In this document: piece by piece, positions 1 through 64,000 of the stretch
How the letters are laid out: each line of letters begins with the position of its first letter
Position numbering within the stretch: the first letter of the stretch is position 1
Source: Sporomusaceae bacterium
GTDB taxonomy: Bacteria; Bacillota; Negativicutes; UBA1444
NCBI GenBank assembly: GCA_018434355.1
Contig: JAHDPL010000020.1
Location: 62,001-126,000 of the forward strand
Reading direction: 5' to 3'
Length of the DNA: 64,000 nucleotides
Made by a program: the position numbers and the translations under genes
Notes under the pieces: model-generated
Databases searched by the model: none
What the model saw: the letters and a program-made list of their open reading frames with translations, nothing else
What the model was told of the DNA's origin: nothing

Positions 1-451
1 CAAGCTGAACGTGGTTGACGTCGGTTCCGCCGCTGCGAAAACAGCCGCGCTGATGGGCAACCAGATTGATATCATCGGCACCCAGTATGGCCTGATCAAG
101 CAGTACATCGACGCGGGAAAATTCCGGGTCATCGGTGTGCTGTCCGACAAGCGCCATCCGCAAATGGCCAATGTGCCTACATTTAAAGAGCAAGGCATCG
201 ACGTTTCCTTCTCCAAATACTTCTTCTTTGCTTTCCCCAAGGGAACACCGAAGGAAATCATTGAGAAATTCAATGCTGCTGTAGAAAAAGTCAGCAAAAA
301 CCCGGATTTCAAAGCGGAAATGGACAAGTTCATGATCACTGCCAATTACATGCCTTCGGACAAGGCCGTCGAGTATTTGAAAAAAGACGAAGCGGTATTG
401 AAGGGTCTTGTTGAAAAGGCCGGCTTTGCCGGTGCTGCCAAGAAAAAATAG
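1..451 (+). CDS. Tripartite tricarboxylate transporter substrate-binding protein (TctC/Bug family), 3' part
   Basis: The frame is open from base 2 to the stop at 449-451, so only the C-terminal part (about 149 residues) is present and the start lies left of the window. The segments GNQIDIIGTQYG, RVIGVLSDKRHP, NVPTFKEQGID and FAFPKGTPKEIIEKFNAAV are typical of the C-terminal lobe of TctC/Bug periplasmic receptors. These capture carboxylates in the periplasm for the TctA/TctB membrane proteins, which would lie outside the window. The genes that follow degrade glucarate and galactarate, so an aldarate or related dicarboxylate is the likely ligand (inference). A strong hairpin terminator follows the stop. 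Confidence 0.85.
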   Translation, partial: KLNVVDVGSAAAKTAALMGNQIDIIGTQYGLIKQYIDAGKFRVIGVLSDKRHPQMANVPTFKEQGIDVSFSKYFFFAFPKGTPKEIIEKFNAAVEKVSKNPDFKAEMDKFMITANYMPSDKAVEYLKKDEAVLKGLVEKAGFAGAAKKK

Positions 452-461
452 TTTTACCACG

Positions 462-500
462 GAAGGGTAAGGAGTTTTCCAACTCTTTACCCTTCTTTTT
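462..500 (+). terminator. Strong intra-operon terminator/attenuator after the tctC-like gene
   Basis: A 15-bp stem (462-476 pairs with 481-495, one G-U pair) closes a TTCC loop and is followed directly by TTTTT. It sits 10 bases after the binding-protein stop and ends about 20 bases before the next start. It probably lets the binding protein be made in excess over the downstream enzymes by partial read-through. Confidence 0.85.
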
Positions 501-521
501 ACAACAAGGAGGGTACATATT

Positions 522-1631
522 TTGAGCGACACTGTAAATAAGCAGCTGACCCGGTTGCCATTTCCGGGCAAGGTGGTTCGAGGGCCAGGTGCGTTGGTAA
601 ATTTGGGTTCGATTTGCCAAACACAGGGCAAGAAACTGTACGTTTTGGGTGGTAAAACCGCGCTGGCAAAAACCAAACAAAGCATTTACGCCGGTATTGC
701 GCAGGCTGGTCTGGATATTGCCGCTTTTGCCTGGTATGGCGGTGAATGTTCTCAGGAAAATATCGACAAGCTGTCGGAAGATGTCGTTTCCTGCCAGGCT
801 GATGTCATCGTTGCCGTCGGCGGTGGCAAAGCGCTGGACACGGGAAAATCCGTCGGCGCCAAGTGTAGTCTGCCGGTCGTGACGGTTCCCACGATTGCCG
901 CCACCTGCGCAGCAGTGACGCCGTTGTCGGTGGTTTACAACAATCAGGGAGAATTCGCCGGCAACCTGTTTCTGGACGATTGTCCGACCGGGGTGATTGT
1001 CGATACCTCCATAATCCTCGCGACTCCCGTATCCTGGTTAATCGCAGGGCTGGGCGATACCTTGGCGAAAATGTATGAACTGCGGGCCGCAGCGTCGGTG
1101 ATGCCACCAAGCAGCTTAACCATTTCGGCGGTGATGAATGGACAGATTTGTTATGAGATTATTCAACGCTTTGGGCAGGCCGCCCGGCAAGCGGTGGAGA
1201 AGCAACAATTGAGCGATGAGTTTGACTCGATTATTGACGCGATTATTCTCAGTGCCGGATTGTCGTCGATTTTTGGCGGGGAAAAACTGCGCAATGCGGC
1301 AGCGCATGCGATTTATAACGGATTTACCAAGATTCCGGCCACTCACGCGGTTGCCCATGGCAGCATCGTCGGCTATGGCAATCTGTGTCTGCTGGCACTG
1401 GAACAGCGGCCGGACGGCGAGATTATCGAAGAAATCAAACTTGCCAAGCGTTGCGGTATTCCGACAATGCTGAGCCAGATTGCTGACCTGTCGGAAGCCG
1501 AACTGCAACTGGCCTGTAAGGCGTCGGCTGCAGCCACAGCAATGCACTGCATGCCGTTTGCCGTCACGGCAGAAATGGTGCTGGCGGCGATTCGCCGTAT
1601 CGATCAGTTGGCTGTTCAATTGAAAGATTAA
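522..1631 (+). CDS. Iron/zinc-containing alcohol dehydrogenase, glycerol dehydrogenase-like
   Basis: 369 residues of the GldA branch of the metal-dependent dehydroquinate-synthase/alcohol-dehydrogenase fold. The NAD loop [10 protein letters not shown] starts near residue 100. The presumed metal ligands are D179 (GLGDTLAK), H262 ([10 protein letters not shown]) and H279 ([10 protein letters not shown]), the same arrangement as in glycerol dehydrogenases. The start is TTG at 522, preceded by AAGGAGGG. The gene opens an aldarate operon, so it more likely reduces or oxidises a hydroxy-acid or semialdehyde intermediate than glycerol. That role is inferred from context only. Confidence 0.8.
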
Positions 1632-1654
1632 GTAATTTGATAGGGAGCGATGTT

Positions 1655-3013
1655 ATGAATCCGCAACTTGGCAATCCTTTCTCAGGCGGCGCACCGAAAG
1701 TAACCGAGATGACTGTAATCCCGGTCGCCGGTTTTGACAGTATGTTGCTCAACCTCAGCGGGGCGCACAGTCCGTTTTTTACCCGCAATATCGTAATCTT
1801 GAAAGATAATGCGGGACACACCGGTGTCGGCGAAATCCCCGGCGGCGAGCGAATCCGGCAAACGCTGGAAGCTGCGAAACCATTGGTGGTCGGCCAGTCG
1901 ATCGCAACCTACAACAATATCCTCAACCAGGTCCGACAGCAATTTGCCGACCGGGATGCCGGCGGCCGCGGCTTACAGACCTTTGATCTGCGGATCACGA
2001 TCCATGTAGTCACTGCCATTGAAGCGGCCTTGCTTGATCTGCTCGGTCAGTTTCTGGCCGTGCCGGTAGCGGCGTTGCTCGGCACTGGGCAACAGCGCAG
2101 CGCGGTGGAAATGCTCGGCTATTTGTTCTATGTGGGCGACCGCCGCAAAACCGACCTGCCCTACCGCAGCGATCCGTCCGCGACAAGCGACTGGTATCGG
2201 TTGCGTCATGAGGAAGCGTTGACGCCGGAAGCGGTCGTACATCTGGCGGAAGCAGCCTTTGAACATTATGGATTCAATGATTTCAAACTAAAAGGCGGCG
2301 TATTGGCCGGTGAAGCGGAGATCGCTGCGGTGACCGCTCTTGCCGAGCGGTTCCCCAAGGCGCGGATTACGATCGATCCCAATGGGGCCTGGTCCTTGCA
2401 GGAAGCAATTCGCCTGTGCAGCAATAAACAGCATGTCCTGGCCTATGCAGAGGATCCCTGCGGCGCAGAAAACGGCTATTCGGGCCGGGAAGTGATGGCG
2501 GAATTCCGACGCGCGACCGGTCTGAAGACAGCGACGAACATGATCGCGACCGATTGGCGGCAAATGGGGCATTCGATGCAACTCCACTCGGTTGACATTC
2601 CGCTCGCCGACCCGCATTTCTGGACCCTGCAGGGTTCGGTGCGGGTGGCGCAGCTGTGCCATGAATGGGGTCTGACCTGGGGTTCACACTCCAACAATCA
2701 TTTTGACATTTCGCTGGCCATGTTTACCCATGTCGGCGCGGCGGCCCCCGGCAATATCGCGGCGCTTGACACGCATTGGATCTGGCAGGAAGGTCAGGAA
2801 CGACTGACAAAAGAGCCACTCAAGATTGTTGGCGGGATGGTGGCGGTTCCCGAGAAGCCGGGCCTAGGTATTGAAATCGACATGCACCAGGTCGAAAAAG
2901 CCAACAAACTCTACACGGACAATTGCCTGGGCGCCCGCGATGATGCGATGGCCATGCAATATCTGATTCCCGGCTGGCAGTTCGATCCCAAACGGCCCTG
3001 TCTGGTTCGTTGA
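1655..3013 (+). CDS. gudD: Glucarate dehydratase
   Basis: Enolase-superfamily enzyme that dehydrates D-glucarate (and often L-idarate) to 5-keto-4-deoxy-D-glucarate in the cytoplasm. From the ATG at 1655 it has 452 residues, the usual GudD length. The catalytic KxK pair is K211/K213 (KLKGG). Metal ligands fall at D241 (IDPNGAW), E266 (AEDPCG) and N295 (ATNMIATDW), and the catalytic His is H345 ([13 protein letters not shown]). ATG 1655 is chosen because TAGGGAGCG lies just upstream; the in-frame TTG at 1637 has no ribosome-binding site. It is followed 4 bases later by the LarA-like gene. Confidence 0.93.
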
Positions 3014-3017
3014 ACCG

Positions 3018-4328
3018 ATGAAAATCGTCAACGGCGGTGTTGTGTCAAAACTATTGCAGGGCACCGAAATTCCCCGGATGTTCCGGGCCAGGCAGAGTTT
3101 TCCCGAGGCCGCGATTTCACCGCAAGACCTGCCGCAGGTTATTTTTGCCGAACTGTCGCAGCCGGAGATCGCCAGCCAAATCAAGCCGGGCATGCGCATC
3201 GCGATTACTGCCGGCAGCCGCGGCATTGCCAACGTGGCAATTATCACCAAAGCAGTCGTCGATTTTGTCAAAGCACGGCAGGCCGCACCGTTCATCGTGC
3301 CGGCCATGGGTAGCCACGGCGGCGCCACGTCCGAAGGCCAGTTGGAAGTATTGGCGAGCTATGGCATCACGCCGAAAAGTATCGGTTGTCCGATTCATTC
3401 CAGTATGGAAACGGTGCTACTCGGTCAATCAGAGCTTGGCAAGCCGGTTTTTCTCGATAAACTGGCTTATGAAGCGGACGGAATCATCGTATCCTGCCGG
3501 ATTAAACCGCACAATGCATTTCGCGGCACAGTCGAGAGCGGCATCTGCAAAATGCTGGTTGTCGGGCTAGGCAAACAGGCTGGCGCGGAAAGCGTCCACA
3601 CCGATGGAATGGGGAAAATGACCGAAAACTTACTGGCCAACGTGAAAGTCACACTGGCCAAGGCGCCGGTCCTGTTTGCGCTCCCCTGCCTGGAAAACGC
3701 TTATGATGAAACCTGCAAAATTGAAGCAGTAGCCAAGGAACGGATTCTGGACCGGGAACCGGAGCTGCTGGAACTGGCATTTGCCAACATGCCCCGCTTA
3801 TTGGCGGAGGAAACCGATGTCCTGATCGTGGACGAAATCGGCAAAAACTTTAGCGGCACCGGGGTGGACCCCAATATTACCGGCACTTTTTCCACGGACT
3901 ATGCCAGTGGCGGGGTAAGGGTCCAGCGGGCTTGCATGCTCGATCTGTCGGAGATTTCCCATGGAAATGGCCTGGGGGTCGGTCTGGCCAGCGCCATCAC
4001 CAAGCGGCTGTTTGACAAGCTGGACCCGGAAAAAATGTACCCGAACTGCATCACCAGCACGGTATTGAAATCGGCGATGATTCCGATCGTGCTCGATAGC
4101 GACAAAGAAGCCATCCAATTGTGCATCCGAACCCTTAATTGCGCAGACAAAGCTGCGCTGCGCATCATTCGTATCGCCAACAGTTTGCATATTGGAAGGA
4201 TCATGTTGTCGGAAGCGTATTACAATGATGTGGTTCAGGGAAAGTATGCCGGACTGTCGGCAATCGATGCACCGCAATTTATGCGCTTTGATGCCGCAGG
4301 CAATCTGTTGACGCCGATTATTGAATGA
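3018..4328 (+). CDS. Lactate racemase-like (LarA/DUF2088) domain protein
   Basis: 436 residues. The motif MGSHGGAT (about residues 97-104) and a SHGNG-like segment in the C-terminal half place it in the DUF2088/LarA superfamily, whose founding member is a nickel-pincer lactate racemase. It begins 4 bases after the gudD stop with no obvious Shine-Dalgarno sequence, so translational coupling is likely. Its position between two aldarate dehydratases suggests racemisation or epimerisation of a sugar acid or a 2-hydroxy acid product. I see no larB/larC/larE cofactor genes in the window, so dependence on the nickel-pincer cofactor is open. Confidence 0.75.
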   Translation: MKIVNGGVVSKLLQGTEIPRMFRARQSFPEAAISPQDLPQVIFAELSQPEIASQIKPGMRIAITAGSRGIANVAIITKAVVDFVKARQAAPFIVPAMGSHGGATSEGQLEVLASYGITPKSIGCPIHSSMETVLLGQSELGKPVFLDKLAYEADGIIVSCRIKPHNAFRGTVESGICKMLVVGLGKQAGAESVHTDGMGKMTENLLANVKVTLAKAPVLFALPCLENAYDETCKIEAVAKERILDREPELLELAFANMPRLLAEETDVLIVDEIGKNFSGTGVDPNITGTFSTDYASGGVRVQRACMLDLSEISHGNGLGVGLASAITKRLFDKLDPEKMYPNCITSTVLKSAMIPIVLDSDKEAIQLCIRTLNCADKAALRIIRIANSLHIGRIMLSEAYYNDVVQGKYAGLSAIDAPQFMRFDAAGNLLTPIIE

Positions 4329-4364
4329 AGTTGTTGCAACAGCTACGACGGGGGAGGACATCCT

Positions 4365-5897
4365 ATGTCAAACGTGACCCAAACTGAAATTCCGCTATAT
4401 ATCAAGGTTCACGCCGCGGATAATGTGGCGATCATCGTCAATGAAAGCGGTCTGGCGGCAGGAACTGTGTTTGCCGATGGACTGGTTCTGTCCGAACATG
4501 TGCCGCAGGGCCATAAGGTGTCCCTGATCGATTTTGCGCCGGGACAGGATATTATTCGTTATGGTGAAGTCATTGGTCAGGCGCGCCAGTCGATTCAACG
4601 TGGTAGCTGGATCGACGAATCCCTGGTCGATTTGCCGCAGGCGCCGGAGCTGGATGAACTGCCGCTGGCGAACAATGTGCCTGCGACGCTGCCGCCGTTA
4701 ACCGGCTATACTTTTGAAGGTTACCGCAATGCCGATGGTACTGCCGGCATCAAGAACATCCTGGGCATATCCAGCAGCGTTCAGTGCGTGGCCAGCGTAC
4801 TCGACTATGCGGTGAAGCGGATCAAGGCCGAATTGCTGCCCCGTTTCCCCAACGTCGATGATGTGGTCGCACTGAATCATAGTTACGGCTGCGGCGTGGC
4901 GATCAACGCGCCGGAAGCCGTCGTACCGATCCGCACCTTGAAAAATCTGGCCACACATCCTAATTTGGGTGGCGAAGTGATGATCGTCGGTCTGGGCTGC
5001 GAAAAACTGCTGCCGGAACGGCTGTTGCCGGACGACAAGCGGGAAAACATTCTCGTAATTCAGGAACAGCCGGGATTTCAGAAAATCATCGCAGCCGTCA
5101 TGAATATGGCAGAAGAACGACTGGAACGACTCAACCAACGCCAGCGGGTGACCTGCCCGGTTGCCGATCTGGTGGTAGGTTTGCAGTGTGGCGGCAGTGA
5201 TGCGTTTTCCGGTGTCACCGCCAATCCGGCGGTCGGTTATGCGGCTGATCTGTTGGTTCGGGCCGGTGCGACAGTGCTGTTTTCGGAAGTGACGGAAGTG
5301 CGCGACGCCATTCATCTGTTGACGCCACGGGCAAAAAATGAAGAGGTCGGGCGGGCGCTGGTCCGCGAAATGAAATGGTACGACCATTACCTGGACCTAG
5401 GCGAAGTGGATCGCAGCGCCAACCCCACGCCCGGCAACAAAAAAGGCGGTTTAGCCAATATCGTGGAAAAAGCTCTGGGTTCAATAGCAAAATCAGGCAG
5501 CAGTGCTATTGTAGAAGTGTTGCGGCCAGGCGAAAAGCCAACACAAAAGGGATTGATATTTGCTGCCACGCCAGCCAGCGATTTTGTCTGCGGCACCGAG
5601 CAATTGGCCTCGGGAATTCATCTGCAGGTATTCACCACCGGGCGCGGTACGCCGTACGGACTGGCCATGGCGCCGGTGATCAAGGTTGCCAGCCATAGTG
5701 AACTGGCCGCGCAGTGGTCGGACCTGATCGATGTCAATGCAGGAACAATCGCGACAGGTGAAGCTACGATCGAATCGGTCGGGCAGGAAATCTTTCAGCT
5801 GATCCTTGATGTCGCCAGTGGCCGCCGGCAAACCTGGGCCGACCAGTGGGGCCTGCACAACGACCTGTGTTTGTTCAACCCGGCGCCGATTACCTGA
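4365..5897 (+). CDS. garD: Galactarate dehydratase
   Basis: 510 residues, close to the length of GarD. It has the UxaA/GarD architecture: an N-terminal SAF-like domain (residues 1-95) that includes [13 protein letters not shown], then the large dehydratase domain with [23 protein letters not shown] and [12 protein letters not shown]. GarD enzymes convert galactarate to 5-keto-4-deoxy-D-glucarate using iron. Together with gudD this makes both hexarates converge on the same product. The aldolase and tartronate-semialdehyde reductase steps are not in the window, unless the GldA-like enzyme does the latter. The start has GGGGAGG upstream. Confidence 0.92.
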
Positions 5898-5989
5898 ACC
5901 TCAAAACCGACCAGGCTTTTCAGCGTTGTTTTTACTCTTCACGCGTATTGATTTGTTAAACTTTTGCTGACAGCCAGCCTAATCGCATA

Positions 5990-6033
5990 AACAGCGGCAT
6001 TGCAACAGAACGCTGCAATACCGCTGTTTTTTA
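5990..6033 (+). terminator. Rho-independent terminator of the aldarate operon
   Basis: AACAGCGGCATTGCA (5990-6004) pairs with TGCAATACCGCTGTT (6014-6028) and is followed by a run of Ts. It lies about 90 bases after the garD stop. Confidence 0.85.
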
Positions 6034-6090
6034 CGCCAAGATTAGATTCTATCGGGTTGTTAAACAATTTTCATTCATACAAATTTTGAA

Positions 6091-6112
6091 CCCTTACCAA
6101 AAGTAACCCACC
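6091..6112 (+). repeat. Dispersed 22-bp intergenic motif, copy 1
   Basis: Matches the consensus CCCTTACY-N3-AGTAMCCCACC, with core TTACCAAAAGTAA. It sits between the garD terminator and the 3' end of the minus-strand DUF2325 gene. See the finding on the five copies. Confidence 0.6.
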
Positions 6113-6141
6113 GGTTGCAGCGCCTACAACGAAACTTATCC

Positions 6142-6417
6142 TTATTTCTCCGATAACGCCTTCTCAATATGCGACCAGGCGCGACGGGCAAACACGGTCC
6201 GTTTGCCGCTTTCGCGGGTCCGTTCCTTGATATTGGCCATCAGCGCATGACTGACATAGTCTATCAGCACAATGATGCAGTCAATCTGCTGTGGAATATC
6301 CAGCATGCAGTGGCTGCGCTTACGGCCCGATACATGGGTGATGCTGGTATATCCAGCTGCTTGAAGTTTGGCGGGAATGGCACCCAGATGATCGCCGCCG
6401 ATGACAAGCACGGACAT
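6142..6417 (-). CDS. DUF2325 domain protein
   Basis: A 91-residue cytoplasmic protein with the DUF2325 pattern: MSVLVIGGDHLGAIPAKL at the N-terminus, HVSGRK, CIIVLIDYVSHALM and a C-terminal VFARRAWSHIEKAL. The family has no settled function but is often found beside peroxide-stress and Fur-family genes, as here (perR-katG diverge from it). The start is ATG 6417 with GAGAGGAG upstream. It has its own promoter and a Fur-type palindrome just upstream, so it is probably part of the metal/peroxide regulon. Confidence 0.75.
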   Translation of the reverse strand: MSVLVIGGDHLGAIPAKLQAAGYTSITHVSGRKRSHCMLDIPQQIDCIIVLIDYVSHALMANIKERTRESGKRTVFARRAWSHIEKALSEK

Positions 6418-6445
6418 AAAATTTCTCCTCTCGAATCCGTTTTAT

Positions 6446-6501
6446 TGAAATTAATTTTCATTTGATGAGTGAATTTTATCCTGTTGCCATTTTATTGTCA
6501 A
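6446..6501 (-). promoter_or_regulatory. Sigma-A promoter of the DUF2325 gene with a Fur-type palindrome
   Basis: On the minus strand, -35 TTGACA (6496-6501), a 17-bp spacer and -10 TAAAAT (6473-6478). Downstream of the -10 lies TGAAATTAATTTTCA (6446-6460), a 7-1-7 inverted repeat that matches most of the Fur consensus TGATAATNATTATCA. Binding by PerR or another Fur-family regulator would repress transcription. Confidence 0.55.
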
Positions 6502-6638
6502 GTGCGTAGCAAAATTACCATTCACGCGCAAAACGCGCGGATAATCTCAAACATACAGAGAGTTCACTACAATCAGTGTGTGCATGCAGTCGTGATTTCC
6601 GCCTCGATTCGTAAACAAAATTTTGACAAATACTTCTA

Positions 6639-6686
6639 TTGACAATCCGCTTGCATAATAATAGGATTAGATTATAATCATTCTAA
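6639..6686 (+). promoter_or_regulatory. perR-katG promoter with PerR box
   Basis: TTGACA (6639-6644), a 17-bp spacer and TAGGAT (6662-6667) form a sigma-A promoter. Immediately downstream, TTATAATCATTCTAA (6672-6686) differs from the Bacillus PerR box consensus TTATAATNATTATAA at one position. The site overlaps the expected transcription start, which fits peroxide-relieved autorepression of perR and katG. Confidence 0.8.
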
Positions 6687-6724
6687 ATTCGCAATTTTCA
6701 TTTTATGTAAACGAGGTTGTGAAT

Positions 6725-9350
<2,626 letters not shown>

Positions 9351-9364
9351 TTGGGAAGAATGTT

Positions 9365-12217
9365 CTAGCGCCCCAGTTTCCAGGCCAGTAACACTTCTGT
9401 CCCTTCACTGTTATAGGTCATGCGGTCGGTTGTCGAAAGCATGATCGGGATGCCGCGACCCATCCCCGCATCCTCGCCAAACGAGAACAGACTGTCCGGG
9501 TTGGCTCTGAGCCGGCGCAGCATCGCGTTACCGGCAAAACCGATCCGCGATGTCTTTATCCGCACGATCAACCATTTTCCGGCCCGGCTGAATTTCAGCC
9601 GGGCTTTTTGGCTACGAGCCTGTCCATCGCGACACTCCAGCGCATTGGCGATCGCTTCGTTCACCGCCACTTCCTGCATCGAATGCTCCAATCCGGTCAC
9701 CTCTGCCAGCAGTTTGGCCACTTCTCCTTTTCGCCGCCGATAGTCGTTCAATCCATTCAGCGTCAGTTGTTTGGGCCATCGCTCGGACAACAAAGAATGC
9801 GGCAACGCCTTTACCCGGATGCAGACGGCAGTCGCATCATCAGCCAGTTCCTCGCCTTTCGCCACCTCTGAGAGCGCGGAGCGGAGCTGCCGGCAATCGC
9901 TGAGCAACCCCTTGGGTCCTCGCGGGTCTGTTTCCAGCAATCGTTCCATCCCGTCGCTAATGAAGCAAAGCCGGTCACCCTCCGCCAGCGGCAATGATTG
10001 CTGCAGGTACTCGTTCTGTCGGGATATTCCCAGATATAGCCCCGCCACCGTCACCGTTCCTTCTACAGCTGCCATATTCGCCCAGAAACGATTCATGCCT
10101 GCCCCGACGTAACGCAGTTCCCTCGCCGGCAAATCCAGCTCAAATGCGATGGCCGCCGCAAACGCATTTGCTTCGAAGTGTCGCCCGACCTGGCGGTTGA
10201 GCCAGCTGACCTGCTCGGCTAGCGACGCATCAAGTTCCGCCGCTTCATGCAGCAGGACATTGAGCGTGGACGTGTACAGAGCCGTAGTCAATGCGTGCCC
10301 GCTCACATCGATCAGGTAGCCGCGCAGCAATTGTCCGTCGTTGCGCCATTCCAGGTGGTACAGGTCGCCGCTGATCTCGCCGCTTGCATGATACAGCGTT
10401 TCGATCGAGACGAATTCATTGTCCGGGGGACAGGAAAGCTGCGCCTGTTGGATACGCCGGGCGATCGCCGCATCCTGGCGCCTGGCTTGTTCTTGATGCA
10501 ACTGGTCGGCGATATTGCGAAACGTAATTACTACCAGCCGTTTTGACTGGTACTGGATGATTTTTGCGCTTCGCTCCATATGAACTGTGGACCCGTTCTT
10601 GTGGCGAAAATTTCGCCGTTGTACAGGCAGATAACCCTGACGGAACAGCGCGTCGTCGTATTGGGAAAGATCTGCCGCCTCATCGATCCGCAGCGCATCG
10701 CGATACAGCGGGGCATCCTCCGGCAAGCGATAGCCAAACCATTCACTAAATCGACAGTTGATTTCGAGAAACTGCCACGAATCGGGATCGAGTAGCGCCA
10801 CCGCTTCAAACGATTGCTCAATCACCGCTTTATATTTTTCGCGACTGTCCAGTGTTTCCTGCTGCGAAACCTGCAGCGCCTCCGACGCTTCTTTTTCAAG
10901 CTGGACATCCGTCAACGTGCCAATGATTCGATAAATCGCGCCGCTATCGTCCCGCATCGCCGTCGCCTTGCTGCAGACCCAGCGATAATCACCATTTTTG
11001 CTTCGCAGACGGAATGTTTGCTGATAAGTGGCGCTCTGCCCCTGCAAATGATCGGCCCGCGCCTTCTTCACCGCTGCAGCATCCTCAGGATGGATATGCT
11101 CCGTCCAATCCTGCCTGTTTTCATCAAACTCGTTCGGTCGATAGCCGAGAATCGCCTTGCAGCGGTCCGAAAAATAGCGGTTTCCTGTCTTGAGGTCAAA
11201 ATCCCAGATTCCATCATTCGCCCCTTCGACCACCAGTTGCCAGCGCTCGTTCTGTTGCCGTTGCCGGCGGGCGCTGATGATTGCATAGCCGGTAAAGATG
11301 AAAATCAACAGACTGCCAACTGTCGCCGCTGCAATGTACAAATCCCGCCGCACCCGATACTCGACCAGCGCCGCATTCGCATCCATTCCCACCTGCACTA
11401 CCAAAGGATAGTCCGGCATCAGCCGGTAACTGAAATAGCGGGGAACGCCAGACCACTTGCCGCGTCCTAAATAGCGCCCCTGCGGAAGCTGTGGCAACAA
11501 CTCGTCAAACAGCTGACTGCCATGCATGTCCTGACCAATCTCCGAAGCATCGCCGCGCCAGCTAGCCCGGATCACCCCGTCCAATCCGATGACGCGAACC
11601 AGTTGACCGGTCTTGAAGTCCAGCGCCTGGTAAAAGCTCGTGAAGTAGGCGGAGTCGACCGCCATCGCCACCACACCGCCAAAACTGCCGTCCGGCTTGT
11701 TAATTCTCCTGCTCAGGTACGTCGACTGCTTCTTGGTGATCCGTCCATACTCCGGCTGGCTGATAAACGTCTGGTCAAAATCGGCCCCGGTATGAGCCTG
11801 AAAAAAATCCCTATCGGCATAATTCAACCCGGGGGCGCCCTGATGCACTGTAGCGGTCAATTTGCCGGCCTCATCCACCAAAACGATTTGCAGCAGCAAT
11901 GGATTGCGCCGGGCCCGTTCCAGCATCGTCGCTACCGCCGGGGTGAGCCCCGCCCGTTCATATTCGCTTTTGATCAGCAGCATCTGTTCTTCCACGCCAT
12001 GCAACGACCGGCGCACATGCTCCTCATAGGCGCGTACAAGCTGGTCGTTGTTTTGCTCGACATCGCGAATCGTCTGTGCATAATCGCGCGAGACCATTAC
12101 GTACAAAAATAGCCAGACCGCTGTCAGTAACACTGCACAGTAGCCTAGCTGCAAAGAATACCGTTGAGCCGACTTTCGTCCACGCCGGAGAAGGTTTCGC
12201 CAAGTGAGTCCGTTCAT
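9365..12217 (-). CDS. Membrane Cache-PAS-PAS-PP2C(SpoIIE)-HATPase signalling protein
   Basis: 950 residues. In order: transmembrane helix (about 22-44), extracytoplasmic Cache-type sensor (45-290), second helix (about 292-312), two PAS domains (about 320-445 and 455-575), a SpoIIE-type PP2C phosphatase (about 590-800) and an RsbW-like HATPase (about 820-950). Phosphatase motifs are GEISGDLYHL, LIDVSGHALTTAL (one Gly of the usual SGHG is Ala), SDGMERLLE and DDATAVCI. The HATPase shows HSMQEVAVNEAIANAL. Such proteins control anti-sigma-factor antagonists (STAS proteins) by dephosphorylation and phosphorylation. Here both activities sit in one polypeptide. The target may be the STAS protein at 47265-47567, but this is not shown. 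Confidence 0.82.
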   Translation of the reverse strand: MNGLTWRNLLRRGRKSAQRYSLQLGYCAVLLTAVWLFLYVMVSRDYAQTIRDVEQNNDQLVRAYEEHVRRSLHGVEEQMLLIKSEYERAGLTPAVATMLERARRNPLLLQIVLVDEAGKLTATVHQGAPGLNYADRDFFQAHTGADFDQTFISQPEYGRITKKQSTYLSRRINKPDGSFGGVVAMAVDSAYFTSFYQALDFKTGQLVRVIGLDGVIRASWRGDASEIGQDMHGSQLFDELLPQLPQGRYLGRGKWSGVPRYFSYRLMPDYPLVVQVGMDANAALVEYRVRRDLYIAAATVGSLLIFIFTGYAIISARRQRQQNERWQLVVEGANDGIWDFDLKTGNRYFSDRCKAILGYRPNEFDENRQDWTEHIHPEDAAAVKKARADHLQGQSATYQQTFRLRSKNGDYRWVCSKATAMRDDSGAIYRIIGTLTDVQLEKEASEALQVSQQETLDSREKYKAVIEQSFEAVALLDPDSWQFLEINCRFSEWFGYRLPEDAPLYRDALRIDEAADLSQYDDALFRQGYLPVQRRNFRHKNGSTVHMERSAKIIQYQSKRLVVITFRNIADQLHQEQARRQDAAIARRIQQAQLSCPPDNEFVSIETLYHASGEISGDLYHLEWRNDGQLLRGYLIDVSGHALTTALYTSTLNVLLHEAAELDASLAEQVSWLNRQVGRHFEANAFAAAIAFELDLPARELRYVGAGMNRFWANMAAVEGTVTVAGLYLGISRQNEYLQQSLPLAEGDRLCFISDGMERLLETDPRGPKGLLSDCRQLRSALSEVAKGEELADDATAVCIRVKALPHSLLSERWPKQLTLNGLNDYRRRKGEVAKLLAEVTGLEHSMQEVAVNEAIANALECRDGQARSQKARLKFSRAGKWLIVRIKTSRIGFAGNAMLRRLRANPDSLFSFGEDAGMGRGIPIMLSTTDRMTYNSEGTEVLLAWKLGR

Positions 12218-12339
12218 CCCTGCACCGCCTATTCAAGCGTGTGAGTTCGCGAAGGGTCCCCTTATTACATTTTTATGTCCGTGCCTGATTCTCCTGCCGG
12301 CAATTCATTTATTATGAAATTCTTTTTCTTGCGAAACGC

Positions 12340-12361
12340 CCCTTAATTTTAGTAACCCACC
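12340..12361 (+). repeat. Dispersed 22-bp intergenic motif, copy 2
   Basis: CCCTTA-ATTTTAGTAACCCACC, the most divergent copy in its centre, but it keeps both flanks. It lies in the 160-bp gap between the two SpoIIE-HATPase genes, 17 bases beyond the stop of the upstream one. Confidence 0.5.
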
Positions 12362-12377
12362 TGCACCCGTTCGGCGG

Positions 12378-14642
12378 CTACAGCTTCCAGACCAATAGTA
12401 CTTCCGTCCCTTCATTGTTATAGGTCATACGGTCGGTCGTCGACAACATGATTGGAATGCCGCGTCCCATCCAGGCATCTTCACCGTAAGCGAACATTTC
12501 CTCCGGATGCGAACGAAGTCGCCTCAACATTGCGTTGCCGGCAAAGCCGATCCGCGACGTATGCACCCGCACGACCAACCGGTTACCCAGTTTGTTGACG
12601 CGAAGACGGGCCCGATGCTGACGCGCCACCCCGTCGCGACATTCCATCGCATTAGCCAGTGCCTCGTTCACCGCCACTTCCTGCATCGAATGCGGCTTGC
12701 CGGTCGCTTCGGCCAACACCTTGGCGATCTCGCCTTTGTAACGTTGGTAATCGCCGTAGCCGTTCAGCCTGAAAACCTGCGGCCAACCGCTGCCGGTCGT
12801 CGAACGTTCGGGAAGCGAATTGACGCGGATACAAATCGCTGTCGCATCATCGCTGCGTTCTTGGCTATGCGACAGTACCTGCAACAACGCCTGTATCTGC
12901 TCATAGTTCTTTGGCTGCTCCTGCGAATTTGAAGCAATCAAGCGGGAAAATCCGTCCGTCATGAAACAGGCCGCATCGCCCGCCGTTATATCCAGCGAAT
13001 GCATCTCGTACGATTCTGTGCTGCAGATGCCAAGATAAAGACCGGGACAACTTTCCAGCCCCTGCCGTGCCTGCGTCGCCAGCCAGACCAACGGCATCCC
13101 TGCGCAACACCAGCGCAGCTGCCGCGTCTGCAAATCCACTTCAAATCCGAGCGCCCCGGCAAACGACGATTCGTCGAAATACTCGCTCGCCCGCCGGTTG
13201 AGCCAACGCATCTGTTCCGGCAGCGGCAAGTCGAGCTCGTTCACCTCTCGCAGCAAAACATGCATCGAGGCCGTGTGCAGGGCGGTGGAAAGGCCGTGCC
13301 CCGTCGCATCCAGCAAGAATCCGCGCAGCAGTGTTCCTTCATAACGCCAGTCCATGAAATACAGGTCGCCGCCGACATAGCCCTGCGGTTGGTACAGCGT
13401 CGTCACCGCCAGATGTTTGGACGGCGCGGCGACTTTCAGCAGTTCGGTCTGCACCCGTCCGGCCAGCTCGATGTCATGCCGCAGCTCCTCTTCGCGGCGA
13501 ACCAACTCGGAAATATCGCGGAAAAATTGAACCAGCAGGCTGCGCCCGCGATAGCGCACCATCGCCGCCGACCGTTCAACCGGCACTTTTGCTCCATTGC
13601 GATGTCGCATCACCCGCCGCTGGAGTGGCAAATAGCCCCGTTCTATAGCGCCTTGCAAAATAGTCTCGACATTAGTGCGTTGATCCACCGCGAAATCAAA
13701 AATATTCAGCGAATCGCCGGCAGCTATATCGTAGCCGAACTTCTCCGTAAACCGCAAATTCGCCTCCAGCACCTCGCCTGAGAAGGGATCGCAGAGAATC
13801 ACCGCCTCCGGCGCCTGCTGAATCACCGAATGATAGCGTTCTTCACTCTCAAGCATATCCGTTTCCGCCTGTTTGCGCTGAATCGCCAGCGAAATCTGTG
13901 CCGCGACGATGTTCAGCACATCCAGGTCCGCCGGGCTGAAACTCTGTGACGGCGTGGTAGAAAACAGCGCGACAGTGCCAAAACTTTCACCGCGCGCATC
14001 CAAGAGCGGCGCACCGATCCATTCATGAAAATGGGAAATCGTCATGTTGACTTCACCGCTTTGCATCATCCGGTCAAGAACGGCATGGGTCATGTGCAAC
14101 GGCTTGCCTGTCCGCATCACGTATTCGGTCCAGCCCTTTCCCACCGGGCGGGTCTGCGGCACATTGCTGATCCCGTCAACCAGGTAGGGGCGAACAATTT
14201 GTTGATTTGCCGCATCCAGCAGCGTGATATAGACATTGTCGGCATTCAACACCCGGCGCACCTGCCGATGCACCGCCTCATAAAACGCATCCAGCGAGTC
14301 GGCGCGAATCGTCGCTTCGGCGATTTCACGCAGCGCAGCCTGGACGCCCATCTGATGGGTAAGTTGCTGTTGGGCCGCCTCCAGTTCTTCGTATTGCACC
14401 AATAGTTCCTGATGCGCCGCCGTCAGTTCACTGGTCCGCTCCTCGACCCTTTGTTCCAAGGTCAGATTGATTGAGACAATCTCTTCGTTTTGCGCCGTCA
14501 GTTCTTCGTTTAATGCAACCAATTCCTCGTTGGCCGCCGTCACTTCCTCGGTCCGTTCCAACACCAACTGTTCCAGTTGCAGATTGGCCTGCCGCAGCGC
14601 CTGTTCCACCGCGTTTCGTTCGGTCTCGTCATCAATAATCAT
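12378..14642 (-). CDS. GAF-PAS-PP2C(SpoIIE)-HATPase signalling protein
   Basis: 754 residues, cytoplasmic, no membrane helix. A long Glu-rich coiled coil (about 5-95, repeated EEL/NEEL) leads into a GAF domain (about 100-255), one PAS domain (265-380), PP2C phosphatase (390-610; YVGGDLYFMDW, LLDATGHGLSTAL, MTDGFSRLI, SDDATAICI) and HATPase (630-754; HSMQEVAVNEALANAM). The last 360 residues are clearly paralogous to the neighbouring 950-residue protein, so the pair probably arose by duplication with exchange of the sensor half. Its start overlaps the end of the PAS-PucR gene by 11 bases, which implies translational coupling. Confidence 0.82.
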   Translation of the reverse strand: MIIDDETERNAVEQALRQANLQLEQLVLERTEEVTAANEELVALNEELTAQNEEIVSINLTLEQRVEERTSELTAAHQELLVQYEELEAAQQQLTHQMGVQAALREIAEATIRADSLDAFYEAVHRQVRRVLNADNVYITLLDAANQQIVRPYLVDGISNVPQTRPVGKGWTEYVMRTGKPLHMTHAVLDRMMQSGEVNMTISHFHEWIGAPLLDARGESFGTVALFSTTPSQSFSPADLDVLNIVAAQISLAIQRKQAETDMLESEERYHSVIQQAPEAVILCDPFSGEVLEANLRFTEKFGYDIAAGDSLNIFDFAVDQRTNVETILQGAIERGYLPLQRRVMRHRNGAKVPVERSAAMVRYRGRSLLVQFFRDISELVRREEELRHDIELAGRVQTELLKVAAPSKHLAVTTLYQPQGYVGGDLYFMDWRYEGTLLRGFLLDATGHGLSTALHTASMHVLLREVNELDLPLPEQMRWLNRRASEYFDESSFAGALGFEVDLQTRQLRWCCAGMPLVWLATQARQGLESCPGLYLGICSTESYEMHSLDITAGDAACFMTDGFSRLIASNSQEQPKNYEQIQALLQVLSHSQERSDDATAICIRVNSLPERSTTGSGWPQVFRLNGYGDYQRYKGEIAKVLAEATGKPHSMQEVAVNEALANAMECRDGVARQHRARLRVNKLGNRLVVRVHTSRIGFAGNAMLRRLRSHPEEMFAYGEDAWMGRGIPIMLSTTDRMTYNNEGTEVLLVWKL

Positions 14643-16635
14643 CGGTCAGCCCCTTCGTCCGACGGACTTCATGTAACTTTAACGCAACCGCCAGATTGGT
14701 TCTGCCGACTTCTGCATCCAGCGATACCCTCAGCAACCGTTCAATCACTTTTTTGCGGTAGCGCACCGTCTGCGGATGCACACTTAACCGCTGAGCGATT
14801 AGCTCAAATAAATCGCCGGACAACAGTTCCCGCAACGTATTCAGCATATGCTGGCGTTTTTCTTCCGGCGAAAGCCGCAGCAAAGGTCCAAGGGTATCGT
14901 TAATATATTGCGCCGTCTGCGCTGAGTCGATATTTTTTGCCAACAAGCGGACCCAACCCAGTTCGTGCCAGAAATAGACGGATTGACCGGCTTGCTGTAA
15001 CGGTCCATAAGTTAATGCAGCAGCAGCCTGCTCATATAGTTCGGCAATACCAGTCGACGGTTGCGCCGGGTAGGCAGCTCCCACGGCAGTATACTGGCTC
15101 GGGCAAAGCTGGGCAAAACGACGCACAGAGTCAATAGTCAATTGTCTAGCCGCTTCCGCCGTGAGTTCCTCCGCCGCGCCTGTCCATGGCAACAAAACGC
15201 CGATTCCATCGGTTGCTTCCCAGACGATAGGCGACAATAGGTGTTTGAGACTGTCCACCATATCGAGCGTTTCCTGCCGGCGGACCAATTGATCGCCGAG
15301 AGCCGCAGCCTGCGCCGATTGACCAAATAGCAGGCAAATAAAAGGCCCTGACAGATTCAGCCGCAACTGGGCCGCGTTCTGCTGAATTTGCTGCTTGCTC
15401 AATCGCCCGGCAATGATGTCTTGCAACAATTCATTGCAACGCCGGCGCTGGTACCCCTTGCGTTCTTCCGCCTGCATCCGTTCTCGGGCGGTCACGTCGA
15501 TCCCGACGCAGAGCCAGCCCGCTTCCCCGCTTTGCGGGTTGACGCCGCGGCGAACCGTCCAGTCCAGCCAAACTCGTTTGCCGCCTGCGGTCCGGTTCTC
15601 ATGCGTCTCGCGAAATCCTTCCCGTCCGGTCGTCCACAATTCCTCATACATCCGCCACAGGTTGCGCCCGTCGCCATCCTGTTCCGGCAATAACGCCGCC
15701 GTCAGCGGTTGACCGAAAATCTCGGCAGGCCGGAATCCGAAAAATTCCAGCCCGTACTCGTTGATGTAACCAATGTTGCCGGCAGGCCCCAGCGCCATGA
15801 TGACGACCTGCGTGTCCTCGACCAGCTCGCGGTAGCGCAGGTCACAAACACGCACCTCCTGCTCGGCCTTTTTTTGACCACTGATGTCGCTGCAAAAAAC
15901 CGCAACGCCGACAATGCTCCCCTGCGCGTCTTTGACCGGGTTATGCTCAATTCTAAGATGCTTTTGCTGCCGCTCTTCATCGCCGACCAAAGCTTCCACG
16001 ACATGGGCCCGCCCAGCGAGTGCCTCGTCCAGATTATGCCGGACCATTTCCCTGGTTTCATTATTCGCATAGTAATTCAGAATGGATTCACCCATTTGGA
16101 TGTCTGCGCCGTAATGGCTGTTCATCGCCCGCACATGGGCCTGATTGTATTCAATATAACGATACTCCTGATCGACGGCAAAAAACGGGATATCCAGCCC
16201 CTCGACGATGCCATGCGAAAATTCACGCTGACTGCGCCGCATTCCTTCCAGGTGTTGCAACTCCGAGATATCGCGAATCACGCTGATGAAGCGTTCCCCT
16301 GCAGGAGTCGCAATCGTGCGCGAACTAACCTCAACAGGCAACGCTTCGCCAGAACGCTTTCTATGCAAAGTGCGAAACAAAATCCCTTCACTGCGGGCTT
16401 GCCGCAACTGCGAATCAATCTCCTGCACAGTCTGCAGCGCCCGCAAATCGTGAATCCGCAGCTCCTGCAGCTCGTCCAGGCTGTAGCCATAAGTTAAGGC
16501 CGCCGCCTGATTGGCATAACAAATCCTGCCGTCATCAGACAGGACTAAAATTATATCCCGCGCAAAATCGGCGATGCTGCGGAAGAACGACAGTTCCTGC
16601 GTCAAATCTTCTAAAGAATCTGTTTGCCGAAACAT
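14632..16635 (-). CDS. PAS-domain transcriptional regulator with PucR/CdaR-type HTH
   Basis: 667 residues. At least three PAS domains fill residues 15-385 (SDDGRICYANQAAALTYGYS, VDQEYRYIEYNQAH, GPAGNIGYINEYGLEFFGF). A linker domain (400-560) leads to a PucR-type helix-turn-helix near the C-terminus (LIAQRLSVHPQTVRYRKK). PAS plus PucR proteins act as cytoplasmic transcription factors that respond to redox or small molecules. It is the first gene of a probable operon with the two SpoIIE-HATPase proteins, so it may feed into or control that switch. A GGGGGGAG sequence precedes the ATG. Confidence 0.8.
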   Translation of the reverse strand: MFRQTDSLEDLTQELSFFRSIADFARDIILVLSDDGRICYANQAAALTYGYSLDELQELRIHDLRALQTVQEIDSQLRQARSEGILFRTLHRKRSGEALPVEVSSRTIATPAGERFISVIRDISELQHLEGMRRSQREFSHGIVEGLDIPFFAVDQEYRYIEYNQAHVRAMNSHYGADIQMGESILNYYANNETREMVRHNLDEALAGRAHVVEALVGDEERQQKHLRIEHNPVKDAQGSIVGVAVFCSDISGQKKAEQEVRVCDLRYRELVEDTQVVIMALGPAGNIGYINEYGLEFFGFRPAEIFGQPLTAALLPEQDGDGRNLWRMYEELWTTGREGFRETHENRTAGGKRVWLDWTVRRGVNPQSGEAGWLCVGIDVTARERMQAEERKGYQRRRCNELLQDIIAGRLSKQQIQQNAAQLRLNLSGPFICLLFGQSAQAAALGDQLVRRQETLDMVDSLKHLLSPIVWEATDGIGVLLPWTGAAEELTAEAARQLTIDSVRRFAQLCPSQYTAVGAAYPAQPSTGIAELYEQAAAALTYGPLQQAGQSVYFWHELGWVRLLAKNIDSAQTAQYINDTLGPLLRLSPEEKRQHMLNTLRELLSGDLFELIAQRLSVHPQTVRYRKKVIERLLRVSLDAEVGRTNLAVALKLHEVRRTKGLTDDY

Positions 16636-16733
16636 GTCGCTCCCCCCTCGTTTCAGTTTTACCCAAAAAAAATAATTCCCCTTGCGCCATCATTTTTCCT
16701 GCCAAGCTTGACAGGTTTTTCTCCGTAGCGTTT

Positions 16734-17597
16734 CTACTCCAGCAAATTCGCAGCCTCATGCATCAGCAGCGGCAATTCACGCTCCACCGCCGCCAATGCC
16801 GCCTGCGTGACTCCCAGATGCCCGCGCACAGTTTCTTCGAATCCTACCGGCAATCCGTGTCCGATCAAATCGCCATACTGTTCTGCACTCAGCATGTCCG
16901 ACAGGTAGAGCAGCTTCGTCTCATCAACGCCAATAGTGGGCAGCAACGGACGATGATGATACTTCACTACCGACTTCACAGCCAACGGCAGCTGCCATTT
17001 TTCGCATAACCAGCCGCCAAGGTCTTCATGCGTCATCCCAGACAGGATCACCTGTTCGGCGACAACCTGACGCGAACCTTTCTCCATGACATGACAGATT
17101 TCGTCCAATAAGTCGGGCAAGCAGATATCCAGCACCATCACACCGAGGTCATGAATCAGGCCATAGGCAAATACCCTGTCCGGCTGGCTAATCTTTGTCC
17201 TGGCAGCGAGAATCCGGGCTGCGACGGCAGTCCCCAGCGTATGTCGACGGTATTTCTGGCGATCGAAGCTTCTGGCCCGGCCAAGTTGCGTCGGCAAGAT
17301 GTGACGCAGTAAAAATGTGCTTAATAGTGCACTGGCAGTCTGTTGATCAATCCATTCCAGCAGTTCTCGCAGCGACTCCGCATCGGTTGAGCAGGTAAAA
17401 AAAGGTGAGCGGATCTGTTGCCAAAACAAATCGGCCAACCCTTGCCGCCGCAACAGGGATTCCACTCCCAACGCGTCGCTTTGCCAGTTCGGTTTGGAAA
17501 TCCGTTGAAACAACTGGACAATATCTGGCGGCAGAATAGGCAATGCCCTGCCGACTTCGAGCCGATTCATGATCCACTGTCTATCCACCCGTATCAC
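16734..17597 (-). CDS. HDOD domain signalling protein
   Basis: About 287 residues. The central part carries HDOD-type features: LLSTFLLRHILP, a HTLGTAVAARILA helix, FAYGLIHDLGVMVLD, SGMTHEDLGGWLCEKWQLP and VVKYHHRP. HDOD proteins lack the complete HD phosphohydrolase site and usually act as regulatory scaffolds. The start is uncertain: GTG 17597 has no spaced ribosome-binding site, while GTG 17588 has GGGGTGA about 5 bases upstream. A perfect -10 TATAAT lies at 17620-17625 on the minus strand. Confidence 0.72.
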   Translation of the reverse strand: MIRVDRQWIMNRLEVGRALPILPPDIVQLFQRISKPNWQSDALGVESLLRRQGLADLFWQQIRSPFFTCSTDAESLRELLEWIDQQTASALLSTFLLRHILPTQLGRARSFDRQKYRRHTLGTAVAARILAARTKISQPDRVFAYGLIHDLGVMVLDICLPDLLDEICHVMEKGSRQVVAEQVILSGMTHEDLGGWLCEKWQLPLAVKSVVKYHHRPLLPTIGVDETKLLYLSDMLSAEQYGDLIGHGLPVGFEETVRGHLGVTQAALAAVERELPLLMHEAANLLE

Positions 17598-17619
17598 CCC
17601 TATCCATTATTGTCCAAAT

Positions 17620-17625
17620 ATTATA
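17620..17625 (-). promoter_or_regulatory. Probable -10 element of the HDOD gene
   Basis: TATAAT on the minus strand, about 25 bases before the candidate starts. The -35 region is poor (CTGTGA at 17 bp). The 265-bp gap 17598-17862 is otherwise AT-rich with no convincing gene; it also holds the fhs terminator. Confidence 0.4.
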
Positions 17626-17814
17626 TCACTCTATAATATCATTCACAGAATGAATATATCATTTTTTCATTTAAGCATGTTGATATGTTGCATATTTTCT
17701 TGATGTAAAGGCGTTTATCCTCTGAAAGATTCAATAAGTTTTCTTTACCAATCATTGCACAATTTTTATCAATTATTACAATTTTGTCATTGTTCACTTT
17801 CAACGAATTTGCGA

Positions 17815-17838
17815 CAAAAAAGCGGGCTCTCGCCCGCA
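17815..17838 (-). terminator. Terminator of the gltS-ftcD-fchA-fhs operon
   Basis: GCGGGC (17822-17827) pairs with GCCCGC (17832-17837) around a 4-base loop. Read on the minus strand it is followed by TTTTTT, 25 bases beyond the fhs stop. Confidence 0.85.
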
Positions 17839-17862
17839 ATAACGGTTTCTTATTCGCTCGAC

Positions 17863-19542
17863 TTAAAACAGGCCCATGATTTTGCCGCTGTTGTCGATGT
17901 CCATCACTTCAGCCGCCGGCTGTTTCGGCAATCCCGGCATCGTCATGATTTCGCCGGTGATTGCCACCAGAAACCCGGCGCCTGCCGACACCCGAACTTC
18001 CCGCACCGTGACGTTGAACCCGACCGGACGGCCCAGTTTCGTCGCGTCATCACTGAGCGAGTACTGGGTTTTCGCCATGCAGATCGGCGTCTTGTCAAAG
18101 CCCATCGCAGTCAGTTCGCTGATGGTTTTGTCCGCTGCGGCGGTATAGTTTACCCCGTCGGCGCCATATATTTCCCGGGCAATAATCGCGATTTTTTGCT
18201 TGATCGGCAGTTTTTCATCATAGAGGAAACGGAACTGCTTGGGCTTTTCGATTGCCGCCAGCAGTTTTCGCGCCACCGCTTCGCCGCCGGCGCCGCCTTG
18301 GGCCCAGACTTCCGACAGGGCCACCTCTGCCCCCAGAGCTTGGCACTGGCTCTCGACAAACGCCAGTTCTTCCGCGGTATCAGTCGGAAAGGCGTTGATG
18401 GCGACTACGGCAGGCAAGCCGAATTTGCCGATGTTCTCGATATGCTTGCGCAGATTGTCGAGGCCCTTTTCCAGCGCCGCCATATTGACCTGGCCGAGGT
18501 CGGCTTTTGCCACGCCGCCATGCGATTTTAACGCCCGCACTGTGGTCACCAGCACGACCGCATCCGGCTCTAGTCCGGCAAACCGGCACTTGATGTCGAT
18601 GAATTTTTCCGCGCCGAGGTCTGCGCCGAAACCGGCTTCCGTAATCAGTACATCCGCCATTTTCAGCGCGAACTTCGATGCCATAACGCTGTTGCAGCCA
18701 TGGGCGATGTTGGCGAACGGACCGCCATGGACAAATGCAGGCGTGTTTTCCAACGTCTGAACCAGATTGGGTTTGATCGCATCCTTGAACAACAGCGTCA
18801 GCGCGCCGGCCACCTTGAGGTCGGCCACCGTCACCGGCCGGTTGTCATAGGTGTAGGCGACAATAATCCGGTTGATGCGGGCCTTCATGTCTTCGAGGTC
18901 GGAGGACAGACACAGAATCGCCATCAGTTCCGAGGCGACCGCGATGTCAAAGCCGCCTTCGCGGGGAATTCCGTTGGCTTTGCCGCCCAGCCCCAGCACA
19001 ATGCTGCGCAGGGCGCGTTCGTTCAGGTCCATCACCCGCCGCCAGGTAATCCGGCGCGGATCGATCGACAGTTCATTGCCATGGTGGATATGGTTGTCGA
19101 TGACCGCCGCCAGCAGGTTGTTGGCGCTGGTCACGGCGTGGATATCGCCGGTGAAATGCAGGTTGATGTCCTCCATCGGCACGACCTGGGCGTAGCCGCC
19201 GCCCGCCGCGCCGCCCTTGACGCCGAAACAGGGGCCCAGCGACGGCTCCCGCAGGGCGATGACGACTTTTTTGCCCAATCGCCGCAGCGCGTCGCCGATA
19301 CCGACCGTGTTGGTCGTTTTGCCTTCACCGGCCGGCGTCGGATTGATTGCGCTTACCAGAATCAGCTTGCCGTTTGGCCGGTCTTTCAGCCGTTCCCAGA
19401 CTTCCAGCGATACTTTGGCCTTATATTTGCCGTAGAGTTCCAGATCGTCCTCACCCAGACCCAGCTCGGCCGCCACCTGGCTGATCGGTTTCATTTGCGC
19501 CGCCTGGGCGATTTCCACGTCAGTTTTCATTACAGCAGTCAC
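17863..19542 (-). CDS. fhs: Formate-tetrahydrofolate ligase
   Basis: 559 residues, the family's normal length. The P-loop TPAGEGKTT is near residues 69-77. Other conserved segments are [43 protein letters not shown] and [13 protein letters not shown]. The enzyme interconverts formate + THF + ATP and 10-formyl-THF. At the end of an ftcD-fchA operon it can run backwards, making ATP and formate from the one-carbon unit released from formiminoglutamate, as in histidine-fermenting anaerobes. Only 3 bases separate it from fchA. Confidence 0.96.
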
Positions 19543-19545
19543 ACC

Positions 19546-20172
19546 TCACAACGATTCCAGAATCTGCTTGCTGATCTCGCCGGCCAGCCGTTCGCTGTCG
19601 GCCAGCAGCTTTTGTCCGGCGTTCTTATATTCATCGACAAAGGCCGCGTCCTTGATTCCGCCGAGGTTGATCAACACATTCAGCCAGGCCCCTTGCGTCG
19701 CCGCATGCAGCGCATACGCCGCCACGCCGAGGTCGCTGGCCGCCGACGCGTTGGTCTTGCCAACCGCCCCCGCCACCATTTCCAGGCATTCCACCGCCGC
19801 CCGCATCATTGCGAACGGGGTTTTCGTAGCATTTTGCAGCGATTGTTCGATGGCAGCGCGGCGGGCCTCCTTTTCAGCGTCGCTGGCTTTCGGCAGTTGA
19901 TATGCGGCGGACACTTCGTTGAATGCCGCGGTATCGAGATCGACCAGTTCGAGGAATCGGCTCTGTAGACGGCTGCCGGCAACTTGCAGCGCTTCGGTCT
20001 GCGCGGCAAACTCGCGGTATTTTTCTTTGCCCAGCGTCAGGTTTGCCACCATCGCCGCCAAGGCCGCGCCGGTTGCGCCCATCAGCGCCGATGCGCTGCC
20101 TCCGCCAGGGGCGGGAGCGTCTGATGCCAGACGCTCGATAAACTCGCTTACTTTGCAGTCGACCAGTTTCAT
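19546..20172 (-). CDS. fchA: Formiminotetrahydrofolate cyclodeaminase / methenyl-THF cyclohydrolase
   Basis: 208 residues, the stand-alone cyclodeaminase of the FTCD family. Visible signatures are SDAPAPGGGSASAL near residues 17-30, an all-helical body and the LVDLDTAAFNEV segment. It converts 5-formimino-THF to 5,10-methenyl-THF plus ammonia. Its start overlaps the end of ftcD by 4 bases, which is classic coupling. In animals these two activities are fused in one protein; here they are separate. Confidence 0.92.
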   Translation of the reverse strand: MKLVDCKVSEFIERLASDAPAPGGGSASALMGATGAALAAMVANLTLGKEKYREFAAQTEALQVAGSRLQSRFLELVDLDTAAFNEVSAAYQLPKASDAEKEARRAAIEQSLQNATKTPFAMMRAAVECLEMVAGAVGKTNASAASDLGVAAYALHAATQGAWLNVLINLGGIKDAAFVDEYKNAGQKLLADSERLAGEISKQILESL

Positions 20173-21065
20173 AGCGAATCCTCCAGCACCTGTTTGCGCT
20201 CAAATCCGTCGAGGCGCAGATAGTATTCGGCCACGTCCAGCAGCGCCTGCATCGGCGTCATGCCGATGATTTCACTGCCAATGACGTTGACCCCATAGCG
20301 GGCCGCTTCATTCTTCACGGTTTCAAACACGCGGAACAGCGGTGTTCCCTGATAGTTGACCATGTTGATCGTCACCTGGGCCACTTCACGGCCATGTGCT
20401 TCGACGCTGATTCCCATCGCCCGCACATATTTGAAGCCGCCTTTGGCTTCGCGGATGCTGTTGGCGATTTTCTTGGCGATATTGACATCGCTGGTGTCGA
20501 GGTTGATGTTGTAGGCGATCAGGAACTGCCGCGCCCCGACGACGGTCGCGCCAGCACTCGGGTGCATCCGGGCCGGCCCGTAGTCCGGCTTGCGCTCCGG
20601 CTTGCTGATTTCGGTTTTCAGGCCTTCGTACTGGCCTTTGCGGATATCCGGCAGCGCGCGGCGGGTCGGGATCTTGGCCGCATCTTCGTACAGATAGACT
20701 GGAATCTCCAGTTTTTCGGCAATCTCGCGGGCCAGTTCATCAGCCAGCGCCACGCATTCTTCCATCGTGACCTCTTTCACCGGAATAAAGGGAATCACGT
20801 CGGTCGCGCCGATACGCGGGTGTTCGCCCTGTTGCTGCTCCATGTCGATCAATTCGGCTGCCTTTTTGCAGGCATTGAACGCCGCCTGCTTCGCCGCCTG
20901 CGGTTCGCCGACAAAAGTCACCACAACCCGGTTGTGGCTGGCGTCGGGCTTCACATCCAGCAGTTTTACGCCCTCAACTTTACGCACTTCATCGACAATC
21001 GCCTCGATGACTTCCGGGCGACGGCCTTCACTAAAATTCGGTACGCATTCCACCAATTTTGCCAT
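20169..21065 (-). CDS. ftcD: Glutamate formimidoyltransferase
   Basis: 298 residues, the transferase half only. It starts MAKLVECVPNFSEGR and contains LLDVKPDASHNRVVVTFVG, GEHPRIGATDVIPFIP (with the catalytic His region) and MHPSAGATVVGAR. It transfers the formimino group of N-formimino-L-glutamate (a histidine degradation intermediate) to THF, releasing glutamate. The gltS transporter upstream would move that glutamate. The hut genes that make formiminoglutamate are not in this window. Confidence 0.94.
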   Translation of the reverse strand: MAKLVECVPNFSEGRRPEVIEAIVDEVRKVEGVKLLDVKPDASHNRVVVTFVGEPQAAKQAAFNACKKAAELIDMEQQQGEHPRIGATDVIPFIPVKEVTMEECVALADELAREIAEKLEIPVYLYEDAAKIPTRRALPDIRKGQYEGLKTEISKPERKPDYGPARMHPSAGATVVGARQFLIAYNINLDTSDVNIAKKIANSIREAKGGFKYVRAMGISVEAHGREVAQVTINMVNYQGTPLFRVFETVKNEAARYGVNVIGSEIIGMTPMQALLDVAEYYLRLDGFERKQVLEDSL

Positions 21066-21090
21066 GTTTACTCACTCCTAAATCTTTCAT

Positions 21091-22329
21091 TTATTTCGTC
21101 AGATAATTGATGAACCAGACGATGTTGGGAATGCCGACCAGGTCGATCAGCACCGCGCCGCACAGCGGAATAATCAGGAACGCTTTGTGCGACATCACGC
21201 CATAGCGCTCGCACACCGCCCCCATGTTGGCCACTGCGTTCGGTGTTGCGCCCAATCCATGCCCCATCAGGCCGGCGACCATGACCGCCGCATCGTAATC
21301 CTTGCCAAGGGCGCGGAACAGGATGAAGATCGCAAACAGTGCCAACGCGATCGTCTGCAACAACAAAATGATGATCAGCGGCAGCGCCAAATCATACAGT
21401 TCCCAGATCCGCAGCGTCATCATCGCCATCGTCAGGAAAATGCCGATCGACACATCGGCAATGATGTCCAGCGATTTCAGATGCAACTTGACCAGTTTGA
21501 CCCCGTCATTGAGGTTTCGCAGCAGAATCGCAACAAACATCGCGCCGACATAGCCCGGCAGGTCAAAGCCGGTCGCAGCTTTCAGTTTGGCCGAGCCCCA
21601 GGCGCCAAACGTCATGATCACAAGCACGATCATCATCATCGACAATATGTTGCGGCTGGTGATCGTTCCGGCTTCCTTGTCCGCGCCGATCGCCTGGTCG
21701 TACGTCTCATAATCGCCTTCGCCGGCTTTGATCGCCACATTGTATTTGCCAATCAACCATTTGGCGATCGGGCCGCCGAGCAGGCCACCGGCTATCAGGC
21801 CGTAGGTTGCCGAAGCAATCGCCACCGCCGTCGCCCCTTTGACGCCAAGCTGCTCCGCAGTCGGGCCGAACGCCGCTGCCGCCCCGTGGCCTCCTTCAAG
21901 CGACACCGCTCCCGCCATCACGCCAAGCACCGGATGAATCCCCAGCATGCTGGCCAGGCCGGAGCCGAACGCATTTTGAAACACAGCGATGAACCAGCAG
22001 GATACCAGGTAAATAATCAGTCCGCTGCCGCCCTTTTTCAACAGCGCCAGACTGCCGCCGATGCCGACCGTGGTGAAAAACGCGATCATGAACGGCGATT
22101 GCAGCGTCGTGGTAAAAGTAAATGTAATCAGACCCATTTGTTTGCAGAGCAGCGCCAGCAACGAAAACGCGAAGCCGCCCAGCACCGGCGCGGGAATGCA
22201 GAACTTGTCAAACACGCTGACCCGTTTGCGCAGTTGGTAACCCAGCATCAGCAGCACCGCTGCCAGCGCCGTGGTCGCCACCATATCCATCTTGAGCACC
22301 CAGACTCCTTTTACCAGTTCCAGTCCCAT
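21091..22329 (-). CDS. gltS: Sodium/glutamate symporter
   Basis: 412 residues of a polytopic inner-membrane protein of the GltS family (roughly 10-12 helices). The conserved segments CIPAPVLGGFAFSLL, TVGIGGSLALLKKGG, GAVSLEGGHGAAAAFGP and GLMGHGLGATPNAVANM (two re-entrant-loop halves) are visible. It moves glutamate with Na+. Within the ftcD-fchA-fhs operon it could import glutamate or export the glutamate released by FtcD. GAAGGAGG precedes the ATG. Confidence 0.92.
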   Translation of the reverse strand: MGLELVKGVWVLKMDMVATTALAAVLLMLGYQLRKRVSVFDKFCIPAPVLGGFAFSLLALLCKQMGLITFTFTTTLQSPFMIAFFTTVGIGGSLALLKKGGSGLIIYLVSCWFIAVFQNAFGSGLASMLGIHPVLGVMAGAVSLEGGHGAAAAFGPTAEQLGVKGATAVAIASATYGLIAGGLLGGPIAKWLIGKYNVAIKAGEGDYETYDQAIGADKEAGTITSRNILSMMMIVLVIMTFGAWGSAKLKAATGFDLPGYVGAMFVAILLRNLNDGVKLVKLHLKSLDIIADVSIGIFLTMAMMTLRIWELYDLALPLIIILLLQTIALALFAIFILFRALGKDYDAAVMVAGLMGHGLGATPNAVANMGAVCERYGVMSHKAFLIIPLCGAVLIDLVGIPNIVWFINYLTK

Positions 22330-22358
22330 TTTGGCGCCTCCTTCAATTCATTCAGTTT

Positions 22359-22706
22359 TTAATCAGTTTTGGGCTTGCGGATATAATGCGGCATAGTCAG
22401 CGGAATCTCGATCGACAGTTCGACAAACCCTGCATACTTCCCGTCCTGATACCAGGGCGACTGATGAATCAGTTTTTTGACGCCGTTCTTTTCGATCGTG
22501 TAGCTATTGCTTGACTGCGTCCGCAGCAGTTCGGCCAGTTTCGAGCGGGCCGGTTCGGGATGACAGTCCAGCACGTTTTGCCCCGCCAGGCTTTTGCCTG
22601 TGCCTGACAGCACTTTCACCGCCCGCTCGTTCATGTACAGAATGATTCCCTGCGCATCGCAGACCGTGACCGCCCCCGGATATTCCTTCACCCAGTCCAT
22701 CGACAT
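22359..22706 (-). CDS. Single PAS domain protein, first gene of the sigma-54 operon
   Basis: 115 residues from ATG 22706 (GGAGGTG 6 bases upstream; the GTG at 22715 lies inside that ribosome-binding site). The whole protein is one PAS fold: AVTVCDAQGIILYMNERAV, GQNVLDCHPEPARSKLAELL, KLIHQSPWYQDGKYAGFVEL. No output domain. It is the first gene behind the -24/-12 promoter and ahead of gltS, so it may sense redox or a ligand and act on a partner, possibly the neighbouring kinase. The His in DCHPEP could ligate haem, as in related PAS proteins (inference). Confidence 0.72.
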   Translation of the reverse strand: MSMDWVKEYPGAVTVCDAQGIILYMNERAVKVLSGTGKSLAGQNVLDCHPEPARSKLAELLRTQSSNSYTIEKNGVKKLIHQSPWYQDGKYAGFVELSIEIPLTMPHYIRKPKTD

Positions 22707-22750
22707 CGTTGACACCTCCTCCTAAAAGTATTCAAACGATTCTTTTCTAT

Positions 22751-22766
22751 TGCAAGTGGCGTGCCA
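22751..22766 (-). promoter_or_regulatory. Sigma-54 (-24/-12) promoter
   Basis: On the minus strand TGGCACG-CCAC-TTGCA, a perfect match to the sigma-54 consensus with the GG and GC pairs 10 bp apart. It lies 45 bases before the PAS gene and drives PAS-gltS-ftcD-fchA-fhs. The gene cluster just upstream encodes an NtrC-type activator. Confidence 0.9.
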
Positions 22767-22854
22767 AGCGGCAAACTTTTGGCAAACCCTTATTTTTCGG
22801 ACTGCACAGCCATTTCAGCCAGACGATGCCTACACAGAACCCGCCGACAATCCC

Positions 22855-22892
22855 TGCAGATTTTGCAGTTACTGCAATTTTTGCAGCAAAAA
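22855..22892 (-). promoter_or_regulatory. Putative enhancer (UAS) for the NtrC-type activator
   Basis: TGCA occurs four times at exact 9-bp spacing (22855, 22864, 22873, 22882). Two perfect 7-1-7 palindromes are embedded: TTGCAGT-T-ACTGCAA (22863-22877) and TTTTTGC-A-GCAAAAA (22878-22892). The centre is about 130 bp upstream of the expected transcription start, the usual distance for an NtrC-type enhancer. Confidence 0.6.
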
Positions 22893-22914
22893 AGAGCAGC
22901 CGCGGCTGCTCTTG
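22888..22914 (-). terminator. Terminator after the NtrC-type regulator gene
   Basis: On the minus strand AAGAGCAGC-CGCG-GCTGCTCTT followed by TTTT, 15 bases beyond the regulator stop. Its T-tract overlaps the last enhancer palindrome. Confidence 0.8.
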
Positions 22915-22928
22915 GAGAGATTTGCGTT

Positions 22929-24296
22929 TTATGATTCGCCGTATTCCTTCAGTTTGTACCACAGCTTTCTTTCGCTGATTTTCAGCAGCTCCGCCGCTTT
23001 TTGCTTGTCGCCGCCGCAATGTTTCAATGTCGCCAGGATCGCCTGCCGCTGGATGCTCGCCATATCCTGGCCCACAGCCAGCGAAATCAGCATTTCGCCG
23101 TTGTTTGTTTCTGGTTGGCTCGTCCCGGCTGGCGAGCGCACTTCCGGCGGCAAATCCTGCAGGGTCAGCACATCGCCGCTCAAAAACACCAACGTCTTTT
23201 CGATGATATTTTCCAGTTCACGCACATTGCCCCGGTATTCATGGCGGACCAGCGCTTCGATCGCCGCCGCTTCGATTTTTAGCACTGAACGCCCCATCTT
23301 GCGGTTGTATTTCGCCACAAACGCTTCCACCAGCGGCGGAATGTCCTCTGGTCGCTCGCGTAGCGCCGGCAGATGGATGTTAACCACATTCAGGCGAAAA
23401 TAGAGGTCTTCGCGAAACTTGCCTGCCGCCACCAACTGTTTCAAATCGCGATTGGTCGCCGACAAAATCCGTACATCAATCTTTTTTCGTTGACCCGAGC
23501 CAACCGGCATGATCTCTTTTTCCTGCACCACCCGCAGTAGCTTTGCCTGCAGCCGCTGGTCCAGTTCGCCGATTTCATCCAAAAATACCGTTCCCCGGTC
23601 AGCCCGTTCGAACATCCCTTTGCGCCTTTGCAATGCGCCGGTAAAGGCGCCTTTTTCGTGGCCGAACAGCTCGCTCTCCAGCAGCTCCAGCGGAATCGCC
23701 GCGCAGTTGACAATTTCAAACGGCTCGTTGCGGCGCACTCCGCCATAATGCAGGGCCATCGCCGCCAGCTCCTTGCCGGTGCCGCTTTCGCCGGTAATCA
23801 GCACGTTGACATCCACCTGGCGCAGTTTTTCGATCTGCGTCAGCACTTGCCGCATCAGCGCTGATTTGCCGACAATCCCGTCCACTTCGTAGGCTTCGGT
23901 CAATTTGCTGTTCAGGTATTGCACCCGCGACTCCAGGCCGAGATATTCGACCGCCTTGCCGAGCAGCATCCGTAGTTCGTCCATGTCGAGCGGTTTCGTG
24001 ATGTAATAGAACGCGCCGGCCTTCATCGCCGCCACCGACGAGTGAATACTGCCGAACGCCGTCATCATGATGATGACCAGCGCCGGTTTTTCGCACTTCA
24101 TCTGTTGCAACACTTCCATGCCGTCGCTTTGGCCGAGCTTTAGGTCGAGCAGCACGATATCGACGTCCTTTTGCCGCACCGCTGCCAGCGCCGCCTGCGC
24201 CGTATGCGCCTCAAACACGCGAAATTCGTCCTCCAGCGCAAACGACAGCGAAGCGCAGATCGCCGGCTCATCATCCACAATCAACACATGACGCAT
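22929..24296 (-). CDS. Sigma-54 dependent response regulator (NtrC family)
   Basis: 455 residues in three modules: receiver (1-120, phospho-acceptor D51 in VLLDLKLGQSDG, K101 in ITKPLDMDEL), AAA+ ATPase (135-370; Walker A GESGTGKE at 169-176, sigma-54 contact loop GAFTGA at 216-221, GTVFLDEIGEL) and a Fis-type helix-turn-helix at the C-terminus (KQKAAELLKISERKLWYKLKEY). It would bind the 9-bp-phased array at 22855-22892 and activate the -24/-12 promoter at 22751-22766. It starts directly after the kinase stop, so the two are a cognate pair. Confidence 0.93.
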   Translation of the reverse strand: MRHVLIVDDEPAICASLSFALEDEFRVFEAHTAQAALAAVRQKDVDIVLLDLKLGQSDGMEVLQQMKCEKPALVIIMMTAFGSIHSSVAAMKAGAFYYITKPLDMDELRMLLGKAVEYLGLESRVQYLNSKLTEAYEVDGIVGKSALMRQVLTQIEKLRQVDVNVLITGESGTGKELAAMALHYGGVRRNEPFEIVNCAAIPLELLESELFGHEKGAFTGALQRRKGMFERADRGTVFLDEIGELDQRLQAKLLRVVQEKEIMPVGSGQRKKIDVRILSATNRDLKQLVAAGKFREDLYFRLNVVNIHLPALRERPEDIPPLVEAFVAKYNRKMGRSVLKIEAAAIEALVRHEYRGNVRELENIIEKTLVFLSGDVLTLQDLPPEVRSPAGTSQPETNNGEMLISLAVGQDMASIQRQAILATLKHCGGDKQKAAELLKISERKLWYKLKEYGES

Positions 24297-24297
24297 C

Positions 24298-26277
24298 TTA
24301 GGTTAACACCTCCGGATTGAAGCCAAAAATCAGACGCACGGTAGCACCGCCGGTCGGCGGACTTTCCAGCCGGATCTCCACATCGTTGCGCCGGGCCAGT
24401 TGGTAGCTGACAAACAGCCCAAGGCCGGTGCCGCCGGTTTTGGTCGTGTAGAACGGTTCAAACGCCTTGTGGAGCACCTCCGGCGAAATGCCCGGCCCAT
24501 TGTCGCTCACCAGCAAATGGACCTCCGTCTCCCGTAGCTCGGCCGACAATCGGAGCGCGGGCGCGGCCTGGCCCTCCAATGCCTGCACTGCATTCAGCAA
24601 CACATTGATCAGCACCTGCTTCATCTGATGCCTGTCGACCCACACCGGCAATTCATCGTCAAAATCGATGCTCAGCCGGATGCCCTGACGCGAAATCGCA
24701 TCGGCGAAATAGACCAACACGCCGTCGACCAGCGACTTTAGCGGCAACCGCTCCCGTTGCACCGCCGGCGGATTGGCGTAGCTCAGCAAATCATTGACCA
24801 CCCGGTTCAACCGTTCAATCTCCTGTGGCACAAACCGGCTGATCTTTTCGCGGAAATCGGCATTATCATATTTGTTTGGCAGCATCTCGGTAAATGTCTT
24901 GATTGAGGTCAGCGGCGTGCGGATTTCGTGAGCGATCGAGGCAACCAGCTGGCCCAGCGCCTCCATTTTGTGCCGCTTGCCAACATCTTCGCGCAGTTTC
25001 TTTTCTTCGTTGATGTCACGGAAATGGACGACGATCTCTTCGGTCTGATTTTCCGCCGCCAACCGCAGCACCGCATATTCGATCCAGTCCGAACCTAGCT
25101 GGACTTCACCTGTCGCATCGCCCGTCTGCAATATGTTGACAATCCAGCGGCAGCCGGCAATATCGCGCAGACTTTTCCCGGTCGCTTCCCCGTCTATCGC
25201 CAGTCGTTCACAGGCGTACCGATTGGCGAAACGGATCACTCCGGCTGCATCCGAGGTCAGGATGCCGCCGTAGCCGCTGTTCAGCACGCTGGACTGATAG
25301 CGGTTCACTTCTTGAATGTAGCGGTTCATTCGGATCAGCTCTTCGTTCGCCTGTTTCAACTCCTGTGTCCGATGCGCCACTTCGCGTTTCAACACCACGT
25401 TGATCCGCCAGAACACCAGACTCAAAAGCAACGTAGCCAACAGCCCGAGTCCCAGGTAACTCAAATATTTTTTGTAGTAGTAGGCCGGATAGTCGACCGG
25501 CTCACCAAACCATTTGAAGTATATCTGGTCAAAAGTCCCGTCGTTCTTCACCTTGCGTAGACCCTCGTTGAACTTGGCCAGCAGTTCTTCATTGCCGCGA
25601 CGCACGGCAAACCCGTAGCGCTCGGGGTTGATGAAACCGCCGACGCTTTTCACCCGCTCCATCGCGCCGAGCCGCTGCACAATGTACTGACCAGCCATCC
25701 GGTTGCCGACCACAGCGTCGACCTTGCCGGCCAGCAATAGCTTGATCGCTTCTTCCTGGGTAACGGTCGCGGTCAGCTCCAGCACCCTGTTTTTCAGTTT
25801 TTGGTAGGCGATATCGTCTTTTTGCACGGCAATCCGTTTGTTTTCGAGGTCCGACAGTTCTACGATGATCGAATTGTCGCGAGCGACAAAAATCGCCAGC
25901 GAGCTGATCAGGTATTCCTCGGAAAAATCGAAGTAATGGGCCCGTTCGGCATCGTATTTCATGCCGCCGACCGCATCGACCCGACCTTCCTGCAGCGCCC
26001 GCAGCGCTTCCTCCCAGGGCAGCGGCAGGAATTGCAGTTCGAGATCGGTCTTGGCGAAGACGGCCCGGATCAGGTCGATGTTAAACCCTCGGTAAACCTT
26101 TAGCCCGTCCCGTTCGTCAAGAAACTCGAACGGCGGAAAATAAGCGTCGCCGGCTACCGTGACGATTTTTTTCGCTTCCGGTTCGGCCAGCGCTGTTGCC
26201 GAAAGCATGAGCAGGCAAAAACAAACCAGCAGTCCCGCCAGCATCGCCAGACGCTTTTTATTTTTGCTCCGTTTCAT
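24298..26277 (-). CDS. Sensor histidine kinase with periplasmic SBP_bac_3 domain
   Basis: 659 residues: signal peptide (1-31), amino-acid-binding type-3 solute-binding domain (about 38-270; YFPPFEFLDERDGLKVYRGF, VDAVGGMKYDAERA), one membrane helix (about 279-300), short coiled coil, PAS domain (330-410), HisKA with the phospho-His in SIAHEIRTPLTS (about residue 450) and HATPase (LVSDNGPGIS, TKTGGTGLGLFVS). It binds a small ligand, plausibly glutamate, histidine or a related amino acid, outside the membrane and phosphorylates the adjacent NtrC-type regulator. A GGAG is spaced 8 bases before the ATG. Confidence 0.9.
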   Translation of the reverse strand: MKRSKNKKRLAMLAGLLVCFCLLMLSATALAEPEAKKIVTVAGDAYFPPFEFLDERDGLKVYRGFNIDLIRAVFAKTDLELQFLPLPWEEALRALQEGRVDAVGGMKYDAERAHYFDFSEEYLISSLAIFVARDNSIIVELSDLENKRIAVQKDDIAYQKLKNRVLELTATVTQEEAIKLLLAGKVDAVVGNRMAGQYIVQRLGAMERVKSVGGFINPERYGFAVRRGNEELLAKFNEGLRKVKNDGTFDQIYFKWFGEPVDYPAYYYKKYLSYLGLGLLATLLLSLVFWRINVVLKREVAHRTQELKQANEELIRMNRYIQEVNRYQSSVLNSGYGGILTSDAAGVIRFANRYACERLAIDGEATGKSLRDIAGCRWIVNILQTGDATGEVQLGSDWIEYAVLRLAAENQTEEIVVHFRDINEEKKLREDVGKRHKMEALGQLVASIAHEIRTPLTSIKTFTEMLPNKYDNADFREKISRFVPQEIERLNRVVNDLLSYANPPAVQRERLPLKSLVDGVLVYFADAISRQGIRLSIDFDDELPVWVDRHQMKQVLINVLLNAVQALEGQAAPALRLSAELRETEVHLLVSDNGPGISPEVLHKAFEPFYTTKTGGTGLGLFVSYQLARRNDVEIRLESPPTGGATVRLIFGFNPEVLT

Positions 26278-26383
26278 CGCCGGTCGCTCCGTTTCATCTT
26301 AATAGCCATAGAGTGCAAGTCAGCTTTTCGCCGCTGACTTGCAAAAATCCTCTGCGCCGATGATGAGCAGCAGTAAACCGTCA

Positions 26384-26405
26384 CCCTTACTAAAAGTAAC
26401 CCACC
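26384..26405 (+). repeat. Dispersed 22-bp intergenic motif, copy 3
   Basis: CCCTTACT-AAA-AGTAACCCACC, the copy closest to the consensus, in the divergent gap between the sensor kinase (-) and the DUF1624 gene (+). Confidence 0.6.
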
Positions 26406-26483
26406 GAAAAAAGGAGGTTTGCCGCCGCAAGGCGAAATGAGCACTATCCTGAAACTTCAACGGTTCAGAAAGGTGCTCATGCC

Positions 26484-27176
26484 ATGCAACACAAACCTGT
26501 CCGTCTCTGGCAAATCGACTTTTCGCGCGGAGTCGCCATCTGTTTGATGGCGTCGTTCCATTTTGTGTTTGACCTGAATTATTACTGGGATTGCCCGGTA
26601 AGCTATCAAAGCGGCTTATGGTTTTACGTCGGCAAATCGTCGGCGATCCTGTTCACGTTCATTGCCGGGGTCAGCGCCAGCATCAGTTTGCGCCACCTCC
26701 GGCGGGGTCTGGTGGTGCTGGGCTGGGGAATGTTGATCACGTTGGCGACTTATTTGGTCGATTCGCAGACCTATATCCGATTCGGCATCCTGCATATGCA
26801 AGGCAGCTGCATGCTGCTTTATCCTTTGCTAAAAGAACTGCGCCCCGGCTGGCTTGCCGCCCTCGGCGCAGCCGTATTCGCCGCCGGCCAGTGGACGAAC
26901 ATGCTTACCGGACCGGCGCTGTTGCTGCCTTTTGGCGTGATGCCGACCGGTTTCCATTCACTCGATTATTACCCGTTGCTGCCCTGGGCCAGCCTGTTCC
27001 TGTTCGGAGCGGCTCTCGGCAAACTGAGATTTGGCATACAAAAGGCGCACCCAGGGGATCAACCGGTCTGGGCGCGCCCGTTTACTGCTGCAGGCCGACG
27101 TTCGTTGGAAATCTATCTATTGCATCAGCCTTTGATAATTGGGTTGCTGTGGGTGTGGCATTACTTAAAAGTATGA
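26484..27176 (+). CDS. DUF1624 / heparan-alpha-glucosaminide acetyltransferase-like membrane protein
   Basis: 230 residues, mostly hydrophobic (about 6-7 helices). It opens with RLWQIDFSRGVAICLMASFHFVFD, the catalytic-domain signature of the HGSNAT/DUF1624 acyltransferase family, and continues with FTFIAGVSASIS and a C-terminal RRSLEIYLLHQP. The family moves acyl groups across or at the membrane; the substrate here is unknown. It is a single-gene unit convergent with abgT. Confidence 0.7.
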   Translation: MQHKPVRLWQIDFSRGVAICLMASFHFVFDLNYYWDCPVSYQSGLWFYVGKSSAILFTFIAGVSASISLRHLRRGLVVLGWGMLITLATYLVDSQTYIRFGILHMQGSCMLLYPLLKELRPGWLAALGAAVFAAGQWTNMLTGPALLLPFGVMPTGFHSLDYYPLLPWASLFLFGAALGKLRFGIQKAHPGDQPVWARPFTAAGRRSLEIYLLHQPLIIGLLWVWHYLKV

Positions 27177-27188
27177 TCTTACTATTGT

Positions 27189-28772
27189 TTAAAGATAGAT
27201 TTTGGCACCAGGCCCGAGTGGCCAATTGAACAGCATGAAGATGACCAACCAGCCGCCCCAGGCGATCAGGAACCAGAAAGCGAAAGGTATTTGCGCCGCA
27301 ATAACCGTCCCGTAACCGATTTTCTTGTCTTCAGTGCGGATGTACTGGGCGATGAGTCCTAAAACGACGGGGATGTAGTTGCTGAGCGGACTGATGGGGT
27401 TTGTGATGCTTTCGCCGATCCGGTAAGCGGCCTGGACGACTGCCGGCTCATAGCCCAGCAGCCCGAACATAGGAACGAAGATCGGAGCGAAGAAAACCCA
27501 TTTGGCGGATCCGCTGGTAATCAGAAAATCGGACGCCGAGCTCAAAAGAGTGAAGGCTATGATCAGCGGGATGCCGGTCAGGTGGATAGACTCCAGGAAG
27601 TGCGCTCCATTAATGGCGAGCACGGTGGCCATGTTGCTTTTGGTGAACCAGGCGATGAACTGGGATGCCGGCAGGGCGACAATGATGAAGCTGGTCGCGC
27701 CCTTGATGCCGGTTGCCATGAGTTTGGGCAGATCGGCTTCCGATTTGATATTGCCTTTGCCAATGCCAAACGCGATGCCGGTGGAAACGAAGAAGAAGAA
27801 GAGAATGGGGATGATACCGGAGATCAGCGGCGAACGGGGAACCAGTTGGTGTGTCTTGGGATCGCGCAGCCAACCGAATTCGGGAACGGTCATGGCTAGA
27901 ATCATCAGTATATAGGCAAGAGCGACCCATCCGGCATAACGCAGTCCCTTTTGTTCTTGCGGCGAAAGGGATTGGTCCTCGACGACGACCTCTTTTCTCA
28001 AATAGGGCATATATTTTTCCAGGCGCGGTGCGACGATTTTCTCGGCTACAATGGTTCCGACGATCGTCAGAATAATTACGGAAGAGGACATAAAATAATA
28101 GTTGATGAGAACATGGGCCGGAGAATTGGCCGTTTGCGGCAGAAGTTTGATGGCGGTAGCGGTAATTCCGGCAATCAGCGCATCGGTTCCAGCCGGCACG
28201 AGATTGGCGCTGAATCCGGAAGCAGCGCCGGCAAAAGCGACCGACATTCCCAGCAGCGGGTTACGACCCATTCCGGCAAAGACTGCGGCCGCAACCGCCG
28301 GCATAACGACCTGGGCGGCATCGGAGGCCAGGTTGCCGTTGATGCTGATGAACAGGACGGCGGCAGTAACGCCCCACTCCGGAACGCCGCTTAGCGCTTT
28401 GCGTACAACGGTCGTTATCAGTCCTGTACCTTCGGCGATCCCCATTGCCATCATCATGATGACGACGAGTCCAAGAGGCGGGAAGGCGACGAAGTTTTTA
28501 ACCATTTCAGACAGAAAGCTCTGAAACGAACCGACGGTGATCAGATTGACGACTTTCACCGTTACGGGCTTGTTCCCCATCCCCATGTATGTCGCCGACA
28601 CGCCATCAAAGATATAAGAAAGGGTTAACACTACCATAGCAAGGCTGAGAAACAAGGTGAACGGAGTGGGAAACTTGTTGCCGATAAACTCGAGAAAGTC
28701 GAGAAACCGCTGCAAGGTCGTTGATGTGTCTTCGCCTGCGTCACGCGGATCGAGCTTGGGGGAGTCGGCCAT
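27189..28772 (-). CDS. abgT: AbgT family transporter (p-aminobenzoyl-glutamate type)
   Basis: 527 residues with about 12 membrane helices. AbgT features include an N-terminal FLDFLEFIGNKFPTPFTLFL, a long periplasmic stretch, GVTAAVLFISINGNLASDAA and FSANLVPAGTDALIAGIT. AbgT proteins import p-aminobenzoyl-glutamate or act as antimetabolite exporters. It follows an M20 amidohydrolase and an IclR regulator, which favours uptake and hydrolysis of an N-acyl or N-aroyl amino acid. GGAGG precedes the ATG. Confidence 0.88.
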   Translation of the reverse strand: MADSPKLDPRDAGEDTSTTLQRFLDFLEFIGNKFPTPFTLFLSLAMVVLTLSYIFDGVSATYMGMGNKPVTVKVVNLITVGSFQSFLSEMVKNFVAFPPLGLVVIMMMAMGIAEGTGLITTVVRKALSGVPEWGVTAAVLFISINGNLASDAAQVVMPAVAAAVFAGMGRNPLLGMSVAFAGAASGFSANLVPAGTDALIAGITATAIKLLPQTANSPAHVLINYYFMSSSVIILTIVGTIVAEKIVAPRLEKYMPYLRKEVVVEDQSLSPQEQKGLRYAGWVALAYILMILAMTVPEFGWLRDPKTHQLVPRSPLISGIIPILFFFFVSTGIAFGIGKGNIKSEADLPKLMATGIKGATSFIIVALPASQFIAWFTKSNMATVLAINGAHFLESIHLTGIPLIIAFTLLSSASDFLITSGSAKWVFFAPIFVPMFGLLGYEPAVVQAAYRIGESITNPISPLSNYIPVVLGLIAQYIRTEDKKIGYGTVIAAQIPFAFWFLIAWGGWLVIFMLFNWPLGPGAKIYL

Positions 28773-28805
28773 GGAAAATACCTCCTTCTTATCCTTTATA
28801 TTACT

Positions 28806-29984
28806 TTATTTGTGGGTTTCCAGAATGAAGCTGGCCATTACGGCGGCGCCGACGGGCAGTGCATCGTCCGGGAAGTCGAATGTGGCCGTGTGCAGCTGAA
28901 CCGGGTTGGGTCCGGCGATTCCCAACCGGAACATGCAGCCTTGGGGAACCGATTGCAGATATAGGGCAAAGTCTTCCGATCCCATCAGCGGCTTAGACAG
29001 CATTGTTACATTGGACTCGCCTAGGGAAAGCCTCGCCGCTTCAGCTAGCTTTTCGACTGTATCCTTATTGTTCACAACTCCTGGCATGCCGAAAACATAG
29101 TCTAGCTGATGGGTGCAGTCGTGCGCTGCTGCGATGCCGCCGATCATTCGGTCCATTTTGTCCCGGATGACCTTGCGCAATTCCTCATTATGATTGCGGA
29201 CGGTTCCGCAAAATTCCACTTCCGCCGGCAATATATTGAACGCGTTTCCACCGTTGATTTTGCAGATGGAAAGGACCGCTTTTTCCACAGCATCGATCTC
29301 GCGACTGACGATTCCCTGCAGGGCAACAATACAGTGGCCCGTTGTCAGCATGGCGTCCTTGCCTCTGTGCGGATACGCCGCATGAGCTCCCACCCCTTTG
29401 ATTTTGACGGTGAACCGATCGGTGGATGCCATGAAAGGGCCGGCATAAAGACCGATTTTGCCGATTTCCGCCTCGATTCCGCCATGTACACCGACAATGG
29501 TGTCCACGCGCGGGTTTTCCAGAACCCCGGCTTCGATCATGTGTCGTGCACCCCATAATTGTTCTTCGGCAGGCTGGAATAGAAGTTTGACGGCTCCGCT
29601 AAATTTGAAACGCTGCGAGCTTAAGATTCTAGCAACGCCTAGTAAGATCGCCGCATGACCGTCGTGACCACAGGCATGCATGATTCCGGCATGCGCCGAC
29701 TGGTAGGGAAGCCCGGTTTGTTCTTGAATCGGCAGAGCGTCAATGTCCGCCCGCAGCGCGGTTACTTTTGACGGACCCGGTCCTTGTCCCCGAATCATTG
29801 CGACTACACCGGTTTCGAGCGGCAGGTTCAGAATTTCTACTCCGTCCATCGCGGCAAGTTCCTGGCGGATAAAACGGCTCGTTTCCTGTTCGTTTCGACT
29901 AAGCTCCGGGTATCGATGCAGATGGTGACGAGTTTTCGCCATGTAGTCAATCAGTCGGCAAGCTTCTTGCAACAATTTTGCCAC
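28806..29984 (-). CDS. M20 family amidohydrolase (N-acyl amino acid / aminobenzoyl-glutamate hydrolase type)
   Basis: 392 residues of the M20D metallopeptidase family. Metal-site segments are ALRADIDALPIQE, HACGHDGHAAILLG, FQPAEEQLWGARHMIEAG and, near the C-terminus, KPLMGSEDFALYLQSVPG-like sequence. It hydrolyses an amide bond in the cytoplasm. Paired with abgT it probably cleaves the imported compound to an amino acid plus an acid. The start is GTG 29984 with AAAGGAA close upstream. Confidence 0.88.
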   Translation of the reverse strand: MAKLLQEACRLIDYMAKTRHHLHRYPELSRNEQETSRFIRQELAAMDGVEILNLPLETGVVAMIRGQGPGPSKVTALRADIDALPIQEQTGLPYQSAHAGIMHACGHDGHAAILLGVARILSSQRFKFSGAVKLLFQPAEEQLWGARHMIEAGVLENPRVDTIVGVHGGIEAEIGKIGLYAGPFMASTDRFTVKIKGVGAHAAYPHRGKDAMLTTGHCIVALQGIVSREIDAVEKAVLSICKINGGNAFNILPAEVEFCGTVRNHNEELRKVIRDKMDRMIGGIAAAHDCTHQLDYVFGMPGVVNNKDTVEKLAEAARLSLGESNVTMLSKPLMGSEDFALYLQSVPQGCMFRLGIAGPNPVQLHTATFDFPDDALPVGAAVMASFILETHK

Positions 29985-30028
29985 GTTCCTTTCAATGCAT
30001 TGTCATGTCTGTGGTTCTGGTGCTATTG

Positions 30029-30808
30029 TCAGACCGTGCGAAATTTCCCTGACAGCAAATAAGTCAACTCCTCGGCTGCCTGAAGCAGCAGGGGAATCCA
30101 TTGCTGTTGGTTGCTTGGAAAAAAACGTTCTTTGGGACCTGCGATGCAAAGAGTGGCGAAAACCTGATTATCTGCATTCATTACCGGAGCGGCAATACCA
30201 AATGCGCCGGCGATTTTTTCCTCGTCACTTATGGCATAGCCTCGTTGTCGGATTTTTGCATATTCCTTCAGCAATTCGTGAGGATCCGTAATGGTATTTT
30301 GAGTTTGCTTTTCAAGAATTACTCGGCTTAATAAGTTGCTTATGATATTCGGATCAAGGTATGCCGCAAGCAACTTGCCGATTGCTCCGGCGTTCATGGG
30401 ATAACGTTGGCCCAATTTTCCAAACAGACGAATCGCGTGCGGACTTTCGATTTTGTGAATCATAATTGCTTCATCTTGTTCCCGAACTCCCAAGGATATG
30501 GTTTCTTGAGTGTGAGAAGCCAGTTTTTGCATAATAGGATCGGCCACCGCAGCAATACCCTTGATTTCGTTGTATAATGCGCCCAGTCGAAACAAGGTCG
30601 GGCCAACGGAATACTTTTTGCTATCCCTGTTTTGAATAATCAATCCTTCTTTTTGCAAGTGAAGCAGGATCTTGTAAATCCCACTCTTGGGGTAACCAAT
30701 TTCGTTTGACAACTGAGTAAGGGAAAGTTCGTAAGGGGAATCCCCCAGTCGCTTAAGCAACCATATTACTTTCTCCGTACTATTTAGCAAGCAAACCACC
30801 CCACGCAA
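30029..30808 (-). CDS. IclR family transcriptional regulator
   Basis: About 259 residues: N-terminal winged helix (LTQLSNEIGYPKSGIYKILLHL) and a C-terminal effector domain with GALYNEIKGIAAVADPIMQKL and RGYAISDEEKIAGAFGIAAP, a standard IclR pattern. It lies 44 bases upstream of the amidohydrolase in the same direction, so the three genes form an operon it likely controls. The start is uncertain: TTG 30808, or TTG 30790, which has GGGGTGG 5-6 bases upstream and gives the usual IclR N-terminus. Confidence 0.85.
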   Translation of the reverse strand: MRGVVCLLNSTEKVIWLLKRLGDSPYELSLTQLSNEIGYPKSGIYKILLHLQKEGLIIQNRDSKKYSVGPTLFRLGALYNEIKGIAAVADPIMQKLASHTQETISLGVREQDEAIMIHKIESPHAIRLFGKLGQRYPMNAGAIGKLLAAYLDPNIISNLLSRVILEKQTQNTITDPHELLKEYAKIRQRGYAISDEEKIAGAFGIAAPVMNADNQVFATLCIAGPKERFFPSNQQQWIPLLLQAAEELTYLLSGKFRTV

Positions 30809-30810
30809 CA

Positions 30811-30850
30811 GTTTCTTCCTAGGAAACAGATGTCTTTTTAGGAAACTTTA
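30811..30850 (-). promoter_or_regulatory. Candidate IclR operator
   Basis: On the minus strand GTTTCCTA occurs twice 21 bp apart, once as part of the palindrome TTCCTAGGAA (30816-30825). Two turns of spacing directly before the iclR start suggests an autoregulatory site. Confidence 0.4.
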
Positions 30851-30873
30851 TGTCCGTATATTTCGTGTTGGAC

Positions 30874-30917
30874 AAAAAAAATCCTGCCGTCTTTCTGGGA
30901 TACGGCAAAGATTTTTT
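30874..30917. terminator. Bidirectional hairpin terminator in an intergenic region
   Basis: TGCCGT (30885-30890) pairs with ACGGCA (30902-30907) and an outer AAAAATC/GATTTTT stem flanks it, with T-runs on both strands. No recognisable gene ends here on either strand. Confidence 0.6.
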
Positions 30918-31035
30918 CTTGTTCCTGAATCGTTTACAAATTCGTCACAGCTTTTTTTACCTCTTTCTGCTAACATAAAACACAACTGGTGCGCTGCGCA
31001 TGGATAGCTCAGCGCCTTCAGTCCGAGATTTCCAA

Positions 31036-31057
31036 CCCTTATCAACAGTACCCCACC
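31036..31057 (+). repeat. Dispersed 22-bp intergenic motif, copy 4
   Basis: CCCTTATC-AAC-AGTACCCCACC, inside the 346-bp gap between iclR and the 335-residue membrane protein, immediately before a hairpin terminator. Confidence 0.5.
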
Positions 31058-31061
31058 GGGT

Positions 31062-31087
31062 GAGTCCTTTGCAGGACTCGGCTTTTT
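31062..31087 (+). terminator. Hairpin terminator upstream of the 335-aa gene
   Basis: GAGTCCT-TTGC-AGGACTC followed by GGCTTTTT on the + strand. No + strand gene precedes it, so it either ends an unannotated RNA or attenuates the gene at 31155. Confidence 0.65.
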
Positions 31088-31154
31088 CTGTCGCGAATAA
31101 TCAAAATCAAAAAAGCTGTTTCACTCTAGGCACTTTATAAAAAAGGAGGTCCCT

Positions 31155-32162
31155 ATGGAGCAAAAGTTTCGCGTCACCCTCCAAGGCTTCACACATGACC
31201 TGTCCGGCGCCAACGGCTCCTACGACCCCATCGAAATGGGCAAACTAACCCCTGAACAGTTTTACCAGTTGCTGCAACGGATCAAATATGCAATGCTTCC
31301 GGCGCCCACTTCGCCAAGTGGTCAAGACCTCTGCGCGCCTGTCGCAACTGTGAACTGGCGAGATCAGCTGCACGCCTTTGAAATGCAGGGCGGTACGATT
31401 CTCTATTCCAACCGGAATCTGGTCGGTTCCGAAGTGGATGCCGTCAACTGGGTCCTGACCGGTCAGCAACCAGCCCAAAACGCAGTCTCTGCAGACAAGC
31501 AGGGCAAAAAGACCAAGCCGGATGCCTACAGCTGGGGTAGCGACCATGTCGATATCAAAGGTTTGACGCCTGTCCGCAAACATCATCTGCCGCCAACCGA
31601 CCTGGTCAATACCAGCGCCGCCACGATCAACAGCCAGGCCGGGCCTTCCATCAGTGAGAACATTATCCGCACCAACCGGTCAAAAAACCTTTACATCGTG
31701 CCGCTGTTGTTCGGCATCCTCGCCCTGGTCCTGGCAGCTGGCTATTTTGCCGTCGCCGAACCGCTGGCTGGAGCCGTTACCCTTGTTTTTGTCGTCTGCA
31801 TGATTGCACTGACCATATATTTAAAAAAACGGGCCCGCGGCCTGTTCCTGCTGGGCTTTGACTGGAACAAAAACGTGGTCTGGGCCAAAATGGCGGACGA
31901 CAAAAAACCGGTTTACAGCAACCATGCCAGCTGCATCACCGGCTTCTCGCTTTCGCGGCGCAGCGAAACCAGTTCACGCCTGCAAAGGTTGGGCAGTCCG
32001 TCTGCACCGATGTTCACTTACGTCAAAGACAAATATGATTATTGGGATCTGTGGGTGGAGAAAAGCAACGGCAGGCATTTGCCGCTTTACAGTTTCCACT
32101 CGGAGCAGGATGCGCTGAATGTCTATCAGAAGGCCCAGTGGCTACTGTCGCAGCAGAATTGA
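31155..32162 (+). CDS. Unrecognised membrane protein with two central helices
   Basis: 335 residues; I do not recognise the family. Residues 1-175 are soluble, with a linker rich in Lys/Pro. Two adjacent hydrophobic segments (about 179-199 and 205-222: YIVPLLFGILALVLAAGYFA and GAVTLVFVVCMIALTIYL) are followed by a soluble C-terminal domain with many aromatic residues (DKYDYWDLWVEKSNG). Both soluble parts are probably on the same side. AAAAAAGGAGG before the ATG is a strong ribosome-binding site, so it is a real gene. Confidence 0.7.
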   Translation: MEQKFRVTLQGFTHDLSGANGSYDPIEMGKLTPEQFYQLLQRIKYAMLPAPTSPSGQDLCAPVATVNWRDQLHAFEMQGGTILYSNRNLVGSEVDAVNWVLTGQQPAQNAVSADKQGKKTKPDAYSWGSDHVDIKGLTPVRKHHLPPTDLVNTSAATINSQAGPSISENIIRTNRSKNLYIVPLLFGILALVLAAGYFAVAEPLAGAVTLVFVVCMIALTIYLKKRARGLFLLGFDWNKNVVWAKMADDKKPVYSNHASCITGFSLSRRSETSSRLQRLGSPSAPMFTYVKDKYDYWDLWVEKSNGRHLPLYSFHSEQDALNVYQKAQWLLSQQN

Positions 32163-32180
32163 AGCTGCGCTTTCACTGAA

Positions 32181-33299
32181 TTAGCGCCAACCATCCGCCA
32201 CCGCCAGCGCCGTTTGCAAATCCGGCGCGAATGCATCTGCGCCGATCTGCCGCCACAAGCCCTGGTCCCAGCCCAACACCGAGCTGCCCAGCAGAATGCG
32301 GGGCGGCGACTCCGGGCAGGCGGCGCGCACAGCGGCGATCAGCCGCTCGGTAGTCATCAGGTTGTAGGGCATCACCAAACTGACGCCGACAAAGTTCGGT
32401 CGCAGTTTAGCGGCCAAAGCGGCCACATCCTCCACCGGCAGGTCCACGCCGAGAAAATGCACGTCCCAGCCTTTCAGTTCCAGCAAATCGGCGACCATCC
32501 GTCCGCCGACCCCGTGCGATTCGCCCGGCGCGGTTGCAATCACCACCGAGCCGTGCGTGGTCGCCGGTAGCTTGTCGGTCATCGCCACATAAGCGGTTGC
32601 CAGCATCCGCTCCGCCACGGCCGTGGCCAGATGCTCATCCGCTGCCGAAATCAGCCCGCGTTCCCACCGGTTGCCGACCTCACGCAGCGCCGGCTGCAAA
32701 GTTTCCTGATAAAACGCCGCCAAAGCATCGACATCCCGTAGTTGCGGCCGCATCATTTCCACCGCGGCGGAATAATTGCCTTCCAGCAGTTTCTGCACCA
32801 GACCCTCGCAGTCATCTCCGTCAGTATCCTGCCGCTCTTCTTCCAGCGCCGCCGGAGCCGCTAGTTGCAGCAGTTCCTCGTGCCGATCCATCATCCAGGC
32901 GTAGACCGCATCGATCTCCGCCGCCAGCGGCGGAGGCAGGCACTCAGTCACCGCTTCGCGCCAGGCCGCCAGCTCGATTGGAAAATACTCGCCGGCAAAC
33001 CCATGGTAGCGATAGGCCCGATACACCCAGACCAGGACCTGCGCAAACAAGCCGTAGCAGGAATATCGGAACACATTGGCCATAAATACGGAATGATTGC
33101 GGTGATTCGCCCGCATGAACGCGATCGGGTTGCTGCCGATCAATCGGTTCAGATCCTCCCGCTCAATCAACTTCCGGTCAACGCTGCGCAACATTCCTTC
33201 ACTCGCGGCTTCGTACGCTACCGCTGCCGCCGCTGAAACCCGCTTGAGTTGCAATGCTTTCCTGCGAATCCGCGAAAATTTTTCGACTTGTTCCGCCAA
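32181..33299 (-). CDS. Cobalamin-binding protein with CarH-like helical cap
   Basis: 372 residues if translation starts at TTG 33299 (AGGGAGGG 7 bases upstream); an in-frame GTG at 33338 lacks a good site. An unrecognised all-helical N-terminal region (1-150) precedes a B12-binding-2 helical domain and a Rossmann B12 domain. The cap contains WERGLISAADEH, which fits the W-x9-EH motif of CarH/LitR adenosylcobalamin photoreceptors, and the Rossmann part has ESHGVGGRM, an E/D-x-H-x2-G base-off motif. There is no MerR DNA-binding domain. It diverges from the CheB-CheR-PAS-SpoIIE gene and could be its light or B12 input; a corrinoid methyl carrier is the alternative. Confidence 0.75.
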   Translation of the reverse strand: MAEQVEKFSRIRRKALQLKRVSAAAAVAYEAASEGMLRSVDRKLIEREDLNRLIGSNPIAFMRANHRNHSVFMANVFRYSCYGLFAQVLVWVYRAYRYHGFAGEYFPIELAAWREAVTECLPPPLAAEIDAVYAWMMDRHEELLQLAAPAALEEERQDTDGDDCEGLVQKLLEGNYSAAVEMMRPQLRDVDALAAFYQETLQPALREVGNRWERGLISAADEHLATAVAERMLATAYVAMTDKLPATTHGSVVIATAPGESHGVGGRMVADLLELKGWDVHFLGVDLPVEDVAALAAKLRPNFVGVSLVMPYNLMTTERLIAAVRAACPESPPRILLGSSVLGWDQGLWRQIGADAFAPDLQTALAVADGWR

Positions 33300-33455
33300 C
33301 GCCGATCCCTCCCTTGCCTTTGTCCTGTTTACTTCCACAAATCAGGCCTGCACCCCTGCCGATAACGGCAGGATTTTTTTGCTTCGGCGAGAACGTACTA
33401 TTATCATATATTCATTATTGCTTGGCAAAATGCTTCAGGAGGAGTGACACAGGAC

Positions 33456-36400
33456 ATGAACAGGGAGAAGCCGGACCTTATCATCGGCATCGGAGCTTCA
33501 GCCGGAGGACTGGACGCCATTGAGCAGTTCTTTCAAAGCGCGCCATTTTCCAGCCAGGTCGCCTATGTCATCGTCCAGCACCTGTCGCCTGACTTCAAAA
33601 GCCTGATGGACGAACTGCTGGCCCGCCGCACGCAGATTCCGATCTTGCATGCTCAGGAAGGACAGCCGCTGAAACCCAATACGATTTACCTCAACCCGCC
33701 CAAGAAGGACCTCACCATCCAGGACGGGTGCTTCCGGTTCAGCCCGCGCGAGGAACGCCAGACCGAAATGCCGATTGATATCTTCTTTCGCTCGTTGGCC
33801 GAAGATGCCTCCGAGCACGCAGTGGCCATCGTCCTGTCCGGCACTGGTTCTGACGGCTCCCGCGGCATTCGCGACATCCAGAACGCCGGCGGCCTGGTCA
33901 TCGTGCAGGACCCGCAAACCGCCCAGTTCGACGGCATGCCCCGCAACGCGGTCGCTACCGGCGCCTACGACTTCATCCTGTCCCCGGTCGAAATGCACGA
34001 AGTCATCGCGCAGTTCGCCCTCGACCCGTTGACCAAGGCCAGCGCCGCCCAGCAGCGCCTCGCCTTTTCCGCCGACGAATACGACAACATCATCGCTGTG
34101 CTGAAACGCAGCTACCAAATTGATTTCGCGCAATACAAGGCGACCACGATCCGTCGCCGGATCGCCCGCCGCATTTCGTTCAAAAACTATTTCTCCGTGG
34201 GCGAATACCTCGAAGCGCTGACCAAGGACGAAAAGGAACTGGCTGCCCTGTACCAGGACCTGCTGATCGGCGTAACCGAATTCTTTCGCGACCCCGAAGC
34301 GTTTCGCGTGCTTGAGAAACGGGTGCTGCCGGAAATCTTCCAGCACAAAAAAGGCCGCGACGAAGAAATCCGCGTCTGGAGCGCCGCCTGCTCGACCGGC
34401 GAGGAGGCCTACTCGGTAGCGATATCGCTGGCCGATGCCGCCCGCGAATTCAATTTTCGCGGCAAAATCTTCGTATTTGCCACCGATGTGCATCGCGCTT
34501 CGCTGGATGCCGCTTCCAACAACCGCTTCAAAAAAAGCCAGCTGAAAAACGTCTCGCCGGACCGGTTGCAACGCTATTTCCGCGAGGATGCCGACGGCGA
34601 ATACCGGGTCGTGCCGGAAATCCGCGAACTGATCGTCTTTGCGTCGCACAACCTGTTGAAAGACCCGCCGTTCACCCGCATCGACCTGATCCTCTGCCGC
34701 AACTTCCTGATTTATCTGCAGCAGACCGCGCAGGACCAAGTTCTGGCGTTGTTCCATTTCGCCCTTAAAACCGGCTCCTTCCTATTCCTTGGCTCCAGCG
34801 AGGGACTCAACCGGATCGCCGGGGAATTCGAAACAATCGATGTCAAATGGAAAATCTATCAGAAAATCCGCGACTCCAAACTAAATCTAGACTTTTTGCC
34901 TGGCGGCGCCAGCGAAACGGTCCGCCAGTTGCCGACGCCAAAATCGGTCTTCCAACCGGGTCTGCGACTCAGCCAGGACCGCCAGATGCTGCCGATCTAC
35001 GACACCCTGTTGGAACAGACGGTAGAGAACGGCCTGCTGGTCGCCGAGGACCGCAGCCTGCTCCACGTGTTCGGCAATGCCCGAAATTACCTGACGCTGC
35101 CAACCGGTCGCTTGGACTCGGATGTGCTGTCGCTACTTGAGGGCGATTTGCGGCTGGCCGTTTCGACCGGTATGCAGCGTGCGCTCCACGCCAAGGCGGC
35201 CGTGGTATCGCGGGCGGTTCAGGTCTTTTCGACCGGTGTGCCGCAGCAACTGGACCTGTCAATTCGATATTTCCCTGCCAGCAAGACCCGCGCCGGCTTT
35301 TTCCTGCTTACGTTCGATTCGCCGCAAACCCCGCCGCCGGTCGTTTTGCCTGCCGCCGACATCCCCTGCGCTTCGCTGGAAAACAACCAACTGCTGCAAA
35401 ACCGCGTCATTGATCTGGAGCAAGAGCTGAAATCGGCGCGAGAAAACTTGCAGGCGATGGTGGAGGAACTGCAGACCACCAACGAGGAATTGCAGGCCAC
35501 CAACGAGGAACTGCTGGCAGCCAACGAAGAACTACAGTCGACCAATGAAGAGCTGCATTCGGTCAACGAGGAACTTTACACCGTCAATGCCGAATACGAA
35601 CGCAAAAACCGCGAACTGCAGGTGCTGAACCTCGACCACGACAATCTGCTGGAAAGCCTGGATGTCGGCACGCTGTTCGTCGACGGCGAGCTGCGCATCC
35701 GCAAGTACAACACGGCCCTCACCAAGTATTTCCGGCTGTTGCCGCAGGATATCAGCCGTTCGATCGTCGACATCGCCTACCAGCTGGATGGACAGGCCAC
35801 CATGCTGGATGACCTGCGGGAAGTGCTGGCCAGCGGCAAGCCGATCGAAAAGGAAATCCGTTCGCACGAAGGCGTCTATCTGCTGAAAAAGATCATGCCG
35901 TTCCGGGCGCCGCATGGCGAAACCGACGGCGCCATCATGACCTTCACCAATATCCAGAATGTGAAATCGGCCCAGGCGGCCTACCAGGCCGAATTGGAAA
36001 AACGGGTCGAGGACCGAACCCGCGAACTGACGGAAACGCTGTCGGCCCTGCGTCAGCGCGAAGAACGCTACCGCAACGAACTGGCAGTCGCCGCTGCCGT
36101 CCAGTCCGACCTGTTGCCGCCGCCGCTCGAGACTGATCTGTTCAGCTTGCAAACCCTCAGCAGCCCGTTCCATGAGGTCAGCGGCGATTCCTACTGGTAT
36201 TACTGGAATAAAGAGAGCAACCTGCTCTCCTGCTATGTCATCGACGTGTCCGGTCACGGACTGGCAACGGCGCTGCAGACTTCGGCAATCAACGTGTTGT
36301 TCCGCGAGGCGCTGGCCGCCGGATATTCCCCTGCGCAAATGCTGACCCAGGTCAACACGCGGGCCGCAAACTATCTGCAGGATTCTTTCGCCGCCGCGCT

Positions 36401-36770
36401 TTGCTTCCAGATTGATTTTACCGCCAAGACTCTTTGTTACGCCTCGGCCGGCATCAACTACTTCCTCGCCGCCTCGTCCGGCTTGGGACCGGTGGTGGCG
36501 GTTCCCGGCCTGCTGCTCGGCATCATGGAAGAAGAACAGTTTGAAGAGCATACGATTTCCTTTGCCAGCGGCGACTGTTTTTACTTCCCCACCGACGGAC
36601 TGTGGGAAGTGCTGCCGGAGCCGGCTTCGCTGCCAGTCGGCCAGTTTGGCCGGGTGATGAAGCTGATGGAACGGCTGTGCAATTCGGCCAAGGCGGAAAG
36701 CCTGCCGGGACGATTCCGCGGCTTGGTCCCCTGGGACGACGCGACCGTCGTCAGCGTGCGAATAAAGTAA
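33456..36770 (+). CDS. CheB-CheR-PAS-SpoIIE phosphatase multidomain protein
   Basis: About 1104 residues from ATG 33456 (GTG 33444 touches the AGGAGG). In order: CheB methylesterase domain (about 8-190; GIGASAGGLDA, VQHLSPDF, SGTGSDGSRG, i.e. the Ser-His-Asp triad), CheR methyltransferase (about 205-480; GVTEFFRDPEAF, WSAACSTGEEAYS), a Glu-rich coiled coil of repeated TNEEL units (about 640-720), PAS (730-850) and a C-terminal SpoIIE-type PP2C (880-1104; EVSGDSYWYYW, VIDVSGHGLATAL, DDATVVSV). CheB-CheR-PAS proteins usually end in a kinase or cyclase; here the output is a phosphatase. It ends at a bidirectional terminator. Confidence 0.85.
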   Translation: MNREKPDLIIGIGASAGGLDAIEQFFQSAPFSSQVAYVIVQHLSPDFKSLMDELLARRTQIPILHAQEGQPLKPNTIYLNPPKKDLTIQDGCFRFSPREERQTEMPIDIFFRSLAEDASEHAVAIVLSGTGSDGSRGIRDIQNAGGLVIVQDPQTAQFDGMPRNAVATGAYDFILSPVEMHEVIAQFALDPLTKASAAQQRLAFSADEYDNIIAVLKRSYQIDFAQYKATTIRRRIARRISFKNYFSVGEYLEALTKDEKELAALYQDLLIGVTEFFRDPEAFRVLEKRVLPEIFQHKKGRDEEIRVWSAACSTGEEAYSVAISLADAAREFNFRGKIFVFATDVHRASLDAASNNRFKKSQLKNVSPDRLQRYFREDADGEYRVVPEIRELIVFASHNLLKDPPFTRIDLILCRNFLIYLQQTAQDQVLALFHFALKTGSFLFLGSSEGLNRIAGEFETIDVKWKIYQKIRDSKLNLDFLPGGASETVRQLPTPKSVFQPGLRLSQDRQMLPIYDTLLEQTVENGLLVAEDRSLLHVFGNARNYLTLPTGRLDSDVLSLLEGDLRLAVSTGMQRALHAKAAVVSRAVQVFSTGVPQQLDLSIRYFPASKTRAGFFLLTFDSPQTPPPVVLPAADIPCASLENNQLLQNRVIDLEQELKSARENLQAMVEELQTTNEELQATNEELLAANEELQSTNEELHSVNEELYTVNAEYERKNRELQVLNLDHDNLLESLDVGTLFVDGELRIRKYNTALTKYFRLLPQDISRSIVDIAYQLDGQATMLDDLREVLASGKPIEKEIRSHEGVYLLKKIMPFRAPHGETDGAIMTFTNIQNVKSAQAAYQAELEKRVEDRTRELTETLSALRQREERYRNELAVAAAVQSDLLPPPLETDLFSLQTLSSPFHEVSGDSYWYYWNKESNLLSCYVIDVSGHGLATALQTSAINVLFREALAAGYSPAQMLTQVNTRAANYLQDSFAAALCFQIDFTAKTLCYASAGINYFLAASSGLGPVVAVPGLLLGIMEEEQFEEHTISFASGDCFYFPTDGLWEVLPEPASLPVGQFGRVMKLMERLCNSAKAESLPGRFRGLVPWDDATVVSVRIK

Positions 36771-36798
36771 AAAGGGAGCCGCAGCCCCCTTAACCGTT

Positions 36799-36870
36799 TT
36801 AACGAATCCCGATCATGACGAAGCAAAAAAGAAATACAGCAACCGATACTATTCTTCGTGTCATCTGCAT
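36799..36870 (-). CDS. Possible 23-residue single-helix membrane peptide
   Basis: ATG 36870 (or 36864) to TAA encodes MQMTRRIVSV followed by a hydrophobic VAVFLFCFVMIGI helix. AAAAGGGGG lies just before the start, and on the minus strand the stop is followed by an imperfect hairpin and TTTTT (36771-36792). Ribosome-binding site, basic-then-hydrophobic pattern and terminator together suggest a real small protein. I know no family for it. Confidence 0.4.
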   Translation of the reverse strand: MQMTRRIVSVAVFLFCFVMIGIR

Positions 36871-36945
36871 CGCCCCCTTTTCATTTACATCATATCCGTT
36901 GCCGCGTCAAGCGGATATTCTCCGTCATCGATAATAATAATCGTC

Positions 36946-36991
36946 AAAAAGCCAGTCCACTTATCCAACAAGGATAATGGACCGGCTTTTT
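36946..36991. terminator. Bidirectional terminator between convergent units
   Basis: A long, nearly perfect inverted repeat: AAAAAGCC, GTCCA and TTATCC pair with AGGATAA, TGGAC and GGCTTTTT. It separates the CheB-CheR-SpoIIE gene from the MFS gene and can serve both strands. Confidence 0.85.
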
Positions 36992-37019
36992 GCTTTTGCG
37001 CCTTGCTTTCCAGCGCTCA

Positions 37020-38222
37020 CTACGGGCGGGACTCCGTGTAGCTCGCTTTGGCATAAAGCGCCACAAGGCTGCCGACAAGCCCGAACAAAACCGTGGTCAA
37101 CCAGAAGATCGAAGTGATGCCAAACGCAAGCGACAACACTCCGGCGCACAGCGGCCCCAAGACATTCCCCATCAAGCCGGCGCCGCTGGTGATGCCGTAG
37201 GCTGCGCCACGCTTATCTTCCGGAATCAGAAAACTGATGATCGTGTTGGAACTGGGAACCATCGCGCCAACACACAGACCGTTCAAGCCGCGCAAAATCG
37301 CGAACGTCACGATATCTGCCGCAGCCAGTTGCCCCAGGAACGAGACCGCCCCCAACAGCGATGCCGCAACCAAAATCTTTTTGTGCGAAAACCGTCTGCT
37401 GACGGCGCCCATGCTGGCTGAAGCGAGCGCGCTGGTCACGCCGCCGATGGCGATGATCAAGCCGGAAATGCTGGCGATATTGCTGCTGGAAACAAACGTC
37501 TGAATATACAAAGGCAAAATCGGCCCGATGCTCTGGATGGCAAACTGGGTCAAAAACTGCACCAGCAACATCAGTCGCAGATCGGCCACAGACCAGATAT
37601 CGCGGAATGTATTCTTCAGCGACGTTTTCTGCACCGCCTTGGATGGAACATAAGTCTCGCTGACGGAAAAATGCACAACCGCAAACGCCAACAGACACAA
37701 GCCGCCGAATACGACGAAAGGGTGCCGGTAACCGTAAAAATCGGCAACCACCCCGCCAATCACCGGACCAACCGCGCCGCCGATGATGATTGCCGTTTGA
37801 AACATTCCCACCGTGAACGAAATCTGCTCCGGCGGCGTCATGCTGACCACCAGCGCCGTCCCCGCCGCGATGAAACCGCCGCAAAGCCCTTGCAAAATCC
37901 GCAGGGTCAACAATTGATACACGTTAGCGACAAACGCCATGCCGGTGATGATGATCCCGTACAGCAGCAATACCTTTTCCACCATCGGCTTGCGCCCCTT
38001 GCGATCGGCCATCGCGCCCCAAAATGGGTTGGACAGCGCGGCGCAAAGAGAAGCGGACGCCATCAGGATCCCCGACCACATCGCGACTTCGCTTGCCTCA
38101 TTGATGCCAAGCGCCGTCACATATAACGGCAAAAACGAAATCATGCCGGTAATCGCGCTCATGCCGATGAACTGCGTCGACCAGAGAACCGCCAAATTCT
38201 TTTTCCACTTGGTAATAGCCAT
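37020..38222 (-). CDS. Major facilitator superfamily transporter (drug-efflux type)
   Basis: 400 residues, about 12 membrane helices. The loop signature NPFWGAMADRKGRKPM (about 65-80) is the MFS motif A; motif C-like GAVGPVIGGVVADFYGYR follows in helix 5. The order of motifs fits DHA1-type multidrug efflux proteins. The substrate is unknown. It lies alone on its strand before DUF169; the 22-bp motif copy 5 is 50 bases upstream of the start. Confidence 0.82.
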   Translation of the reverse strand: MAITKWKKNLAVLWSTQFIGMSAITGMISFLPLYVTALGINEASEVAMWSGILMASASLCAALSNPFWGAMADRKGRKPMVEKVLLLYGIIITGMAFVANVYQLLTLRILQGLCGGFIAAGTALVVSMTPPEQISFTVGMFQTAIIIGGAVGPVIGGVVADFYGYRHPFVVFGGLCLLAFAVVHFSVSETYVPSKAVQKTSLKNTFRDIWSVADLRLMLLVQFLTQFAIQSIGPILPLYIQTFVSSSNIASISGLIIAIGGVTSALASASMGAVSRRFSHKKILVAASLLGAVSFLGQLAAADIVTFAILRGLNGLCVGAMVPSSNTIISFLIPEDKRGAAYGITSGAGLMGNVLGPLCAGVLSLAFGITSIFWLTTVLFGLVGSLVALYAKASYTESRP

Positions 38223-38271
38223 TGTTTTCCTTCTTTGTTCGGTGCAAATTGCCTAATCGCATCATCTGCAC

Positions 38272-38293
38272 CCCTTACTAAAAGTACCCCACC
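38272..38293 (+). repeat. Dispersed 22-bp intergenic motif, copy 5
   Basis: CCCTTACT-AAA-AGTACCCCACC, 17 bases beyond the DUF169 stop and 50 bases before the MFS start, both on the minus strand. Confidence 0.6.
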
Positions 38294-38309
38294 TGTTTGG
38301 GACTCAGTT

Positions 38310-39041
38310 TCAGAGCCGCTTGGCAACCTTCTCCCAGGCTTCCTTGTCGAGGAAACTGCCTGGAGCGTTGCTCTCCATCTCGACAAACAGGCTGTACGGA
38401 ACGCTGAACGACAGCAAATCGGCCTCGATGAACGGGCGGGCCGAAATGTCGACCATGCCGACGATGGCAGCGGGTTTTTCCTGGAATTTTTCATGCCAGG
38501 GCAGCAGACAGGTCGATTGGCAGCCTGCCGCGAACGGGATCTTCACGCTGTTTTCCGCCCGGCCGTAGTTGGCCAGCACCACCAGCGCCGACAGTTGGTC
38601 GGGATTCGCATAAAACACCACCACTTGCGGCTTTTCCGCGCTTTCCTCCACTTCCGCCAGCGGCTTGAACACCACATACTGCGCCGGGATATCGCTGATC
38701 GGCAGATTGTCGACAAAGTTTTGCGCCAGCTCCGGCGTCTTTTTGTAGGCCTCGCCGGGCGGAAAGCCTTCGCCGGCCCCGCAGGAAAGAAAATTGGCGA
38801 TGCCGCCGGGCAGGCCGGGATAAAAATTGCCCAGCCCCAGGCCGACTCCGCCGCCCGGACAGCCGAACGTTTTGCGGCTGAACGCGACAGTCCTGCCTTT
38901 GGTCGCCGCCGTCAGCATCGCCGCGACGCAACCCCACTTCTGCTCGGCGAATTCCAGCGCGTTTTCCGGTTTTTCGTCGCTGAACAAAACGGCGACCGGC
39001 GAGTAACGCAGTTTCAATCGACTGGCAAGTTCACTGTTCAT
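38310..39041 (-). CDS. DUF169 family protein
   Basis: 243 residues. DUF169 is recognised from SPVAVLFSDEKPE, the Cys-containing FSRKTFGCPGGGVGLGLG, PAQYVVFKPL and CQSTCLLPWHE. Members occur in anaerobes and archaea and are often cysteine-rich; the function is unknown. No signal peptide. A good GGGAGGAG is spaced before the ATG. No functional link to sbcCD downstream is evident. Confidence 0.8.
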   Translation of the reverse strand: MNSELASRLKLRYSPVAVLFSDEKPENALEFAEQKWGCVAAMLTAATKGRTVAFSRKTFGCPGGGVGLGLGNFYPGLPGGIANFLSCGAGEGFPPGEAYKKTPELAQNFVDNLPISDIPAQYVVFKPLAEVEESAEKPQVVVFYANPDQLSALVVLANYGRAENSVKIPFAAGCQSTCLLPWHEKFQEKPAAIVGMVDISARPFIEADLLSFSVPYSLFVEMESNAPGSFLDKEAWEKVAKRL

Positions 39042-39086
39042 TACGACTCCTCCCTCAACTTCATTGATTTCCGCAATGTTATTGCC

Positions 39087-42000
39087 TCAGCGTGACGCAC
39101 CGCAACCAATGACAAACCGGGCCGAGCTGCCGCCATTGCCTGCCGCAACCTCGAGCCGCGCGTCAATCTCGTCCTTCAGTTCCGGCACATGCGAGATGAT
39201 CCCCACCAACCGGCCGGACCGCTGCAGGTCGATCAGGCAGTTGATGGCGCTTTGCAGCGATTCCGGGTCCAGCGTGCCGAAACCCTCGTCGACGAACATC
39301 GTATCGACGCTGACTCCGCCGGCGTGAGCCTGCACCACGTCGGCCAGTCCCAGGGCCAAAGCCAGCGACGCCTTGAACCCCTCGCCACCGGACAAGGTTT
39401 TGACATGGCGGTATTTGCCGGTGTAAAAATCGAGCACTTCCAGCTCCAGGCCGAACTGGCCGCCGCCTTTGCCTTTTTCGTCGATCCGGCGCATCTCGTA
39501 ACGACCGGCGGTCATTTTGGCCAGGCGCAGATTGGCCGCCGCCACGATTTCGTCAAAATAGGCGGCCAGGATATAGCGTTCGAAACTCATCCGCTGGTTG
39601 TTGTCGCCTCTGGCCACCTTGGCCAGGTCGCTGGCGATGGCATACTGGGCTGCGCTGCGGTCAAATGCGGTTTTCAGGCCGTCCAGCTGGGCAAAGTTCT
39701 CACGGTTGCTCTTCTGGCGGGCATACAGTTCACTGGCCTGTTCGCTTCGCCGGTCCATTTCCTGCTTTATCTCCGCCAGCTGCTGCTGCAGCGGCGCTAT
39801 CTCCACCAGCCCAGCCCCGGCCAGCTCCGCGTCGATCCGGGCGAAATTGTCGCAGGCCGAGCGCAGCTGCTCAAAATAGTCGGTGATCGCCGTTTCCAGC
39901 CGCAGCAGCTCCGCCGCTTCCAACCGGGCGGCGTTATAATCCGCGGCATCGGCAAACCCCGCTTCGGTCAGCGCCGCCAGGAATTTCTCCCCGGCCCGGT
40001 CGCATTCGGCCGCCGCTTCTTCCAGGGCAGTCTGCGCCGCCGCTTTGGCGGTTTCAGCCTGGACCCGCTTCAGTTCGCCGCTCGCCCTTGCCTCCACGGC
40101 CTGCTCCAACGCCGCCTGCAGCGCCTGCAGCTCGGCCTGGTTCTGCCGCAGCGCTTCGGTCAAAGCCGACTGAGTGCGTACCTCCTGCGGCAGTTCCGCT
40201 TCCAGTTGACGCAGCAGCTCCTGTTCCGCCCGGACGGAGACCAACAGTTCGCTGCGCGTCTCCGCCAGCTGCTTGGCATGTTGTTCCAATTGTTCGGTCA
40301 GTCGATTCTTGCCGTCGATCTCGGCTGCCAGTTGTTGTTCGCGCTGTTTCAGTTGTTCCAATTGCAACAGCCGCTGCCGCAGTTCGCGCAGCTCGCTCTG
40401 CAAAGCTGTCCGCGCCTCGCGTAGCCAGTTTAGCTTCTCTGCCGCCGCAACCGGGATGAACGCCTGCCGCAGTTCCGCCGGCAGCGCTTCCAGCAGCAAA
40501 TCCGCAGTCAGTTGCTGCTTGTGGCGTTCACCGCTGATATCGTCAAACTGACGTTTGCACTGCTCGGCCTCGGCTCGGGCCGTCTTCAGCGTTTGTTCCA
40601 GCGCTTTCAGTTCGCTTTCGGACGGAGCCTCGCCAGCACCGGTCGCCGGATGGGGATGATCGGGTGAACCGCAGACCGGACAAGGGCTCCCCGGTTGCAG
40701 TCGGGTCGCCAAAAAAGCTGCCTGTTCCTGCAAAAACAGGCTTCTTGCCATTTCGAACGCGGACTCCGCTTTTTCGCGCTGCTGTTCGGCCTGCGCTAGC
40801 TGCCGCTCCGCCGCCTGAAACCGCTCAGCCAGCCCCGACAGTTCTTTCAGCGCCAGGCCCAGCTTGTCAATCTGCGCCTGACTGGTTTCAGCCGCATCCC
40901 GCCGCTGCTGCAGGGCCGGCGCTTCGGCCGCAGCCGCTCTCGCCTGTTCCAGTTCGCTTTGGCAGGCCAGCAGCGCTTGTTTGTGACTTTCGATTTGCTG
41001 TTGCTGCTGCACCAGCGCCGCCTCCGATTGTGCAGCCTGATTCGCCAGTTCCGTCAGCCGCTCGCGGCGACCATCCAAGTCGGCGACCTTAGCGACCAAA
41101 CCTTCCAGTCGAGTCTGAGTCGCCTGCAGCTCGGCCCGCTGCGGGTCGCGCTGCCGCTCGGTCGCCAGAGCGGTTTCCGCCACCGCCAGTTGTTTATTCG
41201 CCTGTTCCAGATTCTCGGTCGCTTCAGCCAGCTTGCGCTGCCGGTCCTGCCGCCGCGCCGCCCATTCCTGGCGATTTTCTTCCGCTCCGCGTACCGTCGC
41301 CGCTTTGCGCGCCCGCTCCGCCTGCTGGCGCTGACCTTCGACCTCCGCCTTGCGGCTTTCCAACTGCAGTTTCGTTGCTGCCGCCGCCTCGCGGGCCGCC
41401 AGCTTGCGTTGCAGTTCTTCGGCCTGGAACAGCTCCTTCTGCTTCTCCTGCAGTTGGCCTGTCAGTCGATCCTGCTCGCCTTTTAGCGCCGCCGCGCGGC
41501 TTTCGTCGTGGTCCAGCAGCCGTTCCAGCCCGGTCAGAATGCCGGCGACATCATATGGCGGGCTGGCAATTAATCCGGCCAGATCGGCATCGTCCGCCGG
41601 TTCGATCCGCCGCACCGTCTGTTCCAGCTGTCCCTGCAGGCTCTTCAGTTCCTGCTCCAGCAGCTTGGCCTTGTCAAACAACTTGTTCTGAATCTGCAAA
41701 AACTGCTCGGTGCCAAAAATCTTGCGGAAAATGTCTTCCCGTTCGCGGGTGCCGGCGGTAATCAGCTTACGGAACTCACCCTGCGGCACCATCACGATCT
41801 GGCGGAACTGTTCGTAGGTCAGGCCGAGCGTCTCGACAATCTTCGGGTCGACTGCCGCCGGTTTGCTGATGCTGACGCTGCCCTCTGCCAGCGCCCGGAA
41901 TTCGGCGTCATGTTCGCTTTCCGTCAGCCCGCTGCCCCGCTTCTTCGGTCGCAGCTGCCAGGGCGACCGCCGGACCCAATATCGTTTGTCGCCGAGCGAA

Positions 42001-42248
42001 AACTCCAGCTCGACGAAGGTCTCCGCATCACCGGCGGCAAAATGGCTGCGCAACGCCGCCCCGTCGCGCTCCATGCTGCTGGCCCGGCCAAACAGGGCGA
42101 AGCAGATCGCGTCGAATACGGTAGTCTTGCCGGCGCCGGTCGGTCCGGTAATTAAAAACAGGTTGCGTCCGTCCAACTGGTCAAAGTCGATGACCTGCTC
42201 CGCCGCATATGGGCCGAAGGCGCAGAGCGTCAGTTTATGCGGTCTCAT
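39087..42248 (-). CDS. sbcC: Nuclease SbcCD subunit C (ATPase)
   Basis: 1053 residues from ATG 42248 (MRPHKLTLCAFGPY), chosen because the Rad50-type N-terminus begins here and the sbcD stop is one base upstream; longer starts give a nonsense N-terminus. Walker A is TGPTGAGKTT (near residue 31), long coiled-coil arms follow, the zinc hook is CPVCGSPDHP near residue 521, and the signature LSGGEGFKASLAL and Walker B MFVDEGFGTLD are near the C-terminus. With SbcD it cleaves hairpins and blocked DNA ends in repair. Confidence 0.95.
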   Translation of the reverse strand: MRPHKLTLCAFGPYAAEQVIDFDQLDGRNLFLITGPTGAGKTTVFDAICFALFGRASSMERDGAALRSHFAAGDAETFVELEFSLGDKRYWVRRSPWQLRPKKRGSGLTESEHDAEFRALAEGSVSISKPAAVDPKIVETLGLTYEQFRQIVMVPQGEFRKLITAGTREREDIFRKIFGTEQFLQIQNKLFDKAKLLEQELKSLQGQLEQTVRRIEPADDADLAGLIASPPYDVAGILTGLERLLDHDESRAAALKGEQDRLTGQLQEKQKELFQAEELQRKLAAREAAAATKLQLESRKAEVEGQRQQAERARKAATVRGAEENRQEWAARRQDRQRKLAEATENLEQANKQLAVAETALATERQRDPQRAELQATQTRLEGLVAKVADLDGRRERLTELANQAAQSEAALVQQQQQIESHKQALLACQSELEQARAAAAEAPALQQRRDAAETSQAQIDKLGLALKELSGLAERFQAAERQLAQAEQQREKAESAFEMARSLFLQEQAAFLATRLQPGSPCPVCGSPDHPHPATGAGEAPSESELKALEQTLKTARAEAEQCKRQFDDISGERHKQQLTADLLLEALPAELRQAFIPVAAAEKLNWLREARTALQSELRELRQRLLQLEQLKQREQQLAAEIDGKNRLTEQLEQHAKQLAETRSELLVSVRAEQELLRQLEAELPQEVRTQSALTEALRQNQAELQALQAALEQAVEARASGELKRVQAETAKAAAQTALEEAAAECDRAGEKFLAALTEAGFADAADYNAARLEAAELLRLETAITDYFEQLRSACDNFARIDAELAGAGLVEIAPLQQQLAEIKQEMDRRSEQASELYARQKSNRENFAQLDGLKTAFDRSAAQYAIASDLAKVARGDNNQRMSFERYILAAYFDEIVAAANLRLAKMTAGRYEMRRIDEKGKGGGQFGLELEVLDFYTGKYRHVKTLSGGEGFKASLALALGLADVVQAHAGGVSVDTMFVDEGFGTLDPESLQSAINCLIDLQRSGRLVGIISHVPELKDEIDARLEVAAGNGGSSARFVIGCGASR

Positions 42249-42249
42249 C

Positions 42250-43428
42250 TCAGGCGCTCCTCTCGCTATGTTCGATCTCCTGCAGCACTTCCTGCAGCAA
42301 ACTGCGCCGCGGTTCGTCAAACACATTGCCGCTGATCGCCGTGTAAAACTCGCCGAACTGCTCCAGTTTCGACTTGGTCTTGTAGCCGTCGGTGGCCGCA
42401 TTTTTGCCGGTTGCCGATGCTTTGTCCCGCCCGGCCAACTCCAAAGACATAAAATTGGGGTAGACGGCGCGCAGTTGGTTGGCCGGTTCCCACAATTCGC
42501 CGGTGTCGGTCAGCGTAACATGCAGATAATCCTGACGGTTGGCGGCCTCGCTGACCGCCGGATCGAGCAGCTTCGCCAGTTCCCCCTTGATCCGCCGCAT
42601 GTCGCGCAGCGGCTGCAGCGGCCGCAGTTCGGCCTGCCAATCACCTTTGGGGCCGAGGGTGACAACCGTCAGCGATTTATTTTGCTTCACTTCGGAAAAC
42701 GAATATTTCAGTAATGAGCCGGAATACCGGATCCGGTCGCTGCCGGCCCGCTGCGGCCCGTGCAGATGTCCCAGCGCCACATAGTCAAAGCCGTCGAACA
42801 GCGCGGCATCGACATACTCGATCCCGCCGAGCGCTTCACCATAGGACAGCGGCTTTTCCGACTCGCTCAGTTCCGGTTCTTCCAAACCGCGCACAAACCC
42901 ATGCGTGACCAGCACATTGCGCTGCGCCGGATTCCACTCCGCCTGGATCTGGCCGAGAATCGCCTGCATCGCCGCGTTCTGGTCGCGAACCTCCGCTGGC
43001 CCCAGCACGTCGCGCACCTCGGCCGGATGGGCGAACGGCGCCAGGTAAAAATGCACCGGTCCATGCGCGTCGCGCAGCGTCACCCGACGGATTTGCGGCC
43101 GCAGCCGCCCTTCGATGTGCAACCCCCTGGCTTCCAATATGCCGCTGCCAAAGCCCAGCCGGTCGGGACTGTCGTGGTTGCCGGCCACCATCAGCACCGG
43201 CGTGTTCAGGTCCAGCACGATCCGGCTGAGCGTCCGGTCCAGCAGTTCAATCGCCTCGACCGGCGGAATCGCCCGGTCGTACACATCGCCAGCGATAATC
43301 AGGACATCCGGTTTTTCCGCCGCAATCAACTCCACCAACTGTTCCAGGATGTAGGCCTGGTCCTCGGTCATGTACACCTGATTGACGAGTTTGCCGATAT
43401 GCCAGTCGCCGGTATGAAAAATCTTCAC
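42250..43428 (-). CDS. sbcD: Nuclease SbcCD subunit D (Mre11-like)
   Basis: 392 residues from GTG 43428 (AAAGGAG about 10 bases upstream; residue 1 starts VKIFHTGDWHIGK, the conserved Mre11 N-terminus). Phosphoesterase motifs in order: GDWHIGK, IAGDVYDRAIPP, VAGNHDSPDRLG, VLVTHGFV and VALGHLHGPQ. It is the Mn-dependent nuclease partner of SbcC and is coupled to it with a one-base gap. Confidence 0.95.
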   Translation of the reverse strand: MKIFHTGDWHIGKLVNQVYMTEDQAYILEQLVELIAAEKPDVLIIAGDVYDRAIPPVEAIELLDRTLSRIVLDLNTPVLMVAGNHDSPDRLGFGSGILEARGLHIEGRLRPQIRRVTLRDAHGPVHFYLAPFAHPAEVRDVLGPAEVRDQNAAMQAILGQIQAEWNPAQRNVLVTHGFVRGLEEPELSESEKPLSYGEALGGIEYVDAALFDGFDYVALGHLHGPQRAGSDRIRYSGSLLKYSFSEVKQNKSLTVVTLGPKGDWQAELRPLQPLRDMRRIKGELAKLLDPAVSEAANRQDYLHVTLTDTGELWEPANQLRAVYPNFMSLELAGRDKASATGKNAATDGYKTKSKLEQFGEFYTAISGNVFDEPRRSLLQEVLQEIEHSERSA

Positions 43429-43576
43429 GTAACGATTGCTCCTTTGATATGAGGTATCAACGCGTTTGTTCGACCACTTTCGTGCTTTATCAAATTCTCG
43501 CTGCCAAGTCCAGATTCCTTTTGACGACAAAAAAAAGCGCCTCTGCACTTCCTGCGCAAAGGCTCTGCCTAAACGA

Positions 43577-44881
43577 TTATTTCGTCTCAAAACCCGATGA
43601 ACATTTCTCCGTCTTCTCTGCCTGATCCTGCCGCACAGCGGCCACATTGACCCGGTTGCGTCCTTGTTGTTTGCCGACGTACATCGCTTCATCCGCGCGG
43701 GAAACCAGTTGGTCGAGGGTCTCCGTCGATTCCAGCGCCGCCACGCCGATGCTGGCAGTAATCCGCAAAGTTGTGCATTCGTCCACGGCAATCTGCAATG
43801 CGTCGATGGCCAGCCGGATCCGTTCCGCCGCTTCCGCCGCTTCCGTCAGTCCGGTTCCCGGCAACGCGACCAAAAACTCCTCGTCGCCGTAGCGACCGCA
43901 CAAATCGTAGGGCCGCACTGTCTGCTGCATCGCCGTTGCCACCGACTGCAACACCAAGTCGCCCGCCGAATGACCATGCAGATCATTCACTCGCTTGAAA
44001 TGGTCCAAATCCAGCAGGAAAACTGAAAATGGCGTGCCCGTCCGTCTGGCCCGCTGCAGTTCTTCCTCCATCCGGCGATAAATCTCCCGCCGGTTGAGCA
44101 GCCCGGTGAGGAAATCGCGCGTGGCCATCGAAACCAGTTTGGCTTCCGCTGTCTGCAAATCCTTGATGAACGAACGGGCAACCAGATAGATGATCGAAAG
44201 AATGAGCAGAATGATGACTACTGCCGAGCCAACCAGGAAAATCCTGCTTTCGCGAATCTTGCCGGCGGTTTCGGTCGCACTGCTGGTCACGCTGATGCCG
44301 CCGCGCACTTCGCCTTCGCGGTATCCCTGCTGAGCGTGGCAGGTCAGGCATGATTTTTCCGTCACCAGCGGCGCCATATAACGGAAGAACACTTCTTCGC
44401 CCCGTTTTTCCATCGTGGTGTGTTCCTTGATTCCTTGTTCAAACAGGCGGAGCGCTTCCTGCTCGAAAGCATCCGGCGCATTGGCCGGATTCAGCGGATT
44501 GAGGCTGGTGATATGAAACCGGAACAAGCCGCTTTTTTCGGCAAGTTCTGAGATTTCCCGCGTGGCGAGAGCCGGGTTTTTCAAGGTATAGAGATCGCCG
44601 TGCTCGTCCCGGATCACCACCCGCAACCCGGGTACTTTTAACAAGTAGGGATTTGGCGAAATGTCAGGCGTCATCTTGACATAAACGCCGCCATGCAGGG
44701 CCATCCACTGCCGCATCAGCACCACTTCCTGAAAAAAAGCCTGGCCTTGGTGCAGTTGTTGTTTTTGAATCAGCTCCGCCTGACGGAAGTAAAACCCCCA
44801 GAACACAGACAGAATGACCAGGCAGATCAATAGCCCGATGCTGGCGAGATATTTTTTCACAAAGCCGGCTGCCGTCAGCAT
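43577..44881 (-). CDS. Membrane diguanylate cyclase-like protein with DUF3365 haem-type sensor
   Basis: 434 residues from ATG 44881 (AAAAGG 9 bases upstream; ATG 44890 is too close). N-terminal helix (about 14-34), extracytoplasmic DUF3365/Tll0287-like domain with a c-type haem motif SCLTCH (C near 176), second helix (about 215-235) and GGDEF domain. The signature reads RYGDEEF instead of RYGGDEF or RYGGEEF, so the second Gly is Asp. An RxxD inhibitory site (RPYD) lies five residues upstream. The substitution may weaken activity; the rest of the domain looks intact. Confidence 0.8.
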   Translation of the reverse strand: MLTAAGFVKKYLASIGLLICLVILSVFWGFYFRQAELIQKQQLHQGQAFFQEVVLMRQWMALHGGVYVKMTPDISPNPYLLKVPGLRVVIRDEHGDLYTLKNPALATREISELAEKSGLFRFHITSLNPLNPANAPDAFEQEALRLFEQGIKEHTTMEKRGEEVFFRYMAPLVTEKSCLTCHAQQGYREGEVRGGISVTSSATETAGKIRESRIFLVGSAVVIILLILSIIYLVARSFIKDLQTAEAKLVSMATRDFLTGLLNRREIYRRMEEELQRARRTGTPFSVFLLDLDHFKRVNDLHGHSAGDLVLQSVATAMQQTVRPYDLCGRYGDEEFLVALPGTGLTEAAEAAERIRLAIDALQIAVDECTTLRITASIGVAALESTETLDQLVSRADEAMYVGKQQGRNRVNVAAVRQDQAEKTEKCSSGFETK

Positions 44882-45165
44882 GCCAATCATCCTTTTGTAT
44901 GTTTTTTACGCTATTTTGTCGCGCTGTATTATCCGATTATATAAAACAACGTTCGTGCCATTGCGACATTTTCCCTTTAATTTAAACCCCGATTACGGCA
45001 TTATATTAGCCAAATTGCGCCCCGCACTATAATACTATTTATTTTGCTTATCATCAGAATAACGATGTATTATTTTATTTATTGCAAGGCGTGTGTTATC
45101 TTATAGTCAATCGCATTTTTTATATCTTTTGATGTGTTTGCGAGAGACTTCTCCTTGGATTTTTA

Positions 45166-45194
45166 TTGCTAATTAACATTTTTTGCGATAACAT
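45166..45194 (+). promoter_or_regulatory. Weak candidate sigma-A promoter for the chemoreceptor gene
   Basis: TTGCTA (45166-45171), 17-bp spacer, TAACAT (45189-45194), about 90 bases before the MCP start. The 401-bp gap 44882-45282 is strongly AT-rich and holds no credible gene. I found no sigma-28 type site. Confidence 0.35.
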
Positions 45195-45282
45195 ATTGAA
45201 GGTGTTATGCAGTCCATGTATATTTCCATGATCGCCTGTACGGCAAACACTGCCTGTTCACTTCGAAAAGGGGGATTTTTTT

Positions 45283-47268
45283 ATGTCCATTCGAAATCAA
45301 ATCTTGTTGCCGGTTATCCTGATGGCGGTGCTGCTGGTCGGCGCTTCACTCGGAGTGTCGATCTGGCAATTTTCCGGCTATGTTAACAGATCTTTGATGG
45401 AAGAAACCACCGACGGCCTGAACGGGTTATCGGCTGAAATAGAATCCCGCAAGCAGGAATCTCTGTCCAAGTCGGCGATGGCCGCCAACTATCCGGGACT
45501 GGCCGCGGCGGTCGCCGCCAATGACACGAATGCGGTGCTGGCCCTGATGACGCCGGTCGCCAAAGACGCCAAAGTCGACTTTTTGACGGTACTTAACGCC
45601 AGCGGCGCCGTTGTCGCCCGGGTGCACGATCCGGCCAAACGCGGCGACAGCCTGGCCAACCAGGCGAATATCGCCACCGCCTTAAAAGGAACTGCGGTCG
45701 CCTATGTGGAGCCCGGCACCGAAATCAAGTTGTCGGCCCGCGCCGGCACGCCGATCAAAAATGCCTCCGGCGCAGTGGTCGGGGCCGTTTCGCTCGGCTA
45801 CAAGCTGGACCAGATGGAAACCGTCGATCATGCCAAAGCGTTGTTCGGCTCCGAATTCACTGTGTTTCTAAATGATGTACGCATATCAAGCACGCTCATG
45901 CAGGATGGCAAACGGATTGTCGGCACCAAGCTCGACCCGGCGATCGCTAAAATCGTCCTCACCGACGGCAAGGAATACCATGGTCGGGCCAATATTTTGG
46001 GCCAACCCTACATTACGGCGTATAAACCGCTGCTCGGGCCGACCGGCAAGCCGATCGGCGTCCTGTTCGCCGGCCACAGTGTTAAAGAAGCGGAAAGCAT
46101 CATCTCCAGCATGCAGTGGATGATCGGCGGCAGCGGCATCATTTTGCTATTGCTCAGCCTGATTGCGATGTTCTTCGTTGTCCGCCGGATTACGGTGCCA
46201 CTGGGCATCGCCGTGGACGATCTTGGTCAGCTGGCGGCAGGCAACTTTACCGCCTCCGTGCCGCCCGAGTTGCTGCGACGCAAGGATGAAGTCGGTAAAC
46301 TGGCTATGGCGATCAACGCACTGACGCTGAGTATGCGCAACCTGCTCAAACAAATCTCCCAATCGGCCGAGCACGTGGCCGCCTCGTCCCAGCAGCTCAC
46401 CGCCAGCGCGCAGCAATCGGCCGAAGCAGCAAATAACGTAGCCCAGTCGATCCAGCAGGTGGCAATGGGCAGCGAAAAACAAGTCGGCGCCGTCAATGAC
46501 ACCTCGGCGATTGTCGAAGAAATCTCGGCAACGATGCAAGAAGTCGCCGCCACCGCCGGTGAGATGGCGACGCTTTCCTCGCAAACCGCCAAGGCGGCGC
46601 TGGAAGGCAAAACCTCGATCGATACGGCAGTCAACCAGATGGGTGCGGTCAGCACCGGTTCGAAACAGGCGCAGGTCGCCGCCGAGGAGCTAAAAGCCAG
46701 CTCGGCCCAGATCGGCGAAATCGTCAACCTGATCTCAACAATTGCCGGACAAACCAACCTACTCGCTCTGAATGCCGCGATCGAAGCGGCGCGGGCCGGT
46801 GAGCAGGGACGCGGCTTTGCCGTGGTCGCCGAAGAAGTGCGCAAACTGGCTGAGCAGTCGGAAGCGGCTGCCCACCAGATCAAGGATCTGGTTGATAAGA
46901 ACCACGGAAGCATCGGCAACGTGGTCGGCGCGATCGACAGCGCGATTCGCGATATCAGCCAGGGCGTCGACTTGGTCAATGCCGCCGGCAACAATTTTGC
47001 CGCGATCAACAACCAAATCAGCCAAGTCACCGGCCAGGTCACGATCATCGCCAATGCGGTGCACGAAGCAGCCGTCGGCAGCCAGCGCATCGTGACCTCG
47101 ATCAAGGAAGTCGAAAACCTCAGCCGCGACGCCGCAGCCGAGTCCGAGAACGTGTCGGCGGCCACCGAACAGCAGTCGGCTTCGATGCAGGAAATCGCCG
47201 CCTCCAGTCAGGCGCTGGCCAAACTAGCTGAAGAATTGCAGTTGGCAGTCGCGAAATTCAAGATATGA
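45283..47268 (+). CDS. Methyl-accepting chemotaxis protein with double Cache sensor
   Basis: 661 residues: helix 1 (9-31), extracytoplasmic dCache-type ligand domain (32-275), helix 2 (about 282-302), HAMP (303-356) and the signalling domain (390-660) with the CheA/CheW tip [19 protein letters not shown]. The tip is the usual class of chemoreceptor. The ligand is not predictable. Its stop overlaps the start of the STAS gene (ATGA), so the two are translated together. GAAAAGGGGG precedes the ATG. Confidence 0.93.
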
Positions 47269-47567
47269 TCCACGAAATCTTCGTTGCACAAAATCAAGTA
47301 TTGGTAAATTTGTCCGACCGCATTTATATCGAAGATGCCGCCGAACTAAGAGAGAGCTTGCTTTCTTATCTTGAACACGGTCACAAAAATTTCGTCATCG
47401 ATTTTGCACAGGTCGAATCCATCGACTGTTCGGGGCTGGGAATGCTTGTCGCCATTCACAAGAAGGCTATGCATCATGGCGGTGGCGTCAAGATCAAAGG
47501 ACTGCACGGCGTGAGCAAAGACTTGTTTGAATTGACCCGGTTGGATAAAGTGTTCGACGTGCAGTAA
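47265..47567 (+). CDS. STAS domain anti-sigma factor antagonist-like protein
   Basis: 100 residues, one STAS domain. The phosphorylation loop is [11 protein letters not shown], with the acceptor Ser in the DCSGLG motif (near residue 57) as in SpoIIAA/RsbV. It is a candidate substrate for the three PP2C proteins of this window (9365-14642 and 33456-36770). Coupling to an MCP by a 4-base overlap suggests a link between chemoreceptor output and a partner-switch, perhaps as in HsbA-like systems. Confidence 0.85.
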
Positions 47568-47593
47568 GTTCGCCGCAATAGAAAACCCACCTA

Positions 47594-47642
47594 AAAGGCC
47601 GCGCCCGAGACTGCTGTACAAGCAGTGTCAGGCGCGGCCTTC
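47594..47642. terminator. Strong hairpin between convergent genes
   Basis: AAGGCCGCGCC (47595-47605) pairs with GGCGCGGCCTT (47631-47641), with an inner ACTGCT/AGCAGT stem. The T-run (TTTT) is on the minus strand, so it mainly serves the lipoprotein gene. Confidence 0.7.
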
Positions 47643-47663
47643 AGCACAAGTTAAGATTAGCCT

Positions 47664-48341
47664 TTACTTCAACAACGTTTCCACAATCTGTCGTGCTTGC
47701 GCCGGGTCAACCCGTTCGATCCGGGTTACTTCATACCAAACTGTGCTTTTGGTTGCTGTCGGTCCTTTCAGCGAAAGAATCTTCACCAGGCCGACGCCGG
47801 GTGCGAGGTAGTGCCGCTCAATGCCAGTCCCTCCGGCATATACGTCGTGCTCCACCATGATACAGCCTTCAAACACTCCCGCTTCGGTCTCCACCGTCAA
47901 GTTGGTTTGCATCACTTCGCGCCGCCGGCCCCAGGACGTTTTCCATTGAACGCCGACTTCGGGGATCTTGGGCAGCCAGAAGAACCGTTCCGCTTTCCAT
48001 CTGCTGACTAGCGGCGCCTTATCAATGCCTTCTGTTGTCGCGACATACTTCCACACGGCCCGGTTTTTCGCCGCGTCGATCGGTGGTTGCTTGTATTCGT
48101 AGTAAGTCAGCGTTTCTTCGGCGGATGTCGCCAGCGCGTCCCCGTCCAGTCGGGCGGTGACCAGCGAGCCGTCATAACGGGTTCCATCGCTGCCGAGTAT
48201 CCCTTTGTGAAAAATCCGCAAACCTGGTTGGGGCACAAAGCTTTCGCCCTGCAATGGTTCGGCCGCCTCCGTCAAGGAAAAACCGCAAGCCGCAATCAAT
48301 ACCAGCAGACCGCACAAGACTCCCCACCGAAAAGTTTTCAT
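47664..48341 (-). CDS. Putative lipoprotein of unknown function
   Basis: 225 residues. Signal peptide with lipobox LLVLIAAC (Cys near 19) implies a lipid-anchored envelope protein. The mature part is mainly beta-strand-like with GSDGTRYDG, TYYEYKQPP, VGVQWKTSWG and ERHYLAPGVGLVKI, the last being similar to segments of other hypothetical extracytoplasmic proteins. No family identified. Confidence 0.7.
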   Translation of the reverse strand: MKTFRWGVLCGLLVLIAACGFSLTEAAEPLQGESFVPQPGLRIFHKGILGSDGTRYDGSLVTARLDGDALATSAEETLTYYEYKQPPIDAAKNRAVWKYVATTEGIDKAPLVSRWKAERFFWLPKIPEVGVQWKTSWGRRREVMQTNLTVETEAGVFEGCIMVEHDVYAGGTGIERHYLAPGVGLVKILSLKGPTATKSTVWYEVTRIERVDPAQARQIVETLLK

Positions 48342-48508
48342 CTCGCACCTCCTTGATTGGAGTCAATCAGTCCAACAATTTTGTTTATACGTTTTATTTC
48401 GGTACCAGCAATACATTTCCTGCATTGATCGAGTGAAGCGTTGCAGGTCATTTTACCGCCGATGGAGAAGTTACCGACAAGAGTAATAAATTAACAGAGG
48501 TGTTGTTC

Positions 48509-48937
48509 TTGAAAAACAGTATCCGCGGTCTCTTGTTCGGCCTTCTCTGCTCACTGGCAGTCTTGCTGCCCAGCACCCCGGCGGAAGCGATCAATATCAA
48601 CTTGAAAAACCCCTACTCGCAAAACCTGTATGCCGCCATCGTATATTTTGAAGACGTGAGCGGGCAATGGGTCACGCAGGGCTGGTACAGGGTCGATCCC
48701 CGCAGCTCACGCAACTTGAACTTTTCTTCGTCCACCCAAAGAAATTTCGTCTACATCCACGCCTATAACAGCGAAGCCAGCTGGGGCGCCAGCCAGGATT
48801 CCATCCGAAAAACGGTGATCAAAGAGTCGTTCAAATATTATGACGGAGAGCAATGCCCGCCCGGCAACAATCGGCGGCAAGTACAGCTGGAACGTTGGTA
48901 CGCGGAAAACGACGGCGCTGTCTACTGGCAGCCCTGA
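48509..48937 (+). CDS. Secreted DUF1036 protein
   Basis: 142 residues from TTG 48509; AGAGGTG lies 7 bases upstream, whereas the GTG at 48500 is inside it. Cleavable signal peptide (1-26, ending PAEA). The mature part has the DUF1036 pattern: NLYAAIVYFED, GWYRVDPRSSRNLNF, YIHAYNSEASWG. DUF1036 proteins are small, extracytoplasmic and of unknown function. Confidence 0.72.
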   Translation: MKNSIRGLLFGLLCSLAVLLPSTPAEAININLKNPYSQNLYAAIVYFEDVSGQWVTQGWYRVDPRSSRNLNFSSSTQRNFVYIHAYNSEASWGASQDSIRKTVIKESFKYYDGEQCPPGNNRRQVQLERWYAENDGAVYWQP

Positions 48938-48964
48938 CGCAGTTTTTCACAGGGAGGCAATACC

Positions 48965-49906
48965 ATGAATACCAAACTCACCAATCTATTGCAAATCAAG
49001 TATCCGATCCTGCAGGGAGGCATGGCCTGGGTCTCGGAGTCCCGGCTGGCGGCAGCCGTATCTAGTGCCGGCGGAGCGGGAATCATCGGTTCAGGCGGGC
49101 GGACGGTCGAGTGGGTTCAAGGCGAAATTCGCACAGCCAAGGCCCTGACTGACAAACCGTTTGGCGTCAATATCGTGATGCTCGATCACCTGAAAGATGA
49201 AATCGTCGACCTGGTGTGCGCGGAAAAAGTCGCCTTTGTCACGATGGGCGCAGGCAATCCTTTGCCCTACATGGACAAACTCCGCCAAGCCGGCATCAAA
49301 GTGCTGCCGGTCGTGCCCAGCGTCAAGCTAGCCAAGCGGGTCGAAACCGCCGGCGCGGATGCCGTGATCATTGAGGGAATGGAATGCGGCGGTCACATTG
49401 GCACTTTATCCACCATGGCGCTACTGAGCAATGTCATCCCGGAGGTATCGATTCCGGTAATCGCTGCCGGCGGGATCGTCGATGGTCGTGGCATGGCGGC
49501 GGCGCTGCTGATGGGCGCGGGCGGCGTACAACTGGGCTCGCGGTTTTTATTGGCAACAGAATGCCGCCTGCACGACAACGCCAAGCAGCGCATCATCCAC
49601 GCCGTGGATACCGACAGCGTAGTAACCGGCTACTCGCGCAACCATGGCGTGCGCGGACTGCGCAACCGGTTTGCCGACAAGTTTCTGGCAATGGAAAAAA
49701 GCGGCGTCCCGGACGAAGAACTGAACAATTTCGCAACCGGCACCAACCGGATGGCAGCGATCGACGGCGATGTGGAAGACGGCTTCGTGCTGGTGGGACA
49801 AAGCCTGTCGCGGCTAAATGAGATCATGACGTCGGATGCAATCATCCAGAGCATCATGGCAGAAACGATTGAGCGATTGAACGCAGCGCCCAGCCTGACG
49901 AAATAG
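48965..49906 (+). CDS. fabK: FabK-type enoyl-ACP reductase / nitronate monooxygenase-like flavoprotein
   Basis: 313 residues, FMN-binding TIM barrel. Diagnostic segments are YPILQGGMAWVSESRLAAAV at the N-terminus, AVIIEGMECGGHIG with the conserved His, PVIAAGGIVDGRGMAAALL and GAGGVQLGSRFL. FabK reduces the enoyl-ACP in fatty acid synthesis; nitronate monooxygenase shares the fold. Length and EGMECGGHIG favour FabK. It stands alone here rather than in a fab cluster. ACAGGGAGG precedes the ATG. Confidence 0.82.
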   Translation: MNTKLTNLLQIKYPILQGGMAWVSESRLAAAVSSAGGAGIIGSGGRTVEWVQGEIRTAKALTDKPFGVNIVMLDHLKDEIVDLVCAEKVAFVTMGAGNPLPYMDKLRQAGIKVLPVVPSVKLAKRVETAGADAVIIEGMECGGHIGTLSTMALLSNVIPEVSIPVIAAGGIVDGRGMAAALLMGAGGVQLGSRFLLATECRLHDNAKQRIIHAVDTDSVVTGYSRNHGVRGLRNRFADKFLAMEKSGVPDEELNNFATGTNRMAAIDGDVEDGFVLVGQSLSRLNEIMTSDAIIQSIMAETIERLNAAPSLTK

Positions 49907-49931
49907 AGGCTAAAAACAGAAAAGCCGATGA

Positions 49932-49967
49932 AAAAACTGGCCGGAGAAAATCACGGCCAGTTCTTTT
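49932..49967. terminator. Terminator between fabK and the RDD gene
   Basis: ACTGGCCG (49938-49945) pairs with CGGCCAGT (49955-49962), flanked by AAAAA and TTCTTTT, so it works for both convergent genes. Confidence 0.8.
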
Positions 49968-50523
49968 ATTGCATCCGTGCTTCTGCCCCTTTCGAGCGGA
50001 GAAACACCAAGGTATGGGTGATTTTATCATGTATCCCCTGCTTGCGGGCATCATTGACAATCGCGAGGATCATCCAGGCGCATCCCCCCAGCGTCAGCAA
50101 GCCTACCGGTCCGATCCACCCCGAGGGTCGCCCGGATACAAAGATCGCTAATAGAAAAAATGAAATAATCACTGCAAATCCCGGAATACACGACAGCAGT
50201 ACTTTGAAAAATCCACGGCAAACCGCTCTGCCAACCGTGATGCGCTGTCCTTGTTCATCGGCAACCACCAGATCCAGCGCTTTCTTTCCCGGCGTTCCCA
50301 TCCATTTCGAGCTTTCAAATGCCGCAAAGTAGGTCCAACTGGCAATAACAGACACCATAAGTTGAACGGGCAGCGTGCCAATTCCCGCAGCAGCCATCCC
50401 CTGATACAGCAGGTAAATGGCCGCACTCAATATTCCATTATCAACGATGAAAGCACCGAGACGTTCCCACAGTCCGCCGTACTGGGTCAAGCCAACATTT
50501 TCGGGGATAGGTTGCACATCCAT
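49966..50523 (-). CDS. RDD family membrane protein
   Basis: 185 residues from ATG 50523 (AGG 9 bases upstream; longer starts lack a site). Contains RLGAFIVDNGILSAAIYLLY with the RDD-type charged signature, a second pair of helices and WMGTPGKKALDLVVADEQG. RDD proteins have 3-4 helices and an unknown, possibly transport-related, role. N-terminus is soluble. Confidence 0.78.
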   Translation of the reverse strand: MDVQPIPENVGLTQYGGLWERLGAFIVDNGILSAAIYLLYQGMAAAGIGTLPVQLMVSVIASWTYFAAFESSKWMGTPGKKALDLVVADEQGQRITVGRAVCRGFFKVLLSCIPGFAVIISFFLLAIFVSGRPSGWIGPVGLLTLGGCAWMILAIVNDARKQGIHDKITHTLVFLRSKGAEARMQ

Positions 50524-50745
50524 TGAAACAAGCCTCATTTCCTTAAAATTCGTAAACGTTCTCGGAACATTTGCCGCCAAAACAAACTATTGGTAATTTT
50601 ATCAAATTTTCGCTCCAGTTACAATTCTTCCGCACTTTCCGTGTGTTGTGGCAACTAAAGTTTTTGACAACGGCAGGAACGGGGTATGGGGTGCAGAATT
50701 AAACAGGGGTAAAGGGAAATCCACCCTCGGGATAGGAGGATGAAC

Positions 50746-53346
50746 ATGTCCGGCGAATATCAAATCGACCAGTTCCGGCCCAGTGACGCAGCCGGTGTCG
50801 TCGCGCTTTACCGGAATGTTTACGGCGAGGAATATCCCGTGAAGAGCGTCTATGACCCGGCCTCACTCATCCGCCAAACCGAGACCGGCGAAACGTATCG
50901 GGCCGTGGTCCGCAACAGCGCAGGCGAAGTTGTAGGGCATTTCGCGCTGTATCGGTCGTCGCCGCCCAATCCGGAACTGTACGAAGGCGGTCAGATGATG
51001 ATGCGACATGACAGCCGGGCGTCTGACGCGGCGTACCGCCTGTTTGTTTTTTCCATGGAGCAATTGCCCCGTATTTATAGCATCCGCCACACCTGGGGCG
51101 AGGCGGTTTGCAACCATCTGATGACGCAGCAGATGTGCCTTGAGATTGGCGCGGTGGAAACCGGCATCGAAGTCGGGCTGATGGCGGGCGAAGCCTATGC
51201 AAAAGCCCTGTCTGAAGTTTCCAGCGATACGGAACGAATTTCCAGCCTGCTGATGTTCCGCAGCAGCGAGCCCCGGACCCAGGCCCTCTATTCCCCTGCC
51301 GTTTACGAAGCAGCGTTGCGTTTCATCTATGCAAAATTGCCGGATACCACCAGCTTCCTGCCCTCTACGGCAGCACTGCCTACTGGGGTAAAAACCCGTG
51401 GCAGCAGCCAGATATTTGGCGTCGGCGGGGTGGCCCGCATTCAGTTTGAAGTGTTGGGTGAGGATTTTGAAGCCTGCCTGGCACATTGTATCGTCCAGGC
51501 TTCCATCGCCGGCGCTCTTGTCATCCAAGTCGCCTTCCGCCTGACAGAGCCGGCTTGCGGGGCGGCGGTCACGATCCTGCGGCGACACGGTTTTTTCCTT
51601 GGCGGTGCTTTGCCTCGCTGGTTCGGCGATGACGGTCTGTTGATGCAACAGGTGATAAGACCGCCAGATTTTGACAAGATTTTTCTGGCTTCGAAACGGG
51701 CCCGCGAATTGGGGCGAATCATCCGCGAGGACTGGGAAGCCACCCGCAATCGCAGCTTGGGCGAACTGATTGGGAACCGTGCAATCGAGCAAGGTGAAAA
51801 GACCGCTCTCATCTGGCCGGAACGAAACCAGAGCCAAACCTATGCCGATGTGGAGCGTGAATCGGAGCGTATGGCGCGGGCGCTGTGCGCGGCCGGCATC
51901 GCCAAAAGCGATCATGTGGCGATCTGGGCGCCAAATGTACCGGAGTATTTTACTGTCGCGTTTGGCTGCGCAAAAATCGGTGCAACGCTGGTGATGCTTA
52001 ATCCCAGCTATCGGAAATATGACCTTGAATATGCGCTGAAGCAATCGGAAGCAAAACTCTTGTTCCTGGTCGACGGCTACGCCGCCCCCGGCGAATTTGC
52101 GGAAATCCTGCGACAAGTGCGGAGCACTCTGCCCAGTCTCACGCAGGCCGTTTTGATCGGCAACGCGTCCTACGGCGATATTGCGAACTGGGACGATTTT
52201 CTGGCCCGGGGGCTGTTGGCGGAAGAAGCGGCACTTGCTGCGCGAAAGCGTGAAGTCACCGGCGACCACATTTTCAGCATCCAGTACACTTCGGGGACGA
52301 CCAACGTGCCCAAAGGCGTCATGCTGAGCCAAAACGCATACTTGTCAAGTTTTGTGGCCACCTGCAACAGGGAAGGCCTCCGGTCGACCGATGTATTGTG
52401 CATGCCGCTACCGCTGTTCCATGTATACGGGTTCAGCGAGGTTGCCTCAATCCTGCGGATCGGCGGTAGCGCGGTCGTGCTGGAACGGTTCCGGTCGCTG
52501 GATTTTCTGGCTGCGCTGGAAAAATACCGGGTGAGCTTCGTTAACGGAGTTCCGACCATGTTCGTCGCTGCGCTGGCAGTGATGGAGCAGCGCTCCTATG
52601 ATCTTCGGTCTATGCGCGGCGGCAATATCGGTGGCGCTTTTTGCCCGCCGGAGCTTGTCGGGCGTATCAGCGAAAAAATGTCGGCGCCGGAACTCGGCGT
52701 GCTTTATGGGTCTACTGAAGCGCTCGCCGTCCTTATCTCGTCGCCGCTGGCGCCGCTTGAAGCGCGAAAAGGAAATGCCGGTCCGCCGCTGCAGGGAATC
52801 TCCCTGCGGATTGTTGACCCGGCGACCGGCGAAACGGTTCCAGTTGGCGGGCAAGGCGAGCTTTGTGTGAAGGGCCCTTCACTGATGCGGGGCTATTATC
52901 GGATGCCGGCAGAGACCGCCAAAGTGTTTGATGCTGAGGGTTGGTACCATACCGGCGATCTGGCCAGCGTCGACGCCGAGGGATGTTGCAAAATCGGCGG
53001 ACGGGTCAATGACATGCTGATCCGTGGCGGCGAAAACATCTCACCGAGCGAAATCGAAGAATTTCTGTTGAATCACCCGAAGCTGCAAGATGCCCAAGTG
53101 GTCGGCGTGCACTCCGAATATTACGGCGATGAAGTGATCGCCTTCGTTCGCCTAAAACCCGGTGACACTGCCGAGGTGGTGGAACTGAAGCGGTATTGCC
53201 GGCAAAATATTGCCATCTACAAGGTGCCGGACTACTTTTTCTTTGTCGAGGAGTTCCCGCTGACGTCTAGTGGCAAAGTCCAGAAATTCAAACTGCGGGA
53301 GCTGGCCGCGCAACTTTTGGCGGAACTGGCGAATAAGCCACAATAA
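50746..53346 (+). CDS. GNAT-like N-terminal domain fused to acyl-CoA/acyl-acid synthetase
   Basis: 866 residues from ATG 50746 (AGGAGG 6 bases upstream; ATG 50740 touches it). Residues 1-335 look like acetyltransferase (GNAT-type) repeats: IDQFRPSDAAGVVALYRNVYG, RAVVRNSAGEVVGHFALY, AAVTILRRHGFFLGGALPRW. Residues 340-866 are a complete ANL synthetase: YTSGTTNVPKGVMLS (about 512), VLYGSTEA, YHTGDLASVDAEG, VNDMLIRGGENISPSEIEE and the catalytic Lys in SSGKVQKFKL. An acyl carrier protein follows 29 bases later, so the activated acyl chain is probably loaded on it. The acyl substrate is unknown. Confidence 0.85.
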   Translation: MSGEYQIDQFRPSDAAGVVALYRNVYGEEYPVKSVYDPASLIRQTETGETYRAVVRNSAGEVVGHFALYRSSPPNPELYEGGQMMMRHDSRASDAAYRLFVFSMEQLPRIYSIRHTWGEAVCNHLMTQQMCLEIGAVETGIEVGLMAGEAYAKALSEVSSDTERISSLLMFRSSEPRTQALYSPAVYEAALRFIYAKLPDTTSFLPSTAALPTGVKTRGSSQIFGVGGVARIQFEVLGEDFEACLAHCIVQASIAGALVIQVAFRLTEPACGAAVTILRRHGFFLGGALPRWFGDDGLLMQQVIRPPDFDKIFLASKRARELGRIIREDWEATRNRSLGELIGNRAIEQGEKTALIWPERNQSQTYADVERESERMARALCAAGIAKSDHVAIWAPNVPEYFTVAFGCAKIGATLVMLNPSYRKYDLEYALKQSEAKLLFLVDGYAAPGEFAEILRQVRSTLPSLTQAVLIGNASYGDIANWDDFLARGLLAEEAALAARKREVTGDHIFSIQYTSGTTNVPKGVMLSQNAYLSSFVATCNREGLRSTDVLCMPLPLFHVYGFSEVASILRIGGSAVVLERFRSLDFLAALEKYRVSFVNGVPTMFVAALAVMEQRSYDLRSMRGGNIGGAFCPPELVGRISEKMSAPELGVLYGSTEALAVLISSPLAPLEARKGNAGPPLQGISLRIVDPATGETVPVGGQGELCVKGPSLMRGYYRMPAETAKVFDAEGWYHTGDLASVDAEGCCKIGGRVNDMLIRGGENISPSEIEEFLLNHPKLQDAQVVGVHSEYYGDEVIAFVRLKPGDTAEVVELKRYCRQNIAIYKVPDYFFFVEEFPLTSSGKVQKFKLRELAAQLLAELANKPQ

Positions 53347-53375
53347 AACACGAATGATTAAAAGGAGGAGTGAAA

Positions 53376-53621
53376 ATGGACAGACAGACGATCGAAACGA
53401 AGTTCAGGGAAATCATTCTGAAGCGGGTCAAAGGGCTGGAGCCGGCAATGTTAAAAGCGGATACTGATTTGGGTGTCTTGGGGGTCGATTCACTGGCGCG
53501 AAGCTGGATTCTAGCCGACACGGAAGAAGCCTTCAACCAGCCGGTCAGGATTGAAGAAGCGATGAATTTGCGAACCCTGGCGCTAATGGTTGATCATATG
53601 GACAAAAAACTCAACGGCTGA
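53376..53621 (+). CDS. Acyl carrier protein-like
   Basis: 81 residues from ATG 53376 (AAGGAGG 7 bases upstream). The phosphopantetheine site is S39 in GVLGVDSLARSW. It is not the fatty-acid ACP type (DSLDTVE); the DSLA form resembles stand-alone carrier proteins of secondary pathways. It follows the GNAT-ANL gene and is probably charged by it. Confidence 0.82.
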   Translation: MDRQTIETKFREIILKRVKGLEPAMLKADTDLGVLGVDSLARSWILADTEEAFNQPVRIEEAMNLRTLALMVDHMDKKLNG

Positions 53622-53631
53622 AAGCAATAAA

Positions 53632-53659
53632 AACTGACCGGAGCGAACTCCGGCCAGTT
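53632..53659 (-). terminator. Hairpin terminator, T-run on the minus strand
   Basis: AACTGACCGGAG and CTCCGGCCAGTT pair around CGAA. The TTTTTATTG tract follows on the minus strand, so it chiefly ends the remnant unit at 53677-53814, but it also lies right after the ACP gene. Confidence 0.7.
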
Positions 53660-53676
53660 TAGTTGTTCGCGTTCAA

Positions 53677-53814
53677 TTATATCACCCGGTTCATGATCTC
53701 AAGAAAACGCTCCAGCGCCGCCTCGATGTTTTCCACAGTATCGCCAGTCAGGCTCTTGTCCTTGATCCAGCGTATATCGAGGCTGGTCTTGTCCCAACGC
53801 CTATGCCCCATCAT
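53677..53814 (-). pseudogene. Probable remnant of a type I restriction-modification HsdM C-terminus
   Basis: An open frame of 45 codons that includes KTSLDIRWIKDKSL and ENIEAALERFLEIMN. This is the pattern of the HsdM C-terminus (LDI-x-W-x-KD-x-SL followed by an AALE-Q/RF helix). The rest of hsdM and hsdS/hsdR are absent. The frame stays open some codons upstream but has no clear start with a ribosome-binding site. A promoter-like TTGACA-16-TATGAT (53810-53837, minus) overlaps its 5' part. Confidence 0.5.
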
Positions 53815-53837
53815 ACGCCTCTGAATTTTTTTGTCAA
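53810..53837 (-). promoter_or_regulatory. Sigma-A promoter-like sequence at the hsdM remnant
   Basis: TTGACA (53832-53837), 16-bp spacer, TATGAT (53810-53815), read on the minus strand. With the terminator at 53632-53659 it would give a transcript of about 170 bases. Confidence 0.45.
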
Positions 53838-53879
53838 CCCGATCCTTTGAAAATCCGTTGAACGGGAGGCCGCCGCAAG

Positions 53880-54218
53880 ATGACGGGAATCGATCTGAAG
53901 CAGGAAGTCATGCGGGTGAACAACAATGTCAATATCACCATGTTCGGCACCGGACTGCGCAAGCAACGCGTTTCGATCACGGAGGACAAGATTGTGATCT
54001 CCGCCGACCACAAACGGATTCCGGCCCTGGCTGCGCTGGACGGCATCGACCGGACGACGACCCGGTTTGTCGATGTGGCGATTCTGGACGAATATAAAAG
54101 GCGCTTAAAAAAGGAACTGATTGAACAGATCAAACTGCCAGTCAAAAGCGTTTTAAAGGACTATGACCCGGAGCATGAGCTGGCGATCACGGTCATTGTG
54201 TTGACCGCGCCAATGTGA
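53880..54218 (+). CDS. DUF2294 (MpsC-like) domain protein
   Basis: 112 residues. It has the DUF2294 pattern: MRVNNNVNITMFGTGLRKQRVSI, DKIVISADHKRIP, YKRRLKKELIEQIKLPVKSVL, AITVIVLTAP. The family is linked to Na+-translocating Mps systems in staphylococci, but most members are uncharacterised. GGGAGG is spaced 9 bases before the ATG. The terminator region after it is not clear. Confidence 0.6.
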   Translation: MTGIDLKQEVMRVNNNVNITMFGTGLRKQRVSITEDKIVISADHKRIPALAALDGIDRTTTRFVDVAILDEYKRRLKKELIEQIKLPVKSVLKDYDPEHELAITVIVLTAPM

Positions 54219-54301
54219 CGGCTGGGCTGAGCGAAAAAAATATTTTTATTTTTCTTCAAAATTAGCAGGAATTAAATAACGAATGCAGAATTAGCATAAT
54301 C

Positions 54302-54338
54302 AAACGGTAATCATCATTGATGAGCTAATACCGTTTGG
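54302..54338. other. Stem-loop in the 348-bp gap before the B12 cluster
   Basis: CAAACGGTA pairs with TACCGTTTG, and an inner TCATC/GATGA stem lies in between. No T-run follows, so it may be an RNA structure or operator. The gap 54219-54566 holds no credible gene; a further inverted repeat CGTAAC-AATG-GTTACG is at 54412-54427, overlapping GTTACGCATGCGTAC. Confidence 0.4.
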
Positions 54339-54411
54339 TAACGGACACCCCAACAGAATACTTCCGGTTTGGCTGTAAGAACTCGCAAGAGAGACGAAAG
54401 CTGCCGTTTTT

Positions 54412-54436
54412 CGTAACAATGGTTACGCATGCGTAC
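54412..54436. promoter_or_regulatory. Overlapping palindromes, candidate operator for the B12 cluster
   Basis: CGTAAC-AATG-GTTACG (54412-54427) overlaps GTTACGCATGCGTAC (54422-54436). They lie about 130 bp before the first gene of the cluster and could bind the FCD regulator encoded at 62630. Confidence 0.35.
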
Positions 54437-54566
54437 AAAACGTTTGCGTGGACGTCGGGACGAGGCGGTAGCTTTTCTGTTTTTTCGGAAAGGAGGGCAA
54501 AATACCAAGACATTATTCAGGATGCGGTCCCCCTGCGGCAAACCCAAACTATAGGGAGGGAAACAC

Positions 54567-55577
54567 ATGGCAACCGGTTATGACGTCCTGCAAGCCCTAG
54601 ACAAAATCACCGGCGGAAGATGCGTCAAGGATCTCGGCGACATCTTCAGCGGCAAAAACCGTTTCGTAGTCATCAAGTCTTCCAATATCCCCGGCAAAAG
54701 CTGCATGGAAACCCCTGGCCTGGTCTGCGGCAAACTCGAGTCTCCCGTCAAAAAAATCGCCGTAACCATGACGCTGACCGAATGCAATATCGAACTGGCC
54801 GGCGCGACCTGCGTCGATGCGATCGTGGCCCACCATCCGATCGTGGAAGCAGCCAATTCGGGTGGCGTCACGCTAAGGACGTATCTCGATCTCTACGGCT
54901 TATCGGCGTTCGAACTGCACGAGGCGTTTCACGGCCTCCATCCCGGCATCGCCCTGCTCCATGGCCACAAAACCTTTCATGTCGATATCGCCTACGGCGG
55001 CATTCCCGGCAACATTCTGTTCGTTGGCCGGGCCCTGGATGGAGTAAGCACGCTCGGCGACATCCTGAAGCGCTTGCAGGATTTCATGGGTCTGAATGAA
55101 GAACAGGCCATGCTGCTAGCGGAACGCAATTCGCGCTGCTGCAACGGCATCATGGAAACCAATGTCGCCACCGGCGGCAAAATCCTGGTTGGCACTCCCG
55201 ACAGCAAAATCTCCACCATCATCCACATTTTCCCCCATACCGGGTTTACAGCCGACCACCTGGCCGCCGTCAAAAATAAGTTCCCCGAAGCCGACACAGT
55301 GCTGGCTTCGATCAGCCGGGTCAAAGACGACCATCCCCTCGTCGCCAAAGCCCGCGAACTGGGCCTGAACTTCATCGTCGGCAATTCGCATGCGATGGAA
55401 ATTTTGGAAAACGGCATGCCGCTGGCGATAGCGCTGCAAACGTTGCTACCGGACACCGAAGTCGTCCTGTTCCGCGAACGGATCACCTCCACCCCGCTCG
55501 ATCAGGTAGGAACTCCTGCTCTGCGTGAATATGCCCGCGACATCGCGGACCGGTTCCTGGTTGCCAAACCCAATTAA
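54567..55577 (+). CDS. NIF3-like dinuclear metal-centre protein
   Basis: 336 residues. The motif VDAIVAHHPIVE (H89-H90) is the NIF3 metal site; further segments HEAFHGLHPGIALLHGH and NFIVGNSHAMEILENG fit the second half. NIF3 proteins bind two metals and have hydrolase-like features but unproved roles. It heads a unit with a gate-type membrane protein and lies upstream of the B12 enzyme cluster. GGGAGGG is spaced before the ATG. Confidence 0.72.
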   Translation: MATGYDVLQALDKITGGRCVKDLGDIFSGKNRFVVIKSSNIPGKSCMETPGLVCGKLESPVKKIAVTMTLTECNIELAGATCVDAIVAHHPIVEAANSGGVTLRTYLDLYGLSAFELHEAFHGLHPGIALLHGHKTFHVDIAYGGIPGNILFVGRALDGVSTLGDILKRLQDFMGLNEEQAMLLAERNSRCCNGIMETNVATGGKILVGTPDSKISTIIHIFPHTGFTADHLAAVKNKFPEADTVLASISRVKDDHPLVAKARELGLNFIVGNSHAMEILENGMPLAIALQTLLPDTEVVLFRERITSTPLDQVGTPALREYARDIADRFLVAKPN

Positions 55578-55596
55578 TGAAGGAGGCATAAGAATC

Positions 55597-56688
55597 ATGA
55601 ACAATGGAGTGGAGCAAAAAGCCGCCCGCGCCAAAAGACCCCTGACCACCGCCGAATATGTTGGTTTTGTTCTGGTTGCCTTGTCACTGGGAGCTTTGTT
55701 CTGGTATCCGGGGCCGGTGGCCGGCGCATTTACCGCCGCCGCGAAAAAGGTCCAATCGATCGCCTTTAATGCGTTCATCAGCGGCATGGTCGGCTGGGCG
55801 ATCATCTGCAGCGTCATCACCGGCAGGCTGCTGGAACGGGCCGGCTTTACCGACGCCCTGATCCGTATTTTCGTGCCGATTACCCGTTGGATCGGTGTCA
55901 ACCCGGCGGTAGTCATCCCTGGCATTTACAATATTCTTGGCGACATCAACGCCGCTGGCCGCATCACCGGACCGGTGCTGAAGCAAGCCAACGCCACCCG
56001 CGACGAACAAAAAATCGCCATTTGCACTATGGTTCAGTCGCAGCAATCGTTTTCCACATTCATGCTAGGCATCGTTTGTCTGACTGCCGCCAAGGTCAGC
56101 GTGTTTCCGGTCATCGTCATCGGTTTGTTTTTGCCGTTGATCGTAATGCCCTTTTTGTTGAAACATACGATTTACCGCGACACCAAAGCGGTTGAGCTGG
56201 AAGAACTGCCCCGCTACACGCCGGATACGTCCTGGCTGCCGGTATTGTTCGGCGCAGCCAAGGAAGGCGCCGAAGTTCTCTTCCTCATCGTCATCCCGGC
56301 CACCGCCGCTGTGTTCGGCATTATCGGCGCCTTGGAATATGCAGGCATCTGGCAATATATCCATAACGCGCTCACCGCTCTGCTCAATTTCTTTTCCATC
56401 GATATGGAAACCGGCATGGTCTCGATCCTGGCCTCACCCACTCTGGCCATGGGCATGCTGACCAAAACAGCGGGAGCGCTGCCGCCCAAACTGGTTGTCG
56501 GCTCTTTCATTCTGGCCTCTTCCGGGTTACCGCTGGGTGTAGTGTTCGGACAAATCCCGATGATCTGGAAAGGTGTCTCCGATCTGGACGAAACCGAAGC
56601 GGTAAAAGCCGCCGTACTGGGAATTGTCCTGCGCATTCTCACCGCTTTCCTGATTGCCGAATTCCTTACCCCGTTTATTATGAAATAA
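55597..56688 (+). CDS. Membrane protein with nucleoside-recognition (gate) domain
   Basis: 363 residues from ATG 55597 (AAGGAGG 8 bases upstream). About 8-9 helices. The gate-domain pattern is seen in AFISGMVGWAIICSVITGRLLERAGFTDALIRIF and GVNPAVVIPGIYNILGDIN-like stretches, then a second half with VLFLIVIPATAAVFGIIGAL. It resembles clostridial nucleoside-recognition-type membrane proteins and would be the transporter of the B12/PLP cluster. Substrate unknown. Confidence 0.72.
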   Translation: MNNGVEQKAARAKRPLTTAEYVGFVLVALSLGALFWYPGPVAGAFTAAAKKVQSIAFNAFISGMVGWAIICSVITGRLLERAGFTDALIRIFVPITRWIGVNPAVVIPGIYNILGDINAAGRITGPVLKQANATRDEQKIAICTMVQSQQSFSTFMLGIVCLTAAKVSVFPVIVIGLFLPLIVMPFLLKHTIYRDTKAVELEELPRYTPDTSWLPVLFGAAKEGAEVLFLIVIPATAAVFGIIGALEYAGIWQYIHNALTALLNFFSIDMETGMVSILASPTLAMGMLTKTAGALPPKLVVGSFILASSGLPLGVVFGQIPMIWKGVSDLDETEAVKAAVLGIVLRILTAFLIAEFLTPFIMK

Positions 56689-56702
56689 AAACCCCCGATT
56701 GC

Positions 56703-56732
56703 GCGGGGGAGCCCCTCCCCCGCTTGTTTTCT
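56703..56732 (+). terminator. Terminator between the transporter and the B12 enzyme genes
   Basis: GCGGGGGAG (56703-56711) pairs with CTCCCCCGC (56715-56723), a 3-base CCC loop, followed by TTGTTTT. It splits the cluster into two expression units or gives partial read-through. Confidence 0.85.
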
Positions 56733-56799
56733 CAATCAGGCGCTAACTTGCTTTGTCGTCAATCATCAAAGATGAGCGATATTTCCTGGAGGTGATTCC

Positions 56800-57039
56800 A
56801 TGAGTCAGTCACTGGAAAAAGTCATGGATGCCGTAGACGTGGAAACGTTGTTGGTTTGCGACTCGGAAGCCGAGGGCCGCAGTTTGATGCTCGATATCCT
56901 GAAAGGATTTGGCTTTACCGACGTTGATGTCGTGTTTGCCCAGTTTGAGGGTCCCGGCGTGCGGATTCGCGGCAGAGCCTATGTGCATCGCCCGGCTGAC
57001 AAATATCACTGGCTGCAGCAAGCCGGGAAAGCGGGGTGA
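56800..57039 (+). CDS. Small (79-aa) protein paired with the B12 enzyme
   Basis: I do not recognise a family. The sequence has DAVDVETLLVCDSEAEGRSL, a LDILKGFGFTDVDVVFAQ segment and a short basic C-terminus. Only 4 bases separate its stop from the B12-domain gene, whose ribosome-binding site lies in its end, so the two are coupled. A role as a small subunit or chaperone of the mutase, comparable to small subunits of aminomutases, is an inference. GGAGGTG precedes the ATG. Confidence 0.55.
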   Translation: MSQSLEKVMDAVDVETLLVCDSEAEGRSLMLDILKGFGFTDVDVVFAQFEGPGVRIRGRAYVHRPADKYHWLQQAGKAG

Positions 57040-57043
57040 TTCC

Positions 57044-58867
57044 ATGCGCAAAATCTTGTTGGCGCCGCTGGACCCTGTGCATGACATCGGCTTGAAAATG
57101 ATTGCGCGCGGCCTCTTTGACGCAGGCTATGAAACGCACCTGCTGCCGCCGGACCTGACGACAGAGGAGATTATCGAGCAGACGTTGCAATTTCATCCTG
57201 CGGTGCTGCTGCTCAGTCGAACGCTCGGTTACGGCGTGGCGGAAAACCTGGCCCGCATGGTGGACCTGGCTGACGCCGCCGGGCTACGCGACCACATGAA
57301 AATCGGCGTCGGCGGCATGGCGATCCGCAGCGAACTGGCCGCAGAACTTGGGTTTGACGCCGGCTTTGGTCAGGGAACCAGCATCGAACAGGTGATCTGT
57401 TTTATTGAAGGAACCGAGTACAACCCGGAAGTGCAACGCAGTGGCAAAACAAAACGCAACCTCACCGACGGCTATGATTATGCCTGGCGTCATGCCGGCA
57501 TCGCCGCCAAAGTCGACCGGATTACCGACCAAATCATCGATTGGGCAGTCCAGCGGACTTCCCCAGGCGTCGAGCGGGCCAAACTGCGCGATGCTGCCTG
57601 GGATGTCGACCTCTGGCGGGCCCGCATGGGCGTCGGCGACTTTTACAAACACTACGCGCCGCTATGCGGCGAACTGCCGATGAACTTCTACGGCGGCGGG
57701 CAGCTGCACCCAAAAACCCGCCGTTTCAGTCAGCAGGAAGTCGACGGACTAGAACAGTATCTGACCGAGACCAAACTGCGCATGTCGGTCCAGTCCTTGC
57801 GACACAAACGCCCGGGACCCTTGGTGTTCAACCAGTACGGCACCGGCTGCCCATTCATGGATATCGGTCATATCCTGGCTAGCGAAGCTTGGGGCGCAGA
57901 CGGCGTCATCCACTTCGACCCTTCCTGGGGCGCCAGAACCGAAGGCTTGCTGGACGGATTCCTCACTCATCAGGAAGACGGCACCGTCATCACTCCGGCC
58001 AACCTGAACCGGATTCAGCGGGCGCTCGAACCCTCCACGCTCTGGCAAGTTCGGGCGCACCGGGGGCTCAACACACCGGAAACCGTGGTTCTGGCCGGAA
58101 AAATCGGCGCTGATCTCAGCAAAATCAACATCTGCTATGGCTCGCTGGCTGCCGGAACCGATCCGGCCCGCATGACGGTCGACGGCTACCATGCCATCCT
58201 GTACGCCAAACAATACGGCATGCCGTTTGATGTCGTAACCAACGAAGAACTTTCCGGCGTGCCGGCGCACAAAGCCTTTGCCGGCATGCTGATCGTGGCC
58301 GGCCTGGCCCGGAAGCTGGGAGCTCGACCGATTTTGCAGCCGTTGTTCGCCTGTTCGCCGGAAGTCATGGTCAACGGGCTGATGGAAGATAACTACATCG
58401 ACTTCAATGCGGCCAAGGTCATCGCCCTGCGGTCCATTTTGAACGCGCCGCTCTGGCCGGGCGCGCCGGTCGGCTTTTTGACCCACACCGAAGACCGGGT
58501 GCAGTCGGCGATGACCACTTCGCTGCACGCCTGTCTGGCGGCTACCCTCAACGTGGACGCCGTTTCCATCGCGTCCACTGACGAGGCCTATTCCGGCGGC
58601 CCAATCTCCGCCCCCGCCAAAATCGACACCCTACGCGCCGTCCAGGAGGGTTTCCGGTTCTTTGGCCGGGCCGGCATCGCCCCGACCGACCAGGCGCAGG
58701 TCTTTGCCGACCAATTGGTGGACGGCATCGAAAAAACCTTGACCCAGGTACTCGCCTGCGGCGATTTTGTCGCCGCCCTGCACGCCGGCTGTCTCGGCTC
58801 CCGCGAAGAAGGCGCCCATCCCGGCCGTGCCGGCAAAGATAGCGTGAAGTCCAAAACTACAATATAA
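57044..58867 (+). CDS. B12-binding, mutase-like enzyme (N-terminal Rossmann, C-terminal TIM-barrel type)
   Basis: 607 residues from ATG 57044 (GGGGTGAT 3 bases upstream). Residues 1-125 are a cobalamin-binding Rossmann domain with LDPVHDIGLKMIARGLFDAG (H13; HDIG is kept but the Asp is one residue further away than in the usual D-x-H-x2-G). Residues 240-590 resemble the catalytic barrel of glutamate-mutase-like enzymes (GTGCPFMDIGHILASEAWGAD, SWGARTEGLLDGF, CYGSLAAGTDPARMTVDGYHAI, STDEAYSGGPISAPAK). B12 on the N-terminus of the barrel chain differs from the separate-subunit layout of glutamate mutase. Substrate unknown. Confidence 0.68.
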   Translation: MRKILLAPLDPVHDIGLKMIARGLFDAGYETHLLPPDLTTEEIIEQTLQFHPAVLLLSRTLGYGVAENLARMVDLADAAGLRDHMKIGVGGMAIRSELAAELGFDAGFGQGTSIEQVICFIEGTEYNPEVQRSGKTKRNLTDGYDYAWRHAGIAAKVDRITDQIIDWAVQRTSPGVERAKLRDAAWDVDLWRARMGVGDFYKHYAPLCGELPMNFYGGGQLHPKTRRFSQQEVDGLEQYLTETKLRMSVQSLRHKRPGPLVFNQYGTGCPFMDIGHILASEAWGADGVIHFDPSWGARTEGLLDGFLTHQEDGTVITPANLNRIQRALEPSTLWQVRAHRGLNTPETVVLAGKIGADLSKINICYGSLAAGTDPARMTVDGYHAILYAKQYGMPFDVVTNEELSGVPAHKAFAGMLIVAGLARKLGARPILQPLFACSPEVMVNGLMEDNYIDFNAAKVIALRSILNAPLWPGAPVGFLTHTEDRVQSAMTTSLHACLAATLNVDAVSIASTDEAYSGGPISAPAKIDTLRAVQEGFRFFGRAGIAPTDQAQVFADQLVDGIEKTLTQVLACGDFVAALHAGCLGSREEGAHPGRAGKDSVKSKTTI

Positions 58868-58882
58868 AGGGAGGAAACACCA

Positions 58883-60346
58883 ATGAAACCCAACTACAAA
58901 TTCGAAATGTACCGTCAACTGCAACAGAACATCCCTGCCCTGTACGCCGAAGCCAAAGCGGCGGCGGAAGAGATCGTGCCGAAGGAACTTAAAGGCAAGT
59001 TTGGCCTGACTGGCGCCATCTCCGGCTGCCCTGCCCCGCTGCGCGACGACATCATGAAAGCCGGCGAAGACGGCGCCAAAGAAGTCATCCCCCTGGCCAA
59101 GCTGGTCGATGAAATCCGCGAACTGGTCAAGAGCGTCTACGGTGACGAATATGACGCCGCACCGACTTCTACCTGCGAAGCCGGACTGTGGGTCACCTTC
59201 GACAGCCTGTTCAGCCCGCCGATGATGGGCCGTGGCGACAGCTATCGCTCCCGTTATATCGCCCCTTATGAAAAACATATGCACCATCAGGCCAGTTACG
59301 GCCGGCCGGTGCCGCCGCGTTACAAGGACATCTACGCCGACCGTGGCTCGACCGCCGGCGAACTCGGCTTCTATGGCAAACGCCAGAACAATCTGGACAC
59401 GGTCATCGTGCCGCTGGTTGGCGCCAACTATGATGTACACGGCATCAAATATCATCCGGTTCCCCTGCTCACCGGCGTCGACCCCGAACAATCCAAACTG
59501 GCGCTGGCCAAACAGGCGGCGATCCATGCACCGATGCTGGCCGGCTTTACCTCGCTCGGCTATGAAACCCCCGGTTATGGCTACGCCAAAAAAGACACCG
59601 AAGGCACGCCGCTGTTGCAGAAATATATCGGCGAAATCGCCCGCGACTACAATGTTCCCTATGTGATCGACAACGCCTGGGGTCTGCCGTTTGTCGGCTG
59701 CAACCCGATCAAATCCGGCGCCGACGTGATCATCTACAGCATGGACAAAGCGACCGGCGCGGCGACCAGTGGCCTGATCATCGGCAAAGAAGAGTGCATG
59801 GTGCCGATCCGGCGCGCTCTTGGCATGCACGGCGATCGTTACGGCACCACCGCCTCCTACGGCAAAGCGGCCTATGTCACGTTTGACGCCGGCAAAGAAG
59901 CGCTGTTGACCCAGATCCAGGCGTTGAAAGTGCTGCGCGACCAGCCGGAAATCCTGACCGCCCCGGTCGATGCGCTGGAAAAAATCGTCCGCGAAGAGTT
60001 CGCCAAGATCAATCTGCCGAAACGGCTCAAAGACGGCCTGCTGATCAGCAAGTCCTACAATTCGACCGCCGTGGAAGTCAACTACGAAGCCACCTGGGCC
60101 AATGGCGAAATGGGACTGCCGATCTTCTCGATCGAAGACATGTACGCTGGTTCCAACATCCTGCAGACCGGCATGGCCCAGATGGGCGTCATCCCAACCG
60201 TCGCCTACGACGGCAACATCTATATCTCGCCCGGCCTCGGCACCTGCGACAGCAATGGGCAAATCATCGACGCGGCCATGCGCCCGGCGATCCGCGCCTT
60301 GGTCAAGCTGATCGAAATCACCGCCAAATATGCGGGCCTGCTCTAA
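58883..60346 (+). CDS. Fold-type I PLP-dependent enzyme of the B12 cluster
   Basis: 487 residues. The Schiff-base Lys is probably K289 in IIYSMDKATGAATSGLIIG, preceded by a PLP-binding VPYVIDNAWGLP with the conserved Asp. GYETPGYGY and YGTTASYGKAAYVTFD are further landmarks. It is not a standard aminotransferase; the nearest fold relatives are beta-eliminating or Sep/Sec-tRNA-synthase-type enzymes. In the pathway it could act on an amino intermediate before or after the mutase. GGGAGG is spaced before the ATG. Confidence 0.72.
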   Translation: MKPNYKFEMYRQLQQNIPALYAEAKAAAEEIVPKELKGKFGLTGAISGCPAPLRDDIMKAGEDGAKEVIPLAKLVDEIRELVKSVYGDEYDAAPTSTCEAGLWVTFDSLFSPPMMGRGDSYRSRYIAPYEKHMHHQASYGRPVPPRYKDIYADRGSTAGELGFYGKRQNNLDTVIVPLVGANYDVHGIKYHPVPLLTGVDPEQSKLALAKQAAIHAPMLAGFTSLGYETPGYGYAKKDTEGTPLLQKYIGEIARDYNVPYVIDNAWGLPFVGCNPIKSGADVIIYSMDKATGAATSGLIIGKEECMVPIRRALGMHGDRYGTTASYGKAAYVTFDAGKEALLTQIQALKVLRDQPEILTAPVDALEKIVREEFAKINLPKRLKDGLLISKSYNSTAVEVNYEATWANGEMGLPIFSIEDMYAGSNILQTGMAQMGVIPTVAYDGNIYISPGLGTCDSNGQIIDAAMRPAIRALVKLIEITAKYAGLL

Positions 60347-60371
60347 CTAGCGGCAAGAGGAGGTTTTGGGC

Positions 60372-61286
60372 ATGTCGTCGAATGACCCTTATAAAGCAGG
60401 CAAATTCAGCAAAAACCCCTACGCTTTGAAAAGCGATGTCATCGGCCAGTTGGTTGTGACGCTGGACGGACGCATGGAAAACCGCGGACTATCGCTCATC
60501 ACGCCGCCGTCCCGCTGCGTCTGCCGTCACCAGGTTCACGAACTGATCCTGACTGATGAGCCGACAGCCATGCCGGGCCGGCAAGTCGACCGAATCGGCT
60601 ACCTCGGCTTCTTCAGCGTAGAGGCTGGCGGCGTAATCCTGCGGGGCGACGCGGTCTGGCTGGACGAGCAGTGCATCGGCGCGGTCGCCGGCTTTGACGA
60701 AACACACATGCCCAACCACCTCAATATCGTAATCGCCACCGACAAGCTGACAACCGGCGTGGAGATCGGCGCTCGGCCCGGGGCCCGGCTGCAGTTCTCC
60801 CTGCCGCAAGCAAAGGAGGAACAACGAATGACACCCGAAGCAAAACTCAAAGAACTGCAAATCGAACTGCCGGTGCCGGCCACACCGCTGGCCGCCTATG
60901 TTCCCGTGGTCGTAGCCGAAGGCTGGGCCTATACCTCGGGCCAGATTCCCCTCGTCGACGGCAAACTGGCGTTTCAGGGAAAAGTCGGTGGCCCGGTTGA
61001 CGAAAAGGCCGGCTATGAAGCGGCCCGCATCTGCGTGATCAATTGCCTGGCGGCGCTAAAGGCCGCACTGGGCAGTCTGGACCGGATTGAAAGAGTGGTC
61101 AAGGTCGTCGGCTTCGTCAACAGCGCCAGCGGCTTCACCGCCCAGCCCAAAGTGATCAATGGCGCTTCCGAGCTGCTGGTGCAGGTGTTCGGCGACGCCG
61201 GCAAACATGCCCGGTCGGCGGTCGGTGTGGCCGAATTGCCGCTGGACGCTGCTTGCGAAGTGGAACTGGTCGTCAAATTGAAATAA
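60372..61286 (+). CDS. Unknown domain fused in frame to a RidA-type domain
   Basis: 304 residues from ATG 60372 (GAGGAGG upstream). Residues 1-150 form an unrecognised domain (RGLSLITPPSRCVCRHQVHE, RVDRIGYLGFFSVEAGG, MPNHLNIVIATDKLTTG). Residues 153-304 are a RidA/YjgF domain (YTSGQIPLVDGKLAFQGKVG, NCLAALKAALGSLDRIE). No stop separates them. A strong ribosome-binding site lies just before the internal ATG 60828, so the frame may be a recent fusion or encode both a fusion and a free RidA. RidA enzymes hydrolyse reactive enamine/imine intermediates made by PLP enzymes, a fitting role here. Confidence 0.72.
   Translation: MSSNDPYKAGKFSKNPYALKSDVIGQLVVTLDGRMENRGLSLITPPSRCVCRHQVHELILTDEPTAMPGRQVDRIGYLGFFSVEAGGVILRGDAVWLDEQCIGAVAGFDETHMPNHLNIVIATDKLTTGVEIGARPGARLQFSLPQAKEEQRMTPEAKLKELQIELPVPATPLAAYVPVVVAEGWAYTSGQIPLVDGKLAFQGKVGGPVDEKAGYEAARICVINCLAALKAALGSLDRIERVVKVVGFVNSASGFTAQPKVINGASELLVQVFGDAGKHARSAVGVAELPLDAACEVELVVKLK
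60812..60830 (+). promoter_or_regulatory. Internal ribosome-binding site and start of the RidA part
   Basis: AAAGGAGGA (60812-60820), 7 bases before ATG 60828. It is a better site than most in the window and would give a 152-residue RidA from inside the fused frame. Confidence 0.65.
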
Positions 61287-61301
61287 AGGAGCACACGAAA
61301 G

Positions 61302-62594
61302 ATGAGCAAGGTTGTTGTTGTTGTTGGCGGAGGTTGGTCCGGCTGCTCCGCCGCCCTGGAAGCGAAAAAAGCCGGCTGCGATGTGGAACTGTTTGAGCGG
61401 ACCGATATGCTACTGGGAACCGGCCTGGTTGGCGGCATCATGCGCAACAATGGCCGCTATACCGTCACCGAGGAAATGCTGGCGATGGGCGGCGGCGATC
61501 TGTTTCGCGTCGCCGATGCGCAGGCCCGTCATACCAACATCGAGTTTCCCGGCCACAAGCATGCCAATTTATATGATGTGTCACGCATCGAACCGGCAGT
61601 GCGAGACGTACTGCTGTCGGCCGGCGTCAAACTGCATCTGTCCAGCCGGTTCAAAGACCTGACTCTCAACCAAAACGCCGTCAGTTCGGTCGTGTTTGAT
61701 GAATACCACGGCAAATCCGACGAGCGGATCGAAGCGGACGTGTTCGTCGATACCACCGGCACCGCCGGTCCGATGGGAAACTGCAGCAAATACGGCAACG
61801 GTTGCGCGATGTGCGTGCTACGCTGCCCGACGTTCGGCCCTCGGGTCAGCCTATGCGGCAAAGCCGGTGCGGCCGAGATCATGGGCATGAAGGAAGACGG
61901 TTCGTTCGGCGCAATGAGCGGGTCCTGCAAACTGCACAAAGACTCCCTCAGCGAAGCGATCCAACAGCAGCTGGACCAAACCGGCGTGGTCGTGATCCCG
62001 ATTCCGCAGGCATTGCAGAAGAGCTTGGAATCGTTGGGGCAAAAAGCCTGCCAACAGTATGCGCTGAAAGAGTTCGCCGAAAATATCATTTTGCTCGATA
62101 CCGGCCATGCCAAACTGATGTCTTCCTATTATCCGCTGCACATTTTGCGGCAGATTCCCGGCTGCGAGAATGCCCGGTTCGAAGACCCCTACTCCGGCGG
62201 CATCGGCAACTCGATGCGCTATCTGGCTCTGGCGCCGCGCGACAACTGCATGAAGGTGGAAGGCCTTGCCAATGTGTTCTGCGGCGGCGAAAAAGCTGGT
62301 CTGTTGGTCGGCCACACCGAAGCGATCATCACCGGCAGTCTGGCTGGGCGCAACGCCGCCCGCTTCGCCCAAGGCAAATCGGTCGATGCAATCCCGACCT
62401 CGCTGGCCTGCGGCTTCGGTATCGCCTATGTGCGGAAAAGCATGCAAACCGAAGCCGGTCTGAAAAAGAAATATACATTCTCCGGTTCCGTGTTATTTGA
62501 TAAAATGAAGGAAAGCAACCTGTATTCAACCGATATCGGCGAAATTGGCCAACGCGTCGCAGCCGCAGGCATGAGCGGTTTTTTTGCCAGTTAA
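61302..62594 (+). CDS. FAD-dependent oxidoreductase with cysteine cluster
   Basis: 430 residues. N-terminal dinucleotide motif VVGGGWSGCSAALEAKKAG; a C-terminal FAD segment (GLANVFCGGEKAGLLVGHTEAIITGSLAGRN-type) closes the fold, similar to GidA/TrmFO and anaerobic FAD dehydrogenases. Residues 162-176 hold C-x6-C-x2-C-x3-C (CSKYGNGCAMCVLRC), which could ligate an iron-sulfur cluster. No membrane helix. It would carry out a redox step in the B12/PLP pathway. AAAGGAGC precedes the ATG. Confidence 0.75.
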   Translation: MSKVVVVVGGGWSGCSAALEAKKAGCDVELFERTDMLLGTGLVGGIMRNNGRYTVTEEMLAMGGGDLFRVADAQARHTNIEFPGHKHANLYDVSRIEPAVRDVLLSAGVKLHLSSRFKDLTLNQNAVSSVVFDEYHGKSDERIEADVFVDTTGTAGPMGNCSKYGNGCAMCVLRCPTFGPRVSLCGKAGAAEIMGMKEDGSFGAMSGSCKLHKDSLSEAIQQQLDQTGVVVIPIPQALQKSLESLGQKACQQYALKEFAENIILLDTGHAKLMSSYYPLHILRQIPGCENARFEDPYSGGIGNSMRYLALAPRDNCMKVEGLANVFCGGEKAGLLVGHTEAIITGSLAGRNAARFAQGKSVDAIPTSLACGFGIAYVRKSMQTEAGLKKKYTFSGSVLFDKMKESNLYSTDIGEIGQRVAAAGMSGFFAS

Positions 62595-62629
62595 TCGCGT
62601 CAACGTACCATGAAAGAAAAGGAGCCGCT

Positions 62630-63349
62630 ATGCTAAACGAAAAAGAAGCTGTGGAAAAGGAATTGTTGCTTCTGTTGCGCGACTCAGCCCAACCGGCCGG
62701 CTGCGGCTCCTTGTGCGCCGCGTTGCAGGCGCGAGGCTTTCGAATCAGCGAAGCCACAACCGGCAGGTTGCTACGCGATTTCGACCTGCAATCCTATACG
62801 GAAAAAGCCGGCTACCAAGGGCGCTGTTTATCGATCACGGGAGAAGCGAGATTGCAGTCGCTGTTAAAACTCGAAAGCCGTCACAAGTGGCGTGAAGAGC
62901 TGACCCAGGCTGTGCAGGGTCGCACCAAGGATGAGCTGTTGGAGGTCTTGGTCGCCCGTGATGCGATTGAAGGGGCGATTGCCGCGCTCGCCGCGCAAAA
63001 AGCGACGCCTGCCGACGTGCTTGCCCTGACCAATATCCTCAGTCGCCAGCAACTGATGGCTCAGACCGAGCAAGTCGCGGCGGACGAGGACGTGACCTTT
63101 CACGAGGAGTTGGCCCGGATTGCCGGCAACAAAATCCTGCGCGCTTCGATCGGCCTGATCCGCCAGGACCACCAGCTGTCACCGGTCCTGGAAACGATTC
63201 GTCGCAAAGTCGGCAGCAAGATCCATATCGATCATCAACGGATTGTCGACGCGATTGCCGCGCATGAGCCCGAGACGGCCAGAGCAGCCATGCACCACCA
63301 CATCAACGGCCTGATCCATGATGTCGAAAAATACTGGGACGAATCCTAA
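62630..63349 (+). CDS. FCD-domain regulator with atypical N-terminal winged helix
   Basis: 239 residues. The C-terminal 130 residues are an FCD ligand domain (EVLVARDAIEGAIAALAAQ, DEDVTFHEELARIAGN with Asp and His ligands, IDHQRIVDAIAAHEPETARAAMHHHI). The N-terminus is not GntR-like; LLLRDSAQPAGCGSLCAALQ and FRISEATTGRLLRDFDLQSY resemble the winged helix of RNase R/NrpR (HTH_12). It probably senses a carboxylate or metal-bound ligand and regulates the cluster it ends. Confidence 0.7.
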   Translation: MLNEKEAVEKELLLLLRDSAQPAGCGSLCAALQARGFRISEATTGRLLRDFDLQSYTEKAGYQGRCLSITGEARLQSLLKLESRHKWREELTQAVQGRTKDELLEVLVARDAIEGAIAALAAQKATPADVLALTNILSRQQLMAQTEQVAADEDVTFHEELARIAGNKILRASIGLIRQDHQLSPVLETIRRKVGSKIHIDHQRIVDAIAAHEPETARAAMHHHINGLIHDVEKYWDES

Positions 63350-63366
63350 CTCGTCGAGGCATACGA

Positions 63367-64000
63367 TTGCTGGAGTATACGTTAGGCATCGCCGGCACTG
63401 CCAAAAACACCGGCAAAACAACCACGACCAATGCGATCCTCGCTTGCCTGCGCAAACGGGGAATCGCCGTCTTTTTGTCTAGTATCGGTTATGACGGAGA
63501 AAACCTGGACAATGTCACCGGCCTGCCCAAACCGAAAATTCCGATGGAACCGGGCGATATCGTGGCTACCGCCGCTCGATGTCTGGATGCCGGCTCGGCG
63601 CAATATGAGCGGATAAGCGAAACAAACATCCATACCCCGCTGGGGCGGGTGCAACTGGTGCGGATCACGACGCCGGGCCTGGTGGTAACCGCCGGTCCCA
63701 ATAAAAGTTCCGAAACCCGGCGGCTGATTTCGCTGTTTCGCGAGATCAGCCCCGGGGTCATTTTGCTGGACGGCGCACTAAACCGGCTGGCGCCGATGGT
63801 GGAAGCCGATGGTCTGGTGTTTGCCACCGGAGCGGCACTGACAACCGACCTCCCCCTGCTTGCCAGAGACACCGGCTACATCGAACAGGTCTTCCGATTG
63901 CCTTGTTTGGCGCCCGGACTGGCTGACGAAAACCCGCAGACAATCTGCCTGTATGACGCCGCAGGCTATCGCACGGAACAATTGCCTGCCTCCTCGCTGT
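63367..64000 (+). CDS. P-loop protein of the B12 cluster, 5' part
   Basis: The frame opens at TTG 63367 (GAGG 8 bases upstream) and runs off the right edge after 211 codons. The N-terminus has a P-loop GTAKNTGKTTTTNAIL and later VILLDGALNRLAP, a possible Walker B/metal region. It looks like an ATP/GTP-binding auxiliary protein. In B12-dependent aminomutase loci such proteins reactivate the enzyme; that assignment is an inference from position and motif. Confidence 0.65.
   Translation, partial: MLEYTLGIAGTAKNTGKTTTTNAILACLRKRGIAVFLSSIGYDGENLDNVTGLPKPKIPMEPGDIVATAARCLDAGSAQYERISETNIHTPLGRVQLVRITTPGLVVTAGPNKSSETRRLISLFREISPGVILLDGALNRLAPMVEADGLVFATGAALTTDLPLLARDTGYIEQVFRLPCLAPGLADENPQTICLYDAAGYRTEQLPASSL

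What the first reader, a model, noticed from the sequence alone, without database searches (positions are those of the whole stretch)
54567..64000. Uncharacterised B12/PLP gene cluster with transporter, RidA, FAD enzyme, FCD regulator and P-loop protein
Nine genes in one direction: NIF3-like, gate-type transporter, 79-aa protein, B12-binding/TIM-barrel enzyme, fold-I PLP enzyme, unknown domain plus RidA, Cys-rich FAD enzyme, FCD regulator, P-loop protein. Known B12/PLP loci (lysine 5,6- and ornithine 4,5-aminomutase, glutamate mutase) do not have this composition: there the PLP is bound by the mutase itself and the B12 domain is often a separate subunit. The set suggests import and radical-based rearrangement of an amino acid or amine, imine clean-up by RidA, redox by the FAD enzyme and a reactivating NTPase.
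Basis: partly seen in the sequence, partly recalled or inferred. Interest (0 to 1): 0.85.

Follow-up and report, generated by a model that had tools for sequence, protein, structure and literature searches.

The report
PLP-less relative of B12 aminomutases
Several lineages of mostly anaerobic bacteria share an unstudied set of about seven genes built around a vitamin-B12 radical enzyme that resembles the lysine and ornithine aminomutases but has lost the vitamin-B6 binding site those enzymes use, so it probably runs a different, still unknown amino-acid breakdown route.

Summary
Nine same-strand genes run from 54567; the last, cut by the window edge, ends at 64443. The core is seven genes (56800-64443): 79-aa protein, 607-aa B12/TIM-barrel enzyme, 487-aa PLP enzyme, DUF6917-RidA, FAD enzyme, FCD regulator, KamB-type ATPase. 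NIF3 and the Gate transporter lie upstream of a terminator-like hairpin and are rarely conserved.

The core is co-conserved. In 151 genomes the 487-aa family and DUF6917 occur in the same 19; the full-length 607-aa family occurs in 18 of those. The 79-aa gene sits directly upstream of the 607-aa gene in all 44 loci where both could be read.

The 607-aa protein is a rearranged relative of lysine 5,6-/ornithine 4,5-aminomutase (B12 domain, then barrel). The 79-aa protein is probably their dimerisation domain as a separate gene. The cobalt-ligand His is invariant. The PLP-lysine segment is missing and seven PLP-contact positions invariant in KamD/OraE are replaced in 24 of 24 sequences; only the stacking Tyr remains.

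A PLP-assisted amino shift by the mutase is unlikely. The substrate is unknown; a diaminopimelate-like compound is a weak lead.

The parts
53880..54218 (+). 112-aa protein, family not searched; neighbour of NIF3-Gate in two other genera (peripheral)
   Evidence: family C50, sits before NIF3 and Gate in L092 (G039) and L097 (G063), next to the same B12 cluster
54567..55577 (+). NIF3/DUF34-like protein, 336 aa (peripheral)
   Evidence: PF01784 29.4 bits; found in only 3 of the loci including the window
55597..56688 (+). Gate-type membrane transporter, about 363 aa from the likely start (peripheral)
   Evidence: PF07670 below cut-off; AGGAGG just before ATG 55597; matched in only 2 other loci
56703..56723 (+). 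terminator-like hairpin separating NIF3-Gate from the core unit
   Evidence: 9 pairs, 8 G-C, T-rich tail; consensus match only
56800..57039 (+). 79-aa protein, probably a stand-alone aminomutase dimerisation domain (OAM_dimer-like)
   Evidence: 7 of 22 family members match PF16554 OAM_dimer, best E 0.0013, no other family recurs; hhalign to KamE/OraE dimer segments E 1e-4; directly upstream of the 607-aa gene in all 44 loci read
57044..58867 (+). 607-aa enzyme: N-terminal B12 domain (about 1-125) fused to a KamD/OraE-type TIM barrel, PLP site lost
   Evidence: PF02310; AF2 model pLDDT 83, best Foldseek hits KamD 1xrs_A E 6e-18 and OraE 3kow; residue mapping
58883..60346 (+). 487-aa fold-type-I PLP enzyme, SelA/SepCysS/Cap15/DgaE-like
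   Evidence: best PDB fold matches 8t7j, 3wkr, SelA, DgaE; K289 (SMDKA) and D263 conserved
60366..61286 (+). DUF6917 (about 20-144) fused to a RidA-type imine deaminase domain (about 159-304)
   Evidence: PF21891 165 bits, PF14588 93 bits; domain Arg133 (HAR) conserved; separate genes in many loci
61302..62594 (+). 430-aa FAD protein with conserved C161-x6-C168-x2-C171-x3-C175, possible Fe-S ligands
   Evidence: PF01134/PF12831; Cys conserved >=95% in 37 sequences
62630..63349 (+). FCD-type transcriptional regulator
   Evidence: PF07729 81.3 bits
63367..64000 (+). KamB-like P-loop reactivase, continues to 64443 in the contig
   Evidence: NF052386 198.5 bits full length (cut-off 210); GTAKNTGKT P-loop conserved

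Best explanation
The locus encodes an uncharacterised catabolic pathway for a polar amino acid. At its centre is an adenosylcobalamin-dependent radical mutase: the 607-aa protein with the 79-aa protein as its dimerisation module. It descends from the same family as lysine 5,6- and ornithine 4,5-aminomutase but no longer binds PLP in their way. It would bind its substrate directly through conserved Arg/His/Glu side chains and rearrange it without a PLP aldimine, for instance by moving a carbon fragment, in the way glutamate mutase works. The KamB-like ATPase would exchange damaged cobalamin. The separate fold-I PLP enzyme would deaminate the amino acid or eliminate a group from it, the RidA (with DUF6917) would hydrolyse the released enamine or imine to a keto acid and ammonia, the FAD/Cys protein would do a redox step, and the FCD regulator would sense the substrate. 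Shown: gene content, co-conservation, homology, loss of the PLP site. Inferred: AdoCbl chemistry, order of steps, catabolic role. Unknown: substrate and products.
For: Co-conservation: 487-aa family and DUF6917 in the same 19 of 151 genomes, 607-aa in 18 of those (the exception is 58% complete), across 9 families and 11 genera, with relatives lacking all three. Homology to KamD/OraE: Foldseek E 6e-18 and 8e-12, barrel hhalign E 1.3e-6 and B12 domain E 1e-10, C-terminal GxYPxRxG-type motif shared with OraE. Co-ligand His13 invariant. PLP site lost: the stretch that carries the PLP lysine in KamE/OraE is deleted in 24/24; KamD R184, G187, Q188, S189, Y236, S238, R268, all invariant in 8 KamD and 6 OraE, are replaced in 24/24 by D, W, G, A, A, R and A/G, while Y263 is kept as Y365 (residue roles from PMC3958899). 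Invariant charged barrel residues R298, R337, H339, R340, E401, E402. KamB relative in most loci. The own genome has a separate classical kamB-kamD-kamE locus, so this is not its lysine pathway.
Against: No biochemical or expression data. The alignment of the barrel to KamD is at low identity, and the model is of moderate confidence (two loops below pLDDT 50). Lys18 (five residues after His13) is invariant and could in principle bind PLP in another way, though methylmalonyl-CoA mutase has a Lys there without PLP (from memory, not tested). One 607-aa carrier, Paenibacillus P25, lacks the 487-aa protein. The carbon-fragment shift is one option among several; nothing here distinguishes it from an elimination.
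Confidence: 0.6

Rival explanations
1. The enzyme is still a PLP-dependent aminomutase: PLP is bound elsewhere (for instance by Lys18) or the substrate arrives with PLP from the 487-aa protein, and the reaction is a 1,2-amino shift as in OraE/KamDE.
For: closest relatives are aminomutases, the stacking Tyr263 is kept as Y365, a PLP protein and a KamB relative are usually nearby
Against: the PLP-lysine segment and the phosphate- and ring-binding positions tested are gone in 24 of 24 sequences
Confidence: 0.17
2. The pathway degrades a diaminodicarboxylate such as diaminopimelate (a cell-wall amino acid) or a near relative. This specifies the substrate and is compatible with the best explanation.
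For: in the Thermotogota locus a diaminopimelate dehydrogenase (296.8 bits, cut-off 180.6) and a DapF epimerase (241.5, cut-off 114.65) lie in the operon just before the 79-aa gene; in L047 a DapA-family gene follows kamB, with an oligopeptide/nickel-type ABC transporter; several conserved Arg in the barrel fit a poly-acid
Against: single loci; those DAP genes are the only full copies found in that genome, which also has LysA, so they may serve lysine synthesis; the DapA-family match is below cut-off; other loci have a D-cysteate sulfo-lyase or other transporters instead
Confidence: 0.15
3. The genes are a known amino-acid fermentation (lysine, ornithine or glutamate) with divergent enzymes.
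For: KamB relative and KamD/OraE homology
Against: no equivalog cut-off reached; classical KamBDE is present elsewhere in the same genome; no known partner enzymes of those pathways turned up among the neighbours scanned
Confidence: 0.06

Closest known systems
Lysine 5,6-aminomutase KamD/KamE (1xrs, 8t0v, 9q1a)
   Same: TIM barrel and B12 Rossmann domain homologous; Co-ligand His; Tyr263 kept; KamB-type reactivase gene
   Different: B12 domain fused in front of the barrel; dimerisation domain probably a separate 79-aa gene; PLP lysine and PLP phosphate/ring contacts lost; separate PLP, RidA, FAD genes
D-ornithine 4,5-aminomutase OraS/OraE (3kow)
   Same: barrel, C-terminal GxYPxRxG-type motif, B12 domain with GFGxG motif; small gene directly upstream
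   Different: domain order barrel-dimer-B12 in OraE versus B12-barrel here; the small gene is not OraS-like (hhalign E 0.19); PLP site lost
Glutamate mutase GlmE/GlmS (1cb7) and 2-methyleneglutarate mutase
   Same: AdoCbl carbon-skeleton mutases on acids without PLP; barrel fold match E 3e-9
   Different: PF06368 does not match the 607-aa protein; closer by fold to KamD
DgaE / SelA / SepCysS / Cap15 fold-I PLP enzymes
   Same: fold and active-site Lys region of the 487-aa protein
   Different: only about 15% identity; 487 aa with its own conserved regions; no curated cut-off reached

Membership tests
AdoCbl/PLP aminomutases (KamDE, OraSE) | homologous TIM barrel plus B12 domain | tested here: met
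AdoCbl/PLP aminomutases (KamDE, OraSE) | base-off/His-on cobalt-ligand histidine | tested here: met
   His13 invariant in 24 sequences, G16 nearly so
AdoCbl/PLP aminomutases (KamDE, OraSE) | PLP lysine in the B12 domain (K144 KamE, K629 OraE) | tested here: not met
   segment deleted in 24/24
AdoCbl/PLP aminomutases (KamDE, OraSE) | PLP phosphate/ring contacts R184, S189, Y236, S238, R268 | tested here: not met
   replaced in 24/24, invariant in 14 KamD/OraE
AdoCbl/PLP aminomutases (KamDE, OraSE) | dimerisation domain (PF16554) | tested here: inconclusive
   7 of 22 79-aa proteins match weakly, best E 0.0013; hhalign E 1e-4; the window's own member does not match alone
AdoCbl/PLP aminomutases (KamDE, OraSE) | amino-group migration activity | not testable with these tools
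   needs enzyme assay
Lysine 5,6-aminomutase reactivase KamB (NF052386) | curated cut-off of 210 bits | tested here: not met
   198.5 bits for the full protein: close relative, not an equivalog
Glutamate mutase (PF06368) | Met_asp_mut_E profile match | tested here: not met
   no match in the Pfam scan; only an Mgm-like protein matches weakly in the genome
RidA imine deaminase | profile match and conserved active-site Arg | tested here: met
   PF14588 93 bits; Arg133 of the domain conserved; deaminase activity not tested

The most novel reading that the evidence does not exclude
A third branch of the KamDE/OraSE family that runs AdoCbl radical chemistry without PLP on an unidentified amino acid, at the head of an undescribed fermentation pathway that also uses a new PLP enzyme family, DUF6917 and an FAD/Fe-S protein.
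Probability: 0.5. Interest if true: 0.75.

Novelty: new variant of a known kind. Interest (0 to 1): 0.6.

Why it matters
AdoCbl mutases are few, and the known aminomutase branch needs PLP. A natural relative with the PLP site removed, in a co-conserved gene set of many anaerobes, would show how the family changes chemistry and would lead to a new amino-acid degradation route. It also gives a first context for DUF6917 and for a PLP enzyme family without a curated name.

Tried and rejected
Reading the 607-aa protein as glutamate mutase or methylmalonyl-type: no profile match over cut-off. Reading the 79-aa protein as OraS: no profile similarity. Diaminopimelate as substrate: only two loci point there, and the DAP genes may be biosynthetic. 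D-cysteate: CuyA follows the cluster in four loci (two of them one genome region fetched twice) of one genus only. NIF3/Gate as core: not conserved. Literature: no paper holds DUF6917 and none relevant links aminomutase, RidA and cobalamin; searches gave nothing useful. A phylogenetic tree was considered and not done. The genes C22-C25 (homoserine dehydrogenase-, homoserine kinase-, ACT- and SpoIVA-like by eye) next to some clusters look like a shared chromosomal site.
Full report
Observation. The ORF list confirms nine same-strand genes from 54567. The window is G000:C46:62001-126000, and the parent contig shows that the last gene ends at 64443, 358 aa, followed after 100 bases by an ABC-type substrate-binding protein (by eye) that is not part of the conserved cluster. 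Family scans confirm NIF3, B12-binding, DUF6917 plus RidA, FAD, FCD and, for the P-loop protein, a KamB-like reactivase. A terminator-like hairpin at 56703-56723 lies between the Gate gene and the 79-aa gene, so the core unit is taken as 56800-64443; this is a consensus match only.

Conservation. The 607-aa protein was searched in 150 relatives and in one genome per species of GTDB r220. Twenty-seven loci came from named records: Sporomusa ovata, Pelosinus, Lucifera butyrica, Desulfosporosinus, Desulfotomaculum copahuensis, Desulfovirgula, Candidatus Formimonas, Paenibacillus P25, a Thermotogota MAG and others. Neighbourhood maps show the 79-aa gene directly before the 607-aa gene in every locus in which both were readable (44 loci, some of them the same genome fetched twice), with PLP, RidA, DUF6917, FAD, KamB and often FCD genes nearby in different orders. 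In the 151 genomes the 487-aa protein and DUF6917 occur in the identical 19 genomes (9 families, 11 genera); the full-length 607-aa protein occurs in 18 of them, the missing one being a 58%-complete genome. Two random sets of 19 would coincide with P about 1e-24; relatedness makes that figure too small, but close relatives that lack all of them argue for joint gain or loss. The Thermotogota genome that seemed to lack the PLP gene has it, with RidA and DUF6917, on the same contig. The Paenibacillus genome lacks it. NIF3 and Gate accompany the cluster in only two other genera. Instead a 460-aa membrane protein without any family match recurs.

The mutase. The AlphaFold2 model (pLDDT 83) is closest to KamD (1xrs_A, E 6e-18), then OraE, then glutamate mutase. 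Profile alignments support homology of both the B12 domain and the barrel. The domain order is B12 then barrel; in OraE it is barrel, dimer domain, B12, and in lysine 5,6-aminomutase KamD is the barrel and KamE is dimer plus B12 (own knowledge, consistent). The 79-aa proteins match OAM_dimer (PF16554) in 7 of 22 members, best E 0.0013, with no other family recurring; the window's own member does not match alone. hhalign against the KamE/OraE dimer segments gives E 1e-4. They do not resemble OraS. The 79-aa and 607-aa genes together therefore probably hold the whole catalytic core in a new arrangement.

Loss of the PLP site. In KamE and OraE the PLP lysine lies 11 residues after the cobalt-ligand histidine. 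In all 24 new sequences the segment that carries this lysine is absent, while the histidine and, in nearly all, the glycine three residues on are kept. Contacts listed for lysine 5,6-aminomutase in PMC3958899 were mapped on a joint alignment: R184, G187, Q188, S189, Y236, S238 and R268 are invariant in 8 KamD and 6 OraE and are replaced in 24 of 24 new sequences by D292, W295, G296, A297, A338, R340 and A/G370; the stacking Y263 is kept as Y365. N299 is replaced too, but it is not conserved in OraE in this alignment. The barrel also has invariant R298, R337, H339, R340, R376, E401 and E402, which would suit a poly-acid substrate; that is inference.

Partners. The 487-aa protein folds like SelA/SepCysS/Cap15/DgaE, keeps the presumed Schiff-base Lys289 and reaches no curated family. 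The RidA domain keeps its Arg. The FAD protein has a conserved C-x6-C-x2-C-x3-C, a possible Fe-S site. The KamB relative scores 198.5 bits against a cut-off of 210. The same genome carries a classical kamB-kamD-kamE locus at C36 and a gene resembling 2-methyleneglutarate mutase at C46:210k.

Substrate. No firm assignment. The Thermotogota operon includes diaminopimelate dehydrogenase and DapF, with TRAP transporter genes and D-amino-acid-dehydrogenase-like subunits; another locus has a DapA-family gene and an oligopeptide/nickel-type transporter after kamB. These are the only full DAP dehydrogenase and DapF copies found in that Thermotogota genome, which also has LysA, so a role in lysine synthesis is not excluded. 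Four loci of one genus carry a D-cysteate sulfo-lyase. A shared theme is amino acids with D centres and elimination or imine chemistry; this is a lead, not a result.

Verdict. A real, co-conserved, uncharacterised gene set around a PLP-site-less relative of the AdoCbl aminomutases.

Noticed in passing
G000:C36:66449-69900 (L064): The same genome has a classical lysine 5,6-aminomutase locus (KamB-like 363 aa, KamD 525 aa, KamE about 260 aa).
   Followed up: partly
G000:C46:210598-211395 and neighbours (L004, L065): A 616-aa barrel-B12 protein followed by a PrpF-like isomerase, which looks like 2-methyleneglutarate mutase and methylitaconate isomerase of nicotinate fermentation (by eye).
   Followed up: no
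L057:10001-11804 (Sporomusa ovata), also G126 (L028, L120): The mutase reading frame is split after about residue 256, between B12 domain plus linker and barrel; either a natural two-gene form like KamE/KamD or a frameshift.
   Followed up: no
L051/L115 (Thermotogota): Long operon with RidA, DUF6917, PLP, TRAP transporter genes, D-amino-acid-dehydrogenase-like subunits, a racemase-like protein, DAP dehydrogenase and DapF around the mutase genes.
   Followed up: partly
L057:11864-13243 and relatives: A 460-aa membrane protein, probably a transporter, recurs with the cluster but matches no Pfam or NCBIfam model.
   Followed up: partly
L108:8637-10116 (G130:C95): A second PLP plus RidA pair without a mutase gene nearby, next to homoserine-pathway-like genes.
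   Followed up: no
window 50740-53346: An 868-aa acetyltransferase-like plus AMP-ligase-like fusion followed by an 83-aa carrier-protein-like ORF (by eye).
   Followed up: no
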